Source: Gilliamella sp. WF3-4 (GTDB lineage Bacteria > Pseudomonadota > Gammaproteobacteria > Enterobacterales > Orbaceae). From it: a DNA stretch of 64,000 nt. The notes below the pieces were generated by a model. That model was not told the DNA's origin and ran no database searches. It saw only the letters and a list, made by a program, of their open reading frames with translations. Made by a program: the position numbers and the translations under genes. Shown here in pieces: positions 1-64,000 of this stretch. The stretch is taken from positions 124,001 through 188,000 of the forward strand of contig NZ_LZGW01000045.1 in assembly GCF_001690275.1 (NCBI RefSeq), read 5' to 3'. Each line of letters opens with the position of its first letter. Within the stretch, counting starts at the first letter, position 1.

Positions 1-447
1 TTTAATCAGCCAAGAATAACAGGCGCTTCCCATACTATTGTTTTTTGCATTAAAACGCCATTAGATGAAACCTATTTGGTCAATTTGTTGAATCAAGAAG
101 ATAAAGATGGTCGATATCCATCGGCGGATCTTAAACAAGCACAAGATCAAGGTCGTCGGCACTTTGTCACACTCAATAGCGCGACCATTGAATCACAACA
201 ATGTTGGGAAAGTAAACAAATCTATCTTGCCTTAGGGCAATTACTTTTTGCCGCAGCGGCAATTGGCGTGGATACAACCGCTATTGAAGGGTATGATGCT
301 ACTAAAATGGATGAAATTTTAGAGCTTAAAAGTAAAGGGCTTAAAAGTGTCGTGGTAGCAACATTAGGTTATCGAGCCAAAAATGACGGAAATGCTCACC
401 GACCAAAATCACGCCTACCCAAAGAGCAACTTTTTACTTTTTTGTAA
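1..447 (+). CDS. nfsB: Oxygen-insensitive NAD(P)H nitroreductase, 3' part only
   Basis: This is the C-terminal part of an FMN-dependent nitroreductase of the NfsB / dihydropteridine reductase family, a cytoplasmic enzyme that reduces nitro compounds and quinones. The reading frame is open from base 1, so the start lies before the window; the first internal ATG-like codon at 76 is not the real start. About 148 residues are visible. The stretch GQLLFAAAAIGVDTTAIEGYD and the ending RLPKEQLFTF are characteristic of NfsB. A strong hairpin follows the stop codon. Family assignment is by recognition and is firm. Confidence 0.9.
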   Translation, partial: FNQPRITGASHTIVFCIKTPLDETYLVNLLNQEDKDGRYPSADLKQAQDQGRRHFVTLNSATIESQQCWESKQIYLALGQLLFAAAAIGVDTTAIEGYDATKMDEILELKSKGLKSVVVATLGYRAKNDGNAHRPKSRLPKEQLFTFL

Positions 448-470
448 AATAATAAGATCACAAATTGTAC

Positions 471-507
471 CCTCCGCTTAAAGCTGTAATAAGGCGGAGG
501 TTCTTTT
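471..507 (+). terminator. Intrinsic terminator after nfsB
   Basis: A 7-bp GC-rich stem (CCTCCGC at 471-477 with GCGGAGG at 494-500) is followed by TTCTTTT. It starts 23 bases after the nfsB stop codon. Confidence 0.8.
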
Positions 508-787
508 GCCATTTCTTTGTTTTTATTCTACTTAATTAGAATTAATATACCTGCGATATAAAAATTGTTATTATTTTGAGCTTCTTTACAAATCTTAACA
601 AAAAAAATTATTTTTTGCTTTAAATTATCACTATATTTTGATTATACTTAATCGCCTATATCGTATAAATAGTTATAGATTAATTTGGTTTTTTAAAAAG
701 TTTTTTAAATCTGCTATTGAATTTAGTTAAACTACTACGTTTAAAGCATCAAACAAAGTCAAATAATTTAGTCAGCGAAGAAAAATA
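508..787. other. AT-rich intergenic region before the secreted protein gene
   Basis: The stretch is very AT-rich and has no ORF with a convincing start. It must hold the promoter of the gene at 788, but I cannot single out a -35/-10 pair. The gene at 788 has only a weak purine-rich tract (GCGAAGAAAAAT) as ribosome binding site. Confidence 0.5.
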
Positions 788-2359
788 ATGAAAATAGCTC
801 AACTAGCCTTACAAACAACACTACCACAATTGCAAAAAAAGCGTTATGCGTTACAAGCAATTGCTACTTTATTGTTAGGGATAACGATATCAGATAATGT
901 CATTGCACTAACCGCAACCACAACAAAAGAGATTCAGGGCAACAAGCCTTATTTGCACTTTAAGGCAAATCAGGATAACCAAGTTGGCAATAAGCTGAAC
1001 AGCTTAAATGAGCTACTTGGCTTGAAGATACCAAGTGAAACAAATAATGGTGAATTAAAACAAATTGGTATTATGGATTCAATCTCGTACGGTGGAAAAC
1101 CGTTAAGAGTTCCAGAGGGTACAAAATTATCAGATATTATTGCTCTGGTTGCCGCGGACAGCAAAGAACATGACATCGCTACATTACTACAAGTAGTAGA
1201 CGATGATGGTGATGCCTCTATAGCTGAGAACGCAACTGTTCTTGGTTCGTTAAAGGCAACTTGGAAAGATGGCTATGAAGAAGTTGTGAGCGATTTAAAT
1301 CAGGAATTAACACAATGCGGAGGGCCTTATACCTTAGAATTAAGTATAAAAGATGTCGCTGCAACCACCAAGTATGGTATTCCCAATACTAATGATTATG
1401 GTAGCAAACCTCAAATTGCTTACCAAGTTATGCTTTTAGGTGGTCCAAAATTATGCTACGCTCAACCAGATCGTATTGATGTTTATTTAGAGGCTGGAGA
1501 TGTAACTAAATATCCTAAAGGTTATAACTCTGCAATCTGGAATGGTGCTGGTTATAATGAGGCTAATCGATCTCGTGTAGGATTTATAGCCGAGTCATTT
1601 CGACCTATTACTGGTTTCGAAGGGGTTAAGTTTAACTTAATCGGTTCAGGGGGTAATCAGTCAAAATACCGTTGTATACTTGATGAGAGCAATATCACTA
1701 ATTGGGTAACTTTGTCAGGAAACGGAAATAAAGCATTGGGTGCAGGTTGTAATATTACTTATAATAGTCGTCTTAAACCGAAGACCCCATTATCCATTAA
1801 TATGGAGTACACAGAAGATAATGGTAATAGTTGGATAAATATTGGTAAAGTGACTCTTCCGATACCTGAGAAATGGGCAATTCTTGTTGATCATAATAAT
1901 TCTAGTGAAAGTAAAGGTTTTATTGAAAAGGATAAGTACCCGGCGTTTGATGAATGTCGTAAAATTATTGATGGTCATGCAATACCAGCAACAACACGAG
2001 ATCAAGTTAATGATTTTTCTGACGCAGGAAAAGCTTGGCGGCAAAAATATCTGTATAGAAGGAATGAATTAATTAATTCACTTGATGCTGATTTACCAGA
2101 AGGTACTGCTACACTTCCTACACAAGGGACATATAGACCTTCCCGTGATTTAGGTACATTTCTAGGAGAATGGGGAGCCGTCTCGGGATATAAGAATTAT
2201 AGCCTCGGGTCATTTATTTGGACATCTGAAATGTACCGAGCCGATAAGCCTTTTTCTATTAGTGGACGGCCTCTAGCAGGTTATATTATAGGTGATCGAT
2301 ATACTCTTGATGGTAGTCAGTCCGCTCAAACATTTTGTCGAGGCGAGAATATCCCCTAG
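788..2359 (+). CDS. Predicted exported or surface protein of unknown function
   Basis: The 523-residue product begins with a basic stretch (KKRYALQ, about 17-23) and a hydrophobic segment (about 24-40, ATLLLGITI) that looks like a long signal peptide or anchor. I recognise no catalytic motif. The body is rich in Gly, Asn, Ser and Tyr, has only a few cysteines (for example in TQCGGPYT and PKLCYAQP) and has an acidic DDDGD patch near residue 142, all typical of exported proteins. It may be an adhesin-like protein of the kind often encoded beside inverse autotransporters, but that is inference. A hairpin terminator follows, then what may be the remains of a related gene. A single-gene transcription unit is likely. 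Confidence 0.6.
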   Translation: MKIAQLALQTTLPQLQKKRYALQAIATLLLGITISDNVIALTATTTKEIQGNKPYLHFKANQDNQVGNKLNSLNELLGLKIPSETNNGELKQIGIMDSISYGGKPLRVPEGTKLSDIIALVAADSKEHDIATLLQVVDDDGDASIAENATVLGSLKATWKDGYEEVVSDLNQELTQCGGPYTLELSIKDVAATTKYGIPNTNDYGSKPQIAYQVMLLGGPKLCYAQPDRIDVYLEAGDVTKYPKGYNSAIWNGAGYNEANRSRVGFIAESFRPITGFEGVKFNLIGSGGNQSKYRCILDESNITNWVTLSGNGNKALGAGCNITYNSRLKPKTPLSINMEYTEDNGNSWINIGKVTLPIPEKWAILVDHNNSSESKGFIEKDKYPAFDECRKIIDGHAIPATTRDQVNDFSDAGKAWRQKYLYRRNELINSLDADLPEGTATLPTQGTYRPSRDLGTFLGEWGAVSGYKNYSLGSFIWTSEMYRADKPFSISGRPLAGYIIGDRYTLDGSQSAQTFCRGENIP

Positions 2360-2401
2360 AAAATTAATACTAGAATAGTTATTTGTTTAGGTTATATTAT
2401 T

Positions 2402-2430
2402 GGGTTATTTATTTTATAACCCTATTATTT
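2402..2430 (+). terminator. Probable intrinsic terminator after the 523-residue gene
   Basis: GGGTTAT (2402-2408) pairs with ATAACCC (2416-2422) across a 7-base AT loop, followed by TATTATTT. The stem is AT-rich, so strength is uncertain. Confidence 0.55.
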
Positions 2431-2600
2431 GATAGCTTTTCTGCTGATGGTGAGCATTACCTCTAGTTGGAGAATGCTCATGGTGTCTTGGTATCTAAAA
2501 TATATTTATCAATTATAACTTATTATCTTGAAAGTGAAGTGTTATGTGTTTGGAACCATATTGATATTTTAATGGCATCCTTTCAAGCGACTGCATTATT

Positions 2601-2651
2601 AGTAACTATAATAAAATAGTAACTACAACAAAATAGTAACTACAACAAAAA
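2601..2651. repeat. Three tandem copies of a 17-bp unit
   Basis: The unit AGTAACTACAACAAAAT occurs at 2601-2617 (two changes), 2618-2634 (exact) and 2635-2651 (last base changed). Because 17 is not a multiple of 3, it is unlikely to be coding. It lies between the secreted protein gene and the decayed reading frames. Confidence 0.8.
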
Positions 2652-2759
2652 CGATCCACGGCAACGCTTCTTACTTAACTTTTGAAGAGGGAAATTATAG
2701 CTAACTCGACTGATGCGCTATTAAATATTAAATTGTCAGATGATAGGTAATATATAGCA

Positions 2760-3345
2760 TTGGTAATAATTTTTCATCGGAAGATAACCCCACTGGCTCC
2801 TGTTGTAGGTCAAAAAGTAAAAGAGATAGAGAAATTTATTTCCCCAATAAATTCTATGATTCCATTAAAGGATTTAATTTCAATCAACAGATTTTGGCAA
2901 GAAGATGATGGAGATAACTCAATCTCTGTAACAAGTGATCTTACCTTGGACGTATAAAATATTGATGGAAAACAGTTAATGTAAGTACAGAATCAGATCT
3001 CTGTTATGTATCTTATAAAATCATCTTAACCAGTGATAATGGCATTTTATCTATTTAAGATGGAGAGCCTAGAGCAATTGGTTTTTTTAGGTGGCAGCGG
3101 TGCTTACTATCTAACAGCCAAAGCTGTTGTTTCTTAGGCATGTTTTGCTCAACCAACCAAATAGTGATTTTGTCTGTGATGATATCTCTTTTGACAACTG
3201 GAGTACCAAGCCTTATTGGGCTAGTGTACAAAATTACACTGTTTTTTCAAAACAAGATAATGTTAATACTATTATTTTGCGCATAAAGAGAGCTGCGTGG
3301 TGTTTGTGCATTAATTCGTCATTTTTTGTGGTGTTGATAATTTAA
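2760..3345 (+). pseudogene. Decayed gene, possibly a relative of the secreted protein upstream
   Basis: Short open stretches in different frames are broken by several stops and frame changes. The first (about 2790-2957) contains EDDGDNSI, which resembles DDDGDASI in the 523-residue protein at a comparable place. A later stretch around 3070-3160 reads FLGGSGAYYLTAKAVVS and then, after a stop, CFAQPTK, which recalls VMLLGGPKLCYAQP in the same protein. A last stretch runs to 3345. No single frame covers the region. I read it as an inactivated paralogue or recombined fragment; the family link is tentative because similarity is patchy. Confidence 0.45.
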
Positions 3346-3502
3346 ACGGTTATTATTTTTAATTTATTGATGTATAAGCAATTAGTCAGATTATTACAAA
3401 TAAGCCTAGACCCAAGAAGTAGAATCGTTACAATATACGCTATCAATTATGTAGTAGACATTTAGTTTACCATCTTTTAACAAAATAAACGGACGATATT
3501 TT

Positions 3503-5170
3503 ATGGCGCAATATGTTTATACCATGAATCGAGTAGGGAAGATTGTTCCCCCTAAACGCTATATTTTAAAAGATATTTCTTTAAGTTTTTTCCCAGGAGC
3601 TAAAATTGGGGTGCTGGGTTTAAATGGGGCAGGTAAATCAACATTATTACGCATTATGGCGGGTGTTGATACTGAAATTGAAGGCGAAGCCCGACCACAA
3701 CCTGATATTAAGATTGGCTATTTACCGCAAGAGCCTAAGCTTGATCCTAAGCAAACCGTGCGCGAAGCGGTTGAGCAAGCCGTTGGTGATGCTAAAAAAG
3801 CACTTGCTCGACTAGATGAGGTATACGCCGCTTATGCTGATCCTGATGCCGATTTTGATAAATTAGCCAAAGAGCAAGCGGAGCTTGAAGCAATTATCCA
3901 AGCGCAAGATGCCCATAACCTTGATAATCAATTAGAGCGGGCAGCCGATGCATTACGCTTACCTGCTTGGGATGCCAAAATTGAAACATTATCTGGTGGT
4001 GAACGCCGTCGAGTGGCAATTTGTCAGTTGTTACTTGAAAGACCTGATATGTTATTAATTGACGAACCAACCAACCATTTAGATGCTGAATCGGTTGCAT
4101 GGCTAGAGCGATTTTTACATGATTACGAAGGTACTGTTGTGGCCGTTACTCATGACCGTTACTTTTTAGATAATGTGGCAGGTTGGATTTTAGAACTTGA
4201 CCGTGGTGAGGGTATTCCATGGGAAGGTAACTACTCATCTTGGCTTGAACAGAAAGATCAGCGTTTAGCACAAGAAGCCTCAACGGAATCGGCTCGCCGA
4301 AAATCGATTGAAAAAGAGCTTGAGTGGGTTAGACAAAATCCAAAAGGCCGTCAAGCCAAAAGTAAAGCTCGTTTAGCAAGGTTTGAAGAACTTAATAGCA
4401 ACGATTACCAAAAACGTAATGAAACGAATGAATTGTTTATTCCACCTGGGCAACGTTTAGGGGATAAAGTGATCGAGGTTAATAATTTAACTAAATCGTA
4501 TGGCGATCGGGTACTGATTGATAATCTGTCTTTTAGCATTCCCAAGGGGGCAATTGTTGGTATTATAGGTCCAAATGGAGCTGGGAAATCAACACTATTT
4601 AGAATGCTATCAGGTAAAGAACAACCTGATTCAGGAACCATTACTTTAGGTGAAACCGTGCAGTTAGCTTCGGTTGATCAGTTCCGCGATAATATGGATG
4701 ATAAAAAAACGGTTTGGGATGAAATCTCAAACGGTCAAGATATTATGCGTATCGGCAATTTTGAAATTCCTAGTCGGGCTTATGTTGGTCGTTTTAACTT
4801 TAAGGGGGTTGATCAGCAAAAACGTGTTGGTGAACTTTCAGGTGGTGAAAGAGGGCGCGTACATTTAGCCAAATTATTGCAAGTGGGTGGCAATGTTTTG
4901 CTGCTTGATGAGCCGACCAATGATTTAGATGTTGAAACATTGCGTGCACTTGAAAATGCTCTGTTAGAATTTCCGGGGTGTGCATTAGTTATTTCACACG
5001 ATCGCTGGTTCCTTGATCGCATTGCGACTCACATTTTGGATTATCAGGACGAAGGACATGTTGAATTCTTTGAAGGTAATTTTACTGAATACGAAGAATG
5101 GAAAAAACGTACACTCGGCGCTGAGGCATTAGAGCCTAAACGTGCTAAATATAAGCGAATCACTAAATAG
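3503..5170 (+). CDS. ettA: Energy-dependent translational throttle protein, ABC-F ATPase
   Basis: EttA binds the ribosomal E site and gates the first elongation step according to ATP/ADP level. The 555-residue protein has two ABC cassettes. The first has Walker A GLNGAGKST at residues 39-47, then LSGGERRR and LLIDEPTNHLD. The second has GPNGAGKST, LSGGERGR and LLLDEPTND. The charged linker between them (with ARRKSIEKELEWVRQNPKGR) is the P-site tRNA interaction motif region of ABC-F factors. It has no membrane segment. Length and sequence match E. coli EttA throughout. The start ATGGCGCAATATG fits the family N terminus. It is monocistronic, with a hairpin after the stop. Confidence 0.95.
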   Translation: MAQYVYTMNRVGKIVPPKRYILKDISLSFFPGAKIGVLGLNGAGKSTLLRIMAGVDTEIEGEARPQPDIKIGYLPQEPKLDPKQTVREAVEQAVGDAKKALARLDEVYAAYADPDADFDKLAKEQAELEAIIQAQDAHNLDNQLERAADALRLPAWDAKIETLSGGERRRVAICQLLLERPDMLLIDEPTNHLDAESVAWLERFLHDYEGTVVAVTHDRYFLDNVAGWILELDRGEGIPWEGNYSSWLEQKDQRLAQEASTESARRKSIEKELEWVRQNPKGRQAKSKARLARFEELNSNDYQKRNETNELFIPPGQRLGDKVIEVNNLTKSYGDRVLIDNLSFSIPKGAIVGIIGPNGAGKSTLFRMLSGKEQPDSGTITLGETVQLASVDQFRDNMDDKKTVWDEISNGQDIMRIGNFEIPSRAYVGRFNFKGVDQQKRVGELSGGERGRVHLAKLLQVGGNVLLLDEPTNDLDVETLRALENALLEFPGCALVISHDRWFLDRIATHILDYQDEGHVEFFEGNFTEYEEWKKRTLGAEALEPKRAKYKRITK

Positions 5171-5186
5171 GTTTAATTTTCATTTC

Positions 5187-5212
5187 ATTCCGCCAATGTC
5201 TGTTGGCGGAAT
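5187..5212. terminator. Hairpin between the convergent genes ettA and ybjD
   Basis: A perfect 10-bp inverted repeat, ATTCCGCCAA (5187-5196) and TTGGCGGAAT (5203-5212), lies between converging genes. There is no clean T-tract on either side. Its sequence resembles hairpins at 15909 and 19979. Confidence 0.55.
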
Positions 5213-5246
5213 AGCGTTACTTTCCTGATATCGTTTTTCAGATAGT

Positions 5247-6875
5247 TTAAAGCCCATTTTTAGATGCTTTAATGATTTTGGCAAAGGTGTCAGTGAGCAA
5301 GCGTGGGATGGCAGTTATTCCCCGTGCTTTTGCATCATCACAAATAGCAATAGCGAGATCTGGCTTTGAGCTTTTATGGATGGCTTTTTGAATAATTTGA
5401 TGTACAGGTAGATCGATATGCTGTGTTGTGTTGTAAGCAGCAAGTTTATAAACATGACTAAATCCATGTTTAAATAAAAAATTTTCAATATCACGAGCGG
5501 GTAAAACGGTTAAGTAGTCATTAGGATCTTTATCTTCACCTCCCAGTGATTTGACGGTATCTTCATATTTTTTACCCGCCATATCGCCATCAGTAATAAC
5601 ATACCAATGAATTCCCATTTTATTGGCATATTTTATCAGTGGTTTTAACCCACATTGTGCAAACTCAATTAGCTGAACGCCTTCAGAGCTCAAATGATAA
5701 CCACTTTGCTTTGCTAATTCACGTAATAACCAAACTTCGGTTTCACCTTCAACTAATAGCCAACAACGAGCAAATAATGCACTAGAGCGTCGATAAAGAA
5801 TATGAAACACAATACGGCGACTATCACTCATACTTAATGATGTAGCAGTAATATGTTTTGCGACAATTTTATCAGGCAAGCGAATTAATCGGTAAAGACT
5901 TTCTAATGGAAATAATGAGACTAAATCACTTGAGTTTGAGGTAATAATTTTTTGTGTAGGGAAGTTTTTTAGTAACCGAAATGCGACAGATAAAATGATG
6001 GGGTGTAGCGAACTTTCAGGCTCTTGTAAAATTAAAATCGGCATTGAACTTTGTAAAAGTGAATAATCGCCTTTAGCATCAATAATCGATCCAAAAATGC
6101 CTAAAAATACCGTCCGTAAATAATCATTATCAAAATTGTCTAATATATCATTAATTTGTTCTAAAACGTTCCAATCCTCTGCGCTTGGCGAGCTTTTTAG
6201 GGGGGATTGCTTATAATGATAGCGGTGCGTTTGATCGGCAAAGTAATATTCTAATAATGAGCGTGCAGCTTGCAGACCCCGAGCTAATTCATCTTGCGTT
6301 AATTTGGCGCAATGTGCTTTTAATTGGCAGGAAAGTTGCTCAATGTTTTTTTCAGATTGTGGCTGATTAGTAATAGGTAATTGGGCTTGATCCATAGCAT
6401 TTTTAAGCGCCATAACTGGATTTAAGCTGATTAAAAGTGCAATTAACGATCTTTCATTTTCAATATTACATGGTTTGCCTTGTAAATTGAGCAATTTATG
6501 TTGTGTGATAATTTGATTGTTTTGTTTATTAGCCGAAATTTGATAAGTAATGCGATGCAGGTTATCTTGTGTTGATAGATAGGCAACAGCGCGTAATGGC
6601 TGATAATCTTTATGGTTTAACTCATTTAAATGCGATTGGCAATAAGTGACGGTAATGGTGATCTTATCGACATTACCGTCGTGTTGGTCATGATAAAAAT
6701 CAGAATCAACAAATTGATAAAACTTATTATTGAGTGATAACAGTTGTAAAGCGCTAATTAAACTTGATCGCCCCCAACGGTTTTCGCCTATTAGTACGCT
6801 AGAACTTGCATTGAATTTTAACGATAGCTGGCTGATACCTTTAAACCCACAAATATCAATTTGTTCAATAAACAT
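5247..6875 (-). CDS. ybjD: OLD-family ATPase/TOPRIM protein YbjD with degenerate Walker motifs
   Basis: OLD-family proteins couple an N-terminal ABC-type ATPase to a C-terminal TOPRIM nuclease domain. The 542 residues align with E. coli YbjD from end to end (for example FARCWLLVEGETE and KAIHRSSKPDLAI). The TOPRIM acidic residues are present: E in LLVEGETE (373-380) and DGD at 429-431. The ATPase motifs are altered: the P-loop at 30-37 reads GENRWGRS with Arg36 where Lys is expected (E. coli GENAWGKS), and the Walker B region reads PILILQEPE with Gln284 before Glu285 (E. coli LIEDPE). The codons are CGA and CAA. The gene is 12 bases downstream of waaP on the same strand. Confidence 0.85.
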   Translation of the reverse strand: MFIEQIDICGFKGISQLSLKFNASSSVLIGENRWGRSSLISALQLLSLNNKFYQFVDSDFYHDQHDGNVDKITITVTYCQSHLNELNHKDYQPLRAVAYLSTQDNLHRITYQISANKQNNQIITQHKLLNLQGKPCNIENERSLIALLISLNPVMALKNAMDQAQLPITNQPQSEKNIEQLSCQLKAHCAKLTQDELARGLQAARSLLEYYFADQTHRYHYKQSPLKSSPSAEDWNVLEQINDILDNFDNDYLRTVFLGIFGSIIDAKGDYSLLQSSMPILILQEPESSLHPIILSVAFRLLKNFPTQKIITSNSSDLVSLFPLESLYRLIRLPDKIVAKHITATSLSMSDSRRIVFHILYRRSSALFARCWLLVEGETEVWLLRELAKQSGYHLSSEGVQLIEFAQCGLKPLIKYANKMGIHWYVITDGDMAGKKYEDTVKSLGGEDKDPNDYLTVLPARDIENFLFKHGFSHVYKLAAYNTTQHIDLPVHQIIQKAIHKSSKPDLAIAICDDAKARGITAIPRLLTDTFAKIIKASKNGL

Positions 6876-6887
6876 AGCAATCCTTAT

Positions 6888-7694
6888 TTAAAGATGGTAT
6901 TTTTCGGTTCGCTTACGAATTCGCTCCGATTTTTTGTGTGCACTGTTAATTAGTGGTTGTTGTTCTTGCAAAATGGTTTTTAACGATTTATCAAAATAAA
7001 CTTTTAAAAATAAAAGAATATCGCGGTTAGTCAAGCCAATTTTAGTCGACGAAAAATACAGCCCAATAAGATCTTTATCTCGCCAACGGGTTGGTACTTT
7101 ATTGCGAGTTTGTGCTCGGTGCAAATCAATAACCGATAATTTAATTTGTTGTTTATTTTCAAATAAGGGTAAATCCAACAAAAAATGACACAAATAACAA
7201 TCACGATGATTAACCCCCGAAGCGTGCATTTTTGCCACCATTTTCGCTAAATAAATAATTAAAGAACGCTTTAAATGATAGCTAGGTGGCTGAGTGAGCC
7301 ATGGCTTGGTAAAATCTTCTAAACTAATTGTTGGATTAAGATCTTTGGTAATAATAAACGAATGGCGTGTTAGTGGATTTAAACCTTTACGGCCAAATGC
7401 TCGCCCATCCATAGTATTAACGCCAGCTTGCGCTAAACGATGAATGGCATCCCATTCTTGCTTGGCATCTAACACGGGTAGACGTAACGATATGAGGTTT
7501 TTAATAATCTCTTTAACCGTTGTACCCCGATGAATTTTAATAAAATAAGATTCACCCTCAAGCTCAAAATTTAGCGTTTTACGTTGCTTAACAGCACGAT
7601 ATACTTTACCCGAGATTAACTCGATTTCTGCAAAGGGATCTTTACCTGTCCATAATTGCTGAAAAGGCGATTTGAGTTTTATTTCATTCATCAT
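6888..7694 (-). CDS. waaP: Lipopolysaccharide core heptose(I) kinase
   Basis: WaaP (RfaP) phosphorylates the first heptose of the LPS inner core in the cytoplasm, which stabilises the outer membrane. The 268-residue product has the kinase-like fold motifs of the family: the HRDCYLCHFLLD catalytic loop with the Asp base, and VIDLHRAQ as the metal-binding segment. The N terminus (FQQLWTGKDPFAEIE) also matches the family. Its start overlaps the end of waaG by 11 bases, so the two are translationally coupled. An alternative Met lies one codon downstream. Confidence 0.92.
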   Translation of the reverse strand: MMNEIKLKSPFQQLWTGKDPFAEIELISGKVYRAVKQRKTLNFELEGESYFIKIHRGTTVKEIIKNLISLRLPVLDAKQEWDAIHRLAQAGVNTMDGRAFGRKGLNPLTRHSFIITKDLNPTISLEDFTKPWLTQPPSYHLKRSLIIYLAKMVAKMHASGVNHRDCYLCHFLLDLPLFENKQQIKLSVIDLHRAQTRNKVPTRWRDKDLIGLYFSSTKIGLTNRDILLFLKVYFDKSLKTILQEQQPLINSAHKKSERIRKRTEKYHL

Positions 7695-8808
7695 CGTTAC
7701 AACCTAAAATAATATCGGTGGCGCGCGTGGCTAAATCGTATAGATCAGCCGTTTTCCCGTAGTTAATCGCATTATGATGCCATGTTAATAATTGATCGTG
7801 ATTAGTGATAGCATTTTTAACGGCCTGATTGAGATCCGATTGTACAAAAGGCTCAGCAAGAACCACACCAGCCTTGGCATCGTGTATGTGATAAGCATAT
7901 CCCGAAACACCCGATACAATAACGGGGACACCAGCAGCTAATCCTTCGACTAAAACCATACCAGCAGCTTCTTGCCTTGCTGGATGCAATAGTAAATTAG
8001 CTGAAAATAAAATATCGGCAATGTCATCACGGCCCGCTAAAAAACGGACTTGCTGATCAATCCCCAGTTGTTTTGCTTGTTTTTGATAGGCTTCTGGTTT
8101 GTCTTGCCCTACCACTAAAAAAGTAACTTTTTGCTTTAGTTCATAGGGTAAAGTCGCAATGGCGGTTAGTGAACGATCAACGCCTTTGCGTTTAAAATCC
8201 GAGCCAATTTGCACAATCACAAAACTGTGTTCATCAATTTGATTGGTTTGTCTAAATTGCTTGCCTTTAGCGATCGACTCAGCATTATATTGGCGATCTT
8301 GAGCAATGCCAGGCGGTAACAGATAAAACCTTGATAGATCAGTATGATAATATTTAACAAAGTCAGCGATTTGCTGCTTAGTTAAAAGCATCACTTTAGT
8401 TTGGCTATGTTGATTAAACACCGCATCTTCAAAGGCTAAATAGTGTTTACAGCGTTTTGATAACTTATATAAAAAGCCTTTATGGGCCACTTTATCTGCA
8501 TAACAGGTATCGCCCGCAAAATAGACATCTAAGTCAGGCATTTTATTAAACCCAACTACACAATCGACGGGGTTTACTTGCAAATGAGCTTTTACCCAAT
8601 GGTAATAAGATTGATTACGATTATGGTTAGATAAGCCTTTTTTTGGAACCAAGATAATATCAAATCCAGCAGGCTTATCACCTTGCCATGCCATTACATA
8701 GATCCGGACGTGGTGGCCACGAGCTTGACAAGCCCTAGCTATTTGCAAAAAATCACGTTGTAAGCCACCAAAAGGAAAATATTTATAGATACAAAATGCT
8801 AGTTGCAT
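7684..8808 (-). CDS. waaG: LPS core glucosyltransferase I
   Basis: WaaG (RfaG) is a GT4 glycosyltransferase that adds the first glucose of the outer core to heptose II on the inner face of the cytoplasmic membrane. I place the start at 8808 because MQLAFCIYKYFPFGGLQRDF matches the conserved N terminus, the length becomes 374 residues as in E. coli, and GAGG lies just upstream. An upstream in-frame start at 8865 would add 19 unconserved residues. The C-terminal HPARQEAAGMVLVEGLAAGVP segment carries the EX7E nucleotide-sugar motif. It heads a short operon waaG-waaP, possibly with ybjD. No other core genes are adjacent. Confidence 0.92.
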   Translation of the reverse strand: MQLAFCIYKYFPFGGLQRDFLQIARACQARGHHVRIYVMAWQGDKPAGFDIILVPKKGLSNHNRNQSYYHWVKAHLQVNPVDCVVGFNKMPDLDVYFAGDTCYADKVAHKGFLYKLSKRCKHYLAFEDAVFNQHSQTKVMLLTKQQIADFVKYYHTDLSRFYLLPPGIAQDRQYNAESIAKGKQFRQTNQIDEHSFVIVQIGSDFKRKGVDRSLTAIATLPYELKQKVTFLVVGQDKPEAYQKQAKQLGIDQQVRFLAGRDDIADILFSANLLLHPARQEAAGMVLVEGLAAGVPVIVSGVSGYAYHIHDAKAGVVLAEPFVQSDLNQAVKNAITNHDQLLTWHHNAINYGKTADLYDLATRATDIILGCNDDE

Positions 8809-9187
8809 GCAGGTTGCCTCAAGTTTGAAAGGGGTATTATATACTTGTTGATAAGCAAGGTGCAAAAATAGCTGATTTTAATAAAAGAAGAACAAAAATC
8901 AGTCAGAAAAGCTATTGATTTTATTGAAGTTTTTATTTTTAATAAAATCAATTACTTACTTTGGTTTAACCAACAAAAAATTCTTAACAAACCCTATTAA
9001 TAACATTCAAGCTACGCCTTAGTCTAAATTAAAAAAGTATTTTAATTGTCGAATTATTTAGTTAATATTATTACGTTATTAAAGTATATGATTTTTTTAT
9101 TTTAAAACTATCATCCTCAAACATAACGTTGCTTGAAGTAAAGTAACTAACTTCGTAAAATAAGCAAAATTTTATTTCTGGTCTATT
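8809..9187. other. Divergent AT-rich intergenic region between waaG and yhcC
   Basis: This holds the promoters of two diverging genes. It is AT-rich with many A/T runs. I see no ORF, strong hairpin or recognisable operator. Confidence 0.5.
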
Positions 9188-10114
9188 ATGCAACTTCATC
9201 TAGTCGTTAATACCTTTGGTTCCGATCTTCAGCGCCGATATGGGGAAAAAATCTATAAACTCACCTTGCATGGTGGGTTTAGTTGTCCAAATCGTGATGG
9301 CACTATTGGCATGGGTGGATGCACTTTTTGTAATGTGGCTTCAATTATTGATGAATCTATTCAAGTGAAATCAATTGCTGATCAATTGGTATCACAAGCT
9401 CATCAAATGAAAAAATCCAAGCGCTATCTTGCTTATTTTCAAGCTTATACTAGCACTTATGCCGAAGTTGCCATACTAAAAAATATGTACGAGCAAGCGC
9501 TAAATAGTACTGATATTGTTGGGCTTTGTGTTGGTACTCGCCCAGATTGTGTACCCAGTGAAGCGCTTGATTTGCTTGCTAGTTATCAAGCTCAAGGTTT
9601 TGAAGTTTGGTTAGAGTTGGGCTTACAAACTGCTCACGATAAAACCTTACATGATATAAATCGTGGGCATACTTTTCACGATTATCATCAAACCGTACAA
9701 AAAGCGCGTAAACTTGGCATTAAAGTGTGCACTCACTTAATTATTGGGTTACCTAAAGAAACCAAACAAGATAACTTAATAACTTTAGAACAAGTGTTAA
9801 ATAGTGGTGTTGACGGCTTAAAGTTACACCCTTTGCATATTGTGGATGGTAGCATTATGGCAAAATCGTGGCGGGCAGGTCGCCTTGAGGTTTTGTCTTT
9901 AGCACAATATGTCGATATTGCTGGCGATATTATTCGTCAAACACCAGCAAATATTTTATATCATCGTATTTCAGCTAATGCGAGAAAACCAACCCTGCTT
10001 GCGCCAGATTGGTGTGAAAATCATTGGCAATCGATGAACGCTGTCGATCAGAATTTACGCCAGTTTGGTGCTCAAGGTAGCGCCATTGGGGATTGCTACA
10101 GTTTTAAGCTTTAG
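9188..10114 (+). CDS. yhcC: Radical SAM protein of the YhcC family
   Basis: The 308-residue protein matches E. coli YhcC along its length. The region SCPNRDGTIGMGGCTFC (about residues 31-47) carries the cysteines that would bind the [4Fe-4S] cluster, although the spacing is wider than the textbook CX3CX2C. The segments YFQAYTSTYAE, GLCVGTRPDCVP and WLELGLQTAHD are family hallmarks. It is presumed to be a cytoplasmic S-adenosylmethionine radical enzyme; its substrate is unknown to me. The start agrees with the family N terminus (MQLH), though the ribosome binding site is weak. In E. coli it lies near gltB; here its neighbour is rnpB. Confidence 0.9.
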   Translation: MQLHLVVNTFGSDLQRRYGEKIYKLTLHGGFSCPNRDGTIGMGGCTFCNVASIIDESIQVKSIADQLVSQAHQMKKSKRYLAYFQAYTSTYAEVAILKNMYEQALNSTDIVGLCVGTRPDCVPSEALDLLASYQAQGFEVWLELGLQTAHDKTLHDINRGHTFHDYHQTVQKARKLGIKVCTHLIIGLPKETKQDNLITLEQVLNSGVDGLKLHPLHIVDGSIMAKSWRAGRLEVLSLAQYVDIAGDIIRQTPANILYHRISANARKPTLLAPDWCENHWQSMNAVDQNLRQFGAQGSAIGDCYSFKL

Positions 10115-10291
10115 CCGTTCTAGAAGTGGCTAACAACTATAATCTATAATAATATTAACATCATTAATAACGGCGAGTTAAAGTAGAAATGGATTTTATG
10201 GATATGGAAATATTATTGACGATATTTCTTGATCCTTGCCAAAATATTGGTTGTGTTTACCTCGATAAATAACTTACAAAACATGCAATGC

Positions 10292-10319
10292 TGGACAAAA
10301 CTTTACATTACGTTATACT
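10292..10319 (+). promoter_or_regulatory. Promoter of rnpB
   Basis: TGGACA (10292-10297, five of six consensus bases) and TATACT (10314-10319) are separated by 16 bases. Transcription would start about 7 bases later at 10327, exactly where homology to E. coli RNase P RNA begins. Confidence 0.75.
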
Positions 10320-10326
10320 TGTTAAC

Positions 10327-10713
10327 GAAATTAACCAGACAATCGCTGCTTTGTTGTAGTCCTTTATTAAAGGAGACGAACAAAGGGGAGGAAAGTCCGG
10401 GCTCCATAGGGCAGAGTGCCAGGTAACGCCTGGGGGGCTTTTGCGAGAGCAAAAGTTTACGACAAGTGCAACAGAGAGCAAACCGCCGATGGCTTATTAA
10501 TAAGATCAGGTAAGGGTGAAAGGGTGTGGTAAGAGCACACCGCGCAATTGGTAACAGTTGTGGCATGGTAAACTCCACTCGGAGCAAGGTCAAATAGGGA
10601 TTCTTTGGCGCGGCCCGCGTTGAATCCGGGTAGACTGCTTGAGCTAATACGTGAGTATTAGCCTAGAGGAATGATTGTCCACGACAGAACCCGGCTTATC
10701 GGTTAATTTCAAT
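10327..10713 (+). ncRNA. rnpB: RNase P catalytic RNA (class A)
   Basis: This is the ribozyme that removes 5' leaders from pre-tRNAs together with RnpA. Conserved core blocks are plain: GAGGAAAGTCCGGGCTCC near 10388, CAGTGCAACAGAGAGC-type sequence near 10465 (here AAGTGCAACAGAGAGCAAAC), AGGTAAGGGTGAAAGGGTG near 10508, AACTCCACTCGGAGCAAGG near 10570 and CCACGACAGAACCCGGCTTA near 10679. The ends GAAATTAACC (10327-10336) and GGTTAATTTC (10701-10710) form a perfect 10-bp P1 helix, followed directly by AATTTTTCTT, so P1 may also serve as terminator stem. Apparent ORFs overlapping this region on both strands are spurious. Confidence 0.97.
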
Positions 10714-10737
10714 TTTTCTTAACTTTGCTCATTAATA

Positions 10738-11424
10738 CTATTTTTTGGTCGAATTTTTTAATTTATTCTTCTGGGCTAACCAACGTTTTAATACTAGCCA
10801 AATCGAAAAAAGCAAGCCGATTACTAATAAGAACACTGGGATCAGCATTAATAGCGACATAATTTGCTTTTCATAAGTTTTGAAAATAGGCGATAACCCA
10901 AATAGATAGCCTAATGTCACAATTAAGGCAATCCATAATGTTGCACTAATCCAATTATAAATATGGAATTTTCGACTATGTAGCCCTGACAACCCTGCCA
11001 TCATCGGTAACAATGTACGTACGAAAGCAATAAATCGTCCAATAAATAGAGCCTGTAATCCGTACTTATGGAATAATACTTCAGATTTATGATGGTATTT
11101 TTCAGGAATATGTGCCATCCAATTTTGCACTAGTTTAGTATTGCCAAGCCACAGTCCTTGCGCATAACCTAACCACGTTCCAAATGCTGCGCCAGAAATT
11201 AAAATAAGGTTGATTAAACCAAAATGGAATACATTTTGACTAATTAACACACCAGTTAGAAATAATAAGCTATCACCGGGTAAAAAAGCTGCGGGTAATA
11301 CGCCATTTTCTAAAAGAATAATAACAAATAACATACCATATAGCGTCCATAGCACATTAGGATTTGAAAGTGTTGCTATATCCATGTTAACAAACGCTTG
11401 GTAAAGTGTAATTATGGTTTCCAT
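10738..11424 (-). CDS. DedA-family inner membrane protein (YghB/YqjA type)
   Basis: DedA proteins are inner membrane proteins linked to lipid (undecaprenyl phosphate) flipping and to proton-motive-force homeostasis. The 228-residue protein has several hydrophobic segments. The conserved membrane-embedded FLPGDSLLF and GRFIAFVRTLLPMMAG motifs, with the essential acidic and Arg residues of the family, are present. Which E. coli paralogue (YqjA or YghB) it equals cannot be decided here. It starts 30 bases after the tldD stop on the same strand, so it may be co-transcribed with tldD. Confidence 0.85.
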   Translation of the reverse strand: METIITLYQAFVNMDIATLSNPNVLWTLYGMLFVIILLENGVLPAAFLPGDSLLFLTGVLISQNVFHFGLINLILISGAAFGTWLGYAQGLWLGNTKLVQNWMAHIPEKYHHKSEVLFHKYGLQALFIGRFIAFVRTLLPMMAGLSGLHSRKFHIYNWISATLWIALIVTLGYLFGLSPIFKTYEKQIMSLLMLIPVFLLVIGLLFSIWLVLKRWLAQKNKLKNSTKK

Positions 11425-11454
11425 TTATTTTAATATCCCATCCTCATATTATTT

Positions 11455-12912
11455 TTATTGGCTAATGGTACCACCAACGGTTAAATTATTCACTTTTAAT
11501 GTAGGTTGTCCGACTCCAACAGGAATGCTCTGTCCTGCTTTACCACAAACGCCAACACCAGAATCTAATTCAAGGTCATTACCAACCATTGACACCTGTT
11601 GCATCGTTTCAATGCCAGAACCAATTAGTGTTGCACCTTTTACTGGTGTTGTTATTTTGCCTTTTTCAATCAAATAGGCTTCTGAGGTTGAAAAGACAAA
11701 CTTACCAGAGGTAATATCTACCTGTCCTCCCGCAAAATTAGGGGCATATAGCCCATAATCAACACTGCTAATAATATCGTCAAAGGAAGAATTGCCAGCT
11801 AACATATAGGTATTTGTCATTCTTGGCATTGGTAAACACGCATACCCTTCACGACGCCCATTACCAGTTGAATATGTATTCATCAATTTTGCGTTGAGTT
11901 TATCGAACATATAGCCCTTTAAAATGCCATTTTCAATAAGCACTGTTTTTTGGCTAGGCGTTCCTTCATCATCAATAGAGAGTGACCCGCGTCGATTTTC
12001 GATAGTGCCATCATCAACAATAGTACACAATTCTGAGGTAACTTGTTCACCTATTTTTCCTGAAAAAACCGAGGTGTTTTTGCGGTTAAAGTCACCTTCC
12101 AAGCCATGCCCTACCGCCTCATGTAACAATACACCAGGCCAACCAGCACCTAAAACAACGGGCATTGTTCCTGCTGGCGCTGCTTTAGCTGAAAGAGCAA
12201 CAAGTGCTAGGCGTACCGCTTCTCGAGTATAGCTATCAACATAACTTTCTGTCGTTTTAGGATTAGTGGTTAAAAAATATTCATAACCAAATCTTCCACC
12301 ACCACCGCTACTTCCTCGTTCGCGTTTACCTGATTGTTCAACTAGCACAGAAACAGATAATCGAGCCAAAGGCCGAATGTCGGCACGTAATGTACCATCA
12401 GTCGTTGCGATTAAAATATCTTCGTAGCTCCCTGTTAAACTGCATGATACTTCGATAACTCTTGGGTCAATTGAGCGTGCCAATTTGTCAACTTTTTGCA
12501 ACAATGCAATTTTCTGCTCTTGAGAAAACGAATTGATTGGGTTGATTGAAGGGTATATTGGCACTGTTTGCGTAGACTTAAACGGAGTTACTACTATAGG
12601 TGTTTGTAATTTAGTTATTGAATTTGCTGCTAATACACTTTGTTCTAAACGTGCTAACGAAAGTTGATCTGTATATGCAAACCCCGTTTTTTCACCGGCA
12701 ATAGCCCTAACGCCAACACCTTGATCACGGTGAAATGAGGCATTTTTTATAATACCATCTTCAAGTAACCAACTTTCATAGTAACCCGATAAGAAATACA
12801 AATCACCAAAATCAATTTGCCTTGCGCTAAGCATATCAAGCAGATGTAAAAGATCTTGTTGGTTTAGATTATTTGGATTGAGTAATCGTTCACTCACTTG
12901 ATTTAGTATCAT
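11455..12912 (-). CDS. tldD: Metalloprotease subunit TldD
   Basis: TldD forms a heterodimeric Zn protease with TldE (PmbA) that degrades unfolded peptides and matures microcins and other modified peptides. The 485-residue protein matches E. coli TldD nearly end to end. The Zn-binding HExxxH motif appears as [12 protein letters not shown], and the C-terminal [20 protein letters not shown] segment contains further conserved residues. The N terminus (LNQVSERLL) supports the first Met. In E. coli yhdP lies between rng and tldD; here only about 140 bases separate rng and tldD. Confidence 0.95.
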
Positions 12913-13052
12913 AAATTCCTTAATTTTTAAATGTGGATGCGAGCTTGTTTATAATTGATTATAGATATCCAATTATAATGGCTTTTTAGCTTTCATCACT
13001 TTTATTCTTAACGTATCGTTTTCTGAAACTCTTTTTTACAAAATAGTTTTGA

Positions 13053-14528
13053 TTACATTAATACAACATCGTATTGTTCTTGAATATAAAGCGGTTCAAC
13101 TTTCACTTCGACGCGTTTACCCACAAAGATTTCAACTTCAGCTAAAGCGTGCGATTCATCATTAGTTAACGCATTAGCTACGGCAGCTGAAGCATAAACT
13201 AAAAAATACTCCGAGTGGTGCGCTTTATACACACGAACGATTTCACGCAAAATTTCGTTACAAATAGTTTCTACTGATTTGACCATGCCTCGTCCTTTGC
13301 AAGCAGGGCACTGTTCGCACAAAATATGCCCGATACTTTCGCGTGTTCGCTTGCGTGTCATTTCGACTAAACCTAAACTCGAAAATAAATTAACGGTAGT
13401 TCTTGCTCGATCTTTAGATAAAGAATCATGGAGTGATTGTAACACCCGTTCACGATGCAGGTCTTCTTGCATATCAATAAAATCAATAATAATAATGCCA
13501 CCTAAATTACGTAAACGCAATTGGCGAGCAATCGCAATTGTTGCCTCAATATTGGTATTAAAAATCGTTTCTTCTAAATTTCGATGACCTACAAATGCGC
13601 CAGTATTGATATCAATGGTTGTCATAGCTTCAGTTTGATCAATAATCAAATACCCGCCAGATTTCAATTTGACTTTACGATCTAATGCTCTTTGGATCTC
13701 GTTTTCGGTATCATAAAGATCGAAAATGGGAATATTACCACGATAATGCGATAATTTACTGGTCACTTCGGGCATAAATTCTTGTGTGAATTCAATTAAT
13801 AAATCATATGTTAACTTTGAATCCACCAAAATCCGTTCAATTGGCGCGCCAACAAAATCACGCAACACACGTTGTGATAATGCTAATTCACCATATATTA
13901 GATTTTTACTTACTGGGCGCGCCATACGCTGTTGAATTTTAGCCCAAAGTCGTTTTAGAAAATTGGCATCTTGTTCTAATTCATAGGCATTTGCGCCTTC
14001 TGCTGCGGTTCTAACAATAAATCCGCCTTCGTTAGTGACATATTGCTCGACAATACTTTTTAGCCTTTCGCGCTCTTGTTCGCTTTCTATGCGTTGTGAA
14101 GTGGCCACATGTGCAGAATTTGGCCCAGGCATTAATACTAAATAACGCGATGGTAAAGTTATATCGGTTGTCAGCCTAGCGCCTTTAGTGCCTAGAGGAT
14201 CTTTAACTACTTGTACCATTAAATCTTGCCCTTGGCGGACAAGTTCAGAGATATCTTTTACTTGAAATTGTTCTTGTTCAGTATCAGATACACACTCAGT
14301 ATGAGGCATAATATCTGATGCATGTAAAAAAGCCGCTTTTTCAAGCCCAATGTCCACAAAAGCCGCCTGCATTCCAGGTAATATACGGATTACTTTACCT
14401 TTATAGATGTTGCCAACAATACCTCGTCTAGATTCACGATCAACATGAATTTCTTGTAGTACGCCATCTTCAATATAAGCGACGCGAGTTTCAGACGGTG
14501 TTATATTCATTAATAATTCAACAGACAT
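13053..14528 (-). CDS. rng: Ribonuclease G
   Basis: RNase G is the endoribonuclease that matures the 5' end of 16S rRNA and trims some mRNAs. I place the start at 14528, giving 491 residues: MSVELLMNITPSETRVAYIE matches the E. coli N terminus and AAGGA precedes it. The longer frame to 14597 would run into mreD and adds unconserved residues. The S1 domain follows (IVGNIYKGKVIRILPGMQAAFVDIG in pieces), then the nuclease core with DQTEAMTTIDINTG containing catalytic acidic residues, and the Zn-link CEQCPACKGRG. It lies just downstream of mreD on the same strand, as in E. coli, but without maf between them. Confidence 0.94.
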   Translation of the reverse strand: MSVELLMNITPSETRVAYIEDGVLQEIHVDRESRRGIVGNIYKGKVIRILPGMQAAFVDIGLEKAAFLHASDIMPHTECVSDTEQEQFQVKDISELVRQGQDLMVQVVKDPLGTKGARLTTDITLPSRYLVLMPGPNSAHVATSQRIESEQERERLKSIVEQYVTNEGGFIVRTAAEGANAYELEQDANFLKRLWAKIQQRMARPVSKNLIYGELALSQRVLRDFVGAPIERILVDSKLTYDLLIEFTQEFMPEVTSKLSHYRGNIPIFDLYDTENEIQRALDRKVKLKSGGYLIIDQTEAMTTIDINTGAFVGHRNLEETIFNTNIEATIAIARQLRLRNLGGIIIIDFIDMQEDLHRERVLQSLHDSLSKDRARTTVNLFSSLGLVEMTRKRTRESIGHILCEQCPACKGRGMVKSVETICNEILREIVRVYKAHHSEYFLVYASAAVANALTNDESHALAEVEIFVGKRVEVKVEPLYIQEQYDVVLM

Positions 14529-14539
14529 AAGATTCCTTT

Positions 14540-15025
14540 TTAATTGATAGCAAAGTTTCGTCTTATTAGCCGCAAAAATAGATAGATGACAATCCATAAT
14601 AAGCCATCAATACAACTTGATAGCAAAATTAATGGTGATATCGTTATAGTATGATAGATACTGACTTGGAGTAAAAATACCAGTAAATTATAACATACTG
14701 ATACCCCAAAAATAATAAACGATTGTTGCCACAAAGCTAAATTGCGTATCAATTGGAATTTAAAAACAAGTAAATAAGCAATACATGAATAAATAAAAGC
14801 ATGGCTTCCCAAAATCGAGCCTGTGCATAGATCTATCAATGCTCCAAATACAAAAGCGGTTCCAATCCCAACTCGATGTGGAAGTGCAATTAACCAATAA
14901 GCAAAAATAAGGAGCAGTAAATGTGGTTTAAATATATTATATTCTGGTGACCACGGTATAATTTGCAAACATAAGCCAATAAATAACGTTATCCAAATAA
15001 TCAATATTCGATTACGTTCCCTCAT
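14540..15025 (-). CDS. mreD: Rod-shape determining membrane protein MreD
   Basis: MreD is a small inner membrane partner of MreB, MreC and RodZ in the elongasome. The 161-residue product is almost entirely hydrophobic, with five or six predicted membrane segments, and has the family tract FGALIDLCTGSILGSHAF. Its start overlaps the end of mreC by 14 bases, indicating translational coupling. Confidence 0.92.
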   Translation of the reverse strand: MRERNRILIIWITLFIGLCLQIIPWSPEYNIFKPHLLLLIFAYWLIALPHRVGIGTAFVFGALIDLCTGSILGSHAFIYSCIAYLLVFKFQLIRNLALWQQSFIIFGVSVCYNLLVFLLQVSIYHTITISPLILLSSCIDGLLWIVIYLFLRLIRRNFAIN

Positions 15026-15854
15026 GTTTCACTCCTTGATTTTCCCCTAATAACAATAAATAACGTAAGCGTTTTAAATCAGCTGTTGGTGTTGCTGAAA
15101 TAATAGGCGTTGAATCTGTAAGATCTAGTTTTACTGAGCTGACTATCGCAACAGGATAACCTTCAGGGAATCGTCCATCCAGCCCAGAAGTAACTAAAAC
15201 ATCACCTACTTTTATGTCCACGTTATTAGGCATAAATTCTAATATTAAATCATTACTACATCCGTTACCCACAGCGATCATACCAATATCATTTCTTTGC
15301 ACCTGAACAGGTATTGCATGTTGATAATCGCACACTAAAATTGCACGGCTGGTTGATTGAGCCGTTTCATAAATTTGTCCAATAATGCCTTTTTCATCTA
15401 CAACAGGCTGCCCAACATAAACACCATCTTGTTTGCCTTTATTGACAACAAATTGATAAACATAAGGATTGGTATCTGTAAGTAATACTTGCGCAGCCAT
15501 CTTATGTTCATCATGCCTTAAAGGAGAGCCTAGCAATTCACGAAGTCTTGCATTTTCATGTTTTAAATGGTCAAGTAATAATAGATCATTTTTTTGTTGT
15601 AATAAGGTTTCATGCAATTTTGCATTTTCATCTATTAAGGCTTCTCGCGTTTTAGACATTTCATAAAGCGAATCAAACGACGACTTTGGTGCATCTGAAA
15701 CATAATATAAGGGCGAAATAATGGTATCTAAATAGTAGCGAATCTCTTTAAATGGGCGATAATTGATATCTAATACAATTAGGATCAATGCAAGCGCCAG
15801 AGAAGTAAATAATTGTACACTGAGAGGCGAACGTTTAGAAAAAAGTAATTTCAT
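15012..15854 (-). CDS. mreC: Cell shape protein MreC
   Basis: MreC is a bitopic inner membrane protein whose periplasmic domain scaffolds PBP2 and RodA. The 280 residues contain an N-terminal membrane helix (about 14-28), a coiled coil (about 63-105, with NAKLHETLLQQKNDLLLLDH and LRELLGSP) and the beta-barrel domain (QVLLTDTNPYVYQFVVNKG, GLDGRFPEGYPVAIVS). E. coli MreC is longer (367 residues); here the long C-terminal tail is absent. A hairpin separates it from mreB. Confidence 0.93.
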   Translation of the reverse strand: MKLLFSKRSPLSVQLFTSLALALILIVLDINYRPFKEIRYYLDTIISPLYYVSDAPKSSFDSLYEMSKTREALIDENAKLHETLLQQKNDLLLLDHLKHENARLRELLGSPLRHDEHKMAAQVLLTDTNPYVYQFVVNKGKQDGVYVGQPVVDEKGIIGQIYETAQSTSRAILVCDYQHAIPVQVQRNDIGMIAVGNGCSNDLILEFMPNNVDIKVGDVLVTSGLDGRFPEGYPVAIVSSVKLDLTDSTPIISATPTADLKRLRYLLLLGENQGVKHEGT

Positions 15855-15908
15855 TGTTCAGTACTTACCTGTTTTATACTTGAGATCTACTTATGTTAAG
15901 AAATGGTT

Positions 15909-15927
15909 CCGCCGACAATGTCGGCGG
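15909..15927 (-). terminator. GC-rich hairpin between mreB and mreC
   Basis: CCGCCGAC (15909-15916) and GTCGGCGG (15920-15927) form an 8-bp stem with a 3-base loop. There is no T-tract on the - strand, so it may be an RNA stability or partial-termination element that lowers mreCD expression relative to mreB. Confidence 0.5.
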
Positions 15928-15985
15928 TAGAAAATATGAGTTGTTTACTGACTAATTATTTCATTAACATGAAGATAATTAACTA

Positions 15986-17062
<1,077 letters not shown>

Positions 17063-17248
17063 TTAAGTATATTTTCGTGTTTAAAAGCAAACCATGGAAT
17101 CAAAAAATATCTATTTTCAGCTTTATCCAAGCTAAATAGAGTGCCATTTAATTCTTCTAAACCACGGCTAACCCCAATAATAACTAACGTTGGCTATTGT
17201 ATCGCAATTATAAAATAATACCTAGAAAATAGTATAACATGTGTTTGT

Positions 17249-17363
17249 AAAGGAGATATATAATGACAAATTCTGTTTTACAGTGTATTCTTCCGCGTTA
17301 ATGTTGAGTTACAACCTTGTTATTGGCGAAAGACTCTTTTTGTCAATGGCGAGGATGCAGTAA
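17249..17363 (+). promoter_or_regulatory. accB leader with two coupled mini-ORFs
   Basis: The 371-base region between mreB and accB contains a near-ideal Shine-Dalgarno AAAGGAG (17249-17255), 7 bases ahead of ATG at 17263. That ATG opens a 12-codon ORF reading MTNSVLQCILPR, with stop TAA at 17299-17301. The stop overlaps a second ATG at 17301 (TAATG) that opens a 20-codon ORF ending at 17363, 40 bases before accB. This arrangement looks like translational coupling in a leader. Upstream AT-rich DNA (for example TATAAC at 17233) could be the -10. The role is unknown; a leader-peptide control of accBC is inference. The rest of 17033-17248 shows no feature beyond divergent promoter DNA. Confidence 0.35.
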
Positions 17364-17403
17364 AAATAATTGTTACTTATATCAAATAAACACGGTGTAA
17401 TTC

Positions 17404-17859
17404 ATGGATATACGCAAAATTAAAAAATTAATTGAATTAGTTGAAGAGTCAGGTATTTCTGAACTTGAAATTTCTGAAGGTGAAGAGTCGGTTCGAATTA
17501 GTCGTTCTGCTCCTACCACAAACTATTCGGCGCCAGTACAAAATATTCAAATTCCTCAACCAGCTCCTGTCGTTGTGGCTCCAACAGTTCAAGCCGAAGT
17601 TGTAACAGATGCTGTTGCAACTGATGGTACAACAATTAAATCCCCTATGGTTGGAACTTTTTATCGTACACCAAGTCCAGAATCAAAAGCTTTTGTTGAA
17701 GTTGGTCAAACAGTAAATGTTGGTGATGTGCTTTGCATCGTCGAAGCGATGAAAATGATGAACCAGATTGAATCAGAAAAAGCTGGTACAATAAAAGCCA
17801 TCTTGGTTGAAAATGGTCAACCAGTTGAATTTGATCAGCCACTATTCATTATTGAATAA
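17404..17859 (+). CDS. accB: Biotin carboxyl carrier protein of acetyl-CoA carboxylase
   Basis: AccB carries the biotin that shuttles CO2 from AccC to the AccAD transferase, the first step of fatty acid synthesis. The 151-residue protein has an N-terminal dimerisation helix ([18 protein letters not shown]), a Pro/Ala/Val-rich linker (about 45-75) and the C-terminal biotinyl domain, with the biotinylation site in [12 protein letters not shown] and the thumb region [14 protein letters not shown]. It is 39 bases upstream of accC, forming the accBC operon. aroQ, which precedes accB in E. coli, is absent here. Confidence 0.96.
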
Positions 17860-17898
17860 TCTGAATTTATTATTGACTATACGATTAAGAGATTGAAT

Positions 17899-19245
17899 AT
17901 GCTTGATAAAATTCTTATTGCGAACCGTGGAGAAATAGCTCTACGTATATTACGAGCATGTAAAGAACTTGGAATTAAAACTGTCGCTGTTCATTCGACG
18001 GCAGATAAAGATTTAAAACATGTATTACTAGCAGATGAAACAGTCTGTATTGGTTCAGCTGCTTCAGCAAAAAGCTATCTTAATGTTCCCGCATTAATTT
18101 CAGCTGCAGAAGTCACTTGCGCAGCAGCTATCCATCCTGGATATGGTTTTTTATCTGAGAATGCAGATTTTGCTGAACAAGTTGAACGTTCAGGCTTTAT
18201 TTTTATTGGTCCAAAACCTGATACTATTCGACTAATGGGGGATAAAGTCTCTGCAATTCATGCGATGAAAAAAGCTGGTGTACCTTGTGTTCCTGGTTCA
18301 GATGGTCCGTTAGGTGGCGATATTGAAACCAATAAACAAATCGCTAAACAAATCGGCTATCCTGTTATTATTAAAGCCTCTGGTGGAGGCGGTGGTCGTG
18401 GTATGCGTATTGTTCGTGAAGAGAAGGATCTTGAACAATCAATTAATATGACCAAGCTAGAAGCCAAAACAACGTTTAATAATGATATGGTTTACATGGA
18501 AAAATTTTTAGAAAATCCACGCCATATCGAAATCCAAGTTCTTTCTGATGGCCAAGGCCATGCCGTTTATTTAGGTGAGCGTGATTGCTCAATGCAAAGA
18601 CGCCATCAAAAGGTTGTGGAAGAAGCCCCTGCGCTTGGTATTACCCCTAAAATGCGTCAATTTATTGGTGAGCGTTGCGTTAATGCATGTATTGAGATCG
18701 GTTACCGTGGTGCTGGTACATTTGAATTCTTGTTTGAGAATGGCGAATTTTATTTCATTGAAATGAACACCCGTATTCAAGTAGAACATCCTGTTACTGA
18801 AATGGTAACCGGCGTTGACTTAATCAGAGAGCAAATTTCAATCGCCGCAGGCAATCCTCTATCAATTAAACAAAGTGATATTGAAATTAAAGGCCACGCA
18901 ATTGAATGCCGAATTAATGCCGAGGATCCAAAAACGTTTATGCCTTCACCAGGGAAAATAACCCGTTTTCATGCTCCTGGCGGTTTTGGTATTCGTTGGG
19001 AATCGCATATTTATGCTGGTTATACTGTTCCTCCTTATTATGATTCAATGATTGGTAAATTAATTGCTTATGGTGAAACCCGTGAAGTTGCTATTGCCCG
19101 TATGAAAAATGCATTAGCTGAACTGGTTATTGATGGCATTAAAACCAATATTGATCTTCATATTGATATTATGAATGATAAAGGTTTCCAAAAAGGCGGC
19201 ACAAACATTCATTATTTAGAAAAGAAATTAGGCATTTATGAGTAA
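17899..19245 (+). CDS. accC: Biotin carboxylase subunit of acetyl-CoA carboxylase
   Basis: AccC uses ATP and bicarbonate to carboxylate biotin on AccB. The start ATG at 17899 gives [18 protein letters not shown], the family N terminus, with TAAGAGA just upstream; a TTG two codons earlier is less likely. At 448 residues it is the expected length. The ATP-grasp glycine-rich loop [14 protein letters not shown] and the active-site segments [14 protein letters not shown] and [15 protein letters not shown] are present. It is cotranscribed with accB and ends at a strong terminator. Confidence 0.97.
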
Positions 19246-19247
19246 CA

Positions 19248-19276
19248 AAATAATCCCTATTTATTAGGGATTATTT
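19248..19276 (+). terminator. Terminator of the accBC operon
   Basis: AAATAATCCCTA (19248-19259) pairs with TAGGGATTATTT (19265-19276) across a 5-base loop directly after accC. The T-tract forms part of the stem and continues as TCTAT. Confidence 0.75.
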
Positions 19277-19313
19277 CTATATAAAAGAATCAATAAGGTA
19301 TGGGTAAAAATAA

Positions 19314-19958
19314 ATGAAAAATTGGAAAAGAAGTGCTGAAGAAATTTTAACATTAGGTCCTGTTATTCCCGTTATTGTTATTGAGCGTTTAGAAGATGCG
19401 GTACCACTAGCTAAAGCGCTAATTGCTGGCGGAGTAAAAGTACTTGAAGTTACATTAAGAACTGCTTGTGCAATTGATGCAATAAAGAAAATTATTCAAG
19501 AAGTGCCTGAAGCGGTGGTTGGTGCAGGAACAGTAACAAGTGTTGCGCAACTAAAACAGGTTACCGAAGCTGGCGTTCAATTTGTGATAACACCAGGTAT
19601 TACTGATGCTATTTTAAAAGCGGCGGTTGAAGGTTCAGTACCTGTTATTCCTGGTATTGCAACTATTTCTGAGTTGTTAACTGCACAAGAATATGGTCTC
19701 ACTGCATTAAAATTTTTCCCTGCTGAAGTCAATGGTGGTGTTGCTGCATTAAAAGCTTTTGCTGGTCCCTGCGGATATATGAAATTTTGCCCAACAGGAG
19801 GAGTAAATCCGAAAAACTACCGTGATTATCTTGCTCTTGATAATGTGCTTTGCGTGGGCGGTACTTGGTTTATTCCAACTGATGCAATTGCAAAAGGTGA
19901 TTTTGCTAAAATTACCGAGATGGCTAAACAAGCCGTTGCTGATGCACAATGTTGCTGA
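19314..19958 (+). CDS. eda: KDPG / KHG aldolase
   Basis: Eda cleaves 2-keto-3-deoxy-6-phosphogluconate to pyruvate and glyceraldehyde 3-phosphate, the last Entner-Doudoroff step, also used for hexuronate catabolism. The 214-residue protein is a class I aldolase; the Schiff-base lysine lies in [12 protein letters not shown], the catalytic Glu in LEVTLRT, and the phosphate site in [12 protein letters not shown]. edd is not adjacent. The last codons were changed by a 16-bp tandem duplication that adds two cysteines (see the repeat at 19935). The start has no strong ribosome binding site (GGGTA at 19302 or AAGG at 19295). Confidence 0.94.
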
Positions 19959-19966
19959 TGCACAAT
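19935..19966. repeat. 16-bp tandem duplication spanning the eda stop codon
   Basis: GTTGCTGATGCACAAT occurs at 19935-19950 and again, exactly, at 19951-19966. With one copy the gene would end GCA CAA TAA; with two, the frame reads GCA CAA TGT TGC TGA, so the protein gains a C-terminal Cys-Cys. Confidence 0.9.
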
Positions 19967-19978
19967 AATGATTGATTC

Positions 19979-19997
19979 CGCCGATAAAATATCGGCG
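19979..19997. terminator. Hairpin between the convergent genes eda and yadH
   Basis: CGCCGATA (19979-19986) and TATCGGCG (19990-19997) form an 8-bp stem with an AAA loop. No T-tract is present. It shares the TTCCGCCGA...TCGGCG pattern with the mreB-mreC hairpin. Confidence 0.55.
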
Positions 19998-20027
19998 ACT
20001 ACTCAAAACCTAACCTTCTAACTCTTA

Positions 20028-20798
20028 TTAGCTTCTTAGTCCACGACCACTTTCAATAAGCTTCCATGCAATTACATAAAGCACAGTAACAAACAAAATT
20101 AGCATCGAGAAGGTAATTGATAACGATACGTCTGTCACTCCTAAAAATCCATAACGAAAACCGTTAATCATATAAACTATTGGGTTAACTTTGGATATCC
20201 ATTGCCAAAAGGTTGGCAACATAGTAATCGAATAAAAAACGCCACCAAGGTATGTTAATGGTGTTAATACGAATGTAGGAATAATGCTTATATCGTCAAA
20301 AGTTTTGGCAAACACTGCATTTAATAAACCGGCTAATGAAAACAAAATTGAAGTTAATAGTAATGTGCAAACAACAAATAACCAAGAATGCACCTCATAA
20401 CGAACAAAAAATAGTGACACTATAGTAACTAAAATACCAGTTAAAATACCTCGCATCACACCCCCTCCCACATATCCCAAAATAAGAATATGTGTTGGCA
20501 CAGGTGCTACCAATAATTCTTCAATGTTACGTTGAAATTTAGCACTAAAAAACGATGAGCAAACATTAGTATAAGAATTGGTAATTACTGACATCATTAT
20601 CAATCCAGGTACAATAAATGCCATATAGCTAAAGCCCCCCATATCACCAACGCGAGAGCCAATTAAATTTCCAAAAATAATAAAATAAAGTGACATCGTA
20701 ATAACTGGGGGGATGAGTGTTTGGATCCAAATTCTCAAAAAACGCGTCACTTCTTTACGCCAAATACTTTTTAAGGCAATCCAATATAAATTATTCAT
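20028..20798 (-). CDS. yadH: ABC-2 type transporter permease YadH
   Basis: This is the membrane subunit of a two-gene ABC exporter with YadG; the substrate is not known. The start is set at 20798 because MNNLYWIALKSIW matches E. coli YadH and gives the same length, 256 residues. A frame open to 20843 would add 15 residues that overlap yadG. Six hydrophobic segments are visible, with the conserved FQRNIEELLVAPVPTH loop and LTPLTYLGGVFYS. It overlaps the yadG stop by 8 bases. Confidence 0.92.
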   Translation of the reverse strand: MNNLYWIALKSIWRKEVTRFLRIWIQTLIPPVITMSLYFIIFGNLIGSRVGDMGGFSYMAFIVPGLIMMSVITNSYTNVCSSFFSAKFQRNIEELLVAPVPTHILILGYVGGGVMRGILTGILVTIVSLFFVRYEVHSWLFVVCTLLLTSILFSLAGLLNAVFAKTFDDISIIPTFVLTPLTYLGGVFYSITMLPTFWQWISKVNPIVYMINGFRYGFLGVTDVSLSITFSMLILFVTVLYVIAWKLIESGRGLRS

Positions 20799-21735
20799 CA
20801 ATGCTACCTTTTTGTTTTGTATCATTATGTAACAGATCAACAAATAGCTCTTCTAAACGATTCGCTTTATTTCGTACGCTGATCACTTTAATATTTTGCT
20901 GATTGAGTTGCTCAAACAATTGGTTTAATCCAAGTTGTTTATCGACTTTCACTTCTAACATGCCCATCTCAATATCAGAATAATTATAGCCATGTAATTC
21001 AATCGGTTTAGAGGTTGGCACGTAATCAATAATAATTGTTTCAGATTGGCTTTTTGCCAGTAGATCGCGCATTGACGAGTTTGCTATCAATTGGCCTCGT
21101 TGAATAATACCAATATTACGGCATAGCATTTCAGCTTCTTCTAAATAATGAGTAGTTAAAATAATTGTGATACCTTGACGATTGATAACGCGCAAAAAAT
21201 CCCACATAGAGCGACGTAGTTCAATATCAACGCCTGCGGTTGGTTCATCAAGAATCAACAATTTGGGTTCATGCACAAGCGCTCTTGCTATCATTAATCG
21301 TCTTTTCATACCGCCTGATAACATATTGGCTCGGCTATGGCGTTTATCCCATAAATCTAAAATTCGTAAATATTTTTCAGCGTGCTCTAATGCAAGTTTT
21401 CGGGGTAATCCATAATAACCACCTTGATTAGTGACTATTTGTAGAACTTCTTCAAATGGATTAAAGTTAAACTCTTGTGGCACAAGCCCTAATTGCCTTT
21501 TGGCGTTTACTATGTCGTTATCTAAGTCGTAACCAAAAATTTTCACTTTTCCCGATGTTTTAGTTACTAATGAACTGATAATACCGATAGTTGTCGATTT
21601 ACCAGCACCATTTGGTCCTAATAAGGCATAAAAATCACCCGCCTGTACAGTTAAATCGATACCTTTTAATGCTTCTATACCATTTTTGTAAACTTTTTTC
21701 AGCGAGATTAACTCAAGTGCAGGAGTTGATGGCAT
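20791..21735 (-). CDS. yadG: ABC transporter ATP-binding protein YadG
   Basis: YadG is the ATPase of the YadGH exporter. The 314-residue protein shows Walker A GPNGAGKST (about 39-47), signature LSGGMKRRLMIAR, Walker B LLILDEPTAGVD and the H-loop TTHYLEEAE. The C-terminal 70 residues form the extra domain common in ABC-2 ATPases. The yadG-yadH pair is coupled by overlap and reads divergently from mog. Confidence 0.93.
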   Translation of the reverse strand: MPSTPALELISLKKVYKNGIEALKGIDLTVQAGDFYALLGPNGAGKSTTIGIISSLVTKTSGKVKIFGYDLDNDIVNAKRQLGLVPQEFNFNPFEEVLQIVTNQGGYYGLPRKLALEHAEKYLRILDLWDKRHSRANMLSGGMKRRLMIARALVHEPKLLILDEPTAGVDIELRRSMWDFLRVINRQGITIILTTHYLEEAEMLCRNIGIIQRGQLIANSSMRDLLAKSQSETIIIDYVPTSKPIELHGYNYSDIEMGMLEVKVDKQLGLNQLFEQLNQQNIKVISVRNKANRLEELFVDLLHNDTKQKGSIDE

Positions 21736-21956
21736 AAATATGTCCTAAATGAATCAATTACTATTTAAGTGATATAATATCATGTTAAATGAATCGACAA
21801 TATAATCAATTTATTGTAAAGAACGGTTTAATTTTATTTATACCAAAGAAATAAATTATCATTTCGATATTATGGTGCATATTATTGAATGTGGTCACTA
21901 ACACAGTGAATTCAATTGTGTCTGTATATCTAATTATTGCTTAAGGAATAAGTGTT

Positions 21957-22535
21957 ATGTTTAAAATTGGCTTAATTTCAGTATCTGACAGAGCTTCAAG
22001 AGGTGTTTACCAAGATGAAGGTATTCCATCATTAATATCATGGTTGCAAACAACACTAAAAACGCCTTTTATTACCGAAAATTATATTATTCCTGATGAG
22101 CAAACTATCATCGAACAAACATTATGCGAGCTGGTTGATAATTTACATTGCCATTTAATTTTAACTACGGGTGGAACTGGCCCTGCCATGAGAGATGTAA
22201 CGCCTGATGCAACATTAGCGATCGCCGATCGGGTGATGCCTGGTTATGGTGAGCAAATGCGGCAAATCAGTTTACATTTTGTGCCAACTGCGATTTTATC
22301 TAGGCAAGTTGGTGTTATTCGTAAAAAATGCTTAATTATAAACCTACCAGGCAGACCAAAATCAATCAAAGAAACGCTTGAGGGGGTTAAAGATAATCAA
22401 GGCAATGTCATTATTAACGGTATATTTGCTAGTATCCCCTATTGTATACAACTATTAGACGGGCCTTATATCGAAACCCATGATCATATAGTCAAGTCTT
22501 TTCGCCCTAAAGATGCAATTCAGTCAAATCTTTAA
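21957..22535 (+). CDS. mog: Molybdopterin adenylyltransferase
   Basis: Mog adenylylates molybdopterin before molybdate insertion, so the organism likely makes molybdenum enzymes. The 192-residue protein has the MPT-binding signature LTTGGTGPAMRDVTPDAT (about 62-79) and the NLPGRPKSIKETL motif. AAGGAATA precedes the start. No other moa/moe gene is adjacent. Its upstream region contains a near-palindrome at 21901-21921 (ACACA-TGAATTCA-TGTGT) of unknown role. Confidence 0.93.
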   Translation: MFKIGLISVSDRASRGVYQDEGIPSLISWLQTTLKTPFITENYIIPDEQTIIEQTLCELVDNLHCHLILTTGGTGPAMRDVTPDATLAIADRVMPGYGEQMRQISLHFVPTAILSRQVGVIRKKCLIINLPGRPKSIKETLEGVKDNQGNVIINGIFASIPYCIQLLDGPYIETHDHIVKSFRPKDAIQSNL

Positions 22536-22548
22536 TTTTATGCAAATT

Positions 22549-22583
22549 TAACGCATAATTATGTATATGATAATTATGCGTTA
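22549..22583. terminator. Perfect 14-bp inverted repeat after mog
   Basis: TAACGCATAATTAT (22549-22562) and ATAATTATGCGTTA (22570-22583) flank a 7-base loop, 14 bases after the mog stop. The stem is mostly A/T and there is no T-tract, so it could be a terminator-like end or a protein binding site. Confidence 0.45.
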
Positions 22584-22733
22584 GATGTATAATTTATCAA
22601 TATAAATAACGGTTATTAATACTATCTAAAAAATCGTGGAGTAAGCTAGCGTGAATAGTACGCAGTTTTATTCTCGGTATTATAACTGCATGTATTAGTA
22701 GAAAAAGTAACAAGTAAAGAAACAAGGAACATT

Positions 22734-23192
22734 ATGAAATCAACCGATCTCACTAAGACATTTAAAGAGATGCTTCGCCAAGAGAAGTTTAGTTCGCAAG
22801 TAGAAATCGTCCAAGCGTTGCAAGAACAAGGTTTTGATAATATCAATCAATCCAAAGTCTCACGCATGCTTACCAAATTTGGCGCAGTGAGAACCCGTAA
22901 TGCAAAATCCGAAATGGTCTATTGTTTGCCTGCAGAAATAAGTGTACCAACAACTAGTAGTCCATTAAAAAATTTAGTCCTCGATATTGATTTCAATAGT
23001 TCAATGGTGGTCATAAAAACCAGTCCAGGCGCTGCTCAACTAATTGCTCGTTTGTTAGATTCTATCGGTAAGTCAGAGGGGATTTTGGGCTCAATTGCTG
23101 GCGATGATACAATTTTTAGTACACCAACCAAAGAATATACTGTAAAAAAATTGTACCAAACCATTATTGAACTATTTGAGCGAGAATTATAG
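22734..23192 (+). CDS. argR: Arginine repressor
   Basis: ArgR is the hexameric arginine-dependent repressor of arginine genes and a cofactor in Xer recombination. The 152-residue protein has the winged-helix N-terminal domain ([33 protein letters not shown]) and the C-terminal arginine-binding domain with [10 protein letters not shown], which holds the conserved Asp pair. AAGGAAC lies before the start. I could not find a convincing ARG box in its own upstream region. Confidence 0.95.
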
Positions 23193-23268
23193 CGCTTTTA
23201 ATTTCGTTATATTCAGGTCGAATAAATTTTAAAGTTTAACCTATTGACACAATTAATAAAATCGTTAA

Positions 23269-23277
23269 TGCTATACA
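23269..23277 (+). promoter_or_regulatory. Extended -10 promoter of the lysC leader
   Basis: TGCTATACA (TG-n-TATACA) is an extended -10 element. A TTGACA at 23244-23249 lies 22 bases upstream of TATACA, too far to be an ideal partner. The start would be near 23284, just ahead of the riboswitch. Confidence 0.5.
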
Positions 23278-23284
23278 ACGCTGA

Positions 23285-23484
23285 TTTCGTAACAGAAGTT
23301 GCAAAAACGAAGAGGCGCATTACTCAGGTAAATCATTTTAGGAACTGGAGCCACTAATAAATGATTGAGGGGATGTAATGCCGAGGTTTGATTGCCAATC
23401 CAGAAGCAATCAAATCGACTGCAAGGGCTGAATCCCTTGGGTTGTCACCTTAACAGGTGGAGCGCTTCACGGTTTGTGCTTTTT
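23285..23484 (+). promoter_or_regulatory. Lysine riboswitch (L box) controlling lysC
   Basis: The conserved core is recognisable from the E. coli lysC leader: GAAGAGGCGC (from 23309), ACTGGAGCCA, the block GAGGGGATGTAATGCCGAGG (23368-23387), GGGCTGAATCCCTTGGGTTG (23428-23446) and GGTGGAGCGCTTC (23456-23468). P1 can form between GCAAAAACGAAG and CTTCACGGTTTGTGC with one mismatch and a small bulge. The expression platform may be a short terminator, AGCGC (23461-23465) with GTGCT (23476-23480), followed by TTTT; it overlaps the 3' strand of P1, which fits a lysine-dependent switch. Known family role: lysine binding lowers lysC expression. Confidence 0.93.
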
Positions 23485-23549
23485 AATTGTAAATAGGACA
23501 TTCCCGCTCTAACTCTGTTAAAAATAAAAATTTTTAATATGAGGAATTC

Positions 23550-24914
23550 ATGGAAACATCATTTGTAATTGCTAAATTTGGCGGTACTAGTGTTGCCGAT
23601 TATTCAGCAATGGTAAATAGTGCCAATATTGTAATCGCTAATCCCAACGTAAAAGTTGTTGTATTATCGGCTTCTGCTGGCGTGACAAATTTACTAGTTG
23701 CATTAGCTGAAGGACGTGACGCTGAGGTGCGCACTCAACATATTGCTAAAATTCAATCAATCCAATACGGCATCTTAGAACAATTGCCAGAAAACCCTAA
23801 ACTACGAAGCGAAATCGACCAAATCATTGCTAACATAGCTTCTTTGTCTGAGGCAGCTAGTTTAGCAACTTCACCGGCATTAACAGATGAGCTTGTAAGT
23901 CATGGCGAAATTATGTCATCAAAACTGTTTGTCGAAATATTAAAAGAAAAGCAAACAAATGCTATGTGGTTTGATGTACGTAAAGTGATGCGCACCGATG
24001 AAAAATTTGGTAAAGCCACGCCTAAAATTGAGGATATTAAACAGCTTTGTTGTGCTCATTTAAAATCACTAAATAATAGCAGTGTTATTGTGACACAAGG
24101 TTTTATTGGTAGTGAAAGTTCTGGTAAAACCACTACGTTAGGTCGTGGTGGAAGCGATTATACAGCAGCTTTATTAGGTGAAGCATTAAATGCAAGTCAA
24201 ATTGATATTTGGACAGATGTTGCAGGGATTTATACCAACGATCCTCGTATTACCCCTGCTGCTAAGCGCATTGATGAGATATCGTTTGCTGAAGCTACAG
24301 AAATGGCAACATTTGGCGCAAAAGTGCTACACCCAGCAACACTGGTTCCAGCCGTACGTAGTAATATTCCTGTTTTTGTCGGTTCCAGTAAAGCTCCGCA
24401 AGAAGGGGGAACTATTGTTTACAACACTAATAGCATTACATCTAAATTGCCTGTATTTAGAGCGTTGGCGTTACGTCGCAAACAAACTTTGCTGACGCTA
24501 ACTAGCCTAAATATGCTTCATGCACAAGGCTTTCTAGCAAATGTGTTTACAATATTAGCTAAACATAATATTTCGGTTGATTTAGTGACAACATCTGAAG
24601 TAAGTATCGCATTAACTATTGATACCACAGGTACTAATACCAACGGTAGCAGTTTGTTAACGAAAGAACTATTTGATGAACTGTCAACTGTTTGCCATGT
24701 AACAGTTGAAGAAGACTTGGCTTTAATTGCTATTATTGGAAATAATTTAACTTCAACACAAGGTATAGCCAAAGAAGTTTTTGGTGTACTAGATGATTTC
24801 ATTATTAGACTTTGCTGTTATGGAGCAAGCACCCACAATCTTTGCCTTTTGGCAAAAAGCAATGATGCAGAAGCAATTATTAAAATTCTGCATAAAACAA
24901 TTTTTGAACAGTAA
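23550..24914 (+). CDS. lysC: Lysine-sensitive aspartokinase (type III)
   Basis: LysC phosphorylates aspartate, the entry to lysine, threonine and methionine synthesis and to diaminopimelate for peptidoglycan. The 454 residues comprise an N-terminal kinase domain with KFGGTSVADY (8-17) and TLGRGGSDYTAALLG, followed by two C-terminal ACT domains (MLHAQGFLANVFTILAKHNI and ALIAIIGNNLTSTQGIAKEV in pieces). It is monofunctional, with no homoserine dehydrogenase part. GAGGA precedes the ATG. The riboswitch upstream and a terminator downstream mark a single-gene unit. Confidence 0.96.
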   Translation: METSFVIAKFGGTSVADYSAMVNSANIVIANPNVKVVVLSASAGVTNLLVALAEGRDAEVRTQHIAKIQSIQYGILEQLPENPKLRSEIDQIIANIASLSEAASLATSPALTDELVSHGEIMSSKLFVEILKEKQTNAMWFDVRKVMRTDEKFGKATPKIEDIKQLCCAHLKSLNNSSVIVTQGFIGSESSGKTTTLGRGGSDYTAALLGEALNASQIDIWTDVAGIYTNDPRITPAAKRIDEISFAEATEMATFGAKVLHPATLVPAVRSNIPVFVGSSKAPQEGGTIVYNTNSITSKLPVFRALALRRKQTLLTLTSLNMLHAQGFLANVFTILAKHNISVDLVTTSEVSIALTIDTTGTNTNGSSLLTKELFDELSTVCHVTVEEDLALIAIIGNNLTSTQGIAKEVFGVLDDFIIRLCCYGASTHNLCLLAKSNDAEAIIKILHKTIFEQ

Positions 24915-24917
24915 TAT

Positions 24918-24944
24918 TAAAAGGGAGATTTAATCTCCTTTTTA
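24918..24944 (+). terminator. Terminator of lysC
   Basis: A stem of AAAAGGGAGAT with ATCTCCTTTTT (one G-T pair) across a TTA loop sits immediately after lysC; its 3' arm supplies the T-tract. Confidence 0.8.
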
Positions 24945-25271
24945 CTTATTCATAATTATTTTCTTGTTTCAATAAATAATTTATGTTAAAAATAAGGCCA
25001 AAATACCATCAATTTTAATTATAACGAATTATATAAAGATAAATTATTAATGAATTAATAATATTTTATCTACTGCACTCATATATAGGTAATTTTTTAG
25101 GTTAATCATCTATTGTTAAATTGCTTAACATTAGTTATTAATCTATTTTGAATATTGTTTTTTACTTTTAATTAATTGATTAAAGCTATTACATTAAATA
25201 TCAACACCTGTTAGATTTTTTATTTAATCTGAGTAAACTAAAACTAAGTTCAATAACAAAAGGAAATTATC
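24945..25271. other. AT-rich intergenic region before glsB
   Basis: About 330 bases of A/T-dominated DNA with no credible ORF or hairpin. It contains the glsB promoter, which I cannot place. Confidence 0.4.
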
Positions 25272-25517
25272 ATGGGTATTATAAGTTGGATAATTCTAGG
25301 ATTAATTGCCGGCTGGATTGCGAAGTTTTTTATGCCCTTAGGAAGTGTAGGGGTGATAAAAACGATTTTATTAGGCATTGCGGGTGCCTTAGTAGGTGGA
25401 TATATTAGCACCTTCTTTGGTTGGGGTAGTGTGACAGGATTTAACTTCCCTAGTTTGTTAATTTCAGTGCTTGGGGCGATTGTGGTTATTTTTATTTATC
25501 GCCATTTAAAACAATAG
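25272..25517 (+). CDS. GlsB/YeaQ/YmgE family small membrane protein
   Basis: This family is also called transglycosylase-associated protein; members are small, stress-linked inner membrane proteins without a known activity. The 81-residue protein has three hydrophobic segments rich in glycine (GIISWIILGLIAGWIAKF, TILLGIAGALVGGYI, LLISVLGAIVVIFIY), the normal layout and length. AAAGGAAATTATC precedes the start. A strong hairpin follows. Confidence 0.88.
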   Translation: MGIISWIILGLIAGWIAKFFMPLGSVGVIKTILLGIAGALVGGYISTFFGWGSVTGFNFPSLLISVLGAIVVIFIYRHLKQ

Positions 25518-25528
25518 TTGTTTTTATG

Positions 25529-25556
25529 CTAAATTGGCGGGAAACCGCCAATTTAG
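25529..25556. terminator. 12-bp hairpin with GAAA tetraloop after glsB
   Basis: CTAAATTGGCGG (25529-25540) and CCGCCAATTTAG (25545-25556) pair perfectly around GAAA, an extra-stable tetraloop. No T-tract follows on the + strand, so termination may be incomplete, or the hairpin may protect the mRNA end. Confidence 0.6.
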
Positions 25557-26136
25557 ATAACCATATAATTTAAACTATCAGACACTTTCTCCCTCTTATT
25601 CTAATACCGAATAACTTGAAAAGAAATTTAACGTTTCTAAATAGAAACAACAGCCGTTCTTAATTCCACTTTTATAGATTAACTATTTTATCCTTTGTTT
25701 GAAATAATAACTAAATAATGCGCGTAAGGATTATTTTTTATCACCTAATTTAGGCTATCATTAACCAGTCTTCATTTTAATTGTCATTTTTATTAAATAA
25801 AATCTTTTAACGTATATTTGAGTTAAATGGATGATGAATAACTTAAATATGCATGTTTACTTACACGATTCAAATAAGTCTTCTAATCACATAAAAAAAC
25901 GATTTACCATAATATTTTTCAGGTTATGGAAATAGATTCATTGATCCTTTAGTGTATTTTTCAATAAATGAACATGCTCAGTGTAACTAATTAATGATTT
26001 ATTTAAGGGTAAAAATTGCTTACTATTTTAAATTTGTCTATTTTTCCTTACAAAGTTCATAATAAGTAATTTCGCCATATCTCGATTTTTGTTATATTAT
26101 TTAACAAAATCCATTAAATTTAACTTGTAGATTATA
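25557..26136. other. 580-base intergenic region before cysS
   Basis: The region is AT-rich. It contains a small inverted repeat GTTTCTA-AA-TAGAAAC (25633-25648) and a 34-codon ORF from 25831 to 25935 without a ribosome binding site, which I do not call as a gene. The cysS promoter probably lies in the last 60 bases (TTGTTATATTAT-like sequence near 26089). No tRNA or known riboswitch is seen. Confidence 0.45.
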
Positions 26137-27528
26137 ATGTTAAAAATATTCAACACATTAACTAGAAAAAAAGAAACCTTTCAACCAATTACTCCAAATA
26201 AAGTCGGGCTCTATGTCTGTGGCGTCACTATTTATGATCTTTGTCATATTGGTCATGGACGCACGTTTGTGGCATTCGATGTTATCACGCGATATTTACG
26301 TTTTTTAGGTTATGATTTAACTTATGTGCGCAATATTACTGATGTTGATGACAAGATTATTAAACGTGCGCTCGAAAACGGCGAAACCTGTGATCAACTT
26401 ACTAATCGAATGCTACAAGAAATGTATGCAGATTTTGATGCACTTAATATAAAACGCCCTGATTTTGAACCTCGTGCGACGCATCATATGCCACAAATCA
26501 TTCAATTAGTTGAAGAATTAATTTTAAAAAATCATGCTTATATTGCCGATAACGGCGATGTTATGTTTTCGGTAGATAGTGATCCAAATTATGGTATTTT
26601 ATCTCGCCAAAATTTAGAACAGCTTCAAGCAGGAGCCCGAGTTGATGTGGTGGATGTTAAACGTAATCCAATGGATTTTGTATTATGGAAGATGTCAAAG
26701 CCTAACGAACCAAGTTGGGACTCACCATGGGGAAAAGGTCGTCCTGGTTGGCATATTGAATGTTCTGCGATGAACAGTTACCAATTAGGCAATCATTTTG
26801 ATATTCATGGTGGTGGTTCTGATTTAATGTTCCCACATCATGAAAATGAAATTGCCCAATCAACTTGCGCACACGATGGGCAATACGTCAATTATTGGAT
26901 GCATTCAGGCATGGTCATGATAGACCAAGAAAAAATGTCAAAATCACTCAATAACTTTTTCACTATTCGTGATGTATTAGCGCATTATGATGCCGAAACA
27001 GTACGTTATTTTTTACTATCTGGTCATTATCGAAGCCAATTAAACTATAGTGAAGAAAATCTAAAACAAGCAAGAGTAGCGCTAGAGCGGCTATATACTG
27101 CATTACGAGACACCGATCCTGCTCATTCGCGCACAACACCTGATAGTAACTATTACCGCCAATTTTGTGACGCAATGAATGATGATTTTAATACACCTGA
27201 AGCCTATTCAACTCTTTTTGACCTTGCCCGCGAAATCAATAAAGCTAAAGCAGATAATAATATGCCACTCGCTAATGAATTAGCTGCTGAATTACGTTAT
27301 TTATCATCAGTGCTGGGGCTATTGGAACAAGATCCTGTAAAGTTTTTACAAGGTGACAATCAAGAGGATGCTGATAGTGCATTAATTGAAGCATTAATTA
27401 AACAACGCAACGAAGCAAGAGCGAGCAAGAATTGGGTGCAAGCAGATGAAGCCCGAGACAAATTAAATGCGATGAACATTGTTCTTGAAGATGGTGCAAA
27501 TGGTACTACTTGGCGCAAAAAAAATTAA
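26137..27528 (+). CDS. cysS: Cysteinyl-tRNA synthetase
   Basis: CysS is the class I synthetase charging tRNA-Cys. The 463-residue protein has the HIGH-type motif CHIGHGRT (about 39-46), the Zn ligands (Cys28 in YVCGV, the later WHIECSAM Cys and FPHHENE histidine) and the KMSKS loop as [10 protein letters not shown]. The length agrees with E. coli CysS (461). The N terminus [13 protein letters not shown] matches the family. It faces trmJ across a bidirectional terminator. Confidence 0.97.
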
Positions 27529-27564
27529 TCGGCTAATTTTTGGTTATTACAATCAGCCGTTCTT

Positions 27565-27596
27565 AAAAAACACCCACATATTAGTGGGTGTTTTTT
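27565..27596. terminator. Bidirectional terminator between cysS and trmJ
   Basis: AAAAAACACCCAC (27565-27577) pairs with GTGGGTGTTTTTT (27584-27596) around a 6-base loop. The symmetric A and T tracts allow termination from both sides. Confidence 0.92.
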
Positions 27597-27604
27597 ATCA
27601 GTTA

Positions 27605-28348
27605 TCACAACTTTTTATCTATCGACGTTAAAATGCCGCGTAAAATATTTAACTCTTGTTGTTCAATACGAGCTCGAGTAAATAATCGACGTAAACGTCC
27701 CATAATTTGCCCTGGATGATTGGCATTGATAAAACCTGTCTGTAATAAAGTTTGTTCTAAATGCTGGTAAAAACGCTCTATATCAGCATCTACCGGAAAC
27801 TCTGAGTTTATATTGCCGTTGCTTTTTAATTCAGAACGCTGCTCGTCAAGATTTAGCATTGACATGCGAATTTCGTAGCACAAAACTTGTACTGACATTG
27901 CCAAATTTAGAGAACTATAATCAGGATTAGCAGGAATTTCGACATGGTAATGGCACTTTTGCAATTCTTCATTGGTTAAACCAACTCGCTCACGCCCAAA
28001 CACTAAAGCAACTTTAGAACGAGTATTGGTCGTTTCTTGAATAATTTTATCACTACACTCTTTCGGTGTTAAATGAGGCCATTGTAAACTACGAGAACGT
28101 GCACTAGTGCCAATTACTAAAGTACAATCGGCAATTGCTTGCTCAAGCGATGCAAAGAGTTGTGCATTTTTAATAATATCACTAGCTCCTGCCGCTAACG
28201 AAATCGATTGAGAATCAGGTTTGATGATTGGGTTGACTAAACAAAGGTTAGTTAATCCCATTGTTTTCATTGCTCTTGCCGCAGAACCCATGTTGCCTGT
28301 ATGCGATGTTTCGACTAAAACAATTTTTACATTATCTAAATAATTCAC
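27605..28348 (-). CDS. trmJ: tRNA (cytidine/uridine-2'-O-)-methyltransferase TrmJ
   Basis: TrmJ methylates the 2'-O of nucleotide 32 in several tRNAs using S-adenosylmethionine. It is a SPOUT (knotted) enzyme. The 247-residue protein has the motifs [20 protein letters not shown] (N-terminal, catalytic Arg), [14 protein letters not shown] and [18 protein letters not shown]. The length matches E. coli TrmJ (246). In E. coli it lies next to iscR-suhB; neither is present here. Confidence 0.95.
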
Positions 28349-28696
28349 ATCATCCTCATTAAAATATTAATCAATCATAACTAAAAAATGCATAAAATAA
28401 GTATATACTAAAATGGCATTAAGGTGCAGAATATAGGTGATTACTGATACGATTAGATATTAATAAAATTGTTTTCCATTATAAAAATAATAAAAAAACA
28501 AACATGTGATTAACTGCTATTAATAGTAAATTAGCATAAAATGTAAAATTGAATTTTTTAGACAACAATCACAAAATAGGATTAATAATAAAGATTATAT
28601 TGACGAGCCAAATATAATTTGGCACTGTATAATCATGAAAATGGCTCAAATCAATAACGGCATTAACCATCGTCTGAAAAAACAAGGAGATTAATT
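28349..28696. other. Divergent intergenic region between trmJ and raiA
   Basis: AT-rich DNA with TATAAT at 28628-28633 as a likely raiA -10 element; TTGACG at 28600 is 22 bases upstream, which is not ideal. An inverted repeat GCCAAAT-ATA-ATTTGGC (28607-28623) sits in between and could be an operator. No ORF is supported. Confidence 0.4.
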
Positions 28697-29026
28697 ATGG
28701 CGTTAAATATTACCAGTAAACAAATGGATATTACTCCTGCTATGCGTAGCTATTTAGAAGAAAAATATACTAAATTGGACAAATGGCGAGCACAATTAAT
28801 AAATCCTCATTTTATTTTATGCAAAGAGCCAGACGGCTTTGTCGTTGATGCAACCATTATCACAAAAGGCACACCATTAGTGGCGTCAGCTAAACATATT
28901 GATATGTATGCAGCGATTAATGACCTTATTGAAAAGCTTGAAAAACAGCTTAATAAACTGCAACATAAAGGTGAAGCACGCCGAGCGACAAGCAGTATAA
29001 AAGATACTGTATTAGAAGAAATTTGA
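28697..29026 (+). CDS. raiA: Ribosome-associated inhibitor RaiA (YfiA)
   Basis: RaiA binds the A and P sites of idle 70S ribosomes in cold or stationary phase and blocks translation. The 109-residue protein matches E. coli RaiA closely (MNITSKQM-like start, [27 protein letters not shown]). It lacks the very acidic C-terminal tail end (VEEVEEE in E. coli), stopping at LEEI. AAGGAG lies 8 bases ahead of the ATG. As in E. coli it precedes pheA. Confidence 0.95.
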
Positions 29027-29047
29027 TTTATTTTTTCGATGCAATAA

Positions 29048-29078
29048 AAAGGCACTTCGATAGTGCCTTTATTTTTTT
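29048..29078 (+). terminator. Terminator after raiA
   Basis: AAAGGCACT (29048-29056) pairs with AGTGCCTTT (29062-29070), followed by ATTTTTTT. It separates raiA from pheA. Confidence 0.92.
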
Positions 29079-29122
29079 GCTTGTTATAATACAACCTATC
29101 TTTTTTTAATATCATTATAAAA

Positions 29123-30274
29123 ATGACTACAAATCCTTTGTTACCTTTACGCGATAAAATTAATGAACTTGATAAGATGTTGTTAGAGCTTATTGCTAAA
29201 CGGCGTAATCTTTCAACACAAGTTATTCACACAAAAATTGGAGCAAATATTCCTGTTCGCGATATGGAGCGTGAGCGTTCACTTATTATTTCATTAATTA
29301 ATCAAGGGAAAAACTATCATCTTGATGATGTGTTTATTAAACGTTTATATCAATTAATTATTGAAGACTCAGTCCTATTACAACAAAAAATTTTACAAGA
29401 AAAACTGAATGACGATATTATCGCCACAGCCAAAGTTGCTTTTTTAGGACCTAAGGGTTCTTATTCACATTCAGCAACACGCCGTTATGCAAGTGCTCAC
29501 TTAGATCAGATGATCGAATCTAGTTGTACTTCATTCAAAGATGTATTTGAGCAGGTTGAAAGGGGCGAAGTCGACTATGGAATTTTGCCGATAGAAAACT
29601 CTAGCTCTGGTTCAATTAACGAAGTTTATGACTTATTACAAAAAACCAACTTGCATATTATTGGCGAGCTTTCATTACCTATTGATCATTGTGTGCTTGC
29701 CATGCCGAATTCGCAATTAGCGCAAATCGACACTATTTATAGCCACCCACAACCTTTCCAGCAATGTAGTAATTTCTTAGAAAGTCACCCTCATTGGAAG
29801 ATTGTATATTGTGATAGCACTTCATCAGCAATGGAAACCGTTGCTAAATTGAATAAGCCGAATGTTGCTGCAATGGGGAATAAGGATGGTGGCGAATTAT
29901 ATGGATTACAAGTTCTTGAACATAACTTTGCTAATCAAAAAGAGAACATAACGCGTTTTATCGTGCTTGCAAGGCAACCAATTGCGGTTTCAGATCAAAT
30001 TCCTGCTAAAACCACTATTTTAATGAAAACAGGCCAACAAGCTGGTGCTTTAGTTGATGCGTTATTAGTATTACGCAATCATAATATCATCATGACTAAG
30101 CTTGAATCACGTCCAATTCATGGTACACCATGGGAAGAAATGTTTTATATTGATTTACATGGCAACATTCATTCTTATGAAATACAAACAGCGCTTAAAG
30201 AGTTAGCGTCAATGACGTTATATACCAAAGTGCTTGGGTGCTATCCAAGTGATTCTATTGTTTCTATAATGTAA
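29123..30274 (+). CDS. pheA: Bifunctional chorismate mutase / prephenate dehydratase
   Basis: PheA makes phenylpyruvate from chorismate through prephenate. The 383 residues contain chorismate mutase (about 1-90, with [15 protein letters not shown]), prephenate dehydratase (about 105-285, with [12 protein letters not shown] and the TRF motif in [11 protein letters not shown]) and an ACT regulatory domain with GALVDALL and [10 protein letters not shown], the phenylalanine-binding motifs. In E. coli a PheL leader peptide and attenuator precede pheA; I see neither in the 44 bases between the raiA terminator and the start. Confidence 0.96.
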
Positions 30275-30279
30275 CCATT

Positions 30280-31323
30280 ATGACAATGCAACATTTTTCA
30301 CAAGCGGTACTTAACTGGTATGAGAAGTATGGTAGAAAATCATTACCATGGCAACTCGAAAAAAGCGCCTATCATGTTTGGTTATCAGAAGTGATGTTGC
30401 AACAAACACAAGTTGCAACGGTGATTCCTTACTTTAACCGATTTATTGAGCAATTTCCTAAGATAACAGACCTAGCACAAGCACCACTTGATGATGTATT
30501 ACATCTTTGGACTGGACTGGGTTACTATGCAAGAGCGCGCAATTTACATAAGGCAGCACAAACAATTGCGGAAAAATTTAATGGCTCATTTCCAACACAA
30601 TTTGATGATGTGGTGGCGCTGCCTGGTGTGGGGCGTTCAACTGCTGGCGCTATTTTATCTCTTTCGCAAAATCAGCATTATCCCATTTTAGATGGCAATG
30701 TAAAACGTGTGCTCACTCGATATTTTGCTGTTGAAGGCTGGCCAGGTATTAAAAAGATTGAAAATAAGCTCTGGGAATTAAGCAAGCGAGTGACACCTAA
30801 GCAAGATGTTGCAAAGTTTAATCAAGCCATGATGGATATAGGTGCAACGGTTTGTACTCGCAGTAAACCTAAGTGCACTTTATGCCCTTTGCATGGTAAC
30901 TGCTTAGCTTATAAGACAGAAAGTTGGCAACAATACCCAACCAAAAAAACTAAAAGTACCATTCCTGCAAAGACAGCCTATTTTTTAATGCTGGAATATA
31001 ATAATACGATTTGGCTTGAAAAAAGACCTCCGTCTGGCATATGGGGAGGATTATACTGTTTGCCTCAGTTTGCAAGCCAACAAGCATTAACTGACTGGTT
31101 AAAAAAACAAGGTATTGAAACCACAAAACCCAAGCAACTTATTGCATTTCGCCATACATTTAGCCACTTTCACTTAGATATTGTTCCAATTTATTGTGTA
31201 ATTACTAAACATACAAAATGTTGGGAACAACCTTGCGGTTATTGGTATAACCTAAAATCCGACAATGCAAAAATAGGGCTTGCAACACCTGTTTATAACT
31301 TATTAAAACAAACGTCTTGTTAA
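30280..31323 (+). CDS. mutY: Adenine DNA glycosylase MutY
   Basis: MutY removes adenine mispaired with 8-oxoguanine. The 347-residue protein has the catalytic Glu in [17 protein letters not shown], the helix-hairpin-helix [15 protein letters not shown], the catalytic Asp in [11 protein letters not shown], the [4Fe-4S] cysteines in [17 protein letters not shown] and a C-terminal NUDIX-like domain for 8-oxoG recognition. It starts 5 bases after pheA, so it probably shares that transcript. Either ATG 30280 or ATG 30286 could be the start; neither has a clear ribosome binding site. Confidence 0.95.
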
Positions 31324-31391
31324 CGTTTGTTTATCAATACTCATGCTATTTTTAGGATATAATCACTGATTATTTTTAATTCTATTTAATT

Positions 31392-32576
31392 ATGCAAAAC
31401 AAACAACATCAAGGCTTATCTGGCTACTTAGTCTTTTTAATGGCATTTGCTATTGGTATTACAATTGCTAGCAATTATTACGCTCAACCGCTATTACATT
31501 CAATTACAAATAATCTACATATAAAAGTAGAACATGCTGGAGCAATCATTATGGCTGCACAATTTAGTTATGCCATAGGCTTGCTATTTATTACACCTCT
31601 TGGTGATAAGGTAGAGCGTAAGCGGTTAATTATTATTTTAATGATATTATCCACTTGTGGACTTATGGTAAGCGCATTATCTCAAAATATATGGATGCTT
31701 ATCATCGGTACCGCAATGACAGGTTTATTTTCAACGGTTGCTCAAGTCTTAATACCTTTTGCGGCAACACTCTCAAGGCCAGATCATCGAGGTAAAGTTG
31801 TTGGTACTTTAATGAGCGGTATGTTACTAGGTATTTTATTGGGAAGAACTTTTGCTGGCGCTATATCCTCAATTGCGGATTGGCATGGTGTATATTGGAT
31901 TGCAACAGGTGTTATGATTATTGTGACACTACTGCTTTCGATTTCACTACCAAAATATAGTAATACCATTAATATTAATTATTTTCAACTTTTATGCTCA
32001 ATTGGTTCATTATATAGACAAGAACCGATATTAAGAATTCGCTCATTATTAGCTATTATCTCATTTTCGCTATTTTCATTATTATGGACACCACTTGCCT
32101 TTTTGTTAACTAATGCACCATATCACTATTCTGATTTTATGATTGGTTTATTTGGATTAGCGGGAGCTGCAGGCGCGATGGGATCGCCAATAGTTGGAAA
32201 ATTGTCAGACAAAGGCAAAGGTTATATTGCAACAACCATTGGATTAAGCTTATTACTATTATCTTGGCTACCACTTTCATTCGCTCAATATTCAATTACT
32301 GCTTTAATTCTAGGGGTGGTTTTATTAGATTTTGCTGTACAAGTTACTCATGTTTCTAATATGAATGCTATTTATCAAATCAGACCAGAAGCACGTAGCC
32401 GAATGAACACGGGTTATATGGTATGTTATTTTATTGGTGGAATGCTAGGCTCTGCTGGATCGACTTATTTGTTTAGCCATTACGGATGGAAAGCGATAAT
32501 TATTGCAAGTACTTCCTTGGCAATATTAGGCATTACTAGTTGGTTTTTTTATATTAAAACTCATCAAAAATCTTAA
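31392..32576 (+). CDS. Major facilitator superfamily transporter
   Basis: The 394-residue protein has about twelve hydrophobic segments. The MFS loop 2-3 motif appears as PLGDKVERKRLI (about 74-85) and a related sequence, IVGKLSDKGKG, occurs in the second half. It resembles drug:proton antiporter-like members such as E. coli YgaY, but the substrate cannot be told. It follows mutY by 68 bases without a strong terminator and may be partly co-transcribed. Confidence 0.8.
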   Translation: MQNKQHQGLSGYLVFLMAFAIGITIASNYYAQPLLHSITNNLHIKVEHAGAIIMAAQFSYAIGLLFITPLGDKVERKRLIIILMILSTCGLMVSALSQNIWMLIIGTAMTGLFSTVAQVLIPFAATLSRPDHRGKVVGTLMSGMLLGILLGRTFAGAISSIADWHGVYWIATGVMIIVTLLLSISLPKYSNTININYFQLLCSIGSLYRQEPILRIRSLLAIISFSLFSLLWTPLAFLLTNAPYHYSDFMIGLFGLAGAAGAMGSPIVGKLSDKGKGYIATTIGLSLLLLSWLPLSFAQYSITALILGVVLLDFAVQVTHVSNMNAIYQIRPEARSRMNTGYMVCYFIGGMLGSAGSTYLFSHYGWKAIIIASTSLAILGITSWFFYIKTHQKS

Positions 32577-32695
32577 AGTTATTAACAAACGTAAATGATT
32601 TATTATCTGTGTTAGCCCCGAGGGTTAATATTTAATTCATATAAAAATCATGTGGCTTATTTTAGTGTTTTATATTCAATGGGTGTTATGTTTAA
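32577..32695. other. Intergenic DNA after the MFS gene
   Basis: No feature is seen in this stretch. The 617-base gap up to 33193 holds a gene remnant (next entry), an inverted repeat TAGCTCA-n4-TGAGCTA at 33003-33020, and a hairpin near 33151. Confidence 0.4.
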
Positions 32696-32878
32696 TACTT
32701 TGTAAAAGATATCCAGAAGCCTATAGCGGTTAATCATAAAAATGGCTTGTTACATAACATCGATGTTGCGAATAATAAAAAACATGGCTGATTTGCTTTC
32801 CAGAACAAAGGTCTGTGTGGCTATTTACCAAAAATATTTGATGAAATGACAGTTAGAAAAATTATTGAAAAAATCTAA
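32696..32878 (+). pseudogene. Short gene remnant with an in-frame stop
   Basis: One frame reads YFVKDIQKPIAVNHKN and on to KKHG (stop TGA at 32789-32791), then continues FAFQNKGLCGYLPKIFDE up to a stop at 32876. The composition looks like real protein on both sides of the stop. The sequence recalls nothing I can name. There is no start codon with a ribosome binding site, so I read it as the 3' end of a lost gene. Confidence 0.4.
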
Positions 32879-33150
32879 GCCTTAAATAAAAAACAAGATA
32901 TACATAAAAGCAAATCGTAATTTTAGATAAGGATATAAAAATGACTATATTTGAACAACAATATCGTAACTAATTATCATCGCTTAATGTGCAATGGTTT
33001 ATTTAGCTCAAGCATGAGCTAATCGTTGACGATGTAGTTGAGCTATATTTAGTTAACATCTGCATAATGTGCGTCTTATTAGGTTTCATCTGTTCCTGTA
33101 TCCTATTTTATATTAAGATGTTATCAAGCTGTTTTAAAATAATATGATTA

Positions 33151-33175
33151 ACTCTTGTAGCAAAACCACAAGAGT
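33151..33175 (-). terminator. Probable terminator of ubiI
   Basis: ACTCTTGT (33151-33158) pairs with ACAAGAGT (33168-33175). On the - strand the stem is followed by TTAATCATATTATTTT, a T-rich but imperfect tail. It lies 19 bases past the ubiI stop. Confidence 0.5.
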
Positions 33176-33193
33176 ATTGTTAAAAGATGGCGG

Positions 33194-34378
33194 TTAAATA
33201 CGCATAGCATATTTGATAATTTGTTTTTTTATTGGAGAACAACAATCAATAGTATTCATTCCTACTGTTCTTATCATCTTTTTAAGCAAATTATCACCAT
33301 TAAACATATCTTGAATTGTTTGCATTGCTGCTAACATCACTAAAGTATCTTTACGACGAGTAAACTGAAATGGTTTTAAATTGCAAACTAAACCAATATC
33401 TTTTTGTTCATCGATTAATGTTTTAATTGTTGAGACTAATAATGCAGAATCTTGAAAACCTAAATTTACACCTTGCCCAGCTAAAGGATGAATGGTATGA
33501 GCCGCATCACCAATTAAGACAAGCCGATGTTGAATAAATTGTCTTGCAATGCGGGCTTTTAATGGAAATACCATACGAGGGTTAATTAACTGACATTGAC
33601 CGACTTTATCGCCAGTTAACCGAAATAACTCATCAGAAAACTCTGATTCAGATAGAGAAGCTAAATTAGTCGCATTATCTGGTTTTGTTGACCAAACCAA
33701 ACAACTTTTGTTGGCCTGCCACAAGGGCAGAAAAGCCACAATACCATTTGGATAAAAAATCTGCCTCGCACAAGATTGGTGAGGGTACTCGGTTTCAACC
33801 GTTGTAATAACAGCATGATGCAGATAATCGCGTTCAAAAACAGAAATATTTTTGCGTTGACGTACCCAGGAATGAGCACCATCTGCACCAATTAGTAATT
33901 TAGTCTGTAAGATAGCTTTATTAGCAAGTGTCAAAAAAGCAAAATCATCATTAAATGCACAGTCAATTGCCTCGCAATTATAAATATTAATATTGCTACA
34001 ATTTAAAGCATATTGGTAAAGGTAATGAGAAATAATATTATTTTCGATTATATAGCCAAGATTGGAATACCCATAATCTTTGGCATGAGCAGATAAATGA
34101 GCTTGGCCATTTTTTTCCCATACACCTATTTCAGTAAATTCTTGTACACGTTTACTTGCACATAAATCATTCCATATACCTATTTGCGAAAAGTAATGTT
34201 GACTTGCGCCATTAATAGCTGAGGCTCTAATGCCTATTTCATTCTGTGAGAAAGATTGGTGCTGGTGAATTTTAGTATCTATAATCGCTATTTTTAGCGC
34301 GTATTGGCTAAGTGCGCAAGCAGTTGCTAAACCAACTAATCCGCCCCCTACAATTGCTACATCAAATTGAATATTCAT
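33194..34378 (-). CDS. ubiI: FAD-dependent ubiquinone-biosynthesis hydroxylase, UbiI-like
   Basis: The UbiH/UbiF/UbiI family hydroxylates the ubiquinone ring. The 394-residue protein has the FAD dinucleotide motif VAIVGGGLVGLA near the N terminus, the mid-protein IGADGAHSWVR motif and the C-terminal GDAAHTIHPLAGQGVNLGFQD motif. The segments ASAINGASQHYFSQIGIW and GYSNLGYIIENNII resemble E. coli UbiI (VisC) more than UbiF or UbiH, so C5 hydroxylase is the best guess. I use ATG 34378, which begins MNIQFDVAIVGGG; a TTG four codons earlier would also be in frame. It follows tatA by 14 bases in an operon. Confidence 0.82.
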   Translation of the reverse strand: MNIQFDVAIVGGGLVGLATACALSQYALKIAIIDTKIHQHQSFSQNEIGIRASAINGASQHYFSQIGIWNDLCASKRVQEFTEIGVWEKNGQAHLSAHAKDYGYSNLGYIIENNIISHYLYQYALNCSNINIYNCEAIDCAFNDDFAFLTLANKAILQTKLLIGADGAHSWVRQRKNISVFERDYLHHAVITTVETEYPHQSCARQIFYPNGIVAFLPLWQANKSCLVWSTKPDNATNLASLSESEFSDELFRLTGDKVGQCQLINPRMVFPLKARIARQFIQHRLVLIGDAAHTIHPLAGQGVNLGFQDSALLVSTIKTLIDEQKDIGLVCNLKPFQFTRRKDTLVMLAAMQTIQDMFNGDNLLKKMIRTVGMNTIDCCSPIKKQIIKYAMRI

Positions 34379-34392
34379 ACCTAGAAGCAAAA

Positions 34393-34569
34393 CTATTTAT
34401 TATCTAACTTATCATCATTTTGGGGTTCAATATCATCGTCATTCATTGCTTTCTTGAAGCCTTTTAATGCTGAACCAAGATCAGAACCTAAATTACGCAA
34501 CTTTTTAGTGCCAAATAATAAAATAACGACAGCAAGAAACACTAAAAGGTGTGGAATACTAAAAGACAT
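34393..34569 (-). CDS. tatA: Twin-arginine translocase subunit, TatA/TatE type
   Basis: TatA oligomers form the pore that moves folded proteins with RR signal peptides across the inner membrane. The 58-residue protein has one membrane helix (about 4-18, [20 protein letters not shown]), the hinge [10 protein letters not shown] and an amphipathic helix [16 protein letters not shown], followed by a short acidic tail. The start is ATG 34569, with AGAGGAT upstream. It is shorter than E. coli TatA (89) and near TatE (67). tatB and tatC are not adjacent. A -10 like TATAAT on the - strand lies at 34640-34645. Confidence 0.92.
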
Positions 34570-34683
34570 AATCAAATCCTCTTAATAAATATAACGCTCT
34601 ATTTAGGGTAGACTTTAGAACATATTTTATGGAGTGATCATTATACTCTTTTTATGAAGGGATTTCATAAATAGTTCAAGAAT

Positions 34684-34766
34684 AAAAAAAGACCTGTATA
34701 AAACTATACAGGCCAACATGAAATATAAGGAATATAAGGAAAGAAAACAATGAAAAATCCTTACCC
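34684..34766 (-). ncRNA. Predicted small regulatory RNA, about 83 nt
   Basis: The - strand carries a compact unit: -35 TTGACT (complement of 34794-34799), a 16-base A-rich spacer, -10 GATAAT (complement of 34772-34777), a purine start near 34766, and an intrinsic terminator GGCCTGTATA-GTTT-TATACAGGTC followed by seven T (34714 down to 34684). The transcript would begin GCAGGGTAAGG or GGGTAAGG and contains the tandem repeat TTCCTTATA TTCCTTATA, whose complement AAGGAA is a ribosome binding site. No protein gene on the - strand explains this promoter and terminator. I recognise no known sRNA family. A 29-codon ORF lies on the opposite strand (34750-34839). Confidence 0.55.
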
Positions 34767-34771
34767 TGCTT

Positions 34772-34799
34772 ATTATCCATTTTTTTTCGCTTTAGTCAA
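34772..34799 (-). promoter_or_regulatory. Promoter of the predicted small RNA
   Basis: TTGACT and GATAAT each match five of six consensus bases, with 16-base spacing. The spacer includes an unbroken run of eight A. Confidence 0.6.
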
Positions 34800-35185
34800 T
34801 CGTTTTTATTTGTTATTGGCTTGTTTGGTTATTATGTGAGTTGTGATTTAAATCTTTAAAAAACAATTAGTTAATGATTTTGATCGCTGCTATTAAATTT
34901 TGATTAATGTCAATTTTAAGTAAAAAATGCATAAACAATCATAAAAAAATATTTTTCTCGCAGAAAAAAACAAATAAACAAACAAAAAACAAAGAATAAT
35001 TATTTTCTTCAACTGTTTTTACCAATACATTAAAAAACGAGAAATACAAAAATATAAATTTTAAAAAAACGAAAAAGTGAAAAAATAAAATTAATTTAAT
35101 CGGTTTTCCAAATAATAGGTATATACAAAACTATAAAAAAATGCACTATAATTAATAAACTAGTGATAGATATAATGGATTAAAG
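34800..35185. other. A/T-rich region before the repressor gene
   Basis: The stretch is extremely AT-rich with phased A runs around 34950-35100, suggesting curved DNA. It holds an FNR-like site TTGAT-TAAT-GTCAA at 34900-34913 (one mismatch), a TATAAT at 35147-35152 that is the probable -10 of the repressor gene, and two ACTATAA copies nearby (35130-35136 and 35146-35151 region) that could serve autoregulation. Confidence 0.4.
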
Positions 35186-35878
35186 ATGAATACAATTAAA
35201 AATAATAATGTTAAAACTTTTAAAGATAGATTGCTCAGCTCTATGCAAGGTTTATCTGTTTCAGCCTTCGCTAAAAAATGCGATATGTCCGAAACGGTAA
35301 TTCGAGACTACTTATCTGGCAAAACTTACCCTTCACTGACACGTTTGGAAGTCATCGCTGAAAAATGTAATGTTTCTTTTAATTGGCTTGCTACTGGTCA
35401 TAAACTAGAGTTTGTAGATTCTAAAAATAGCGATGAAGATATCTACAGCGAAAATATTTATCGCATTCCTGTTTATAATAAACAACTACCAACAAAAGAG
35501 GAAGCACAAAAAGAACGTTTTGTAAGAGAAACCCCTCCATTGATGAATTATCCTATCATTGAGGGTTGGGCTAAGCACCGTGGCTTAGATGCTAAAAAAT
35601 TAATTATATACTGGGCCAAAGGCGATTTAATGTCACCAGAAATCGAAAACAATAATGGACTAATTCTTAACACTGAAATAACAGGTATTGTTGATGGTGC
35701 AATTTATCTAATTGAATACGAAGATATTACCTTTTTAAGAAAGGTTCGTTTAACACTTAATGGTTGGTTATTAATTTGTAATAATAGCCAGAATCCAACC
35801 ATTGAAGTTCCCAAGTCAGATTTTCATAAATATCATATTGTAGGCCGTGTTGTTCTTCTTATTAAAGACATATTTTAA
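35186..35878 (+). CDS. XRE-type HTH regulator with an S24/LexA-like domain lacking the catalytic serine
   Basis: The 230-residue protein is built like a phage CI or LexA-like repressor. An N-terminal helix-turn-helix (about 11-70, with LSVSAFAKKCDMSETVIRDY) is followed by a linker and a peptidase S24-like dimerisation domain (about 130-228). In active members the nucleophile lies in a GDSM motif; here residues 146-149 read GDLM, with Leu148 (codon TTA). The general-base region reads TFLRKVRL, where Arg185-Lys186 stand near the usual Lys. It is therefore unlikely to self-cleave in response to RecA. No phage genes surround it. The downstream ABC exporter is a possible target. Confidence 0.8.
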   Translation: MNTIKNNNVKTFKDRLLSSMQGLSVSAFAKKCDMSETVIRDYLSGKTYPSLTRLEVIAEKCNVSFNWLATGHKLEFVDSKNSDEDIYSENIYRIPVYNKQLPTKEEAQKERFVRETPPLMNYPIIEGWAKHRGLDAKKLIIYWAKGDLMSPEIENNNGLILNTEITGIVDGAIYLIEYEDITFLRKVRLTLNGWLLICNNSQNPTIEVPKSDFHKYHIVGRVVLLIKDIF

Positions 35879-35899
35879 TACCTTTAATAGCTATATATT

Positions 35900-35953
35900 A
35901 ACTTTCAATATATAATTGAAAGTTAGAGGGAATATTAGATATTTTGTTCCCTC
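35900..35953. terminator. Two consecutive hairpins after the repressor gene
   Basis: AACTTTCAAT (35900-35909) pairs with ATTGAAAGTT (35915-35924), and GAGGGAA (35926-35932) pairs with TTCCCTC (35947-35953). Neither is followed by a good T-tract. They separate the repressor from the ABC exporter. Confidence 0.5.
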
Positions 35954-36132
35954 ATTGATTTCTTCTATATTGATAAACCCATTAATAGCAACCAGATAGC
36001 TAAATGATATTAATTGGAAATTCCAGATAAATTGAGATTCAAAGGCAACATATGCCTATTTGCACTACCTCTATTTTTTTATATTATTAATAGTAGTATT
36101 AATAAAAAACGCTATGATGAATCAGGTCTAAT

Positions 36133-37968
36133 ATGTATCAATTTTTTGAAAAATTGGTGTCATCTTATCCAAAAGATGAACCTCAACCTATGGCTAGAAA
36201 CTTTTTTAGTTTCATATGGCAATCAGCGAAAGGGACTCGCTTATTTTTGTTGCTATTAATTATTTTTAGCGCATTAGGCGGTGCTTTTGAAGCTTTTTTA
36301 TATGCTGCCCTTGGTAAAGTTATTGATTGGCTTTCAGTTGTTGAACCTAGCAAATTTTGGCAACAAGAAAAAACAACATTAGCGCTGTTAGCCCTAATCA
36401 TTATAGGAAGTACCATTATTATTGGGCTACAAACGATTATTAAACATCAGTGCCTAGCTGGAAATTTTCCAATGCGATTGCGGTGGAACCTGCATCGGTT
36501 AGTGCTTAATCAAAGTATGCGTTTTTTTCAAGATGAATTTGCTGGAAGAATATCGGCAAAAGTCATGCAAACGGCACTCGCAGTTCGTGATACTTGTTTT
36601 TTAGTGGCAGATATTTTTATCTATGTTCTTATTTCGTTTATTACTATGGCTACAATCATCGGGCAATTAGATCTTTTGTTATTAGTGCCATTTATGATCT
36701 GGTGTCTAATTTATGGCATTGCTATGTATTATTTTATTCCTCGTTTAAGTAAAGTAGCAAGTGCACAAGCGGACGCTCGTTCGACAATGACTGGGCGAGT
36801 CACCGATGCTTATACCAACATTATAACAGTAAAACTATTTTCTCATGCAGGTAATGAGGCAAAATACGCTCAAGAATCGATGAATGAGTTTTTAGTTACT
36901 GTTAATAAACAAATGCGGCTAGTCAGTAGTTTTGAAATAGTAAATCATTTATTGTCCATTTCCTTAGTGCTAAGCACAACAGGTGTTGCCTTGTGGCTAT
37001 GGACAAATCAATTAATTGGTATTGGCGCAATTGCCACAGCAACAGCAGTAGCACTTCGATTAAATGGTTTTTCACACTGGATTATGTGGGAAATAGCAGC
37101 GCTATTTGAAAATATTGGTGTAGTAAAAGATGGCATTAATACGTTTTCTGTCGCTAAAGCAGTGATTGATCAACCAAATGCGCCTAAGCTTAATGTAACT
37201 CAAGGTAAAATTGAGTTTAAACATATTTATTTTAGTTATGATGAGAAAAAACGTAGCTCAGTAATTGAGAATTTAGACCTAACGATAAAACCAGGCGAAA
37301 AAATTGGTTTAGTTGGCCGATCAGGAGCAGGAAAGTCAACGCTTATTAATTTATTACTCCGTTTTTATGATTTACAAAGTGGTGAAATTGTTATTGACGG
37401 CCAGGATATTACCACTGTTACTCAAGAAAGCCTGCGCGCTCAAATTGGCATGGTAACACAAGATACCTCGTTGTTACATCGCTCAGTACGAGAAAACTTA
37501 CTTTATGGTAACAATAATGCTTCAGAAGAAGAAATGATAAAAGCCGCACAAAGAGCTCATGCAGATAACTTTATTCAAACATTAGTTGATGCAAAAGGTA
37601 AAACAGGATATGACGCATTTGTAGGTGAACGAGGTATAAAATTATCTGGTGGTCAAAGACAACGCATTGCAATTGCCCGGGTCATTCTTAAAAATGCGCC
37701 TATTTTATTGTTAGATGAAGCAACAAGCGCACTGGATTCCGAAATTGAGCAAGCAATTCAGGAAAGCTTATATACGTTAATGGAAGGTAAGACCGTTATT
37801 GCCATTGCCCACCGTTTATCAACCATTGCTGCAATGGATAGGTTAGTTGTACTTGATCAAGGTAAAATTATTGAGCAAGGCACACACCAAGAATTACTCA
37901 TAAAAAATGGATTATATGCACAGCTGTGGAAACATCAAAGCGGTGGATTTTTAGGGGATAATATTTAA
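36133..37968 (+). CDS. ABC exporter, fused membrane and ATPase domains
   Basis: The 611-residue half-transporter belongs to the type IV (MsbA/multidrug-like) exporters and would act as a dimer in the inner membrane. The membrane domain covers about residues 30-345 with six hydrophobic segments. The ATPase domain has Walker A GLVGRSGAGKST (about 394-405), Q-loop MVTQDTSLLHRSVRENLLYG, signature KLSGGQRQRIAIAR, Walker B PILLLDEATSALD and H-loop AIAHRLST. The substrate is unknown. AGG precedes the ATG at moderate spacing. A frame from 36014 overlapping the start is a shadow. Confidence 0.88.
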   Translation: MYQFFEKLVSSYPKDEPQPMARNFFSFIWQSAKGTRLFLLLLIIFSALGGAFEAFLYAALGKVIDWLSVVEPSKFWQQEKTTLALLALIIIGSTIIIGLQTIIKHQCLAGNFPMRLRWNLHRLVLNQSMRFFQDEFAGRISAKVMQTALAVRDTCFLVADIFIYVLISFITMATIIGQLDLLLLVPFMIWCLIYGIAMYYFIPRLSKVASAQADARSTMTGRVTDAYTNIITVKLFSHAGNEAKYAQESMNEFLVTVNKQMRLVSSFEIVNHLLSISLVLSTTGVALWLWTNQLIGIGAIATATAVALRLNGFSHWIMWEIAALFENIGVVKDGINTFSVAKAVIDQPNAPKLNVTQGKIEFKHIYFSYDEKKRSSVIENLDLTIKPGEKIGLVGRSGAGKSTLINLLLRFYDLQSGEIVIDGQDITTVTQESLRAQIGMVTQDTSLLHRSVRENLLYGNNNASEEEMIKAAQRAHADNFIQTLVDAKGKTGYDAFVGERGIKLSGGQRQRIAIARVILKNAPILLLDEATSALDSEIEQAIQESLYTLMEGKTVIAIAHRLSTIAAMDRLVVLDQGKIIEQGTHQELLIKNGLYAQLWKHQSGGFLGDNI

Positions 37969-37990
37969 TTTTATACATTTTTATTAGTAA

Positions 37991-38020
37991 ATAAGGACAT
38001 TAAACTTATAATGTCCTTAT
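37991..38020. terminator. Hairpin between the ABC exporter and dacB
   Basis: ATAAGGACATTA (37991-38002) pairs perfectly with TAATGTCCTTAT (38009-38020) between convergent genes. A strong T-tract is lacking, but the arms end in AT. Confidence 0.65.
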
Positions 38021-38026
38021 CACTGC

Positions 38027-39463
38027 TTAATTAATAAAATTTTTGTAAAATTCTGATTCAAAACGCATAATTGCACTATTTTTTGATTCGTTTTTATTAT
38101 CCGCTTGATAACCAGATAATAATTGTACAAAAGCTACATATTTACCATCAGGTTTTTGGATAAATCCAGCTAAATTATAGCAACCTTGAATATAACCAGT
38201 TTTAGCACGTATTGTCTCTTTAAAAGGTGTCTGATTAAAGCTTTTACGGTTTTTTAATGTACCATCAATACCTGCAATAGGTAACATTTCAATAATTTTT
38301 AGCTGAGAATCATTAGCTGAAATATATTGTAAAATTTCCATTAATTTATCAGCGCTTACCAAGTTTAACCTAGACAAACCCGAACCATCAGCAATCACTA
38401 AATTTTCTAAATTTATACCTGCTTTTTTGCGTAAAATTTGTCTAACTGCATCGCCACCATTACGCCATGTGCCTTGTACATTATAGTAATGTGCGCCTAA
38501 GGTTCTAAAAATAGCATCTGCATATAGATTATTTGACTTTTTAAGCATGACAGTTAATAGTTCTGAAAGTGGTGCTGATTGGCTAGAGGCGAGTAAGGTC
38601 AATTGAGCATTATTCTTTTCTTTGCGTTGAAGTAGCGATCCTGTATAAGTTATCTTTTGTTGCTTAAGTTCATTTTTTAAAATAGATGAAAAATATTCAA
38701 CCCCATCAATTACTGCAAATTTTAATGGTGTTTTATCTGAGCTTGCAGCAATACATCCTGATAAATGATAACGATTTTTGTCTAAATAGCTAACATCCAA
38801 CTCACAATACCTATCATTGGGATCTTTACTGTTTTTTGCAATGGTTTTGACATCAGCTGTTACAGTAACTGGAATATTAGTAGGTTTAGATATTGAGGCT
38901 TTTTCACCTACTTTATTTGGTGTCACAGTTGCATAAAAACAATTATCATCAATAATTGCTGCAGATGGTGGGGCATTATAGCAAGCCGTTAAATTATTCC
39001 ATGACCACCCCGCAGCTTTGTCATGGCTTGTAAATATCGAAGTATCTAAAATTATATTTCCTGCTATTTTTTCAATACCTTTTTGGCGCATTTCAGCAAT
39101 CATTGTTTTTAATTTGGCTCGCGTAAAAGTGGGATCTCCGCTAAGTTGAATAATAAGATCACCATTTAATTGTTTATTACTAATAACGCCATTAGTTTGC
39201 AGGCGTGTTGTAAATCGGAAATTTCGACCTAATTCCAACTCAGCAGCTAATGCGGTTATCACTTTTTGAGTGCTGGCTGGGTGTTTGAATTGATCGCTTT
39301 TATATTTTGCTAATGTCTTAGGGCTTCTTCCTACAGATTGAACCAAAATAGACAAATCGCTTCCTTTAGGTAAAGATGATATATAAGGCTCTACTGGTTG
39401 CGCATGTAATAGTCCTGAAAAAAAAGGAAGAAGAAAGAAAATTATTACCCTGAATTTTGTCAT
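38027..39463 (-). CDS. dacB: D-alanyl-D-alanine carboxypeptidase/endopeptidase PBP4
   Basis: DacB is a periplasmic class C penicillin-binding protein that trims and hydrolyses peptidoglycan cross-links. The 478-residue precursor has a signal peptide (about 1-21, FFLLPFFSGLLHA). The active-site motifs are present in order: SxxK as ASTQK, SxN as SNN in KKSNNLYADA, and KTG as RAKTGYIQG. The length matches E. coli DacB (477). It is transcribed alone on the - strand and diverges from terC. Confidence 0.95.
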   Translation of the reverse strand: MTKFRVIIFFLLPFFSGLLHAQPVEPYISSLPKGSDLSILVQSVGRSPKTLAKYKSDQFKHPASTQKVITALAAELELGRNFRFTTRLQTNGVISNKQLNGDLIIQLSGDPTFTRAKLKTMIAEMRQKGIEKIAGNIILDTSIFTSHDKAAGWSWNNLTACYNAPPSAAIIDDNCFYATVTPNKVGEKASISKPTNIPVTVTADVKTIAKNSKDPNDRYCELDVSYLDKNRYHLSGCIAASSDKTPLKFAVIDGVEYFSSILKNELKQQKITYTGSLLQRKEKNNAQLTLLASSQSAPLSELLTVMLKKSNNLYADAIFRTLGAHYYNVQGTWRNGGDAVRQILRKKAGINLENLVIADGSGLSRLNLVSADKLMEILQYISANDSQLKIIEMLPIAGIDGTLKNRKSFNQTPFKETIRAKTGYIQGCYNLAGFIQKPDGKYVAFVQLLSGYQADNKNESKNSAIMRFESEFYKNFIN

Positions 39464-39644
39464 GAATGCTTGCTCAAAATGTTATTAAATTAAAACAGTT
39501 AAATGGGACTTGCAAATATAACTTTTTTTGATTTAGCTAGCAATATATACTCAACCACTTTTATAATTATGTGCTATCGAATAATTTAACATAGCCAAAA
39601 GAAAAGTTAACTTCATATAGCTTTTAATACTAGGTAATATAACT

Positions 39645-40670
39645 ATGATTCAAAATTCATTAGGTTTTCCAATAGAAACAATATTAGTATTTGTTGGGCT
39701 AGCCGTGACTGCAATTATTATTGATTTATACGCTCACCATAACGATAAACCAATCAGCTTAAAAAATGCTATTATTTGGTCGCTATTTTGGATAGCGGTT
39801 GCATTAGGATTTGCACTATTTTTATACATTCACCATGGCAGCACTATAGCCAGCTTATTTATTACAGGTTATGTTCTTGAAAAAGCCTTATCGGTCGATA
39901 ATCTGTTTGTCATTATGGCTATTTTTTCATGGTTTGCTGTACCAAATAACTATCGCCATCGCTTACTTTATTGGGGGGTTATTGGTGCTATTATATTTCG
40001 CGCCATATTTGTCGTAATTGGCACAGGTTTGTTGTATTTAGGTCCTTGGATGGAGTTGGTGTTTTCAATATTGGTTGCTTGCACGGGAATAATGATGTTG
40101 AAAAATCAAGATAATGCCGAAAATATTAAAGATTATTCAAATCACTTTGCTTTTCGCATTGCCAAACGTATTTTTCCAACTTACCCAAAAATTGTCGGCC
40201 ACAGTTTTTTATTGTCACAAAAACAGCTTGATATAGAGCTTGCAAAAGCTGAAAACAATAACTTAGTTGATAAAATACCTAAAAGTCTTTTTTATGCTAC
40301 ACCACTATTTTTATGTATTGTTGTAATTGAATTAAGTGACGTTATGTTTGCTTTTGATTCAGTTCCTGCAGTAATTGCCGTGAGCCAAGAACCATTAATT
40401 GTCTATAGCGCCATGATCTTCGCTATTTTAGGTCTTAGAACGATGTACTTTATTTTACAAGCCATGCAACAGTATTTAGTCCATCTTAGTAAGGCTGTGA
40501 TTTGCTTACTTTTTTTTATTGCAGGGAAATTAGCTTTAAATGCTAGTAATCATTTATTTGGGTGTGGTATAGATATAGATCCAACCACAAGTCTTTATGT
40601 CATTTTAGGCATCTTAACTTTGGGTATTATTGCTAGTATTATTTGGCCGGTAAAAAATAAAGATCAATAA
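39645..40670 (+). CDS. TerC/Alx-family integral membrane protein
   Basis: TerC/Alx proteins are multi-pass inner membrane proteins linked to manganese export and metallation of secreted enzymes. The 341-residue protein has about eight to nine hydrophobic segments and both conserved acidic clusters, EKALSVDNLFV (about 84-94) and ELSDVMFAFDSVPAV (about 227-241). It resembles E. coli Alx (321 residues). In E. coli alx is preceded by a manganese- and pH-responsive yybP-ykoY RNA element; I could not find that motif in the 180 bases upstream, which are AT-rich. Confidence 0.88.
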   Translation: MIQNSLGFPIETILVFVGLAVTAIIIDLYAHHNDKPISLKNAIIWSLFWIAVALGFALFLYIHHGSTIASLFITGYVLEKALSVDNLFVIMAIFSWFAVPNNYRHRLLYWGVIGAIIFRAIFVVIGTGLLYLGPWMELVFSILVACTGIMMLKNQDNAENIKDYSNHFAFRIAKRIFPTYPKIVGHSFLLSQKQLDIELAKAENNNLVDKIPKSLFYATPLFLCIVVIELSDVMFAFDSVPAVIAVSQEPLIVYSAMIFAILGLRTMYFILQAMQQYLVHLSKAVICLLFFIAGKLALNASNHLFGCGIDIDPTTSLYVILGILTLGIIASIIWPVKNKDQ

Positions 40671-40680
40671 TTACAAAAAT

Positions 40681-40706
40681 AAAAAGGCAGGATCACCTGC
40701 CTTTTT
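40681..40706. terminator. Bidirectional terminator between the terC-type gene and cycA
   Basis: AAAAAGGCAG (40681-40690) pairs with CTGCCTTTTT (40697-40706) around GATCAC. The A and T tracts serve both converging genes. Confidence 0.92.
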
Positions 40707-40716
40707 ATTTTTAGAT

Positions 40717-42087
40717 TTATCTGCGTTTTAAAGAGCGAATGTAATAACTCACAGCTAAAATAATAAACCAAATAGGAGTGGCCACGAGTGCTTGGCGAGT
40801 ATCGGCTTCAAAAGTAAGCAATACAATCATAAAAACAAAAAAAGCTAAACAAACACCACTCATAAAAATACCACCAGGCATTTTAAATTTAGATTGTTCA
40901 TGCAATTTTATTTTTTTACGACGATAAGCAATATAAGAAATAAGAATCATTGACCAAATAAACATAAATAAAATAGCTGAAATGGTGGTTACTATAGTAA
41001 AAGCTTCCATGACATTAGGTACTAAATAAATCAAAACTACGCCACCAAATAAGCAAGCACATGAAAACAGTAAACCATTAGCGGGTACCGAGCGAGTTGA
41101 TAATTTACCAAAAGGCTCAGGAGCATCTTGTTTTTTAGCTAGCCCAAATAGCATTCTGCTTGTAGAGTAAATACCGCTATTAGCGGAAGATGCTGCTGAT
41201 GTTAATACGACAAAATTAATGATACTTGCAGCTGCTGGTAAACCAATTAATGTAAATAACTCAACAAATGGACTTTTATTTGGAGAAATTAACGTCCATG
41301 GTGTAACGCTCATAATGATGATTAAAGCAAAAACATAGAAAAATATGATTCGGACAGGTACAGAGTTAATAGCTCGTGGCAAATTCTTGTTTGGGTCAAC
41401 TGTTTCTGCTGCTGTTGTACCCACTAACTCGATCCCTACAAAAGCAAAGATTGCAATTTGAAAACCAGCAAAAAAACCCATAATTCCATTTGGGAAAAAT
41501 CCACCATATTCCCATAAATTTGAAAATGTAGCTATGCTATTAGTTTGTTCAGAATGGAAAGAGGTTAAAATAAGCACTATTCCAATACCAATCAAGGCTA
41601 AAATAGCAATAATTTTGATCATTGAAAACCAGAATTCTGTCTCACCAAACATTTTTACTGTTAATAGGTTTAAGGTTAATAGTAAGGTAACTGTTAATAA
41701 CATTGGTATCCAAGATTGCAGTTCGGGAAACCAATATTGAGCATAACCAGCAATTGCAATAACATCTGCAATTCCTGTAACTACCCAACAAAACCAATAA
41801 GTCCAACCAGTGAAAAATCCTGCCCAAGGCCCTAAAAGGTCGTTAGAGAAATCACTAAAAGATTTATACTTTAAATTAGAAAGCAGAATTTCTCCCATCG
41901 CTCGCATAACAAAAAATAGAACAAATCCAATAACCATATAGACAAAAATAATAGACGGCCCTGCAAGGCTAATTGTCTTTCCTGAGCCCATAAATAAGCC
42001 GGTACCGATAGCACCACTAATTGCAATTAATTGAATATGGCGGTTAGAAAGGTTCCGTTTTAGATCATGCTTTGAGGAAGCGCTCAT
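40717..42087 (-). CDS. cycA: D-serine/D-alanine/glycine:proton symporter
   Basis: CycA imports glycine, D-alanine and D-serine. The 456-residue protein is an APC-family permease with about twelve membrane segments. It matches E. coli CycA through most of its length, for example NRHIQLIAISGAIGTGLFMG, GFQIAIFAFVGIELVGTTAA and SAASSANSGIYSTSRMLFG. The N terminus is slightly shorter than in E. coli. It could supply D-alanine for peptidoglycan. It is a single-gene unit. Confidence 0.93.
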   Translation of the reverse strand: MSASSKHDLKRNLSNRHIQLIAISGAIGTGLFMGSGKTISLAGPSIIFVYMVIGFVLFFVMRAMGEILLSNLKYKSFSDFSNDLLGPWAGFFTGWTYWFCWVVTGIADVIAIAGYAQYWFPELQSWIPMLLTVTLLLTLNLLTVKMFGETEFWFSMIKIIAILALIGIGIVLILTSFHSEQTNSIATFSNLWEYGGFFPNGIMGFFAGFQIAIFAFVGIELVGTTAAETVDPNKNLPRAINSVPVRIIFFYVFALIIIMSVTPWTLISPNKSPFVELFTLIGLPAAASIINFVVLTSAASSANSGIYSTSRMLFGLAKKQDAPEPFGKLSTRSVPANGLLFSCACLFGGVVLIYLVPNVMEAFTIVTTISAILFMFIWSMILISYIAYRRKKIKLHEQSKFKMPGGIFMSGVCLAFFVFMIVLLTFEADTRQALVATPIWFIILAVSYYIRSLKRR

Positions 42088-42283
42088 CGCTATTTTCCTT
42101 TTATTTGCTCAATTTCTTAATTTAATAAAGAATATAGGACTATAAAGTCTATAGAATAAAATCGCAAGTTGAATTTTTATGAAAACTTTTTATGACTACA
42201 CCATAATTATTGGTAGTTTCTTATAATAGAATTGTGTAGCATAACTAACAATGATACTTAACTTATTATAATAATCTATCAAG

Positions 42284-43384
42284 ATGAAAGAAAAGAAACG
42301 TCGCTATTATCGTTTTTATGTTTTATGTACTTTATGCTCTTTATTTATTTTATCTCTTCTAACTAGTAGCCAAAGCAATGTAAATAAACCTGTCAAACAA
42401 GGTCAACAATATAAAGATGGCAACCTCCTTTTTCCGTTTAACGTAAGCTATCCACAATTAGCTATTCCAGTAAATATTTCAGACTACATGATTCAAATTG
42501 CCAAAATCAAGTCGTCATCGCCCTCTTTGTATCTTAAAAATGAACATATCTATAAAGCGATAGATGATTGGATTAATCGTTCCTTAGGAACTGACGAATT
42601 TAGCAAAGTTGGGCTTAAAAGTTATGAAATGTCGGGGCAAGATGGGTATGGAAATGTCCATATGACAGGTTATTATACTCCAATCATTAAAGCAAGACAT
42701 GAGCTAACTACAGATTTTAAATATCCTATTTATAAAATGCCCGTTAGTGAAGGAAAACAATTACCAAATCGAGAGCAAATTTATAATGGTATTCTTGCCA
42801 ATAAAGGTCTTGAAATAGCATACAGTAATTCTTTGATAGATAATTTCATTATGGAAGTGCAAGGTAGTGCCTATGTTGATTTTGAAGATGATTTACCTTT
42901 AGTTTTCTTTAGTTATGGCGGTAAAAATGGACATGGTTATTCAAGTATTGGCCGATTGCTAGTAGAACAAGGTGAAATCGAAAAAGAAAGAATGTCGATA
43001 CAGGCTATCAAAGATTGGGCTAAGAATAAAAGTGAGGAAAAAATTAAAGAATTATTGGTTCAAAACCATTCATTCGTTTTTTTTGAACCCAAATATAATA
43101 CCGAAGTAAAAGGGGCCGCTAATGTTCCCTTAATTGCCAATGCTTCTATCGCCTCTGATAAATCATTAATACCAATGGGTTCTGTAGTACTGGTTGACGT
43201 GCCTCTGCTTGATAGCGATGGGCAATATCGTGGTAGGCGAGAAAATCGTTTAATGGTTGCTCTTGATGTAGGTGGTGCAATTAAAGGGCAGCATTTTGAC
43301 CTTTATCTAGGGGTAGGTGATCAACCTGGCAAATTAGCGGGATACTATAATCACTATGGCCGCGCATGGTTGCTAAAACCTTAA
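42284..43384 (+). CDS. mltA: Membrane-bound lytic murein transglycosylase A without a lipobox
   Basis: MltA cleaves glycan strands of peptidoglycan, leaving 1,6-anhydromuramic acid. The 366-residue protein aligns with E. coli MltA, including TGYYTPIIKARHE, YSNSLIDNFIMEVQGSAYVDF and the catalytic Asp in VALDVGGAIKGQHFD. In E. coli the signal ends in a lipobox (LAACSS) and the mature Cys is lipidated. Here the matching place reads SLLTSSQSN, with no Cys. Cys15 and Cys18 lie inside the hydrophobic core and do not fit a lipobox. It may be anchored by its uncleaved N-terminal helix (about 11-27) or secreted. Confidence 0.92.
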   Translation: MKEKKRRYYRFYVLCTLCSLFILSLLTSSQSNVNKPVKQGQQYKDGNLLFPFNVSYPQLAIPVNISDYMIQIAKIKSSSPSLYLKNEHIYKAIDDWINRSLGTDEFSKVGLKSYEMSGQDGYGNVHMTGYYTPIIKARHELTTDFKYPIYKMPVSEGKQLPNREQIYNGILANKGLEIAYSNSLIDNFIMEVQGSAYVDFEDDLPLVFFSYGGKNGHGYSSIGRLLVEQGEIEKERMSIQAIKDWAKNKSEEKIKELLVQNHSFVFFEPKYNTEVKGAANVPLIANASIASDKSLIPMGSVVLVDVPLLDSDGQYRGRRENRLMVALDVGGAIKGQHFDLYLGVGDQPGKLAGYYNHYGRAWLLKP

Positions 43385-43454
43385 ACAACTAACATCGACG
43401 ACATTCAAAGTTCCTGTTAGAATAAAGAAATACAAGCTGAATTAAGGATTACTT

Positions 43455-44036
43455 ATGAGATTATGCGACCGAGATATCGAAGCATATTTACAAAACGGTA
43501 AATTAAAAATCACACCACAACCAGCAGCAAGTTGTATTAATGGTGCAACTGTTGATATTAGATTAGGTAACCAGTTTCGAACTTTCCGAGAGCATACCAC
43601 ACCTTATATCGATTTAAGTGGTCCTAAAGAAGAAGTTGCTGCGGTATTGGAACGAGTGATGAGCGAGGAAATTGTATTAGCTGAAAGCGATGCTTTCTAT
43701 TTGCATCCAGGAGAATTAGCATTAGCCGTAACCTTAGAATCAGTCACTATTCCCGATGATCTGGTTGGCTGGTTAGATGGGCGTTCATCGCTTGCTAGGC
43801 TAGGGCTGATGGTTCACGTTACAGCACATCGAATTGATCCTGGTTGGCAAGGGCAAATTGTTTTGGAATTCTATAACTCAGGGAAAATTCCATTAGCACT
43901 TAGACCAGGAATGACAATCGGAGCGCTTAGTTTTGAAACATTAACTGGAGCGGCTGCAAGACCATACAATCGAAGGCAAGATGCAAAATATAAAGACCAA
44001 CATGGCGCTGTCGCCAGTCGTATTGATAAAGACTAA
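43455..44036 (+). CDS. dcd: dCTP deaminase
   Basis: Dcd deaminates dCTP to dUTP, the main source of dUMP for thymidylate. The 193-residue protein (same length as in E. coli) has the trimeric dUTPase-like fold motifs: [29 protein letters not shown] and the catalytic Glu within the latter. AAGGAT precedes the start. It lies between mltA and asmA; the dcd-asmA order is the enteric one. Confidence 0.96.
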
Positions 44037-44068
44037 ACAACTTATAATATTAACAAAGGAACATTAAT

Positions 44069-45955
44069 ATGGTAAAAAAAATATTGGTTTTTTTATTTGC
44101 CTTAATTTTAGCTATTACTATCGGTATTATTTCACTTATTGTTTTTGTAGATCCTAACAACTTTCGTGGATTTATTTCTGATACAGTAAAAGATAAAACC
44201 GGTTATGAATTAACTATTGATGGCGATTTGCGTTGGCATATATGGCCACAAGTGAGTATATTAACAGATTCGGTAAAATTATCTGATGTCGATGTAAAAA
44301 AACCTATATTAACTGCGGATAATATGCGACTTGATGTTGAACTATTGCCTCTTTTCTCAAAAAAATTATCTATCAAAAATGTATTTATAAAATCAGCAAT
44401 CATCAACGTCACTGATGAAAGTAAAGGTAATATTGCAAAAAATGGTGCTAAAAAAACACCTATGGATACGACCACTAATGAGTCAACGGATTCTAAAGAT
44501 AAAAAAAATACATCTAGTTGGCAGTTTAGCTTAAATAAATTTGAAGTTACTGACAGTACAGTGGTATTACAATATAAAGATGATCTTATTAACTTTAGAA
44601 ATACTAATCTTATTGTAGAACAAGTTAAAGATAAAAATATCGCTATTGATTTAAACGGTAACGTAGATAAAAATCAACAAGATATGTCATACCTAATACA
44701 TGCTAATGTCGATTTAAATGAATTTCCAAGACAAGCAATTATCGATTTAAATAAGTTAAATTTTACTTATAAAGGCATCGCTAATTCAGCAAAAGAATTA
44801 AAAGGAAACATAAGTGGCGTTTTTAATTACCAACATAATCCTCAGATTTTAAAAAGCCAAAATTTATCTTTCTCAGTTAATGGTAATAATTTCATTGGTG
44901 TTATCAATGCAGATTTAACAAGTAAACCAGAAATAAATTTGCAGTTAAATTCTGATAAAATTGATCTCTCTTCATTACTGAAAATTGGTGAAAAAACAAA
45001 CGGAAAGGCTAATAGTCAACAAACCCCTCCTGTGGTGTCAAATGTTACAAAGAGCAATAATGAATTAAATTTTTTAAATGCTTTCAATGCTAAGGCTAAG
45101 TTAACTATCAAGCAACTTAACGCCAATAAAATGACGTTTAACAATATTAATGTTGATATAACTAATAATGACGGTATTGCTATATTCAGAAATATGAGTT
45201 TAGATTTTGCTAAAGGTCATATATTGGCAACAGGTGTTGCAAATGGCAAACAAAAAAACACATTAATAAAACTAAATACCAAAATAACTGATGTTGATTT
45301 AAATACATTTTTTAAGCAAATAGATACGGCACATGATCTAGATGGTTTATTTAATGCTAGCGGGGATTTACAAAGTAACACCTTATCAGGTTCTAAATTG
45401 TTAGCAAACTTACAAGGCAATGTGGCCATTGTTGTAACAAATGCAAAGCTCAATAATTTAAATATTGAAAGTATTATCCAAAATGCGGTAGCTCGCTATT
45501 CAAAAAATGATACAACACCTGAAAATCAGAAAAAATACACCGAATTTCAAACAATTTCAGCTAATGCCTATTTGAAGCAAGGTAACTTGGAGTTTTCAAC
45601 ATTAACAGCGAATTCAGCAATACTTGAGATCGTTGAAGGTTCAGGAAGAGTCGGGCTCTTAAACCGTGATTTAGATATTAATTTGAACTTAAAAATGTTA
45701 GGTGGCTGGAATACTAAAAATGAAGTAATTGCAAAGCTACAAAAGTTAACAATACCACTACGTATTTATGGTGAATTTGCTAAGCTTCGTTATCAAATTG
45801 ATATTGCTAAATTAATCAATGATGTATTTAGTGACAAATTACAAGATCGTTTAGAAAAACTTCGAGATAAATTAGAAAATCATCATTCTAAAGATAATTC
45901 AAAGTCTAAATCAAAAACTTCTAATATCTTAGGCGAACTACTAAAAAGGCAGTAA
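44069..45955 (+). CDS. asmA: AsmA-family outer membrane assembly protein
   Basis: AsmA is an inner-membrane-anchored periplasmic protein of the bridge-like lipid transport group, affecting outer membrane lipid balance. The 628-residue protein has an N-terminal anchor (about 5-28) and the AsmA N-terminal pattern FVDPNNFRGFISDTVKDKTGY and GDLRWHIWPQVSI. A low-complexity Lys/Thr/Ser/Asp patch (about 128-150) interrupts the domain. The C-terminal domain has LDINLNLKMLGGW and ends in a Lys/Ser-rich tail. It follows dcd by 32 bases with AAAGGA and ends at a strong terminator. Confidence 0.93.
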   Translation: MVKKILVFLFALILAITIGIISLIVFVDPNNFRGFISDTVKDKTGYELTIDGDLRWHIWPQVSILTDSVKLSDVDVKKPILTADNMRLDVELLPLFSKKLSIKNVFIKSAIINVTDESKGNIAKNGAKKTPMDTTTNESTDSKDKKNTSSWQFSLNKFEVTDSTVVLQYKDDLINFRNTNLIVEQVKDKNIAIDLNGNVDKNQQDMSYLIHANVDLNEFPRQAIIDLNKLNFTYKGIANSAKELKGNISGVFNYQHNPQILKSQNLSFSVNGNNFIGVINADLTSKPEINLQLNSDKIDLSSLLKIGEKTNGKANSQQTPPVVSNVTKSNNELNFLNAFNAKAKLTIKQLNANKMTFNNINVDITNNDGIAIFRNMSLDFAKGHILATGVANGKQKNTLIKLNTKITDVDLNTFFKQIDTAHDLDGLFNASGDLQSNTLSGSKLLANLQGNVAIVVTNAKLNNLNIESIIQNAVARYSKNDTTPENQKKYTEFQTISANAYLKQGNLEFSTLTANSAILEIVEGSGRVGLLNRDLDINLNLKMLGGWNTKNEVIAKLQKLTIPLRIYGEFAKLRYQIDIAKLINDVFSDKLQDRLEKLRDKLENHHSKDNSKSKSKTSNILGELLKRQ

Positions 45956-45957
45956 TA

Positions 45958-45986
45958 AAAAAAGGTGAGCAAAGCTCACCTTTTTT
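45958..45986. terminator. Bidirectional terminator between asmA and hslU
   Basis: AAAAAAGGTGAGC (45958-45970) pairs with GCTCACCTTTTTT (45974-45986) around AAA, between converging genes. Confidence 0.92.
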
Positions 45987-46011
45987 ATACTCGATACTCA
46001 AGCCGAACTAC

Positions 46012-47340
46012 TTATAAAATAAACTTGCTCAGATCTTCATCTGCAACCAGTTTATCTAAATGATCGCTTACATATTTAGCATCAATTGTAACTGTTTGTC
46101 CGCCAAGTTCACTAGCCTCGAATGAAACTTCTTCCATCAAACGCTCTAATACAGTATGTAATCTACGTGCGCCAATATTTTCATTTTGCTCATTCACTTG
46201 CCATGCTGATTCTGCAATTTTACGAATACCATCTGGCGTAAAATCGATATTAACACCTTCGGTTGCCATTAGCGCTTTATATTGAACCGTAAGTGAAGCA
46301 TTTGGTTCAGTTAAAATCCGTTCAAAATCTTCGCTTGTTAGTGCTTGTAATTCGACTCGAATTGGCAATCTACCTTGTAATTCAGGAATTAAATCTGATG
46401 GATTTGCTGTTTGAAACGCGCCCGATGCAATAAATAAGATATGATCCGTTTTAACAGAGCCATGTTTAGTTGATACTGTACAACCTTCAACTAATGGTAA
46501 AAGATCACGCTGTACGCCTTCACGCGAAACATCTGGCCCTGATGAGTTACCGCGCTTACACACTTTATCTATTTCATCAATAAAGACAATTCCGTTCTGC
46601 TCAACCGCTTCAATCGCTTCATGCTTAAGATCATCTGGATTAACCAACTTAGCGGCTTCTTCATCAATAAGCTGTTTAAAGGCATCTTTTATTTTCATTT
46701 TGCGCGGTTTAGTTTTTTGCCCACCTAAATTTTGAAACATCGACTGTAATTGGTTTGTCATTTCTTCCATGCCAGGAGGTGCCATAATTTCAACACCAAT
46801 ATTAACACCAGCTACTTCAATTTCAATTTCTTTATCGTCAAGTGTGCCTTCACGTAATTTTTTGCGAAAAGCTTGCCTTGCTGTTGAAGCATTATTATCT
46901 TCAACTTGTCCCCAACCATCTTTAGCTGGTGGCACTAGCACATCTAAAATGCGCTCTTCGGCTAATTCTTCCGCTCTATGACGATTGCGTTCAATTGCTT
47001 CTTGGCGTATCATTTTTACTGCAGAATCTGTTAGATCTCGAATAATTGAATCAACTTCTTTTCCCACATAACCAACTTCTGTAAATTTAGTCGCCTCTAC
47101 TTTAATAAAAGGTGCGTGAGCCAATTTTGCAAGGCGTCTTGCAATTTCAGTTTTACCAACACCTGTTGGTCCAATCATCAGTATATTTTTAGGTGTAACT
47201 TCATGACGTAATGTTTCATCAAGTTGCATACGACGCCAGCGATTACGTAGTGCTATAGCTACAGAACGTTTCGCTTTATCTTGGCCAATGATATGTTGGT
47301 TTAATTCGCTTACAATTTCGCGAGGAGTCATTTCAGACAT
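46012..47340 (-). CDS. hslU: ATPase subunit of the HslUV protease
   Basis: HslU is the AAA+ unfoldase that feeds proteins to HslV. The 442 residues contain Walker [16 protein letters not shown] (about 57-71), the pore loop GYVGKEV, the I-domain (about 110-240), Walker [13 protein letters not shown], the sensor-2 [10 protein letters not shown] and the conserved C-terminal tail DEDLSKFIL that docks into HslV. It follows hslV by 26 bases, forming the hslVU operon under a probable heat-shock promoter. Confidence 0.97.
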
Positions 47341-47366
47341 AATAATATTCTCTTTAATTCAGTTGA

Positions 47367-47894
47367 TTAGTAATTGAGCTCTTCAATGGTTTGGAAGTTA
47401 TTTGTATACACACAAATGTCTCCCGCTATTGATAATGATTTTTGCACAATATCGTGTGCAGAAAGTGAGGTATTATCAAGTAATGCTCGTGCAGCTGCTT
47501 GTGCATAAGGACCGCCAGAACCAATGGCAATTAAATCGTCTTCGGGTTGGATAACATCACCAGTACCGGTAATAATTAATGATGCACTTTCATCAGCAAC
47601 AGCAAGCAATGCCTCTAATTTGCGTAACATCCTATCCGTTCGCCAATCTTTAGCTAGCTCAACAGCAGCTTTGGTTAAATGACCTTGGTGCATCTCTAAT
47701 TTTCGCTCAAATAGTTCGAATAATGTAAATGCATCAGCCGTACCACCAGCAAAACCCGCAATCACTTTGTTATTATATAAGCGACGAACTTTACGTGCAT
47801 TACCTTTCATAATAATACGTTCGCCTAACGTGACTTGACCATCACCACCGATAACAACTTGCCCCTCACGACGGACACTAACAATTGTTGTCAT
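47367..47894 (-). CDS. hslV: Peptidase subunit of the HslUV protease
   Basis: HslV is the proteasome-like threonine peptidase. The 175-residue protein begins MTTIVSVRR, so Thr2 becomes the N-terminal nucleophile after Met removal. GGDGQVTLG, the [14 protein letters not shown] loop and Lys33 in [11 protein letters not shown] are present. The length equals E. coli HslV (176). AAGGAG lies 8 bases before the start. Confidence 0.97.
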
Positions 47895-47945
47895 GTTTTG
47901 CTCCTTATTTTACTTAAATAACTTAATTCGAAATGAATAGATGAT

Positions 47946-47972
47946 ATATTGGGGTAATTAATGTAATTTCAA
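47946..47972 (-). promoter_or_regulatory. Probable sigma-32 heat-shock promoter of hslVU
   Basis: On the - strand TTGAAA (complement of 47967-47972) is followed after 12 bases by CCCCAATAT (complement of 47946-47954). This is close to the RpoH consensus CTTGAAA / CCCCATnT. It starts transcription near 47939, 45 bases before hslV. In E. coli hslVU is an RpoH operon. Confidence 0.65.
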
Positions 47973-48044
47973 TATTCTAATTTATAGATATTGATCATTT
48001 ATAGTAAATAATTCTAGGGAATATTGCGTTTACAATATAAAAAA

Positions 48045-49184
48045 TTAGTTTGGTTGGAAGTCAATTTTCATTATTTTTACTTGATTATAAAACGTACTTG
48101 CAGGCTTTGGAATTATAGCTTGTTTCGTTGCTGAAAGTGCTTCTCGGCATAATGCCTCATCGCCACCTTTCGCACTAACATTAAGTAATAAACCATCAGG
48201 TGCAATTTGAATTTCTAATACACAATTTCGCCCACTATATAATTTGTTAGGATTAATAAATTTATTACTGATAGCATTTTGAACTAGAGATTTATACTTA
48301 TCTAGCTCCCCATTTGAAACACCTTTCCGACTAGCAGCACCACCTGCTGGGCTGGGTATATTTGATGTAAGTCCACCCAGCAAGTTATCAAGCTCTTTAT
48401 CTTTTTTTGCTTGTGCTGCTTTTTTTGCTTTTTCGATAGCAGCTTTATCTGCCGCCGCTTTTTCAGCAGCTTGCTTTTTTTCTTGTTCTTCTTTTTGTTT
48501 AGTTAACTCTGCTTGTTTGCGTTCATTTTCAATTCGTTGCTTTTCAATAAGTTCTTGTTCAGCTTTTACTTTAGCCTCTTGTTCTTCTTTCTGCTTGGCA
48601 AGTTCTTCTTGCTTACGTAAAGTTTCTTCACGTTGTTTATCTAATAATTCTCGCTCAGCTTTTAATTTAGCTTCTTGCTCTGCTTTTTGTTTTGCTAGCT
48701 CAGCTTGCTGTTGTTCTAAGCGCTGTCTTTCAGCCTGCCTTTGTTGTTCTTCTAACTGCTCTTTAGCTTTTCTAGCATCTTCTTCTTTTTGTCTTGCTAT
48801 CCGCGCAGCTTGTGCAGCCTCTGCCTCTTTCTTCTGCTGTTGTTCTACTTTTAGGCGCTCTCTTTCTAGCTCTTTAAGCCGCTGTTCTTGGGCAAGCTGT
48901 TGTTCCTGCAATATTCGAGCCTGATCATCAATTTGTTGCTGCCTTTGTTTCTCAGCTTGCTTTTGGCTAACTTGTGTCTTTAGTTGCCTTTGATATTGTT
49001 CGGTCATGACAGAAGGATCAACCATAATAGCATCAATAGAATTTCCATCGACACGGCCATAGTTTACATTATTATCAGATATAACTCGGTATCCTAAAAT
49101 AACAATTAAAATGACATGTAATATAATGGATAGGGCAATAGCTATACTTAATTTTGAATTTGGTTTATAAGACATTACTGACAT
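48045..49184 (-). CDS. tolA: Tol-Pal envelope protein TolA
   Basis: TolA links the TolQR motor in the inner membrane to Pal and TolB, supporting outer membrane constriction at division. The 379-residue protein has an N-terminal membrane helix (about 13-31), a long Lys/Glu/Gln/Ala coiled coil (about 60-265) that spans the periplasm, and a globular C-terminal domain (about 290-379, with CVLEIQIAPDGLLLNVSAKGGD and paired cysteines). The rod contains a 32-residue tandem repeat. ybgC-tolQ-tolR-tolA run on one strand, but tolB and pal do not follow; hslVU does. Confidence 0.93.
   Translation of the reverse strand: MSVMSYKPNSKLSIAIALSIILHVILIVILGYRVISDNNVNYGRVDGNSIDAIMVDPSVMTEQYQRQLKTQVSQKQAEKQRQQQIDDQARILQEQQLAQEQRLKELERERLKVEQQQKKEAEAAQAARIARQKEEDARKAKEQLEEQQRQAERQRLEQQQAELAKQKAEQEAKLKAERELLDKQREETLRKQEELAKQKEEQEAKVKAEQELIEKQRIENERKQAELTKQKEEQEKKQAAEKAAADKAAIEKAKKAAQAKKDKELDNLLGGLTSNIPSPAGGAASRKGVSNGELDKYKSLVQNAISNKFINPNKLYSGRNCVLEIQIAPDGLLLNVSAKGGDEALCREALSATKQAIIPKPASTFYNQVKIMKIDFQPN
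48510..48701. repeat. 96-bp imperfect tandem repeat inside tolA
   Basis: TolA residues 162-193 and 194-225 are two copies of a 32-residue unit beginning ELAKQK and ending RKQ plus one residue, and a third partial copy (ELTKQKEEQE) follows. In DNA these are 48606-48701 and 48510-48605. The copy number is likely to vary between strains. Confidence 0.75.
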
Positions 49185-49203
49185 TTTACTATATTATTTT
49201 TAT

Positions 49204-49623
49204 TTAAATCGGTTGAGTCATTAATCCTACAGATTTAACGCCTGCAGATTGTAATAAATTCAATGCTTTTATAATTTCTTCATAGGGAACATCTTTTGCA
49301 CCACCAACTAAAAAAACAGCCTTTTCATTAAGCGACATCTGTTGTTTTACTTCTGCTACAATTTGTTCTTTTGGTAAATTAGTTTGACGATCTTGATCAA
49401 TAATCATTGCATATATACCAACTCCAGAAACTTCAATAATGATTGGCTTATTTTCTGAAGGTGAAACCGTTTTTGATTCCGATGCTTCAGGAAGATCAAC
49501 TTCAACACTTTGACTAATAATTGGGGCTGTAGCCATAAAAATAAGTACTAAAACTAATAATACATCCAATAAAGGGACTATATTGATTTCAGTTTTAGTT
49601 GAATAACGTGAGCGTCTACGCAT
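49204..49623 (-). CDS. tolR: Tol-Pal motor subunit TolR
   Basis: TolR is an ExbD-like bitopic protein that works with TolQ to use the proton-motive force. The 139 residues contain a single membrane helix (about 17-37) with the essential proton-relaying Asp in INIVPLLDVLLVLVLIFM, followed by a periplasmic dimerisation domain. It starts 2 bases after the tolQ stop. Confidence 0.95.
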   Translation of the reverse strand: MRRRSRYSTKTEINIVPLLDVLLVLVLIFMATAPIISQSVEVDLPEASESKTVSPSENKPIIIEVSGVGIYAMIIDQDRQTNLPKEQIVAEVKQQMSLNEKAVFLVGGAKDVPYEEIIKALNLLQSAGVKSVGLMTQPI

Positions 49624-49625
49624 AA

Positions 49626-50306
49626 TTAATTCCTAACGGCAACTGCTTGACGTTGTAAAATTGCAGAAAATTCATCAATAAAATTGAGGTAACTTTGCTC
49701 AATTCGGCTTACACTCAATGATAAGCGATTATATGCAATTACCGCGGGGATGGCAGCAAATAAGCCAATTGCAGTTGCAATTAATGCTTCAGCAATCCCT
49801 GGGGCAACCATTTGCAGTGTCGCTTGTTTAACTGCACCTAAAGAAATAAACGCATGCATAATCCCCCAAACTGTACCAAATAAACCAATATATGGGCTAA
49901 TAGAACCTACTGTGCCTAAAAAAGGAATATGTAATTCCAAGTTGTCAAGCTCACGATTCATTGCTAAACGCATAGAACGTGATGCACCATCTAATGCAGA
50001 TTGAGCCATATTGGGATTAATTTGATATAATCGTGAAAACTCTTTAAAGCCTGAATAAAAGATATGCTCAGTGCCGCTGATCTCTTCTTTATTGAATTTT
50101 GCTTTATCAAATAAAACATTTAAATCATCTGCAACCCAAAAGCTATTATCAAATTGCTCGATTTGTTTTTTAGCTTTACCTAAAATTTTAGTTCGTTGAA
50201 ATATAATAGCCCATGACATAACAGAAAAAGTAAGTAATAACAACATAACACATTGTACTAAGAGGCCTGCTTGCAAAAACAGATCAATAATATTCAGATT
50301 TTCCAC
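49626..50306 (-). CDS. tolQ: Tol-Pal motor subunit TolQ
   Basis: TolQ is an ExbB/MotA-like channel protein. The 226-residue protein has three membrane helices, with the conserved [21 protein letters not shown] region (helix 2) and [21 protein letters not shown] (helix 3), which line the proton path with TolR. It abuts ybgC with no spacer. Confidence 0.96.
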
Positions 50307-50702
50307 TTATATAAACTCCAAAACTAATAACTTGGGAAGCGCGCACGGCTTCATTTTAGTGATATCAACACAAGCAATAAGAACATCTGCTGTGCTGATA
50401 ACGCGTTTATTTTGATTAAAAATAGTCTGTTTAAAAATAATAGACGCCTTGCGAACTTGCTCAACTTGAGTACTAATAGTCAACATATCATCTAAATGGG
50501 CTGGAGCATGGTAGCTAATATCCATCTTTTTTACAACAAAAGCAATACTTTCTTGCAATAACGTCTGTTGGCTAATTCCTAATTGCCTTAGTATTTCGGT
50601 TCTAGCCCGTTCAAAAAAAGCTAGATATCTAGCATGATAAACTACGCCACCAGCATCAGTGTCTTCATAATAAACTCTTGCATTCCAATTAAATTGTTTC
50701 AT
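50307..50702 (-). CDS. ybgC: Acyl-CoA thioesterase YbgC of the Tol cluster
   Basis: YbgC is a cytoplasmic hot-dog fold thioesterase acting on short or medium acyl-CoAs and associated with the Tol-Pal operon. The 131-residue protein has the 4-hydroxybenzoyl-CoA thioesterase signature VYYEDTDAGGVVYHARYLAFFERART with the catalytic Asp. A TATAAT on the - strand (complement of 50733-50738) is a likely -10 for the ybgC-tolQRA operon. Confidence 0.94.
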   Translation of the reverse strand: MKQFNWNARVYYEDTDAGGVVYHARYLAFFERARTEILRQLGISQQTLLQESIAFVVKKMDISYHAPAHLDDMLTISTQVEQVRKASIIFKQTIFNQNKRVISTADVLIACVDITKMKPCALPKLLVLEFI

Positions 50703-50836
50703 ATCTAAATAGCACTAACTGAATTTGACATTATTATAACTGAATATGAAATTCGCTGCACCATGATATAAAAAAACACAAATGAAAACAATTATCATTT
50801 GTTACTTATTTTCAACAACCCTATCAGAAAATTAAG

Positions 50837-50860
50837 AAAAGGTGGCTATGGTCACCTTTT
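50837..50860 (-). terminator. Terminator of the cydABX operon
   Basis: AAAAGGTG (50837-50844) pairs with CACCTTTT (50853-50860). On the - strand the stem is followed by CTTAATTTTC. It lies between cydX and ybgC. Confidence 0.7.
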
Positions 50861-50894
50861 TATTGTTGTTTAATTTATATTATTTACTGTTGGT

Positions 50895-51005
50895 TTATTT
50901 GTTGCTTGATTCTTTTTCACCACTATCTCGTTCAACCCATAAACCGACTATAGCTGATAACATACATGCAGCAATAAGTCCTATACACCATAAAACGTAA
51001 TACAT
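50895..51005 (-). CDS. cydX: Cytochrome bd-I small subunit CydX
   Basis: CydX is the short single-helix subunit needed for stability and activity of the CydAB quinol oxidase. This 36-residue ORF begins MYYVLWCIGLIAACML, contains one membrane helix (about 4-22) and ends in the hydrophilic tail VERDSGEKESSNK, matching the layout of E. coli CydX (MWYFAWILG...). AAGGAAC lies 8 bases before ATG 51005, and cydB ends 9 bases upstream. ybgE, which usually follows, is absent. Confidence 0.9.
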   Translation of the reverse strand: MYYVLWCIGLIAACMLSAIVGLWVERDSGEKESSNK

Positions 51006-51014
51006 ATTAGTTCC

Positions 51015-52151
51015 TTAATAAAGAGAATGTTTATTATTTTCGATATGATTTTTATCCAGTCTTCCAAACATTTTGATATATGACCAAATTGTATAAAAAA
51101 GAACAATAGGCAAAAATATAAGAACCACAATAAACATAATATTAAGTGTTAATTGACTTGATGATGCATCCCATATCGTTAAACTTGCATTTGGCATAAT
51201 GCTTGATGGCATAATAAATGGGAAAGTTGCAATACCATATGTAAATAGAACGCAAACAATTGTTAATATCGATGAAAGGAATGCGGATCCATTTTTATTT
51301 AGGCTAGAAAAGAGAATAGTTAATAGTGGTAACATTACGCCTAAAACAGGTACTATCCATAAAATAGGATAATTTATATAGTTGGCTAACCACGTTGCAT
51401 CTGTCGATACTGTTTTAGCTAATGGATTAGATGCTGCCTTATAATCAATTACACTCGTAATTTCATACCCATTAATACCAAATGCAACCCAAACTCCAGC
51501 TAAAACAAATGCAATTAACATTACTAAACTAGCAATTTGCGTCGCTGTTCTAGCTCTTAAATAAAGCTCTCCTGACGTTTTCATTTGTAACCATGTTCCA
51601 CCATGAGAAACAAATAACATTAAACTCACAATTCCCGTTAATAATGCAAAAGGATTAAGTAAGCCAAAAAAGTTACCATCATAAAACACACGATAAGCAT
51701 TATCGAATCTAAAAGGAACGCCTTCTAATAAGTTACCAAAAGCGACACCAAAAACCAATGCAGGTACAAAGCTACCTGCAAAAATGCCGATATCCCATAG
51801 ATTACGCCATTTTGAATTTTCTAATTTACTGCGATAATCAAAACCAATTGGTCTAAAAAATAGTGCGCAAAGCACTAAAATCATCGCAATATAAAATCCA
51901 GAAAATGATGCTGCATATGCCATTGGCCAAGCAGCAAAAATACCTGCACCAGCAGTGATTAACCAAACTTGGTTTCCATCCCAATGAGGAGCAATTGCAT
52001 TAATCATAATACGGCGTTCTGTATCTGTTTTACCGATAAAAGGTAATAAAATACCCACACCCATATCAAAACCATCTGTGATAACAAAACCGATTAAAAC
52101 AACACTAATCAGCACCCACCAGATGACGCGTATAATTTCGTAATCAATCAT
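51015..52151 (-). CDS. cydB: Cytochrome bd ubiquinol oxidase subunit II
   Basis: CydB is the structural partner of CydA in the high-affinity terminal oxidase. The 378-residue protein has about eight to nine membrane helices. TDGFDMGVGILLPF near the N terminus, HWDGNQVWLITAGAGIFAAWP and FRPIGFDYRSK are conserved. It starts 19 bases after the cydA stop. Confidence 0.97.
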   Translation of the reverse strand: MIDYEIIRVIWWVLISVVLIGFVITDGFDMGVGILLPFIGKTDTERRIMINAIAPHWDGNQVWLITAGAGIFAAWPMAYAASFSGFYIAMILVLCALFFRPIGFDYRSKLENSKWRNLWDIGIFAGSFVPALVFGVAFGNLLEGVPFRFDNAYRVFYDGNFFGLLNPFALLTGIVSLMLFVSHGGTWLQMKTSGELYLRARTATQIASLVMLIAFVLAGVWVAFGINGYEITSVIDYKAASNPLAKTVSTDATWLANYINYPILWIVPVLGVMLPLLTILFSSLNKNGSAFLSSILTIVCVLFTYGIATFPFIMPSSIMPNASLTIWDASSSQLTLNIMFIVVLIFLPIVLFYTIWSYIKMFGRLDKNHIENNKHSLY

Positions 52152-52170
52152 TGTGTATACTCCTTATGTC

Positions 52171-53742
52171 CTATTCTGTTACTGGTTGTGTTTTTTCATA
52201 ATGGTAGTTTCCTGTTCCTAAAGAACTTGGCCCTAAGCGAGTAAACTTAAACATTAAGAATAATTCAGTAACTAAGAACAGGGTATAAAGTCCACAAATA
52301 AGCACCATTGTGAATAATACTTCCCCTGGTGTTAATGATGAATTAGCAACACCTGTTGGCAAGATATCTTGGATCGCCCAAGGTTGACGACCATATTCTG
52401 CAACAAACCAACCTGATTCACAGGCCAACCAAGGAAACGGTAAAAATAGAACCAATAAACGATGTAACCAACGTTTTTCACCAATTTTATTTTTATAAGT
52501 TGTCCATAAAGCAAAACCAGTGCCAAGGATCATTAACCCGCCAAGACCAACCATGATTCTAAAAGCCCAAAATAGTGGCCACACAGTTGGAATTGAATCT
52601 TCTGTTGCCGCTTTAATATGTTCTTCTGTTGCTTCAGGTATAGTTAAATTATCACGATCAGTAAAACGTTTAACTAAATAACCATAACCTAAATCAGCTT
52701 TATTAGCTTCAAAAGCTTCAAGTACAGTAGGATCTTGATTACCTTGTTGGATTTTTTCTAAGTTACTGTAAGCTAAAATACCATTTCTAATTCGAGTTTC
52801 ATTATTGGCTAAAATATCTTTTAAACCTTTTACTGGAGTGTCAAGCGAACGAGTAGCGATTATTCCCATTGCATAAGGAATTTCAATTGCAAATGAGTTC
52901 TCTTTATTTTTTTGAGATGGAAATGCAATAACGTTAAATGGTGCTGGGGCAGGGTGAGTTTCCCATTCAGCTTCAATTGCTGCTAATTTAACTGGTTGCA
53001 CGGTTGTGAGTTCATGGCCTGCTTCATCGCCCATAATGGCAACTGCAATTGACATAATAAAACCAAACATAGCAGCCACAGCAAAAGAACGTTTTGCAAA
53101 AGCAACATCGCGTTTTTTTAGCAAATAATAAGAGCTAATACTTAAAACAAAAATTGCGCCTGTTAAATAGCCAGCAGTAACAGTATGAACAAATTTATAT
53201 TGAGCAACAGTGTTAGTAATCAACTCAAAAAAGTTAGCCATTTCCATACGGGAATTGATAGGATTAAATTCAGACCCTACAGGGAATTGCATCCAGCCAT
53301 TAGCAACTAAAATCCAAAGCGCTGATAAATTTGAACCAAACGCTACGCACCAAGTCACCATTAAATGTTTACCACGGCTTAATCTATCCCAGCCAAAAAA
53401 GAATAAACCAACCATGGTTGATTCTAAGAAAAATGCCATTAAACCTTCAATCGCTAACGGCGCACCAAAAATGTCTCCCACGTAGTGTGAATAATAAGAC
53501 CAGTTAGTACCGAATTGAAATTCCATGGTCAAACCTGTTGCGACACCAACGGCAAAATTGATACCAAACAGTTTACCCCAGAATTTTGTCATATCTTTCC
53601 AGATTTGCTTACTACTAACAACATACACTGTTTCCATAATTGCTAGCAAAAACGCCAAACCTAGCGTTAATGGTACAAAAATAAAATGATACATTGCCGT
53701 GAGTGCAAACTGGAGGCGTGAAAGTTCTACTATATCTAACAT
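52171..53742 (-). CDS. cydA: Cytochrome bd ubiquinol oxidase subunit I
   Basis: CydA holds haems b558, b595 and d and the quinol site, reducing oxygen to water at low oxygen. The 523-residue protein matches E. coli CydA (522). The haem ligands and conserved motifs are in place: [13 protein letters not shown] (His19), [12 protein letters not shown], the long Q-loop (about 250-380) and [14 protein letters not shown] with the GRQPW motif. An FNR box and a -10 element lie upstream (next entry). It is preceded by GGGAG. Confidence 0.97.
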
Positions 53743-53793
53743 AAACGCTCCCTAATTCTTAAATGCTCACAAATTTCTATGTTATTGGCGGTT

Positions 53794-53836
53794 ATTATAC
53801 ACCGATAATTACAGAATAAAAATTGATATACATCAA
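53794..53836 (-). promoter_or_regulatory. cydA promoter with a perfect FNR box
   Basis: TTGAT-ATAC-ATCAA at 53823-53836 matches the FNR consensus TTGATnnnnATCAA in all ten fixed positions. On the - strand TATAAT (complement of 53794-53799) is the -10; transcription would begin near 53788, placing the FNR box centre at about -41.5, the class II activator position. It lies between the sucD stop and cydA. Confidence 0.7.
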
Positions 53837-53840
53837 AAAA

Positions 53841-54713
53841 CTATATCTTAGCTTGTTTTTTTACTGCATCACCAATATCGGTAAGGCTCTTTACGACTAT
53901 AATGCCTGCTGATTGTAATGCTTTTGTTTTTTCTTCTGCTGTACCTTTATTTCCTGAAATAATTGCACCGGCATGCCCCATTCGTTTTCCTGATGGAGCT
54001 GAAACACCAGCGATGTAAGCAATAACAGGTTTAGTTACGTGTTTTTTAACATATTCAGCTGCTTCTTCTTCTGCGCTACCGCCAATTTCACCGATCATAA
54101 CAATAACTTCAGTTTTAGGATCTTGTTCAAGTAATGCTAAAATAGAAATAAAATCACTACCTGGGATAGGATCACCACCGATACCAACGCATACAGATTG
54201 GCCTATACCAATATCTGTTGTTTGTTTGACCGCTTCATAAGTTAATGTACCAGAGCGAGAAACTATCCCTACCGAGCCTACACGGTGAATATGTCCTGGC
54301 ATAATACCTATTTTACACTCGTCAGGAACAATAATACCTGGGCAGTTTGGCCCTATCATTACTACATTGTTAAGTTGTAATTTTTCTTTAACAATCAGCA
54401 TATCTAAAGTTGGGATGCCTTCAGTAATACAAACAATTAATTTAATTCCTGCATCAATTGCCTCTAAAATAGAGTCTTTACCGAATGCTGCTGGCACATA
54501 AATAACACTTGCAGTTGCGCCGGTTGTTGCAACCGCTTCTTTTACAGTGTTAAAAACAGGCAAACCTAAGTGAGTTGTACCGCCTTTGCCTGGTGTCACA
54601 CCACCAACTAACTTGGTACCATATGCAAGCGCTTGCTGTGAATGGAAAGTTCCTTGGCTACCCGTAAAGCCTTGGCAGATAACTTTGGTTTCTTTATTAA
54701 CTAAAATTGACAT
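53841..54713 (-). CDS. sucD: Succinyl-CoA ligase alpha subunit
   Basis: SucD with SucC interconverts succinyl-CoA and succinate with nucleotide triphosphate formation. The 290-residue protein has the CoA-binding N-terminal domain ([18 protein letters not shown]) and the phospho-histidine loop [13 protein letters not shown]. It follows sucC by 28 bases. In E. coli sucCD are preceded by sucAB; here fldA (opposite strand) is upstream. Confidence 0.96.
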
Positions 54714-54741
54714 GATAACTATTCTCCATACATCCTATATA

Positions 54742-55911
54742 CTAGGCAACAGCAACAATTTTTTGAGCCGCATCTATTAAACTTTCTGCAGTAATAACAT
54801 TTAATTTACTTTTAGATAAAATTTCTCGGGCAAGTTGTGCATTATTACCTTCCAGGCGTACGACAACAGGAACGGTAAGGCTTATTTCTTTTATTGCACT
54901 AATAATACCATCGGCAATTAAATCACAACGAACAATACCGCCAAAAATATTCACTAAAATCGCTTTTACGTTTTTGTCAGATAATATTAACTTAAATGCT
55001 TCAGCAACACGTTCTTTCGTTGTGCCACCACCAACATCTAAAAAGTTAGCTGGTTCACCGCCATGCAGTTTAATAATATCCATAGTTGCCATCGCAAGAC
55101 CTGCACCATTAACCATACAGCCAATATTGCCACTTAATGATACATAACTAATGCCTTGTTTTGCTGCGATTGATTCACGCTCATCTTCTTGAGTTGTATC
55201 TCTTAAAATATTTAAGCTAGGATGCCTAAAAAGGGCATTATCATCTAAAACAATTTTTGCATCTAAACAAACTAATTCTTCTGAATTAGTAATCACTAAT
55301 GGGTTAACTTCGGCTAATGAAACATCATTCTCTAAAAATAATTTAGCGAAATTAACAAATAATTTTGTAAACTGATTAACTAATTTGCCTGTTAATCCTA
55401 ATTTAAATGCAAGCTCACGGCCTTGGTAAGCACAAGGTCCCGTTAAAGGATCAAGCAAAGTTTTATAAATTAAGTGTGGTGATTTTTCGGCAACACTTTC
55501 TATATCAACACCACCTTCTGTTGAAGCCATAATCACTACACGCTTAGAACTACGATCAACCACTGCCCCCAAATAAAGCTCTTTATAAATATTAGATGCT
55601 TTTTCAATTAAAATCTTATTAACAGGCTGACCTTTACCAGTAGTTTGATAAGTAACAAGGTGTTGCCCAAACCATTTTTCAGCAAATTGCTTTATTTCAT
55701 CATAGTTTTCAGTACAAATAACACCACCAGCTTTACCTCGCCCTCCTGCATGAACCTGACATTTAGCGACTAAAGGGTTTGAGACTGTTTCTGACGATAA
55801 TTCGGCTAATGTATCTTGTATTTCATCAATCGAATTACAAACGTATCCTTGCGGTACGGGTAAATTATATTGCTTAAAAAGGTATTTAGATTGATATTCG
55901 TGCAGGTTCAT
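54742..55911 (-). CDS. sucC: Succinyl-CoA ligase beta subunit
   Basis: SucC carries the ATP-grasp nucleotide site. The 389-residue protein (E. coli 388) begins [20 protein letters not shown], and has the grasp motif [23 protein letters not shown] and the [13 protein letters not shown] phosphate loop. It heads the sucCD operon. The promoter must lie in the 180 bases shared with fldA on the other strand. Confidence 0.97.
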
Positions 55912-56018
55912 AACGAAATTCCACAGCCTAAGTTAATATAAAAATGATGATAATTTTAATGCAAGATAAATAAATTGTATAGCAAATAATAACTTATGTT
56001 TGATGTGATTTAGAATCA

Positions 56019-56047
56019 TTGCTGATAATAAATGACAATGATATACT
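56019..56047 (+). promoter_or_regulatory. fldA-fur promoter with a candidate Fur box
   Basis: TTGCTG (56019-56024) and TATACT (56042-56047) are 17 bases apart. Between them TGATAAT-A-AATGACA (56023-56037) matches the 7-1-7 Fur consensus TGATAAT-n-ATTATCA in 11 of 14 positions. A Fur-bound protein there would block the promoter. Confidence 0.45.
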
Positions 56048-56089
56048 TCTAAGAGAAATTTATATATCGTAAATAACAAAGGTACAAAT

Positions 56090-56602
56090 ATGAAACAAGT
56101 TGGTATTTTTTTTGGTAGTGACACCGGCAATACAGAAAATGTAGCAAAGCAAATCCAACTCATTTTAGGTAGTGATAAAGCTGAAGTTTTCGATATTGCA
56201 AAAGCCACTAAAGAAAACATTGAACAATATAATTACCTATTTTTTGGTATTCCAACTTGGTACTATGGTGAATCACAAGCTGACTGGGATGATTTTTTTC
56301 CTAATTTAGAAAAAATTGATTTTAATGGTAAAACAGTGGCTATTTTTGGTTGTGGTGATCAAGAAGATTACGCAGAGTATTTCTGTGATGCTATGGGAAC
56401 ACTTCGCGATATTATCGAACCTAAAGGCGCTAAAATTGTTGGAAACTGGTCTATTGAAGGGTACAGTTTTGAATCGTCAAAAAGCTTAGTTGATGATACA
56501 CATTTCGTTGGTTTAGCTATTGACGAAGATCGCCAACCAGAATTAACAGAAGAGCGCATCAACAGTTGGGTAAATCAAGTCCGAGCTGAAATGAAAATTT
56601 AA
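56090..56602 (+). CDS. fldA: Flavodoxin I
   Basis: FldA is an FMN electron carrier used by radical SAM and related enzymes and replaces ferredoxin. The 170-residue protein has the FMN phosphate loop GSDTGNTENVA (about 8-18) and the isoalloxazine-binding loops PTWYYGESQADWD and GCGDQEDYAEYFCD of long-chain flavodoxins. It precedes fur by about 80 bases, an enteric arrangement. Confidence 0.95.
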   Translation: MKQVGIFFGSDTGNTENVAKQIQLILGSDKAEVFDIAKATKENIEQYNYLFFGIPTWYYGESQADWDDFFPNLEKIDFNGKTVAIFGCGDQEDYAEYFCDAMGTLRDIIEPKGAKIVGNWSIEGYSFESSKSLVDDTHFVGLAIDEDRQPELTEERINSWVNQVRAEMKI

Positions 56603-56680
56603 TCTATTAAAATGATTTCTTTTATTTACCTTATATAGTTCCTATAATGGAAACATATTAACAAATTAATGGGAAGTAAT

Positions 56681-57139
56681 ATGACAAATCATGATAATGA
56701 TAATAATGCGGCGCTCAAAAGTGCAGGCTTAAAAGTTACGTTACCAAGATTAAAGATTTTAGAATTATTACGGAATCCTTCATGTCAACATATCACCGTG
56801 GAAGATCTGTATAAGAAATTAATTGATATGGGAGAGGAAATCGGGCTTGCAACCGTTTATCGCGTTTTAAACCAATTTGACGATGCAGGAATTGTTACTC
56901 GTCATAACTTTGAGGGTGGCAAAGCAGTTTTCGAGTTGGCGACACAACAACATCATGATCATTTAATTTGCTTAGATTGTGGCGAAGTATTTGAATTTCG
57001 AGATGACATTATCAACACAAGGCAAAAAGAAATTGCTGAGCAATATGGTGTTGAACTAACTTTTCATAGTTTATATCTTTATGGGCATTGTCAATCGGGT
57101 AATTGTAAGGCACACCCTGAACTTCATCGCAAAAAATAA
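56681..57139 (+). CDS. fur: Ferric uptake regulator
   Basis: Fur is the Fe(II)-dependent repressor of iron acquisition. I place the start at ATG 56681 (152 residues), because GGGAAG lies just before it; an ATG at 56669 would put that element inside the gene. The winged helix (VTLPRLKILELLRNP, GLATVYRVLNQFDDAGI) and the metal ligands (QQHHDHLICLDCGEVFEF, LYLYGHCQSGNC) are present. Confidence 0.96.
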   Translation: MTNHDNDNNAALKSAGLKVTLPRLKILELLRNPSCQHITVEDLYKKLIDMGEEIGLATVYRVLNQFDDAGIVTRHNFEGGKAVFELATQQHHDHLICLDCGEVFEFRDDIINTRQKEIAEQYGVELTFHSLYLYGHCQSGNCKAHPELHRKK

Positions 57140-57160
57140 GCCTATTCCAATAGGCTTTTT
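57138..57160 (+). terminator. Terminator of fur
   Basis: AAGCCTATT (57138-57146) pairs with AATAGGCTT (57149-57157), followed by TTT and ATT. The stem begins on the fur stop codon. Confidence 0.8.
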
Positions 57161-57206
57161 ATTCATTTAAAATATGATAACTTACCTTGTGCTAGGCTAA
57201 TAATCA

Positions 57207-57749
57207 ATGAAACAACTTTTAAACTTCGTTCCGCTTGCGTTCTTTTTTGTTTTTCTTTCTATGTATGATGTCTTTGTCGGTGTTCAAGCATTGATGATCA
57301 CTGCAACAATCTGCTTTCTTCTAATCCTTGCCTTATATAGGAAAATAGATAAAGTAGAGTTGATATCTTATTTAATGGTTATGGTTTTTGGTGGATTTAC
57401 ACTTTATATGCGTGATCCTAATATAATTAAATGGAAAGTCACTATTATTAACTTTTTATTTGCCGCAGCCTTGTTAGTTAGTCAATTTATTTTCAAAAAA
57501 AATCTGTTGCAAAAAATGCTTGGCAAAGAAATCCAGCTAGATATAACTATTTGGAATAAATTAAATTTATTATGGGTTATCTTTTTTATACTATGTGGCA
57601 TAACAAGTTTAGTGGCAACCTATTACACTACAGATGATTTCTTTTGGATATTTAAAGTATTTATTTTGCCGAGCGCATCATTACTGTTATCGTTGATATC
57701 AGGTATTTATATCTATAAAAATATGAATAATGATTTAGAGAACAAATAA
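57207..57749 (+). CDS. yciB: Inner membrane protein YciB (septation protein A)
   Basis: YciB is an inner membrane protein linked to envelope synthesis and division-site protein interactions. The 180-residue product has five to six membrane segments and matches E. coli YciB (179), for example FGGFTLYMRDPNIIKWKVT, KMLGKEIQLD and WNKLNLLWVIFFILCG. It is followed by yciA after 26 bases. Confidence 0.93.
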   Translation: MKQLLNFVPLAFFFVFLSMYDVFVGVQALMITATICFLLILALYRKIDKVELISYLMVMVFGGFTLYMRDPNIIKWKVTIINFLFAAALLVSQFIFKKNLLQKMLGKEIQLDITIWNKLNLLWVIFFILCGITSLVATYYTTDDFFWIFKVFILPSASLLLSLISGIYIYKNMNNDLENK

Positions 57750-57775
57750 TAAATAATAAAAAAGGGTATTTTAGC

Positions 57776-58231
57776 ATGACACAAGATACAAATCCTAAAG
57801 GTCAACTAGTGCTTAGAACGCTTGCAATGCCAGCAGACACCAATCCTCATGGGCACATTTTTGGTGGTTGGATCATGTCTCAGATGGATCTTGCAGGCGG
57901 TATTTTATCAAAAGAGATCGCAAGAAACCGAGTTGTAACGGTTAATGCTAGTAGTATTACATTTTATAAACCAGCCATGGTGGGCGATGTGGTTTGTTGT
58001 TATGCACATTGCATTAAAACTGGAAAAACATCTATCACAATAGGTATTGAAGTTTGGGTTAAAAAAGTCATTGATACATCTGATACAACACAACGATTTT
58101 GCATAACAGATGCTGTATTTACTTATGTTTCAGTGGACAAACATAATAATCCCAAACCATTACCAGAGGTATTCCAGCATTATGATTCAACTAAGGATCC
58201 GATAACTAAATTAAACCTAAATAATAACTAA
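57776..58231 (+). CDS. yciA: Acyl-CoA thioesterase YciA
   Basis: YciA is a hot-dog fold thioesterase with broad acyl-CoA specificity. The 151-residue protein has the family segment LRTLAMPADTNPHGHIFGGW with the catalytic Asp, and VGDVVCCYAHCIKTGKTSI. It sits in the apparent operon yciB-yciA-clsA; the clsA start is 5 bases away. Confidence 0.94.
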   Translation: MTQDTNPKGQLVLRTLAMPADTNPHGHIFGGWIMSQMDLAGGILSKEIARNRVVTVNASSITFYKPAMVGDVVCCYAHCIKTGKTSITIGIEVWVKKVIDTSDTTQRFCITDAVFTYVSVDKHNNPKPLPEVFQHYDSTKDPITKLNLNNN

Positions 58232-58236
58232 TAAGT

Positions 58237-59700
58237 ATGCAATTTACCTCATTTCATGCTTTAGTCAGTTCTTTGATCTTCCTTGTTTATTGGTTGATCA
58301 TTGTTTCAACGACGTTACGTATTGTCTTTAAACGAAGACCAACAACTTACGTTATTGCATGGATGTTAGTTATTTATATCTTACCACTTGTGGGTGTGAT
58401 CTTATATTTTGCGCTAGGCGAAGCTCACTTAGGGCAACAACGCGTTAAACGAGCTCAAAAAATGCGCCCAACTATTTCCAAGTTTATTCACCGAATAGGT
58501 GACTTTTCTGATATCTTCACTGGTAACGTAAGCCAAGTTAGCAAACCCATTTTCCAACTTTGTAAGCACCAGACGGGTCTTGATGGTATTAATGGTAATC
58601 ACATTGAATTGTTGAGTGAAACCAATGTCATTTTTGACCGTTTAATTGATGATATAAACCAAGCGACATCGAATATTGAAATGGTATTTTATATCTGGAA
58701 TGAAGGTGGTCGAGCTGATGATGTTGAGCAGGCGCTCATTCAAGCAAGTAAACGAGGCGTAATTTGCCGATTAATGGTTGATTCTGCTGGTAGCCGGCAT
58801 TTTATCCAAACAAACGCGAGTAAAAGAATGCGCGATGCTGGCATTATCATTGTCGAAGCTTTGCAAGTAAACTTGCTTCGCTTTATGTTTAGACGGTTAG
58901 ATTTACGCCAACACCGAAAAGTCGCTATTATTGATAACTATATATCTTATACTGGAAGCATGAATATAGTTGATCCGCGCTTTTTTAAACAAAATAAGCA
59001 TGTTGGCGAATGGGTTGATATTATGGTAAGAATGAGTGGGCCGGTTACAACACTTATGGGAGCCATATATGCTTGTGATTGGGAGCTAGAAACAGGTAAA
59101 CATTTAGCATTACCACAAATTACTGATTTTGCCGAGCCACCAGAAGATAAAAAACACATTATGCAATTGATCCCATCTGGCCCAGGCTATACAGAAAATA
59201 TGATCCATCAAGTGCTATTAACAGCAATTTATTCAGCACAAGAGCAAATTATTTTTACTACACCTTATTTAGTACCAAGTGATGATATTTTACATGCTGT
59301 ATGCACCGCAGCACAGCGAGGGGTCGAAGTGATTATCATCATTCCCAAAAATAATGATTCATTAATGGTCAAATGGGCAAGTCGAGCCTTTTTTTCTGAA
59401 TTATTAAATGGCGGGGTAAAACTCTATCAATTCAATGATAACTTATTACATACTAAAAGTGTTTTAATTGACAACCAGCTCAGCCTTGTTGGTACTGTTA
59501 ATTTAGATATGCGTAGCTTATGGCTTAATTTTGAAATTACCACTGTAATTGATGATGCAGAGTTTGCTAATTCACTAGCCGATCTTTTACAGAAATATTT
59601 ATCTAATTCAGATCAAATAAAGGCCGAAACATGGAACCAACGGCCTATATGGCAACGTGTAACTGAGAGACTGTTTTACTTTTTTGCCCCTTTACTATAA
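58237..59700 (+). CDS. clsA: Cardiolipin synthase A
   Basis: ClsA condenses two phosphatidylglycerol molecules to cardiolipin in the inner membrane. The 487-residue protein (E. coli 486) has two N-terminal membrane helices (about 8-30 and 40-62) and two phospholipase D motifs: HRKVAIIDNYISYTGSMN and HTKSVLIDNQLSLVGTVN. The gene is the last in the yciB-yciA-clsA group and ends 54 bases before the convergent cpdA. Confidence 0.95.
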   Translation: MQFTSFHALVSSLIFLVYWLIIVSTTLRIVFKRRPTTYVIAWMLVIYILPLVGVILYFALGEAHLGQQRVKRAQKMRPTISKFIHRIGDFSDIFTGNVSQVSKPIFQLCKHQTGLDGINGNHIELLSETNVIFDRLIDDINQATSNIEMVFYIWNEGGRADDVEQALIQASKRGVICRLMVDSAGSRHFIQTNASKRMRDAGIIIVEALQVNLLRFMFRRLDLRQHRKVAIIDNYISYTGSMNIVDPRFFKQNKHVGEWVDIMVRMSGPVTTLMGAIYACDWELETGKHLALPQITDFAEPPEDKKHIMQLIPSGPGYTENMIHQVLLTAIYSAQEQIIFTTPYLVPSDDILHAVCTAAQRGVEVIIIIPKNNDSLMVKWASRAFFSELLNGGVKLYQFNDNLLHTKSVLIDNQLSLVGTVNLDMRSLWLNFEITTVIDDAEFANSLADLLQKYLSNSDQIKAETWNQRPIWQRVTERLFYFFAPLL

Positions 59701-59754
59701 CTATTGGGCTAGTGTTAAGCCTACATCTATGATTGCTAGCAATATTGCTACTGA

Positions 59755-60585
59755 CTAATAACCATTTTGAGAGATATCAGGTAAAAAGCGGTTGTTCTTT
59801 AATCTATAAACCTCACTATCAATGGTCCCATTGGTATTAAGCGTAATTTCTCGCCAACCAGGTGCATCATCACTTGATAATTGAAAATCATAACATTCGG
59901 GTTTAAATTGGAAACAAGTTGAAGGCGTTGAGAATGCCTTACATTTATGCCAAACATAATCTTGTTTCTGATGAATATGTCCCCAACCTAGTCCTCTTAC
60001 ATTTGGATGTTTTTGGATAACTTTTTCTAATTGCTCATAATTTTTTAAAATATGATGATCTAACCAATGGCAACCTGAATAAATGGGATGATGGTGTAAA
60101 AAAATTAACGCATATCTATGAGAATGTTCAGTTAAGGTGTTGTGCAAAAATTCGAGTTCAGATTCGTGTAAGAAGCCATAAGCCTGACCAACAACTTGAC
60201 TATTTAATAGAATTGTCAGCCAGTTATCACCCAACAGTACGATTTTATTATCAGCAAGTTGATAGTTTGCAAACATTTCTTGCATATGAGCATAATTATC
60301 ATGATTGCCAGCCAACCATACACATGGAGTGTTAAATTTATTTATTTGTTCAGCAAAACGAGCATAAGCTTTTTTAGAGCCATCTTGCACAAAATCACCT
60401 GTTGCCACAATTAAATCATATTGCCTATTGCCTTTCTTTATGTCATCGATAACAGCTAAAAAACTTGCATTAGAATTAATACCAAGCAACGAGCCACTAT
60501 CTTCTGCAAAAAGATGGGTATCAGTTATATGTAATATTTTGCCGTAATTTTTATTACGGGTCTGAAGCTCTAAAAATGACCCCAA
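59755..60585 (-). CDS. cpdA: 3',5'-cyclic AMP phosphodiesterase
   Basis: CpdA is a metal-dependent class III phosphodiesterase that lowers cAMP and thereby tunes CRP control. The 276-residue protein has all metallophosphatase motifs: HITDTHLF, GDFVQDGS, GNHDNY, HHHPIY and GHIHQK. In E. coli the order is nudF-yqiB-cpdA; yqiB is missing here. Confidence 0.93.
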   Translation of the reverse strand: MGSFLELQTRNKNYGKILHITDTHLFAEDSGSLLGINSNASFLAVIDDIKKGNRQYDLIVATGDFVQDGSKKAYARFAEQINKFNTPCVWLAGNHDNYAHMQEMFANYQLADNKIVLLGDNWLTILLNSQVVGQAYGFLHESELEFLHNTLTEHSHRYALIFLHHHPIYSGCHWLDHHILKNYEQLEKVIQKHPNVRGLGWGHIHQKQDYVWHKCKAFSTPSTCFQFKPECYDFQLSSDDAPGWREITLNTNGTIDSEVYRLKNNRFLPDISQNGY

Positions 60586-60751
60586 AATTTACCTCAATTA
60601 TTTATTAATCTATAATTATGGTTAATAATGTCAGCAATAAAATAGGTATTGTGATTGAAAGTAAAATACCCTTATAAATCATATTATTATATTAAACTGT
60701 GAAATAAATCACCCGTCTATGAAAGGAATAATTAAACATAATTATAAAAAG

Positions 60752-61381
60752 TTATTTCCATTCATTTTGTAATAGCTGATGATTAAGCTCCAACCATTGA
60801 AGGGCAATAATTGATGCTGCATTGTTAATTATTCCATCTTCAATCCACTGATAAGCTTGAGAGCGGCTTACGACATGGGCTTTAATATCTTCACTCTCTT
60901 CGGCAAGGCCATGAATCCCCTTAGCTGTTGATGAGTCAACTTCACCAGCCAATATATGCAATTGTTCAGTTAAACCGCCGGGTGAGGCTAAATAACTAAT
61001 AATAGGTTTACATCGACCTATAGTGATTCCCGCCTCTTCCATTGCCTCACGCCTTGCTACATCTTCTAAGGATTCATTCTCGTGATCCATCATACCAGCT
61101 ATTAGCTCTAACATCCAAGGGCTGTCTTGAGTTTCAATAGCAGCAATCCTAACTTGTTCTATTAGCACCACCTTATCACGCTTTGCATCATAAGCTAAAA
61201 GTACGACCGCATTTCCACGCTCTAAAATTTCACGAGTGACAACCTCGCTCATTGAGCCGTCAAACTTGCGATATTGAAAACGGTATTCAAATAAAGAAAA
61301 AAAACCTTTATACAAAATTCGTTTAGTTAAATTAACGATATCATTTTTGTTAAAATTTACCGGATTATGTTTAATTTTCAT
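60752..61381 (-). CDS. nudF: ADP-ribose pyrophosphatase
   Basis: NudF hydrolyses ADP-ribose to AMP and ribose 5-phosphate. The Nudix box appears in GMMDHENESLEDVARREAMEEAGI (in the order G, E, REAMEEAGI). I use ATG 61381 (209 residues, as in E. coli) with MKIKHNPVNFN at the N terminus; an upstream start at 61438 would add unconserved residues. It diverges from tolC, as in E. coli. Confidence 0.94.
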   Translation of the reverse strand: MKIKHNPVNFNKNDIVNLTKRILYKGFFSLFEYRFQYRKFDGSMSEVVTREILERGNAVVLLAYDAKRDKVVLIEQVRIAAIETQDSPWMLELIAGMMDHENESLEDVARREAMEEAGITIGRCKPIISYLASPGGLTEQLHILAGEVDSSTAKGIHGLAEESEDIKAHVVSRSQAYQWIEDGIINNAASIIALQWLELNHQLLQNEWK

Positions 61382-61519
61382 ATAAATTCTCGATTGTAAA
61401 CTGAATTTGAATAAAAAGTGCGAATAGCATACAAACAATGCTTACTATATGCTAATTATCTGTTAAAATTACGCTATTAGAAATGATACTATATTTTAAT
61501 GATTTCAAAGAGAAGATTA

Positions 61520-62866
61520 ATGAAAAAAACCTTAACTTTTTTAATTGGATTATTGCTAAGCCAATCTGCTTTCGCTGAAAATTTAATACAAGTTTATGAA
61601 CAAGCTAAAGAAACCAATCCAGATCTACGCAGCTCATTAGCGGAAAAAAATAAAGCATATGCAGCCATTTCTGGTTCTCGGGCAAGTTTGTTGCCACAAA
61701 TAGGTTTGAGTGCTTCTTATGGTGTAACGCATGGTCGGCGAGATACAAGTGGCGTAAAATCTAAAAGCGGAAATTTATATCAAGTAGCTGTATCGCAAAG
61801 CATTTTTAATTTTTCAAATTGGAAAGGCTTAGATATTACTAAAAAGCAAGCAAGCGTTGCTGATATCGCTTATCAATATCAAGGGCAAACACTAATATTA
61901 AATACTTCTGTTGCCTACTTTAATGTTTTAAAAACACTGGATGCATTGAGCTTTATTGATGCACAAAAAAAAGCAATTGGGCGTCAGTTAGAACAAACTC
62001 GCCAACAACACCAAGTCGGTTTAGTTGCAATTACTGATGTACAAAATGCTCAAGCAAACTATGATCTAACCGTTGCGCAACAAGTTAATGCTTTAAATGA
62101 TCTAAACAATGCAATAGAAGATTTACGTCAAGTGAGCGGTCGTTTTTATTCTAGTTTAGCAAGCGTTAACACCAATACCTTTAGAACAGAAAATCCAACG
62201 CAAATCAGCACATTGTTAAAACAATCTGAAACGTCTAATCTTAATTTACTCACCATGAAGTTAAATCAAGATATTGCACGTGAACAGATCAAACTTTCTC
62301 AATCAGGTCATTTACCTACAGCAAATTTAGATGCATCAACAAATCTTAATAAAACTGACCGATATGGTAATAATGTAGCAGTTGGTGGGCGTGGTGGTAA
62401 ATCTTATTCTGGGAATAATTATGTTGGTGTTAGTGTTAATCTGCCTATCTTTTCAGGTGGTGCAACAATGTCTAAGGTCGAACAAGCACAACAAAATTAC
62501 GTCAGCTTTAGCGAAAAATTAGAAAGCACCAACAGAAACGTGATTAATCAAGTACGTTCATCATACAATAATATTTCATCATCAATTAGTGCAATCAAAG
62601 CTTATCAACAAGCTGTCGTTTCTGCTCAAAGTTCATTAGAAGCAACTAATTCTGGCTATCAAGTTGGAACACGAACAATTGTTGATGTATTAAATGCGAC
62701 AACACAGCTATATAGTGCAAAACGAAACCTATCTGATGCAAAATATAATTATTTAACTAGCTTGCTACAATTAAAATATGCTGTGGGAACCTTAACAGCT
62801 AATGATTTAGTTTATTTAAACAATATGCTAGGTAAAGAAGTTAGTACTTTAGCTACGATAAAATAA
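61520..62866 (+). CDS. tolC: Outer membrane efflux channel TolC
   Basis: TolC forms the trimeric outer membrane duct of RND, MFS and ABC efflux and type I secretion. I place the start at ATG 61520 (MKKTLTFLIGLLLSQSAFA, a clean signal peptide cleaved near AFA-EN), with AGAGAAG upstream, giving 448 residues. The two halves with coiled-coil repeats are recognisable (NPDLRSSLAEKNKAYAA; VGTRTIVDVLNATTQLYSAKRN). It lacks the long C-terminal tail of E. coli TolC. The ABC or MFS transporters in this window could be partners, which is inference. Confidence 0.94.
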   Translation: MKKTLTFLIGLLLSQSAFAENLIQVYEQAKETNPDLRSSLAEKNKAYAAISGSRASLLPQIGLSASYGVTHGRRDTSGVKSKSGNLYQVAVSQSIFNFSNWKGLDITKKQASVADIAYQYQGQTLILNTSVAYFNVLKTLDALSFIDAQKKAIGRQLEQTRQQHQVGLVAITDVQNAQANYDLTVAQQVNALNDLNNAIEDLRQVSGRFYSSLASVNTNTFRTENPTQISTLLKQSETSNLNLLTMKLNQDIAREQIKLSQSGHLPTANLDASTNLNKTDRYGNNVAVGGRGGKSYSGNNYVGVSVNLPIFSGGATMSKVEQAQQNYVSFSEKLESTNRNVINQVRSSYNNISSSISAIKAYQQAVVSAQSSLEATNSGYQVGTRTIVDVLNATTQLYSAKRNLSDAKYNYLTSLLQLKYAVGTLTANDLVYLNNMLGKEVSTLATIK

Positions 62867-62893
62867 TCATTAATTCTGTTATGACAACTGTTT

Positions 62894-62919
62894 AAAAGGC
62901 GAATAAACCGCCTTTTTTT
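62894..62919 (+). terminator. Terminator of tolC
   Basis: AAAAGGCG (62894-62901) pairs with CGCCTTTT (62909-62916), and the T-tract continues to 62919. Confidence 0.9.
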
Positions 62920-63000
62920 ATTATGTCACTAAAAAAATATCTACCACTTCAGACCTAGTCTTTACTGAAGGGCTTGCGTAGGAATTAAAACAAGCTAGCG
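62920..63000. other. Intergenic DNA after tolC
   Basis: Nothing recognisable is seen here. The region 62920-63374 is otherwise filled by a decayed gene. Confidence 0.4.
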
Positions 63001-63365
63001 TCAATTAATAACAAAGGGATTTGTTGGGCTGTAACGAAAACCGAATTTGGTGAAAAGCCAATAATATCAGTCAATACAATAATGATGCGAGTTTTACCTA
63101 GCACCATAAAGCAAAGCAAATCGCCAATTTTTTACTGGCTTTATACGATAGCAACAAAGTTATTGGTGAGATTAATACTAAAGATTTCTCTTTTTCACTA
63201 AAAGATAGCCTATTTTCTTATTCAGGAAATCCGTCAGAAAACCAAAAGTAAGAAAATAATGAATTTACTAGCAATATTCAATCGAAAATATTAATTTTAA
63301 CAAAAATGAGTTTTGGCAATCGTTATTTTGATTACCAATTTCAGTATAAAGAAAGAGAAATATAG
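63001..63365 (+). pseudogene. Multiply broken gene of unknown function
   Basis: One + strand frame reads, with several internal stops, NISQYNNDASFT, HHKAKQIANFLLALYDSNKV, IGEINTKDFSFSLKDSLFSY, then ENNEFTSNIQSKILILTKM and SFGNRYFDYQFQYKEREI. The first part (around 63015-63095) reads better in another frame (WAVTKTEFGEKPIISVNT), so at least one frameshift is also present. I cannot name the family. It lies tail to tail with an orphan gene. Confidence 0.5.
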
Positions 63366-63374
63366 TATATCGAT

Positions 63375-63866
63375 TTAAAGTAGCTTTTTATTTATTTCGA
63401 TTAAAAAATGGCGTTTAAATGAAATTGGACGCCAGACATGAAATAGGTTTCTAAGTGTAAACGGAAAGGTTTTTATAGGTTTTTTAAAAAGTTTAAGTAA
63501 CCAACCATCAGTTCCCTCAAACGACATAAATTCAAAACTTAATGTATGATCCGATAAAATTTTAATATTCCAAAGCCCACAAGCGCTAAGCCAAGCATAT
63601 GCTCCACCGCCAATTTTGGCACGATCAACGATATGGTAGTTTTTTGAATCAAATAGATAGATGAATAAAACTTCTTCCCAAGGACCACCATCTTCCGTCA
63701 CAAAAATTAAAACGTAACAGTCATCATAGCTAAAAGCCATTTCTAAATAGCGACCTTCTAGTTTTTCATCATAGCAAACACCATCAACTTCAACAAGCGA
63801 GCTAATTTTACCTCTTTTGCTTTTAGGTAGCGGTTTTAATGTAATATTAGATATCGGTTTTATCAT
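63375..63866 (-). CDS. Small protein of unknown function, possible immunity-type orphan
   Basis: The 163-residue product has no signal peptide. It is rich in aromatic residues (for example GGGAYAWLSACGLWNIKIL and FTLRNLFHVWRPISF) and has an acidic N-terminal half and a basic C-terminal end. The start at 63866 has a weak GGGAT ribosome binding site. I recognise no family. Small globular proteins like this beside gene debris are often immunity proteins of polymorphic toxins; this is inference. Confidence 0.55.
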   Translation of the reverse strand: MIKPISNITLKPLPKSKRGKISSLVEVDGVCYDEKLEGRYLEMAFSYDDCYVLIFVTEDGGPWEEVLFIYLFDSKNYHIVDRAKIGGGAYAWLSACGLWNIKILSDHTLSFEFMSFEGTDGWLLKLFKKPIKTFPFTLRNLFHVWRPISFKRHFLIEINKKLL

Positions 63867-64000
63867 GTTTATCCCAAAAAATGCTTATTAATAAAAACCT
63901 ATCAATAAGAAACTTAATAAAGTCAACAATTAATAAGCAAAATAATAAAATATCCATATTGAAAATAAATTATAAAACTAATTAATGAATAGAACTTGAA
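63867..64000. other. AT-rich end of the window
   Basis: Nothing can be assigned here; it contains the promoter region of the gene at 63866. Confidence 0.4.

Follow-up and report, generated by a model that had tools for sequence, protein, structure and literature searches.

Introduction

Spot 42 is a multi-target small RNA (sRNA), and its gene, spf, adjoins polA. LhrC/Rli22 of Listeria is present in several copies per genome and carries CU-rich motifs that face Shine-Dalgarno (SD) sequences. Listeria sRNAs have been named LhrC1-5 in a source available in part (PMC3179153). In Neisseria meningitidis, the sibling sRNAs NmsRA and NmsRB possess two UC-rich anti-SD regions, which are fully conserved in the species and act in repression by pairing over the SD; according to the available part of the source, the targets of the two siblings apparently differ (PMC5362039). 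Control of type VI secretion systems (T6SS) by sRNAs is described in the available parts of reports on Qrr sRNAs in Vibrio fluvialis (PMC11443567) and on a manganese-dependent, sRNA-mediated control in Acinetobacter baumannii (PMC11796373). Titles in the open literature, outside of which most subscription papers lie, revealed no account of a bacterial sRNA from Gilliamella or Orbaceae, nor did the open literature yield a paper on Hfq in Gilliamella or on sRNAs of Orbaceae.

Here, a candidate sRNA gene, sRNA A, is analyzed in a stretch of 64,000 nucleotides from Gilliamella sp. WF3-4 (the window), together with two siblings, B and C. These three resemble LhrC/Rli22 in being multicopy and in their CU-rich anti-SD motifs, but they belong to another phylum and carry another motif. 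Like NmsRA and NmsRB, as far as the available part of that source describes them, sRNA A has siblings and conserved anti-SD regions, and repression by pairing over the SD is predicted for it. However, the NmsRs are encoded by tandem genes and have three stem-loops, whereas the genes of A, B and C are scattered and have promoter regions of their own, and their anti-SD modules lie beside an anti-start-codon stretch, unlike those of the NmsRs. The targets also differ, being TCA cycle enzymes for the NmsRs and predicted T6SS and adhesin genes for sRNA A. The likeness concerns the way of working only, and no sequence kinship is claimed. With Qrr and the A. baumannii sRNA, sRNA A shares the control of T6SS, which is predicted for sRNA A, and the available parts of the sources gave no sign of kinship.

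Results

Identification of the sRNA A Gene

At Rfam gathering cut-offs, sRNA A had no match. The earlier note knew of no named sRNA with this sequence. Below the cut-offs, only weak matches were obtained for sRNAs A and B. The best of these by E-value was Spot 42 (RF00021; E of 0.0073 in a 221-base search), an identity that was rejected with 24.4 bits against a gathering cut-off of 80; the genomic location also differs from that of sRNA A. Identity with LhrC/rli22 (RF01457) was rejected in the same way (24.3 bits versus 80). Elsewhere in the window, gathering matches were obtained for RNase P class A RNA (10327-10714) and for a lysine riboswitch (23302-23475).

Rechecking of the coordinates returned the promoter of the earlier note, i.e., TTGACT and GATAAT separated by 16 nt, and its stem-loop with seven T as well as the two 9-nt direct repeats TTCCTTATA, abutting on the minus strand, were likewise present (Table 1). 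Consensus scans found nine promoter-like sites versus 9.3 expected from shuffles and one terminator versus 0.6 expected. Since these counts were at chance level, conservation was tested instead. Taken alone, they would fit a DNA-level element or a chance promoter-terminator pair without RNA function.

Table 1. Features of the sRNA A locus (window coordinates) and positions of the siblings B and C (G, genome; C, contig; L, locus).
Feature	Position	Strand	Remarks
sRNA A	34684..34764	-	about 81 nt; putative transcription start perhaps at 34764-34766
-35 hexamer TTGACT of the sRNA A promoter	34794..34799	-	TTGAC kept in 34/34 copies
-10 hexamer GATAAT of the sRNA A promoter	34772..34777	-	16-nt spacer to -35; spacing kept in 34/34 copies
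5' arm GUAAGGA of sRNA A	34758..34764	-	pairs with either UCCUUAU module (computed fold, base-pair probabilities)
UUUCAUUGUUUU, common to the three siblings	34744..34755	-	complement of the start codon context AAAACAAUGAAA
Seed 1, CAUUGUUUUCUUUCCUU	34736..34752	-	predicted to span the SD-AUG stretch of hcp and, with a poorer fit, that of vgrG (one genome)
Repeat copy 1, TTCCTTATA (anti-SD module 1)	34733..34741	-	
Repeat copy 2, TTCCTTATA (anti-SD module 2)	34724..34732	-	abuts copy 1
Seed 2, AUAUUCCUUAUAUUUCA	34719..34735	-	predicted cover over the SD of the inverse-autotransporter adhesin mRNA
Terminator hairpin	34691..34714	-	followed by T7 at 34690-34684
tatA/tatE-like gene (downstream neighbour)	34393..34569	-	outside sRNA A; own promoter-like site at 34668-34640
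Divergent repressor-like gene (neighbour)	35186..35878	+	helix-turn-helix/S24-type; weak matches under NCBIfam cut-offs
Sibling B	L075:834-937 (G000:C52, ~72533-72636)		between trmA and a heavy-metal (CusR-like) response regulator gene
Sibling C	L196:1391-1558 (G000:C17, ~100360)		~70 nt; between hemW and a tagatose-kinase-like sugar kinase gene

Conservation of sRNA A in Gilliamella

The sRNA A locus was found in 35 of 35 Gilliamella genomes by DNA search. The covariance search across Orbaceae that the earlier note had proposed recovered the same 35 genomes with E-values below 1e-9; among nine genomes of other Orbaceae genera, seven gave weak matches (E of 0.018 to 0.75), siblings of sRNA A among them, and two gave none. 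Conservation was counted over 34 complete copies, leaving out that of G028, which is split over two contig ends. A homologue of the repressor-like gene was present at all 34 loci.

The 5' core of sRNA A, UAAGGAUUUUUCAUUGUUUUCUUUCCUUAUAUUCCUUAUAUUUCAUGUU, was invariant at 49 of 49 positions across the 34 copies. In the adjacent tatA of the same genomes, one of 45 third codon positions and none of nine fourfold sites were invariant, third positions showed 63% pairwise identity, and the longest invariant run within the first 45 codons was 5 nt. A stretch of 49 nt that is unchanged across 34 species-level genomes is unusual. Judged by this comparison, the 5' core was shown to be under extreme selection at the RNA level. 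The arrangement TTGAC-16-GATAAT was kept in every copy (TTGACT in 30, TTGACG in 2 and TTGACA in 2), with GATAAT always 8 nt ahead of the invariant TAAGG. In an ungapped comparison, the promoter region had 82-87% pairwise identity and the flanks 34-45%. A conserved promoter and terminator between variable flanks, the pattern that the earlier note had named as support for its proposal, was thus observed.

The terminator was evaluated over 20 distinct sequences, in which 98.2% of the cells were paired. Three of its 11 pairs had changed on both sides with pairing kept, a number that is unremarkable (136 of 500 shuffles had as many), as are the ten further pair types (383 of 500 shuffles). Eleven cells had changed on both sides with pairing kept, which none of 500 shuffles equalled, and the covariation score exceeded those of all 500. 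Covariation is silent on the 5' helix because this helix is nearly invariant, with six of its seven pairs never varying. The promoter and the terminator are not significant by themselves and are raised above chance by their conservation. The reading as a DNA-level element or chance pair is hardly credible in view of the terminator covariation, the invariance of the core and the existence of siblings with the same layout.

The element might instead belong to tatA as its leader or attenuator and be no gene of its own. It is on the same strand as tatA, whose start follows the core by 141-159 nt in 32 of 34 copies. This interpretation is highly improbable: the RNA is ended by its terminator, a separate GTATAAT precedes tatA in 32 of the 34 loci, the distance grows to 343 and 470 nt in two genomes, and the siblings are located beside unrelated genes.

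Alternatively, the transcript could be, or also be, the mRNA of a hydrophobic peptide of 23-51 amino acids that starts at TTG (LFSFLIFLIFHVG...) with UAAGGA as its SD, giving a membrane peptide or a dual-function RNA. An SD-like UAAGGA does stand just before this TTG, and the frame (window 34676-34750, minus strand) runs uninterrupted through at least its first 23 codons in each of the 34 copies. Yet the core lacks any change, synonymous or other, next to a tatA with variable third positions, and thus shows none of the synonymous-type variation in a conserved frame that would mark a small-protein mRNA. Moreover, the C-terminal parts diverge and change frame, the reading frame includes the terminator, and neither SD nor peptide is kept in siblings B and C. 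The peptide is therefore considered very unlikely. Minus-strand coding from TTG (23-51 codons) or from ATG (MDNKQGKDF...) was rejected for the changeless core and for tails that differ, shift frame or stop. The plus-strand frame MKNPYPAYYPFFF..., despite a good SD, was rejected likewise (changeless core; tails of 5-65 codons that differ, shift or stop).

Accordingly, the locus is free-standing, has promoter-like and intrinsic-terminator elements of its own and is conserved at the RNA level above synonymous-type sites, as is characteristic of trans-encoded sRNAs. By its conservation, minus-strand segment 34764-34684 is regarded as a real Gilliamella (Orbaceae) sRNA gene of about 81-83 nt. The proposal of a free-standing sRNA gene with two anti-SD modules is supported by conservation in 35 of 35 Gilliamella genomes.

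Fold and Anatomy of sRNA A

The 83-nt RNA, terminator included, had a fold z-score of -4.85. The repeats lie in the middle of the RNA, where the earlier note had placed them. Contrary to that note, they are not simply unpaired, since UAAGGA at the 5' end can pair with either copy according to the computed fold. Copies 1 and 2 were computed to be unpaired with probabilities of about 0.4 and 0.5, respectively, and seed 1 is partly inside the 5' stem. The sequence UCCUUA also forms the tail of 16S rRNA. An Hfq gene is present in the host genome and the 3' U-run is within the range of 6-9 residues, both being features expected for an Hfq-dependent sRNA.

Read on the opposite strand, the core corresponds to AAGGAA..AAAACAAUGAAA, a complete SD-spacer-AUG start site. 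Two findings go beyond the earlier note: by sequence comparison, there are two sibling genes, and an entire start site of this kind is complementary to the core. The pattern AAGGAN{2,14}ACAATGAAA occurred four times in the own genome, three of the occurrences being the sRNA loci on the other strand; its reversed form occurred three times, so that a count of four is not unusual.

Siblings B and C

By its layout, sRNA A is one of three sibling sRNAs found only in Orbaceae, in each of which UUUCAUUGUUUU is followed by UUCCUU and by an intrinsic terminator with a U-run. The UUCCUU motif is present twice each in A and B; C has one UUCCUU and a UUUUCC stretch. The pattern TTCATTGTTTN{1,12}TTCCTT was found in 43 of 44 Orbaceae genomes, against four matches of the reversed control over all 44. 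All three loci were present in 32 of 35 Gilliamella genomes when scored by exact match strings; of the exceptions, G026 had A only, G027 had A with a putative B-like string, and G031, which is 59% complete, had A together with B.

In sibling B, TTTCATTGTTTTATTTCCTTTCATCCATTCCTTGCA was identical in copies from Gilliamella, Frischella, Orbus and Schmidhempelia, an invariance that is partly built in because these loci had been selected by means of a core-derived pattern. A single change, in UUUCAUUG, was present in one B copy (G021, L072). Sibling C was found in Gilliamella and two other genera. Across the order, 29 of 394 genomes had the C-type pattern; they represent three of 114 genera and are without exception Orbaceae. 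Another Orbaceae genome, of a different genus (G038), harbored two C-type matches about 430 bp apart (L183:505-671 and 936-1104) and a third elsewhere (L190). Family-pattern matches at seven loci outside Orbaceae (Anaerolineaceae, Bacteroidaceae, Clostridia, Flavobacteriales and Alphaproteobacteria) were rejected as chance, as the rest of the RNA was absent from the adjoining stretch.

The regions upstream of A, B and C are unlike one another. That of C contains a GCATAAT-type -10 and conserved TTTAC/TTTAACA elements. Upstream of sibling B in Orbus (L112/L185), TGTCAT direct repeats 11 bp apart were noticed; direct repeats at such spacing suit OmpR-family regulators. Family-pattern start regions on the other strand showed no common theme in 16 starts from 20 loci.

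Predicted T6SS Targets in the Host Genome

Pairing of sRNA A was computed against 454 start regions (444 distinct, since stretches overlap) from 727 kb of the host genome, window included; the starts were called by a simple script from open reading frames of at least 100 codons between stops. Duplex energy placed hcp at the top, followed by a vgrG and then by a VasX-like T6SS effector. By cofolding minus self-folding, vgrG, hcp, the VasX-like effector and a filamentous haemagglutinin were the top four, and three other vgrG copies were 10th, 12th and 13th, which placed all five hcp/vgrG starts in the top 13. Other genes of the T6SS cluster were not special (tssB, -10.9 kcal/mol; clpV, -18.5 kcal/mol).

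Since strong SDs attract any anti-SD RNA, controls were used in which all letters except the two UUCCUU motifs were shuffled. With 60 such controls, hcp was again first of 454 (z of -4.6). The vgrG starts had z-scores of -2.2, -2.2, -1.4 and -1.0 (ranks 13, 15, 52 and 83), the VasX-like effector -1.7 (rank 34) and the filamentous haemagglutinin -1.6 (rank 37). Taken singly, only hcp stands out by z. The mean hcp/vgrG rank was 7.6, which none of 20 further motif-preserving controls matched (best 31.6, mean 65.6 of 454); this result covers one genome, the host, and the vgrG starts are mutually related, hence not independent. The controls also ranked T6SS starts fairly high because these have strong SDs. 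Siblings B and C ranked the hcp/vgrG starts lower overall than A did, with hcp 17th for B and 9th for C. Within the pairing model, the predicted interaction with hcp, and with hcp and vgrG as a group, thus depends on letters beyond the UUCCUU motifs as well.

Seed Counts and the Adhesin Gene

The earlier note had proposed that the UUCCUUAUA seed alone lets the RNA block many mRNAs. The seed complement with a start codon, ATATAAGGAATN{0,13}ATG, occurred 129 times in the 35 genomes, versus 107 times for a flank-scrambled SD control, and the reversed patterns of the two occurred 27 and 28 times. Wide-target action through the seed is not supported by these counts.

The largest group of like strings for the seed pattern comprised 22 of 35 genomes. 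Twenty were retrieved (all but G030 and G033), and in 20 of 20 the gene was that of an adhesin, an inverse autotransporter (IAT_beta, E of about 4e-102 in two members tested). The largest group of the control pattern, defined by the match string alone, comprised 12 of 35 genomes; shared 11-mers near starts are thus not rare by themselves. The adhesin start is preceded by UGAAAUAUAAGGAAU or a close form, and the match to module 2 of sRNA A mostly spans 14-17 nt just before the start codon in 24 orthologues, 20 of which had been found with the motif itself, a bias, and four by synteny. Among those found by synteny, G003, G013 and G019 keep the 14-17 nt, and G021 keeps less, part having been lost. 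The block stands in an otherwise variable upstream region and extends beyond the SD.

Duplex energies with sRNA A were -22.3 to -32.5 kcal/mol, better than with B or C in 24 of 24 cases, and the mean z against motif-preserving controls was -3.3 (range -1.7 to -4.6). In a cofolding ranking with the 454 host starts, the adhesin starts would take places from 1st to 53rd. About the own genome, of which a quarter was read, the search for this gene was negative over that quarter, as it was over the stretches read from G002, G007 and G024 (for G024, one flank only). At its loci (L364-L383, L407, L416, L420 and L434), the gene meets a contig end in several drafts, e.g., G006:C8, G010:C78 and G020:C2; repeats near it may break draft assemblies.

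Further candidates were a GH3 glucosidase, with the gene in 15 of 35 genomes, and a 328-aa protein, with matches in 15 of 35. The latter has AAATATAAGGAAT before its start in G017, G023, G006 and G001 and lacks it at L320-L323, a judgement that leaves out L318, L319 and L324. The 328-aa protein of L240 had no Pfam match; six tandem matches to it were observed in G002:C30:7722-12747 (L326, L328 and L330-L333).

Discussion

The preferred interpretation, to which we assign a probability of about 0.5, is that sRNA A is a trans-acting and probably Hfq-dependent RNA that silences the hcp/vgrG mRNAs and the mRNA of an invasin-type adhesin by pairing from SD to AUG. Pairing over the SD and the start codon would block ribosome loading and so silence the mRNA. 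Seed CAUUGUUUUCUUUCCUU is predicted to address the T6SS tube and spike genes hcp and vgrG, and the overlapping seed AUAUUCCUUAUAUUUCA the adhesin. The SD-like 5' end UAAGGA could form an internal lid over one or the other module. Siblings B and C, whose promoter regions are unlike that of A, would let other signals reach an overlapping set of targets.

Alternatively, sRNA A may be a trans-acting anti-SD RNA with this anatomy but another regulon, perhaps a metabolic or envelope one, with the T6SS and adhesin predictions as by-products of SD pairing. This alternative is a serious contender, at somewhat less than even odds. Anti-SD seeds suit many start regions: the 328-aa protein, the GH3 glucosidase, DsbB and a cytochrome-bd-like start (reversed window, minus-strand position 11849) also score well, the 11-mer seed is hardly commoner near starts than its scrambled-flank control, and vgrG, the effector and the haemagglutinin are unremarkable singly by z. 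Against it stand the first rank of hcp by z, the joint hcp/vgrG ranks that no motif-preserving control reproduced, and an adhesin block that reaches past the SD.

A wider proposal is put forward tentatively, for we consider it rather unlikely as a whole. The three sRNAs would form an Orbaceae-private family in which the antisense of a whole ribosome binding site serves as a shared off-switch for antagonism and attachment machinery, i.e., the T6SS tube, spikes and effectors, the filamentous haemagglutinin and the invasin-type adhesin. By alternately hiding one of the two seeds, the 5' end could let the RNA choose between weapon and adhesin targets.

Gilliamella inhabits the bee gut as a symbiont. 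For bacteria of this habitat, antagonism by means of T6SS has been published and is an active field according to the available parts of the sources (PMC5727410, PMC8125069), and a published method allows genes to be deleted in bee gut symbionts (PMC11389375, available in part). As sRNA A is short, invariant and single-copy, this method makes the proposal testable. With three siblings behind separate promoter regions, the family offers a compact model for the divergence of sRNA families.
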